From positions 1 through 8,384 of the forward strand of contig JAHLWT010000172.1 in the NCBI GenBank assembly GCA_019057775.1: a stretch of DNA of 8,384 nt, read 5' to 3'. A program made the translations under genes and the position numbers. Of the stretch, positions 1 to 8,384 are shown one piece after another. How positions within the stretch are numbered: position 1 is the stretch's first letter; the number at the start of each line of letters is the position of its first letter. The notes beneath the pieces were generated by a model. That model searched no databases. It worked only from the letters and a program-made list of their open reading frames with translations, and was not told where the DNA came from. The stretch comes from Promethearchaeota archaeon. GTDB lineage: Archaea > Asgardarchaeota > Lokiarchaeia > Sigynarchaeales > SOKP01.

Positions 1-1
1 G

Positions 2-82
2 ATTGAAACTTTAGGTATTACTGTAGATAGACGTCCTAAAGAAGGCCTCGTAAAAGGGGAAGCTAAACTATTGAAAAAATAG
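2..82 (+). CDS. 3' end of an unrecognised gene (partial)
   Basis: An open frame enters from the left edge and stops at TAG (80-82), giving 26 residues that end in ...GEAKLLKK. The residues are a plausible charged protein C-terminus with the motif ITVDRRPKEGLVKG, which I do not recognise. The stop codon lies inside a short sequence (65-95) that recurs inverted at the right edge of the window, so this gene may mark the left boundary of an inserted island. It could also be a chance open frame, because 26 codons is short. Confidence 0.4.
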   Translation: METLGITVDRRPKEGLVKGEAKLLKK

Positions 83-95
83 GATGTGTCTATTT
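65..95 (+). repeat. Left copy of an inverted repeat at the window edges
   Basis: AAACTAT (65-71), an A-run, then GGATGTGTCT (82-91) match, inverted, ATAGTTT (8342-8348), a T-run and AGACACATCC (8319-8328). The A/T run between the two blocks differs in length by 3 bases. The two exact blocks are 7 and 10 bp, so chance is not excluded, but their order and spacing agree. They could be ends of an island or of separate insertion-sequence copies. Confidence 0.35.
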
Positions 96-547
96 AAAAA
101 AAATTATGATTTTTTTTGATAAAAAAAAGGATTTTTAAAATTTATGACGTATATGTAATATATAGAATTAAGCAACGTAACCTGTACAAAAAAAACAGGA
201 AAGAGATTTTCTTTATTTTAAAGAAAAAAAGAATTGATGAGGAGAGATATTAAGCATATCTAAAGTTTCAGGCAAAAAGATGGAATAAGAAATAATTGAC
301 TTTACTTTTTTATTTGAACCGTATTATCCGAGAAAAAGCAAAGCAGCATATTTAGAATTAATTGAAGTCTTTAGCTTTTTTAGATATTTAACATATCGAA
401 AATAATTTACCGTTAATCGATGAAGGTTAGAAGAACTGAAAAATAACCAACTCCCTTGAAGTTACTGGAGGATGTTTATTTTAAAAATTTTGTTGAATTA
501 TACAATAAAAGCATAAAAAAATATTTATATTTTTTTAATACTTTTCG

Positions 548-556
548 TGATATAAT
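548..556 (+). promoter_or_regulatory. Candidate extended -10 promoter for the 779 gene
   Basis: TG-A-TATAAT is a perfect extended -10 element (TGnTATAAT). No good -35 box lies 15-18 bp upstream, but the region before it is nearly pure A/T. Extended -10 promoters can act without a -35 box. A start near 563 would give a leader of about 215 nt containing the 600-639 hairpin. The same GTGATATAAT string occurs in the promoter of the gene at 2972. Confidence 0.4.
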
Positions 557-599
557 CAAAAATTACTTGGGCACAAGAGTTTAAAATTACCCAAATCCG

Positions 600-639
600 C
601 ACTTTTACAAGCTAATAGTATATTATTGGATTAAAAGTG
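600..639 (+). other. Imperfect hairpin in the leader of the 779 gene
   Basis: Arms CACTTTTA (600-607) and TAAAAGTG (632-639) are exact inverted repeats. Inside them, CAA pairs with TTG (608-610 with 626-628), then TAATA with TATTA (613-617 with 621-625). That gives 16 base pairs interrupted by a 2-nt and a 3-nt bulge. No T-run follows, so it is not an intrinsic terminator. It could be a leader RNA structure or only a product of the AT-rich composition. Confidence 0.35.
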
Positions 640-658
640 TATTAAATATTAGGAAAGA

Positions 659-736
659 ATGATGACAATAAAAAGTTATAATTTGAAGGTTCCCCTAGAA
701 TCGCGCAAAAACGAAGTAGTTTTTTATTTTAAGTAA
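659..736 (+). CDS. Very small open frame (25 aa), doubtful
   Basis: ATG ATG at 659-664 follows an AGGAAAG purine stretch (651-657) that sits too close to be an ideal ribosome site. The frame gives 25 residues (MMTIKSYNLKVPLESRKNEV...) and ends 42 bases before the ATG of the next gene. It could be a leader peptide for the downstream gene or chance. No family is recognised. Confidence 0.15.
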   Translation: MMTIKSYNLKVPLESRKNEVVFYFK

Positions 737-778
737 GATGAAATTACTGCTCATTGAGAGAGAAGGGGGAATTTAGAA

Positions 779-2347
779 ATGAAATTTAAAGACGAGGAAA
801 TAGAGAAACTTGACTTGACTAATGTTGATGATATTGTACGATTGATTTCCGAATTTCTCTGTGGAGAAACATATTATAAACCACCATGCGAAGATGATAA
901 AAAATTACTTTCAGATTTACTGAGTAATTTAAAACAGAAAAAATTTAATTTTGAACAATTTAATGAATTTTTGCTTCTTTTGAATCAAGATAGAATAAGT
1001 GTAGATTTTTTTGAATTTCTCTTTGGAAAAGAAACAATTTCATTACATGATTTGAAGGAGGGTATAATAAAATTCAGAGGATTTTCAATGGTATGTTTCG
1101 GTAATTTCAAAACTGCATATAAACAGCTTGCTCACAAAAATAAAACAGATCTTGAGAAAGTTCTAGCACAACTCTGTAGGGAATCCGATAGTATTTTGCA
1201 CAAATTTAAAAAACGACCTTATCCTATGCTTGAAATTGAACCCATCAGCAGGGACGAAACATGGTATATTGGTTATATTTCTCAGAAAAAATACAAAAAA
1301 GAGAAGAAGTATTTGGAGAATTCACTCCTTTCTGACCCAAAAAGGAAAGGAAGATTTCTACTAAGAGCATCACAAAAATATCTAGAAATGGCGGAAATTA
1401 TAAAAAGAGTGGAAAAGAAGGCTTTGAGAAACGCAAATATTTATCTCACATGGGACTATATGGACGTTTATATAGCTACTTCAATGAGGCATAAATGGGA
1501 ATTTCAAGAAGTTTTTGATTTTATAAAAGAGGTATTTGACTATAGTAATATAAAAGACCTTAACCTTCGGTATTTTGATCCCACACAGTCTAAATGTAAA
1601 GATAGAATAGATAAAGGTTTAATTGAGGGTTTAATGTTGAAAAGAGTTCTGTGTTCTATTTATATGGCTCAAGAGAGTGATACTATGGGTAAAGATTCTG
1701 AGCTTGCTTCAACTTTAGCACAAGGAAAGCCTGTCATAGCGTATGTGCCAAAGATCGACATTGATAAATATTCAGAAAAAATTAAAAAATATCCGTTAGA
1801 TTACTTTGAGAAAAGATTGCTGATTCTACAGGCTGAGGGAGTATTCGAGGATGAAAAATGTATTAATGAACTTGAAAGTTACGATCAGGAATTTTTGAAA
1901 AAGATTGAAAGATTTCTGAAAAAATTGGATAATCACCGCTTCCATCACCGTCTTTCTTTATTGGAGGAAGAAGAGGAGAAATTTAAAGTCAAATATACTT
2001 ATTTTCCTGCAATATGTAAAATTCTTGCAATAGCAGAACATCACAATTTTGAAAGACGAGCTGATAATTTGAGAGAAAATCATCCATTGGCTATTCAGGT
2101 AGATTTGCAATTTGGCGTTGCAAATGGGGTTTTGGTAGTAAGGCACGTTAAAGAGTGTGCTAATTTACTTAAGAGGATATTGACTAATAGTATGGAATTT
2201 ACCATAAAACATATCGGGAAGAGAGGTAAGGGTATCACTATACTTGAAGAAATAATTTCCAAATCTCCCTTCCGAGTTGTGACTGATGATGAAAAATTAA
2301 CTAATTCTTTTTGGAATTTTTATTTAAATCACAGATTAAATAATTAA
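779..2347 (+). CDS. TIR/nucleoside-deoxyribosyltransferase-like domain protein, defence candidate
   Basis: This is a 522-residue soluble protein without a signal peptide or membrane segment. Residues 1-215 are mostly helical and charged, with a conserved-looking block RGFSMVCFGNFKTAYKQL (100-117). Residues about 219-325 form an alpha/beta nucleotide-binding core: strand with MDVYIATSMR (228-237), then YFDPTQSKCKDRIDKG (265-280), then SDTMGKDSELASTLAQGKPVIAY (300-322, split by the pocket). E308 before the LAQGKPVIAY strand sits where deoxyribosyltransferase-like and TIR-like folds keep their catalytic or ribose-binding glutamate. A C-terminal block HPLAIQVDLQFGVANG (435-450) followed by VLVVR looks like a separate conserved part. 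From these family features I infer NAD or nucleotide-derivative cleavage; substrate and trigger are unknown. The AGAAGGGGGA site at 761-770 supports this ATG. The next gene follows after 25 bases and is probably cotranscribed. Confidence 0.7.
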   Translation: MKFKDEEIEKLDLTNVDDIVRLISEFLCGETYYKPPCEDDKKLLSDLLSNLKQKKFNFEQFNEFLLLLNQDRISVDFFEFLFGKETISLHDLKEGIIKFRGFSMVCFGNFKTAYKQLAHKNKTDLEKVLAQLCRESDSILHKFKKRPYPMLEIEPISRDETWYIGYISQKKYKKEKKYLENSLLSDPKRKGRFLLRASQKYLEMAEIIKRVEKKALRNANIYLTWDYMDVYIATSMRHKWEFQEVFDFIKEVFDYSNIKDLNLRYFDPTQSKCKDRIDKGLIEGLMLKRVLCSIYMAQESDTMGKDSELASTLAQGKPVIAYVPKIDIDKYSEKIKKYPLDYFEKRLLILQAEGVFEDEKCINELESYDQEFLKKIERFLKKLDNHRFHHRLSLLEEEEEKFKVKYTYFPAICKILAIAEHHNFERRADNLRENHPLAIQVDLQFGVANGVLVVRHVKECANLLKRILTNSMEFTIKHIGKRGKGITILEEIISKSPFRVVTDDEKLTNSFWNFYLNHRLNN

Positions 2348-2372
2348 TAAGGTTAAATAGGAGGATTGAAAA

Positions 2373-2552
2373 ATGGTGAGAGTATTTAAAGTTAGAAAGC
2401 CTGGACCAACAGAGTTAACATGGGAAGAAAAGAATTCCGCTGATTACCGCTATTATCCCGAGGATGATAGCAAGTTGCGAAATTTTATTAACAAGAACGT
2501 AAATCAAAAGGGAAAACACAAAAAACTAACGAATATTCAAAAGTGTAGATAG
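2373..2552 (+). CDS. Small basic hypothetical protein (59 aa)
   Basis: The frame starts at ATG 2373 with a perfect AGGAGG (2359-2364) 8 bases upstream and ends at TAG 2550-2552. The ribosome site is better than that of the preceding gene, which argues strongly for translation. The product begins MVRVFKVRKPGPTELTWEEK, has an acidic-aromatic middle (ADYRYYPEDD, residues 23-32) and a lysine-rich tail. No cysteine pair, membrane segment or known domain is seen and I do not recognise the family. It follows the TIR/DRT-like gene by 25 bases and precedes the only clear terminator, so the two form one unit. A partner, inhibitor or sensor of the large protein is possible but is only inferred from position. 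Confidence 0.65.
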   Translation: MVRVFKVRKPGPTELTWEEKNSADYRYYPEDDSKLRNFINKNVNQKGKHKKLTNIQKCR

Positions 2553-2906
2553 TAATAGCTAAATTTGTTAAAAGTGTTAAAGTAAGATTGTTTATGCTTT
2601 ACAATTATCTAACTTTTTCTAGCTTTTAATAAATTTAAAAGATTACGGCTTGTTAGATCTAAAAATGTTTTCTTGTTTATTTTTATTAACATAAATTGCT
2701 TTATTTAACTAAAAATCCCTTTAATATTTATACTAAAGGGATTTTTAGTTTTAAAAAGGTATTTACTAAAAGTTAACGATTTCTTTGGCTATAATTAATT
2801 TAGGTAATTATACCTTCTGGACATGTAAATAGAAAAAAATAAGGAGAAATCATAAAAGGAAAAAACGCAAAATAAAGAATTATATCGTAAGGTTTATAGA
2901 AGTCAA
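2553..2906. other. AT-rich intergenic region between two + strand units
   Basis: No gene is supported here. A minus-strand open frame across 2800-3090 has no ribosome site and covers the start of the next gene antisense, so it is a shadow. The stretch holds a terminator at 2707-2752; the promoter of the next gene lies just beyond it. Confidence 0.6.
2707..2752 (+). terminator. Intrinsic terminator after the 779-2552 unit
   Basis: A perfect 17-bp inverted repeat, AACTAAAAATCCCTTTA (2707-2723) and TAAAGGGATTTTTAGTT (2734-2750), encloses a 10-nt loop, and T residues follow. The only G/C-rich part is CCCTTT/AAAGGG near the loop. The A-rich left arm means it could also terminate transcription from the right. 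It lies 155 bases after the 59-aa gene and separates that unit from the Ntn-hydrolase unit. Confidence 0.8.
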
Positions 2907-2908
2907 AT

Positions 2909-2935
2909 TTGACATTATGAAAGGAGTGATATAAT
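2909..2935 (+). promoter_or_regulatory. Promoter of the Ntn-hydrolase gene
   Basis: A consensus TTGACA (2909-2914) and a TATAAT (2930-2935) are separated by 15 bp, shorter than the usual 17. An upstream TG (2927-2928) makes the -10 an extended TGnTATAAT, which can compensate. Transcription would begin near 2942, about 30 bases before the ATG at 2972. The AAGGAG inside the spacer (2921-2926) could also be read as a ribosome site for an in-frame ATT codon at 2936, which would add 12 residues; the promoter reading is preferred. Confidence 0.6.
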
Positions 2936-2971
2936 ATTAAAATTAAAGAGAATCCAAAGAGAGGGAAATCA

Positions 2972-3754
2972 ATGACACAATTAATCGGGGTATTATGTGA
3001 AAACAAAAAAAAGGTAATCATGCTTTCAGATAGAATGGTTTCTACGGGTAACGGAACTTTAGCCTTTGAACATGAAAGCAAATCAGACATTATTTCACCT
3101 CATGCAATGATTCTTACTGCTGGAACTATTCATGAAACAGAATTAATAGACGATACTAAAGAAGAAGTGAAAGAAACAACCCCCATAAGAAAAATAGCAG
3201 AAAATTTAGCAGAAAATTATAGGAAAATTAGAAAAAAAAGAATTGAACAAGAGATATTAGAAAAGGTTGGTTTGTCTTCATTTCAAGAATTTCATGAAAA
3301 ACATAACTTATTACATTCAGGTTTTGTTGCAGACCTAACTGAAAAAATTCAAAATTATAATTTGGAAGTATCTTTTTTATTAGGTGGTGTCGATGAGGAT
3401 TCTCATCTTTATAGAATTTGTGAACCAGGAAGATGCGTCGTTTTCGATGCATTAGGATTCTGTGGTATTGGAGTTGGAGACAGACATAGCGACCCAGTAT
3501 TTGCATTTTATAGGTTTTCTCCGAATTTGCCTGAAGAAGAAGCTTTGAGAATTACATTTGAAGCAAAAAAGAGAGCCGAAATGGCTGGAGGCGTAGGGCG
3601 GGAAACAGATGCATGGATTATAGATAAAGAGGGAATTTATAAAGTTGATAATGAAACGATAATACATTTGGAGGAATTACATGAAAAACAAGAAGATATC
3701 TCAAAATTCCTTAAAACAGCTAAAATTAAAAGAAGGAAAATTAAAATATCGTGA
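2972..3754 (+). CDS. Proteasome beta/HslV-like Ntn hydrolase, orphan
   Basis: This 260-residue protein begins MTQLIGVLC. Met removal would expose Thr2 as an N-terminal nucleophile. The first 52 residues follow the proteasome beta/HslV pattern: beta strand from Thr2, then IMLSD with D20 where HslV has Asp17, then ESKSDI with K37 where HslV has Lys33, then MILTAG (46-51) before the glycine turn. A second half has FLLGGVDEDSHLYRI (135-149) and a glycine turn GIGVGD (165-170), like the DG...G and GSG regions of the family. At 260 residues it is longer than HslV (about 175), with a charged helical insert near 60-130. Peptidase activity is inferred. No ATPase partner (HslU, ClpX, Mpa) or alpha subunit is encoded nearby, so it may self-assemble like Anbu-type proteins or act on small substrates. 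The upstream AGAGAGGGA (2958-2966) is a moderate ribosome site. Fold confidence is good; function is open. Confidence 0.65.
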   Translation: MTQLIGVLCENKKKVIMLSDRMVSTGNGTLAFEHESKSDIISPHAMILTAGTIHETELIDDTKEEVKETTPIRKIAENLAENYRKIRKKRIEQEILEKVGLSSFQEFHEKHNLLHSGFVADLTEKIQNYNLEVSFLLGGVDEDSHLYRICEPGRCVVFDALGFCGIGVGDRHSDPVFAFYRFSPNLPEEEALRITFEAKKRAEMAGGVGRETDAWIIDKEGIYKVDNETIIHLEELHEKQEDISKFLKTAKIKRRKIKIS

Positions 3755-3899
3755 AAGTCAAATAGAATGGAAAAAGATAAAATTTGAAGAAAAGGGAAAA
3801 AAATTTAAAAAAGAAGAGTTAAATCCTAATCATTGTAAGGATTTTAATGAATTGATTCGTAAGGCTTGTTTAGGTAAGTCAAAAGCTCAAAAAACATAA
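3681..3899 (+). CDS. Basic small protein overlapping the Ntn-hydrolase 3' end (72 aa)
   Basis: ATG 3681 is preceded by GGAGG (3670-3674) at a 6-base spacing, inside the preceding gene, and the two genes overlap by 74 bases in different frames. This points to translational coupling rather than a shadow frame. The product is extremely lysine-rich for 50 residues (probably one long helix), then NPNHCKDFNELIRKACLG (residues 48-65), which looks like a short conserved amphipathic motif. The family is not recognised. Its last 56 bases lie antisense to the end of an ISXO2-type transposase remnant, so the native C-terminus may have been replaced by insertion-sequence DNA. Alternatively the overlap could reflect a frameshift in the upstream gene, but the clean ribosome site argues against that. 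Confidence 0.55.
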   Translation: MKNKKISQNSLKQLKLKEGKLKYRESQIEWKKIKFEEKGKKFKKEELNPNHCKDFNELIRKACLGKSKAQKT

Positions 3900-4107
3900 A
3901 ATTTCCATTTCCTCTTTGATTATACCTAAAGGCAAATTCATCAATATATTTTTGCAAATGTTTTTTTGATACCCAAATATGGGTACCAGAAATGCTATTC
4001 TTTAGCCTTGACCAAAAACCTTCGATAGATTGAATATGGTAATCACCCCTTACGTATTCCTTAACGGCGTGTTTGACATAATCATGGAAATAGCCTTCTT
4101 TTTTAAG
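3844..4107 (-). pseudogene. 3' fragment of an ISXO2/IS1595-type transposase
   Basis: The minus-strand frame from 4107 to the TAA at 3844-3846 gives 87 residues with the pattern of the C-terminal third of ISXO2-like transposases: GYFHDYVKHAVKEYVRGDYH, then IQSIEGFWSRLKNSISGTH, then VSKKHLQKYIDEFAFRYN. The IEGFW glutamate is the position of the last catalytic acidic residue in this superfamily. The zinc-ribbon N-terminus and the first two catalytic residues are absent, and the frame runs into unrelated sequence at about 4108, where a REP-transposase element begins. This is an inactive remnant. Confidence 0.75.
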
Positions 4108-4114
4108 GTTGAAA

Positions 4115-4340
4115 GGAATTAGAGGGTCAGGTATTGCAATATAACAAAGGATAGCTATATTGGCAACATGACCAGACCATTACGGATAGAATTTAAAGGT
4201 GCAGTTTATCACATCACCTCCAGAGGAAATGCCAGGCAGGCGTTCTTCCTTGATGAGAAAGACTTTACTGATTTCCTTGGCGTCTTATGTTTGAAAGTGA
4301 TATTGAAAGACCTGACCCCATAATCCTCCCCTCTAATTCC
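4115..4340 (+). mobile_element. Internally deleted REP-transposase element with inverted ends
   Basis: The left end at 4115-4142 begins GGAATTAGAGGGTCAGGT and continues ATTGCAATAT. The right end, read on the minus strand from 4340 to 4300, begins GGAATTAGAGGG, has 13 extra bases, then TCAGGTCTTTCAATAT. The two ends are therefore inverted copies that differ by one small indel. Between them lies only the 5' part of a tyrosine (Y1) transposase gene. This looks like a non-autonomous, deletion-derived unit of about 225 bp that landed next to or inside the ISXO2 remnant. Confidence 0.6.
4168..4323 (+). pseudogene. Truncated REP-associated tyrosine transposase (RAYT, Y1_Tnp)
   Basis: The frame encodes 51 residues. 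The first 41 or so, MTRPLRIEFKGAVYHITSRG then NARQAFFLDEKDFTDFLGVL, are the typical N-terminus of REP-associated (IS200-like, Y1_Tnp) transposases. The frame then runs into the right end repeat of the element and stops at 4321-4323. Complete members are several times longer and carry an HUH pair and a catalytic tyrosine; both are missing here. No good ribosome site precedes the ATG. This is an inactive fragment left by an internal deletion. Confidence 0.8.
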
Positions 4341-4362
4341 ATCCATTAATTTTTAACTAATT

Positions 4363-4548
4363 TCAAGAGAAAAAATAAATCAAAATGAGTGGAATAAATA
4401 GACACATGTTAATGCTCAGTAATCCGGTAACTTTTTCTAAATTTTCATAAGGGGTTAGAGGTTGTGGCACCGTTAGCGTGAGAAGAAAAAGGTAAAGAGG
4501 GAAAATACTTAATAATACTAACTTGAAGGATTTATTTAAAAGAATCAA
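4363..4548 (-). CDS. Possible small membrane protein (61 aa), weak
   Basis: A minus-strand frame with a TTG start gives 61 residues with two hydrophobic stretches, VLLSIFPLYLFLLTLTV (residues 11-27) and MCLFIPLILIYFF (48-60), joined by a polar turn. It follows the E1-like gene by about 60 bases on the same strand. No ribosome site is seen before the TTG and no ATG is available. AT-rich DNA readily yields such hydrophobic frames by chance, so I rate it low. If real, it would be the fourth gene of the ubiquitin-like operon. Confidence 0.2.
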   Translation of the reverse strand: MILLNKSFKLVLLSIFPLYLFLLTLTVPQPLTPYENLEKVTGLLSINMCLFIPLILIYFFS

Positions 4549-4558
4549 ATATAATTTG

Positions 4559-4582
4559 TCGATAATAAAGATTTGACCCTCA
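4559..4582 (-). repeat. Third copy of the RAYT-type end repeat
   Basis: Read on the minus strand, 4582-4559 is TGAGGGTCAAATCTTTATTA then TCGA. This resembles the element ends at 4115 and 4340 (GGGTCAGGT, then TT, then AATAT/ATTAT). It lies 27 bases beyond the stop codon of the E1-like gene. It suggests a second element end nearby, or the remnant of a larger element that spanned 4115-4582. Confidence 0.4.
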
Positions 4583-4608
4583 GATACGCTCTATCTTACC
4601 AAACTTTG

Positions 4609-5949
4609 TTAGGTAAATTTTCCACAGTTACAGGCACAGTCTGGAGATTTCCCAAGCTGGCGAACTTGATAGTGAGAAATACTTAAGGCATCTATATTGA
4701 GGACGTTATCCAAACAAAAATCTTTGAAATTCTCTACCCTTTCTTTTATAATTTCCGCGGCAAGGAGTACCCCACTAAATGCTGAGATAAAAGAAACTGT
4801 AGGTATAAATTGGGAGGATTCTATAGTTTTGGGATAAAGACAACCGAGACATGCTTTTTCCGAAATATTATCATGCCTTGAAATTTGAATCTTTGACACT
4901 TCAGTACCTCCGCAAAGAAGAACTTTTGGCAAATCTTTCTGGATTTCCCAGCGACTTTCGTTATTATCTACACCAACCACAGTTAAATCCATTCCAAACG
5001 CCTTTCTAGGATTTTTTAACTCTTGATATTTTACAGAGAAAGCAGATTTTACACCCAAATAATTATCTGCAAACTTCCTTGCTACCTCTATCTTAGATTT
5101 TTGAAGAATGGCATCTTCTGCCATAGTAAGAAGATAGCGATTAAGGTTTGATATTTCAAGCTTTTGGGGTTCTACTAATATAAGATTTCCTTTGAGTCCA
5201 GGAATAGCACATAATGTGTATAAAGTACCTGAATTTATAGCCCCAAGACTTATCAAATCTAGTGTATCTATAAAAATAGAAGTAGGTAATCGAGGATTTA
5301 TCATAGGGTTATTTTTAAAACCATAATCAAAAGTGGAAAAGACGATAGAGCCTTCTGCAATTGTGTTGTATGGATTGCTCTCCTTAAATGTACTAAACAT
5401 AGCTTTGAAAGCTTCTGCCGCACCAATACATGCTGCTGTCTGGGCTCCGATAGGATTAGGATTATTGCTTACCCAGTCAAGAGGATTCCCTTGAGTATTA
5501 ACATAAGCAATCCATCCATCGGAATTAATAAAAATTGTTCTACCTAAATCTGTTTCGCAAGAGCCAATAGCGATGACTATATCATATCTTTTTTGTTTAT
5601 TTCCCTTTTCCAGGCTCAGGCAAGGATTTATTTTTTTACAGAGACTTTCTAAGCAAGCTGACAGATAGTCTTTTTTAGCAAAAGGGAACTTTATAGTAGT
5701 TTTAGTGTCAGACGGAAGGACAAGATCAATTGATAGGCAAAATCGTGATAGTAAATTTGCAATCATAAAAAGCATATGTTGACCATTAAATGTTTGGAGT
5801 ATTTCCTTAGGTCCGGTGATAGCTACCTCTATAGATTTAAGTCTCGTAAAATATTCTAAGTCCTTTCCTGAACCTACAGAATATTTTGAAAATAAAAGAG
5901 TTCTACTGTAGAACTCTTCAACAAAGTTATCGGGTAACTTAATATTCAT
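4609..5949 (-). CDS. E1-like ubiquitin/ThiF-family activating enzyme, two Rossmann halves
   Basis: This 446-residue protein is inferred to adenylate the C-terminal glycine of the ubiquitin-like protein and may then pass it on as a thioester. Residues about 230-400 form an active ThiF/MoeB-type domain: glycine loop LGAINSG (235-241), SNLNRY with arginine finger R271, K286 and D328 in VVGVDNN. These match the ATP-handling residues of MoeB. A CLGC pair (367-370) and CACNC (438-442) look like a zinc site at the C-terminus. Residues about 38-190 look like a second, degenerate Rossmann domain (IEVAITG, SIDLVLP, YDIVIAIGS, then NPIGAQTAACIGAAEAFKA) without those residues. The transfer cysteine is not assignable; C346 is a candidate. 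AGGAGG at 5957-5962 supports the start. The ATG overlaps the JAMM gene by 11 bases. No E2-like motif is visible. Confidence 0.8.
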   Translation of the reverse strand: MNIKLPDNFVEEFYSRTLLFSKYSVGSGKDLEYFTRLKSIEVAITGPKEILQTFNGQHMLFMIANLLSRFCLSIDLVLPSDTKTTIKFPFAKKDYLSACLESLCKKINPCLSLEKGNKQKRYDIVIAIGSCETDLGRTIFINSDGWIAYVNTQGNPLDWVSNNPNPIGAQTAACIGAAEAFKAMFSTFKESNPYNTIAEGSIVFSTFDYGFKNNPMINPRLPTSIFIDTLDLISLGAINSGTLYTLCAIPGLKGNLILVEPQKLEISNLNRYLLTMAEDAILQKSKIEVARKFADNYLGVKSAFSVKYQELKNPRKAFGMDLTVVGVDNNESRWEIQKDLPKVLLCGGTEVSKIQISRHDNISEKACLGCLYPKTIESSQFIPTVSFISAFSGVLLAAEIIKERVENFKDFCLDNVLNIDALSISHYQVRQLGKSPDCACNCGKFT

Positions 5950-6463
5950 TAGACGTCCTCCTTTTAATGATAATAAATCTTTCTTTTATTTCATTAAATT
6001 TAAGCTCTTTCCACTTTCCAAGGCCAATATGTTCCCATGTACTACACTGTAAGAGATTCCTTAATCCACCTTTACAGAAGTCTGGTACAACTATAGAAAA
6101 AAGACCTATAATGAAGGTAACAGGAAAATTATCATCTGTGTGAGAATGAAAAGCACCACCAGGATGAGTGTGCACTTGAGAGATAATAACCTCTTTCCTC
6201 TGCTCAAGAAGAATATTTATTCTTTGTGATTCATATAGAGGAACATCAAAGCTTATTGGTGTGGAGTATTGTTGTGGATGTATACAATTTTTTATTATAG
6301 CTGTATGTTTCTCAAGTCTTATTCCAGACCACAATACCATTCCTTCGTGCCTTCGTAATCCATGTTTCCGAAGGTATTCTTCCGTCTCACGAAGAATATA
6401 TTGTGGAATAAACACCTTATTTAGCTTAAACTTTCTATATAGATTTTGATTATTTTTTTTCAT
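5939..6463 (-). CDS. JAMM/JAB (Mov34-MPN) zinc isopeptidase-like protein
   Basis: This 174-residue protein is a single JAB domain. It has the JAMM glutamate E40 in RRHEGMVLW, then HTHPGGAFHS with H98 and H100, S107 and D110 (D111 adjacent). The spacing is H-x-H-x6-S-x2-D, one residue shorter than the textbook x7. SIVVPDFCKGG (123-133) is a strand seen in prokaryotic JAB proteins. The inferred role is to cut the ubiquitin-like protein from targets, since the Gly-Gly end of the tag is already exposed and needs no maturation. No signal peptide is present, so it should act in the cytoplasm. It starts 58 bases after the ubiquitin-like gene with AAGAGG (6471-6476) as ribosome site and overlaps the E1-like gene, so it belongs to the same operon. 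RadC-type DNA repair proteins also use this fold, but the neighbours favour a deconjugase. Confidence 0.82.
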   Translation of the reverse strand: MKKNNQNLYRKFKLNKVFIPQYILRETEEYLRKHGLRRHEGMVLWSGIRLEKHTAIIKNCIHPQQYSTPISFDVPLYESQRINILLEQRKEVIISQVHTHPGGAFHSHTDDNFPVTFIIGLFSIVVPDFCKGGLRNLLQCSTWEHIGLGKWKELKFNEIKERFIIIKRRTSNEY

Positions 6464-6478
6464 AAAAAAACCTCTTGG

Positions 6479-6511
6479 AAAAACGTGGGGCGGGCTCTAA
6501 CAGCCCACCCC
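6479..6511 (-). terminator. Terminator or attenuator between ubiquitin-like and JAMM genes
   Basis: In the minus-strand transcript, GGGGUGGGCU (6511-6502) pairs with AGCCCGCCCC (6496-6487) around a 5-nt loop. All 10 pairs form if one G-U pair is allowed. On the opposite strand that pair becomes a C-A mismatch, which shows the structure is meant for this direction. Five T residues (6483-6479) follow after three bases. The stem begins 10 bases after the ubiquitin-like stop codon. Partial termination here would give much ubiquitin-like protein and less protease and E1. Confidence 0.7.
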
Positions 6512-6521
6512 CTTCATAAAC

Positions 6522-6824
6522 TCATCCACCCCGATGCTGGAACAGTAGGTCCAGTACAGCCTTATCAGGAATCTCATAGTCCTTTAAAGATTTTCCGAGA
6601 TCGGTTAGGTCTAGGGTCCCATATCGGAGATAAGGCAAGTCATTTGCGGGTGGTTGGAGTCCGTATCTTTCCTTAAACTCCCTAAGAGTTTCATCCAACA
6701 CCTTTTTTATCTTTTGATGAATGTTAAACTCTAACCCTACAGATTGTCCGCCGTGCCTTACTGTAAGGGAAATTCTATTTTTCTCCTTACCGGGGTAGTT
6801 TTTCTCTACATCTTCTTTTGGCAT
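6522..6824 (-). CDS. Ubiquitin-like beta-grasp modifier ending in Gly-Gly
   Basis: This 100-residue protein has a charged N-terminal extension (1-16) and then a beta-grasp order: strand RISLTVRHGG (17-26), strand QSVGLEFNI (27-35), helix KIKKVLDETLREFKERYG (38-55), and late strands around LRYGTLDL (66-73), then LGKSLKDYEIPDKAVLDLLF (76-95). The LxDY-x-IxD-x-AxLxL ending resembles ubiquitin. The chain ends HRGG directly before the stop, so a mature conjugation tail is encoded. The E1-like and JAMM genes follow in the same operon, which supports a protein-tagging role. A sulfur-carrier role (ThiS/MoaD type) is the alternative. The start is fixed by a nearly perfect anti-SD match GGGAGGTGA (6839-6831). 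A consensus promoter lies upstream under three operator-like palindromes. Confidence 0.85.
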   Translation of the reverse strand: MPKEDVEKNYPGKEKNRISLTVRHGGQSVGLEFNIHQKIKKVLDETLREFKERYGLQPPANDLPYLRYGTLDLTDLGKSLKDYEIPDKAVLDLLFQHRGG

Positions 6825-6868
6825 TACTAATCACCTCCCTTTTCTGAGTTTTTATTATTAACATTAAC

Positions 6869-6897
6869 ATAATAACATGTTCTGCTTGGATTGTCAA
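6869..6897 (-). promoter_or_regulatory. Promoter of the ubiquitin-like operon
   Basis: On the minus strand, consensus TTGACA (6897-6892) and TATTAT (6874-6869) are exactly 17 bp apart. A start near 6862 gives a leader of about 38 nt before the ATG at 6824. The -35 box lies within the right half of the palindrome at 6883-6900, so a bound protein would block it. Confidence 0.75.
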
Positions 6898-6945
6898 GCA
6901 AGATATGCTCTTGCAAGCAAATATTTTGCTTGATTTTCAAAGCAA
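6883..6945. promoter_or_regulatory. Three operator-like palindromes between divergent promoters
   Basis: O1 is TGCTTGGATTGTCAAGCA (6883-6900), O2 is TGCTCTTGCAAGCA (6906-6919), O3 is TTGCTTGATTTTCAAAGCAA (6926-6945). All share TGCT/AGCA half-sites. Centres are 21 and 23 bp apart, about two helical turns, so three dimers could sit on one face of the DNA. O1 covers the -35 of the ubiquitin-like operon and O3 the -35 of the regulator gene. The likely ligand is the XRE protein encoded next door, which would then repress both directions. Confidence 0.7.
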
Positions 6946-6958
6946 CACTGTATATAAT
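6930..6958 (+). promoter_or_regulatory. Promoter of the XRE regulator gene
   Basis: TTGATT (6930-6935) and TATAAT (6953-6958) are 17 bp apart. The start would lie near 6965, about 26 bases before the ATG at 6991. The -35 box is inside palindrome O3, consistent with autorepression. Confidence 0.7.
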
Positions 6959-6990
6959 AAATGTGTGAGTTGGGAGAAAGGAGGTATATT

Positions 6991-7341
6991 ATGGGACAAA
7001 AATTGGCAGAGCTGTTAAGAAAGTGCAGAAACACAAAGGGTTTAACCTTAAGAGAAGTAGAGGGTGGAACAGATATATCTAATGGATATTTAAATCAACT
7101 TGAGAAGAACAATGTAAAGTCACCATCGCCACATAAATTATATATATTAGCTAATTTTTACGAGGTCCCTTACGGGGATTTATTAACAGCAGCGGGATAC
7201 ACTATTCCTAAAAAAGAAAGTACGAAGGGAGAAACGGGGGGCATTGCTTTTAGTTTATTGAAGGATAAAAAAATAACACGAGAAGAAGCAGAGGAGTTAG
7301 TTAAATATCTAAGATTTCTTCGCAGCGAAAAAAGGAAATAA
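6991..7341 (+). CDS. XRE-family helix-turn-helix regulator
   Basis: The ATG at 6991 is chosen over the in-frame ATG at 6961. AAAGGAGG (6977-6984) sits 6 bases before 6991, and the -10 box ends at 6958, so 6961 would lie at or before the transcript start. The product has 116 residues. An N-terminal XRE domain (about 1-65) has MGQKLAELLRKCRNTKGLTL, then LREVEGGTDISNGYLNQLEK as the helix-turn-helix, then HKLYILANFYEVPYGDLL. A helical C-terminal part (KKITREEAEELVKYLRFL) may mediate dimerisation or peptidase contact. It is the probable ligand of the three palindromes upstream and would repress both its own gene and the divergent ubiquitin-like operon. The ImmA-type peptidase gene begins 3 bases after its stop, as in repressor/anti-repressor pairs of mobile elements. 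Confidence 0.85.
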   Translation: MGQKLAELLRKCRNTKGLTLREVEGGTDISNGYLNQLEKNNVKSPSPHKLYILANFYEVPYGDLLTAAGYTIPKKESTKGETGGIAFSLLKDKKITREEAEELVKYLRFLRSEKRK

Positions 7342-7344
7342 TAA

Positions 7345-8262
7345 ATGAGAATTTCAACCGAAAGTTCCCTTACAACTGAAAGTACCTCTGAAATAAAAAA
7401 ACAAGTTAAGCTTCTATTAAAAGCTGCTGGCGTGGGCGATAAACTACCTATTCCAAAGGAAGATATTGTTGCTTGTAGTAAGTTAGTAGAAATTGGACAG
7501 TTAGATTTATCTAAATATAAAGAAAATTGGATGGGGAAAGGATTAAATATCTTAAAAAATGCTCTTTCAAAAATCAGAGGACTTATAGATTTTAAACAAA
7601 AAGTAATATATGTGGATCCAAATATTCACCCGGCACAAAAGACATTTGTTACTTACCACGAAGTATCTCACCGCATTTTACCATGGCACGAAGGAATTTA
7701 TAATCCACATGTGGATACTGATTATTCGATAGATCCAAGAGTATCTACTGGGCTTGAAAGCGAAGCTAATCTTGGTGCTTCTCTAATTCAGTTTCAAATT
7801 GATAGATTTACTAAAGAACTAAAAGATTTTCCTCTTGGATTGGGAAGCGCAATTCACTTAGCACAAAGATATGAAACATCTTTACATTCAACCTTCCGGA
7901 AATATGTTGAGGATAATTACAAGTCATGTGCCCTACTAGTACTTGAAGTATTGGTTGATGGGACTTCTGATAATCAAAAGATGCTTCAATTATGGTACTC
8001 TTTGCAATCATACAAATTTACACTAAATTTTGGCAAGATAGATTGGGAAAAACTATATTTCTCTGGTCATCCTATCTATGATACTGTCCTTTCAGATTCT
8101 TTAGAAAATATTAAGACAGGTGAGATAGTTTTAAAAGATTTATTGGGATTTAAGAAAAAATGTAGAATTGAAGCTTTCTATAATACATTTAATTACTTTG
8201 TGTTAATATTTCCCATTCCTCACTTACCTTTAAGGAAGAAAATAATAATCGTAGATAGTTGA
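7345..8262 (+). CDS. ImmA/IrrE-type zinc peptidase
   Basis: This 305-residue protein carries YHEVSH, with zinc ligands H105 and H109 and catalytic E106, followed by RILPWH. A second acidic block ESEANLGASLIQFQ (138-151) supplies the third ligand (E138 or E140). This is the HEXXH...EAN layout of ImmA/IrrE proteins. Residues 1-90 hold the usual helical N-terminus with IPKEDIVA and the strand KVIYVDP before the metal site. About 150 further residues with hydrophobic strands form a C-terminal part, perhaps the sensor. In known pairs such as ImmA/ImmR the peptidase cleaves the partner XRE repressor on a stress signal. Here that would free the ubiquitin-like operon. The ribosome site AAAGGAA (7331-7337) lies in the end of the regulator gene, so the two are coupled. 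Confidence 0.85.
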   Translation: MRISTESSLTTESTSEIKKQVKLLLKAAGVGDKLPIPKEDIVACSKLVEIGQLDLSKYKENWMGKGLNILKNALSKIRGLIDFKQKVIYVDPNIHPAQKTFVTYHEVSHRILPWHEGIYNPHVDTDYSIDPRVSTGLESEANLGASLIQFQIDRFTKELKDFPLGLGSAIHLAQRYETSLHSTFRKYVEDNYKSCALLVLEVLVDGTSDNQKMLQLWYSLQSYKFTLNFGKIDWEKLYFSGHPIYDTVLSDSLENIKTGEIVLKDLLGFKKKCRIEAFYNTFNYFVLIFPIPHLPLRKKIIIVDS

Positions 8263-8384
8263 GAATACTTCCCCAGGCTTTTTCGACTATTAGTAATAAA
8301 TATAATAAATATAAATGGAGACACATCCCATTTTTTAAAATATAGTTTGAGAATAAAAAAGGGCAGGCTAAGGAAAACGACTTT
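8263..8384. other. Right-edge noncoding stretch with inverted copy of the left-edge sequence
   Basis: No gene and no clear terminator hairpin is seen after the peptidase. The stretch contains AGACACATCC (8319-8328) and ATAGTTT (8342-8348), which are the inverse of GGATGTGTCT (82-91) and AAACTAT (65-71) at the left edge. Confidence 0.45.
8313..8348 (-). repeat. Right copy of the inverted repeat at the window edges
   Basis: On the minus strand this reads AAACTAT, a 13-base A/T-rich gap, then GGATGTGTCT and, after two bases, ATTT, as in the left copy at 65-95. It lies about 50 bases beyond the stop codon of the ImmA-type peptidase gene. Confidence 0.35.

What the first reader, a model, noticed from the sequence alone, without database searches (positions are those of the whole stretch)
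4609..6824. Compact ubiquitin-like tagging operon without a visible E2
A modifier ending exactly in Gly-Gly, a JAMM protease and an E1-like enzyme are encoded in one operon. Described bacterial ubiquitin-like defence systems (Bil, and CBASS with Cap2/Cap3) use an E2 protein or E2 domain. None is seen here as a separate gene, and the E1 N-terminus reads as a second Rossmann half. Either the E1 transfers the tag directly, an E2 is supplied elsewhere, or the N-terminal half is a diverged transfer domain.
Basis: partly seen in the sequence, partly recalled or inferred. Interest (0 to 1): 0.8.

Follow-up and report, generated by a model that had tools for sequence, protein, structure and literature searches.

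The report
Ubiquitin-like tagging operon without thioester enzymes
A three-gene bacterial operon carries a ubiquitin-like tag, its activating enzyme and its remover, but it has neither the usual carrier enzyme nor the activating enzyme's own reactive cysteine, so it may attach its tag by a simpler chemistry than its known relatives.

Summary

The E1 also lacks BilD's catalytic-cysteine domain: its linker is 15 aa, against 80-103 aa. Of 71 E1s compared, 39 share the short linker and form one clade with the adenylation residues intact; its only conserved cysteines look like a zinc site. Among 17 BilD-type loci read as DNA, the 15 with a linker cysteine have an E2 gene; the two without (this window and a Rhizobium plasmid operon) have none.

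I read it as a Bil-related system that activates its tag as an acyl-adenylate and transfers it without E1 or E2 thioesters. Architecture is supported by sequence and model; transfer, substrates and defence are inferred. E2-less Ubl/JAB/E1 operons were predicted in 2006, so this is a new variant of a known kind.

The parts
6522..6824 (-). Ubiquitin-like modifier, 100 aa, single beta-grasp domain with a low-confidence N-terminus of 13 residues, C-terminus ...RGG with nothing after it; near DUF2604 (the family of the NGR234 modifier)
   Evidence: DUF2604 E 0.0005, 20.9 bits, below the cut-off of 25; 10 of 20 relatives carry precomputed PF10790
5939..6463 (-). JAMM/MPN+ isopeptidase, BilC-like; motif HTHPGGAFHSHTDD and upstream Glu present
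4609..5949 (-). BilD-like E1, 446 aa: inactive adenylation domain (about 1-220) plus active adenylation domain (about 221-446); conserved Cys C367, C370, C438 (zinc-site pattern, inferred); catalytic-Cys domain absent
4795..4839 (-). Codons for E1 residues 371-385, the 15-aa linker that stands in place of the 80-103 aa Cys-domain segment of BilD-type E1s
   Evidence: coordinates computed from the E1 start at 5949
6487..6511 (-). Terminator/attenuator-like hairpin (10 pairs, 8 G-C) with a T-run between Ubl and JAMM; could give more Ubl than JAMM/E1
   Evidence: 3 terminator-like sites in 4300-7100, 1.5 expected; dG -23.7 kcal/mol, z -3.56 for 6464-6521
6869..6897 (-). Sigma-70-like promoter for the Ubl operon, TTGACA-17-TATTAT with TG
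   Evidence: 11 of 12; number of sites in the region 11 against 9.1 expected, so not significant as a scan
6930..6958 (+). Sigma-70-like promoter for the regulator genes, TTGATT-17-TATAAT
   Evidence: 10 of 12; same caution
6877..6945 (.). Two imperfect 25-nt direct repeats (6877-6901, 6921-6945; 72%) with CTTG/CAAG arms, overlapping both divergent promoter-like sites: candidate repressor operator
   Evidence: function is inference; a related pattern scan was not significant (1 match, 0.56 expected)
6961..7341 (+). CapH-like HTH regulator (start probably at 6991, behind AAAGGAGG; read by eye)
   Evidence: capH E 6.4e-10
7345..8262 (+). CapP-like ImmA/IrrE metallopeptidase, HEVSH motif
   Evidence: capP E 9.2e-12

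Best explanation
It is a Bil-related ubiquitin-like system reduced to modifier, isopeptidase and an adenylation-only E1. Shown by sequence and model: the E1 has the fused inactive and active adenylation halves of BilD, the residues used to adenylate the modifier, no catalytic-cysteine domain, and no E2 gene beside it. Inferred: (1) the E1 adenylates the exposed Gly-Gly end of the modifier, which needs no trimming; (2) the acyl-adenylate is attacked directly by a lysine, on the E1 itself or on a protein docked to the E1, with no E1 or E2 thioester, much as in archaeal SAMPylation; (3) the JAMM protein removes the tag and prevents build-up; (4) CapH/CapP-like regulators keep the operon off until DNA damage or phage infection gives the signal. 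Whether the tag serves antiphage defence or a stress response is open.
Against: No biochemistry. Only two Cys-less loci could be read as DNA; for the other 38 clade members only proteins were available. The host genome is not held, so an E2 in trans is not excluded. PMC5587910 says UbaA is not known to modify target proteins directly, so extra factors are needed; none is visible here. Whether the Cys domain was lost, or never gained in this branch, is not settled: the AU test does not reject all full-Cys-domain rows, or all Cys-bearing rows, as one clade (p 0.255 and 0.286). UBA4/Urm1, described in PMC12355090 as a noncanonical E1 without a Cys half-domain, still uses a catalytic Cys and a rhodanese domain. 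The one genome-contig scan found a single relative, and it is Cys-type with an E2; none of the BilD-type matches in 398 genomes of that archaeal phylum is of the short type, so the clade has not been seen in those genome sets.
Confidence: 0.52

Rival explanations
1. The E1 is adenylation-only, but an E2 or another thiol factor encoded elsewhere in the genome (as MsrA for SAMPs) takes the modifier from the adenylate and conjugates it.
For: Haloferax MsrA, with its active-site C13, directs SAMP onto targets together with UbaA (PMC5587910 passages). The genome is not held.
Against: In 15 of 15 loci with a Cys-bearing E1 the E2 is in the operon, and it is missing in the two where the E1 Cys is missing. 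The JAMM-E1 fusions P0036, P0037, P0039 and P0043 carry no E2 module; their gene neighbours could not be read.
Confidence: 0.2
2. The pair is a sulfur or acyl carrier system: the Ubl is activated, turned into a thiocarboxylate and used for small-molecule or RNA thiolation, with JAMM recycling it.
For: MoeB/MoaD-type E1s need no catalytic-Cys domain; three-gene ThiS/MoaD + E1-rhodanese + JAB operons exist (type 4b, PMC1779556 section 12).
Against: No rhodanese domain on the E1 and no sulfurtransferase or metabolic family among the ten window proteins scanned. The E1 is BilD-like and the Ubl is nearest DUF2604. CapH/CapP-type regulators adjoin it.
Confidence: 0.13
3. The E1 forms an intermediate on a non-cysteine residue (for example an oxyester on Ser or Thr) and hands the Ubl on from there.
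For: S386 (38 of 39) and S389 (39 of 39) are conserved just after the linker. From recall only, not seen in any call, the Bub pathway has been described as using non-thioester intermediates; its paper (PMC12885553) is not held.
Against: S389 is as conserved (26 of 27) and S386 is common (20 of 27) in E1s with the full Cys domain, so both look structural; no Ser or Thr in the linker itself reaches 90% in the clade.
Confidence: 0.1
4. The N-terminal half is a fused E2 domain (Pfam Prok-E2_C), so the operon is an ordinary E1-E2 fusion system like Cap2.
For: PF14459 Prok-E2_C matches residues 97-185, E 2e-7, above its cut-off; annotators call BilD relatives 'E2 ligase fold family C protein'.
Against: The same model matches NGR234 BilD 38-166 at E 1.9e-77, a protein whose operon has a separate E2-like gene; BilD's N-terminal part is an inactive adenylation domain (PMC11354881 passages); the window model superposes on BilD from 10 to 446.
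Confidence: 0.01
5. The operon is a decaying Bil system that has lost E2 and the Cys domain and no longer works.
For: By eye, transposase-like fragments lie just downstream.
Against: Adenylation residues are conserved across 39 short-linker E1s, which form one diverse clade, and the GG end across most of 21 Ubls; the window's JAMM motif is intact.
Confidence: 0.03

Closest known systems
Bil (BilABCD; solved E1 8tyz/8tz0 and DUB 8tyx)
   Same: BilC-like JAMM and BilD-like E1 with inactive + active adenylation halves; DUF2604-like Ubl; same gene order (Ubl, [E2], JAMM, E1) as in NGR234 locus L004
   Different: no BilB E2 gene beside it; E1 lacks the Cys domain with the catalytic Cys (Cys417 in BilD, PMC11354881 passages); one beta-grasp domain, where BilA is described with two, and it ends exactly in GG
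Operon type 6e of Iyer, Burroughs and Aravind 2006 (polyUbl + JAB-E1 + inactive E2/RWD)
   Same: Ubl, JAB and E1 with no catalytically active E2; JAB-E1 fusions occur among our Cys-less relatives too; locus L025 has a Multi_ubiq protein with this E1 type
   Different: the window has a single Ubl domain, JAMM and E1 as separate genes, and no RWD-like gene was seen (RWD was not searched with its own model); section 14 of the 2006 paper does not discuss an E1 Cys domain
Bub (PDB 9ea4 and others, 'Citrobacter BubCD')
   Same: a bacterial ubiquitination-like pathway with CapW or CapH+CapP neighbours in 219 of 544 operons (PMC13373217 passages)
   Different: the sequence match of our E1 profile to BubCD is marginal (E 0.005, 42 profile positions) against 2.2e-48 for BilD; the Bub papers are not held
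Archaeal SAMP/UbaA/HvJAMM1
   Same: Ubl + E1 + JAMM, E2-less isopeptide tagging (PMC5587910 passages)
   Different: different E1 type: UbaA is a MoeB-type enzyme (recalled), while the window E1 has a fused inactive half
Type II CBASS Cap2/Cap3
   Same: E1 with JAB peptidase in defence; CapH/CapP-type regulation
   Different: no CD-NTase in the window; no E2 domain
ThiS/MoaD + E1-rhodanese + JAB operons (type 4b)
   Same: three genes, no E2
   Different: no rhodanese domain here; BilD-type E1

Membership tests
Bil (BilABCD) | BilC-type JAMM protease | tested here: met
   PADLOC BilC 1e-11; 8tyx_B 1.4e-20; motif aligned
Bil (BilABCD) | BilD-type E1 with fused inactive and active adenylation domains | tested here: met
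Bil (BilABCD) | about 80-residue Cys domain with catalytic Cys in the E1 | tested here: not met
   15-aa linker without Cys
Bil (BilABCD) | BilB E2 in the operon | tested here: not met
   no window segment better than E 0.24, against 6 of 6 held-out E2s found; 15 of 15 Cys-type loci have one
Bil (BilABCD) | E2 anywhere in the genome | not testable with these tools
   no genome held
Bil (BilABCD) | BilA modifier (DUF2604 family; two beta-grasp domains in the described BilA) | tested here: inconclusive
   DUF2604 at 20.9 bits, cut-off 25; 10 of 20 relatives carry the precomputed domain; one domain in the window; the NGR234 protein is 98 aa with one DUF2604 match
Bil (BilABCD) | protection against phage | not tested
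   needs an experiment
Type 6e / Bub | multi-domain Ubl (polyUbl) | tested here: not met
   single beta-grasp domain, 100 aa; the 2006 table notes one species with a solo Ubl
Type 6e / Bub | JAB fused to E1 | tested here: not met
   separate overlapping genes; fused only in relatives P0036, P0037, P0039, P0043
Type 6e / Bub | inactive E2/RWD-like protein | tested here: inconclusive
   only a BilB-type E2 model was used, which need not detect RWD-like domains
Archaeal SAMP system | Ubl, E1 and JAMM without E2 | tested here: met
   (operon only; genome not testable)
Archaeal SAMP system | E1 of the UbaA/MoeB type without a fused inactive half | tested here: not met
   that UbaA lacks this half is recalled
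Type 4b sulfur-carrier operon | rhodanese domain or sulfurtransferase | tested here: not met
   no such domain in ten window proteins
Type II CBASS | CD-NTase plus Cap2 with E2 domain | tested here: not met
   no CD-NTase among proteins scanned; N-terminal half is not E2
CapH/CapP regulator pair | HTH repressor plus ImmA/IrrE peptidase beside an immune-type operon | tested here: met
   PADLOC capH 6.4e-10 and capP 9.2e-12; HEVSH in the sequence; the function itself was not tested

The most novel reading that the evidence does not exclude
A whole clade of bacterial ubiquitin-like systems conjugates its tag with no thioester step at all: a full-size E1 of the eukaryote-like architecture (inactive + active adenylation halves) lost its catalytic-cysteine domain together with the E2, or never had it, and passes the modifier from acyl-adenylate straight to lysines under control of a JAMM protease that is sometimes fused to the same enzyme.
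Probability: 0.42. Interest if true: 0.85.

Novelty: new variant of a known kind. Interest (0 to 1): 0.62.

Why it matters
Textbook ubiquitin chemistry runs adenylate, E1 thioester, E2 thioester, isopeptide. Here the two thioester modules appear to be missing together while what is needed for activation and removal is conserved. That gives a natural, small, expressible system for asking whether ubiquitin-like tagging needs thioesters at all. Depending on the root of the E1 family, it is either a simplification of Bil or a surviving intermediate between MoeB-type activators and eukaryote-like E1s. It also warns that Pfam's 'Prok-E2_C' label marks an inactive adenylation domain in BilD-type E1s and can create false E2s.

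Tried and rejected
E2 domain in residues 1-220: rejected. Hidden BilB-type E2 ORF in the window on either strand: none. Conserved alternative cysteine in the E1: only three positions reach 90% in the clade; C346, C174 and C71 are Cys in 24, 32 and 30 of the 35 rows of A2. Proteasome-like ORF 2972-3754 as a partner of the tag system: no supporting evidence; it is convergent with the operon, transposase-like fragments (by eye) lie between, and by eye no contig length is shared between its 120 listed relatives (125 found) and the short-linker E1s. Viral and phage homes: E1 scans of viral contigs and the Ubl scan found no relative; tblastn against phages no match. Loss of the Cys domain proved by phylogeny: not established. 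L030's neighbouring HTH/ImmA genes as a second CapH/CapP case: rejected, they score best as PD-Lambda-2_B. Rfam: nothing at gathering threshold. VIA rows list only E1 families at the top; absence of other folds is not read from them.

Limits of counts. One search examined 22 loci; five (L032-L036) lacked the E1 CxxC and were set aside before the association count: L032-L034 had no E2 match better than E 12, L035 E 0.51, L036 E 8.1e-5. Of 18 plasmid records matching the E1 I read 12. L004, L027, L028, L029 and L031 are near copies. Six of the 15 E2 loci trained the E2 model (each was also found when left out). Two of 66 E1 relatives (P0035, P0040) were too short; four long-branch rows (L003, L011, P0065, P0066) were dropped from the tree, and P0065/P0066. 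P0001 is nearly identical to the window protein. The relatives were found by likeness to the window's E1, so the short group is over-represented.
Full report
What is there. The minus strand carries three genes in the order Ubl (6522-6824), JAMM (5939-6463), E1 (4609-5949). JAMM and E1 overlap by 11 nt, and each of the three starts has a recognisable ribosome-binding site in the raw sequence (by eye). Divergently on the plus strand stand an HTH gene and an ImmA/IrrE peptidase gene that match capH and capP (E 6.4e-10 and 9.2e-12). Two back-to-back promoter-like sites and a pair of 25-nt repeats fill the shared intergenic space, which would suit a repressed defence-type operon; as a scan the promoters are not significant (11 sites, 9.1 expected). 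A strong hairpin followed by T's lies between Ubl and JAMM (6487-6511; the 58-nt spacer folds at -23.7 kcal/mol, z -3.56), so the modifier may be made in excess over the enzymes.

The N-terminal half is not an E2. Pfam's Prok-E2_C matches residues 97-185, which would suggest a hidden E2. The same model matches the NGR234 BilD protein at E 1.9e-77, although that operon has its own E2-like gene and BilD has an inactive adenylation domain at its N-terminus (PMC11354881 passages). The label goes back to a 2006 sequence-based assignment (PMC1779556 section 14).

A second absence. In BilD the active half holds an approximately 80-residue helical Cys domain with the catalytic Cys417 (PMC11354881 passages), in the segment after the CxxC. 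In 71 E1s (window, 64 relatives, 6 locus proteins) the length of this segment falls into three groups: 14-22 aa in 39, 31-38 aa in 5, 80-103 aa in 27. The window has 15 aa and no Cys. In the short group 36 of 39 have no Cys in the segment, and the only cysteines conserved in 90% or more of the group are C367, C370 and C438, a zinc-site pattern (zinc is inferred). The residues of the adenylation site are kept (R16 36 of 36 present, R271, K286 and D328 39 of 39). So the group should activate a Ubl but cannot form the BilD-type thioester.

E2 and cysteine go together. I read the neighbourhoods of 22 loci. Five have no CxxC in the E1 and were set aside. Of the 17 others, all 15 whose linker has a Cys also have a BilB-type E2 gene, including L002, L010, L023, L024 and L030, which have only a 31-38 aa linker with a single Cys. 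The two without Cys, the window and L025, have no E2 match. L025, from plasmid pRlX1 of Rhizobium beringeri TP13, encodes a Multi_ubiq protein ending in RGG, a BilC-like JAMM and a 428-aa BilD-like E1, with at most one base between the genes: a second case, from a named isolate. The exact probability of this split is 0.0074, or 0.013 with near copies collapsed. The pattern was noted; of the 15 loci fetched after that, ten are BilD-type (nine with Cys, and L025) and all ten agree. The E2 model found every held-out E2 (6 of 6) and nothing in the window.

Evolution. Without the linker columns, the 39 short-linker E1s form one clade (100/99); with L025 added the group still holds together (74/99), but L025 sits on a very long branch. 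On the tree rooted with ThiF/MoeB-like proteins from genomes of an archaeal phylum, the clade is nested among Cys-bearing E1s (96/90 for the node that joins it with most full-Cys-domain rows, 84/61 for the nearer one). That suggests loss, but the AU test does not reject a tree with the Cys-bearing rows together (p 0.255 and 0.286). Absence may therefore be derived or ancestral. The clade was not seen in the genome sets I could scan: the genome-contig scan gave one relative, a Cys-type archaeal locus with an E2, and the three BilD-type matches among 398 genomes of its phylum are not short-type.

Mechanism. The best-supported path is activation to Ubl-AMP and direct transfer. The nearest tested analogue is Haloferax SAMPylation, which lacks apparent E2/E3 homologues, shows self-modification of the E1, and is reversed by a JAMM protease, but needs an extra factor (MsrA, with DMSO) for other targets in vitro (PMC5587910 passages). 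By analogy the first conjugates here may be on the E1 or on proteins bound to it. A lysine in the inactive half, K182, is invariant in the short group (39 of 39) but present in only 11 of 27 rows with the full Cys domain (Arg in L025); its role is unknown. Rivals are an E2 or thiol factor in trans, a sulfur-carrier role, and a non-cysteine intermediate.

What is known. A Ubl, JAB and E1 without an active E2 is not itself new: PMC1779556 (sections 12, 14 and 16, and passages of Table 1) lists Ubl/E1-rhodanese/JAB operons (4b) and polyUbl with JAB-E1 fusions and an inactive E2/RWD (6e), and proposed that an E1 could itself transfer the Ubl to lysines, though from an E1 cysteine. What I did not find in print is a BilD-type E1 clade without the Cys domain, coupled to E2 absence; searches were in the held open-licence library (listings). 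The Gong 2025 and Ye 2026 papers on Bub are not held and might mention it.

Verdict. The finding is real and somewhat stronger than stated: the operon lacks both thioester-forming modules of its closest relatives. The architecture is well supported; E2-free conjugation remains a prediction that a simple gel assay could test.

Noticed in passing
2972-3754 (+): A 260-aa proteasome-beta-like protein of a family without its own model in the libraries scanned: in 121 aligned sequences the second residue Thr (118 of 119 with a residue there), D20 (119 of 119) and K37 (121 of 121) match an Ntn-hydrolase Thr/Asp/Lys triad (triad recalled); relatives occur in many metagenome contigs and two records named Chloroflexi.
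   Followed up: partly
779-2347 (+): 522-aa protein with only weak family matches (SH2 E 0.076, PADLOC CARF1--CARF_HEPN E 0.015; none); by eye its middle part resembles a nucleoside-deoxyribosyltransferase/TIR-like fold; possibly another defence effector.
   Followed up: no
3900-4323: By eye, remnants of transposase genes (REP-associated-like ORF 4168-4323 on +, an ISXO2/IS1595-like stretch on - around 3900-4140), suggesting a mobile region; names are recalled, not tested.
   Followed up: no
6487-6511 (-): Terminator-like hairpin inside the operon between Ubl and JAMM, possibly setting the Ubl to enzyme ratio.
   Followed up: partly
window E1 residue K182 (5404-5406, -): Lys in the inactive half that is invariant in the short-linker clade (39 of 39) but Lys in only 11 of 27 E1s with the full Cys domain; unexplained.
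   Followed up: no
L004:3899-5458, window E1 residues 97-185: Pfam PF14459 'Prok-E2_C' marks the inactive adenylation domain of BilD-type E1s, not an E2; plasmid annotation as 'E2 ligase fold family C protein' inherits the error.
   Followed up: yes
L025:1777-4266: Rhizobium beringeri TP13 plasmid operon Multi_ubiq (ends RGG) - JAMM - Cys-less BilD-like E1 without E2, behind a UvrD-helicase gene.
   Followed up: yes
L032:4001-6382, L033:3941-6307, L034:3965-5867: Multi_ubiq + ThiF operons (DUF6527 annotated in L032 and L033) with no JAMM annotated and no E2 match in the stretches read; the Multi_ubiq query matches 143 plasmid records at E 1e-3.
   Followed up: partly
L030:15-1162 (-): Mesorhizobium huakuii Ubl/E2/JAMM/E1 operon lies next to HTH and ImmA/IrrE genes that score as PD-Lambda-2_B: a defence neighbourhood.
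   Followed up: partly
L023, L024, L002, L010, L030: A third E1 type with a 31-38 aa linker and a single Cys but no helical Cys domain, with an E2 in the operon; reminiscent of crossover-loop-Cys E1s such as UBA5 (PMC12355090 passages).
   Followed up: partly
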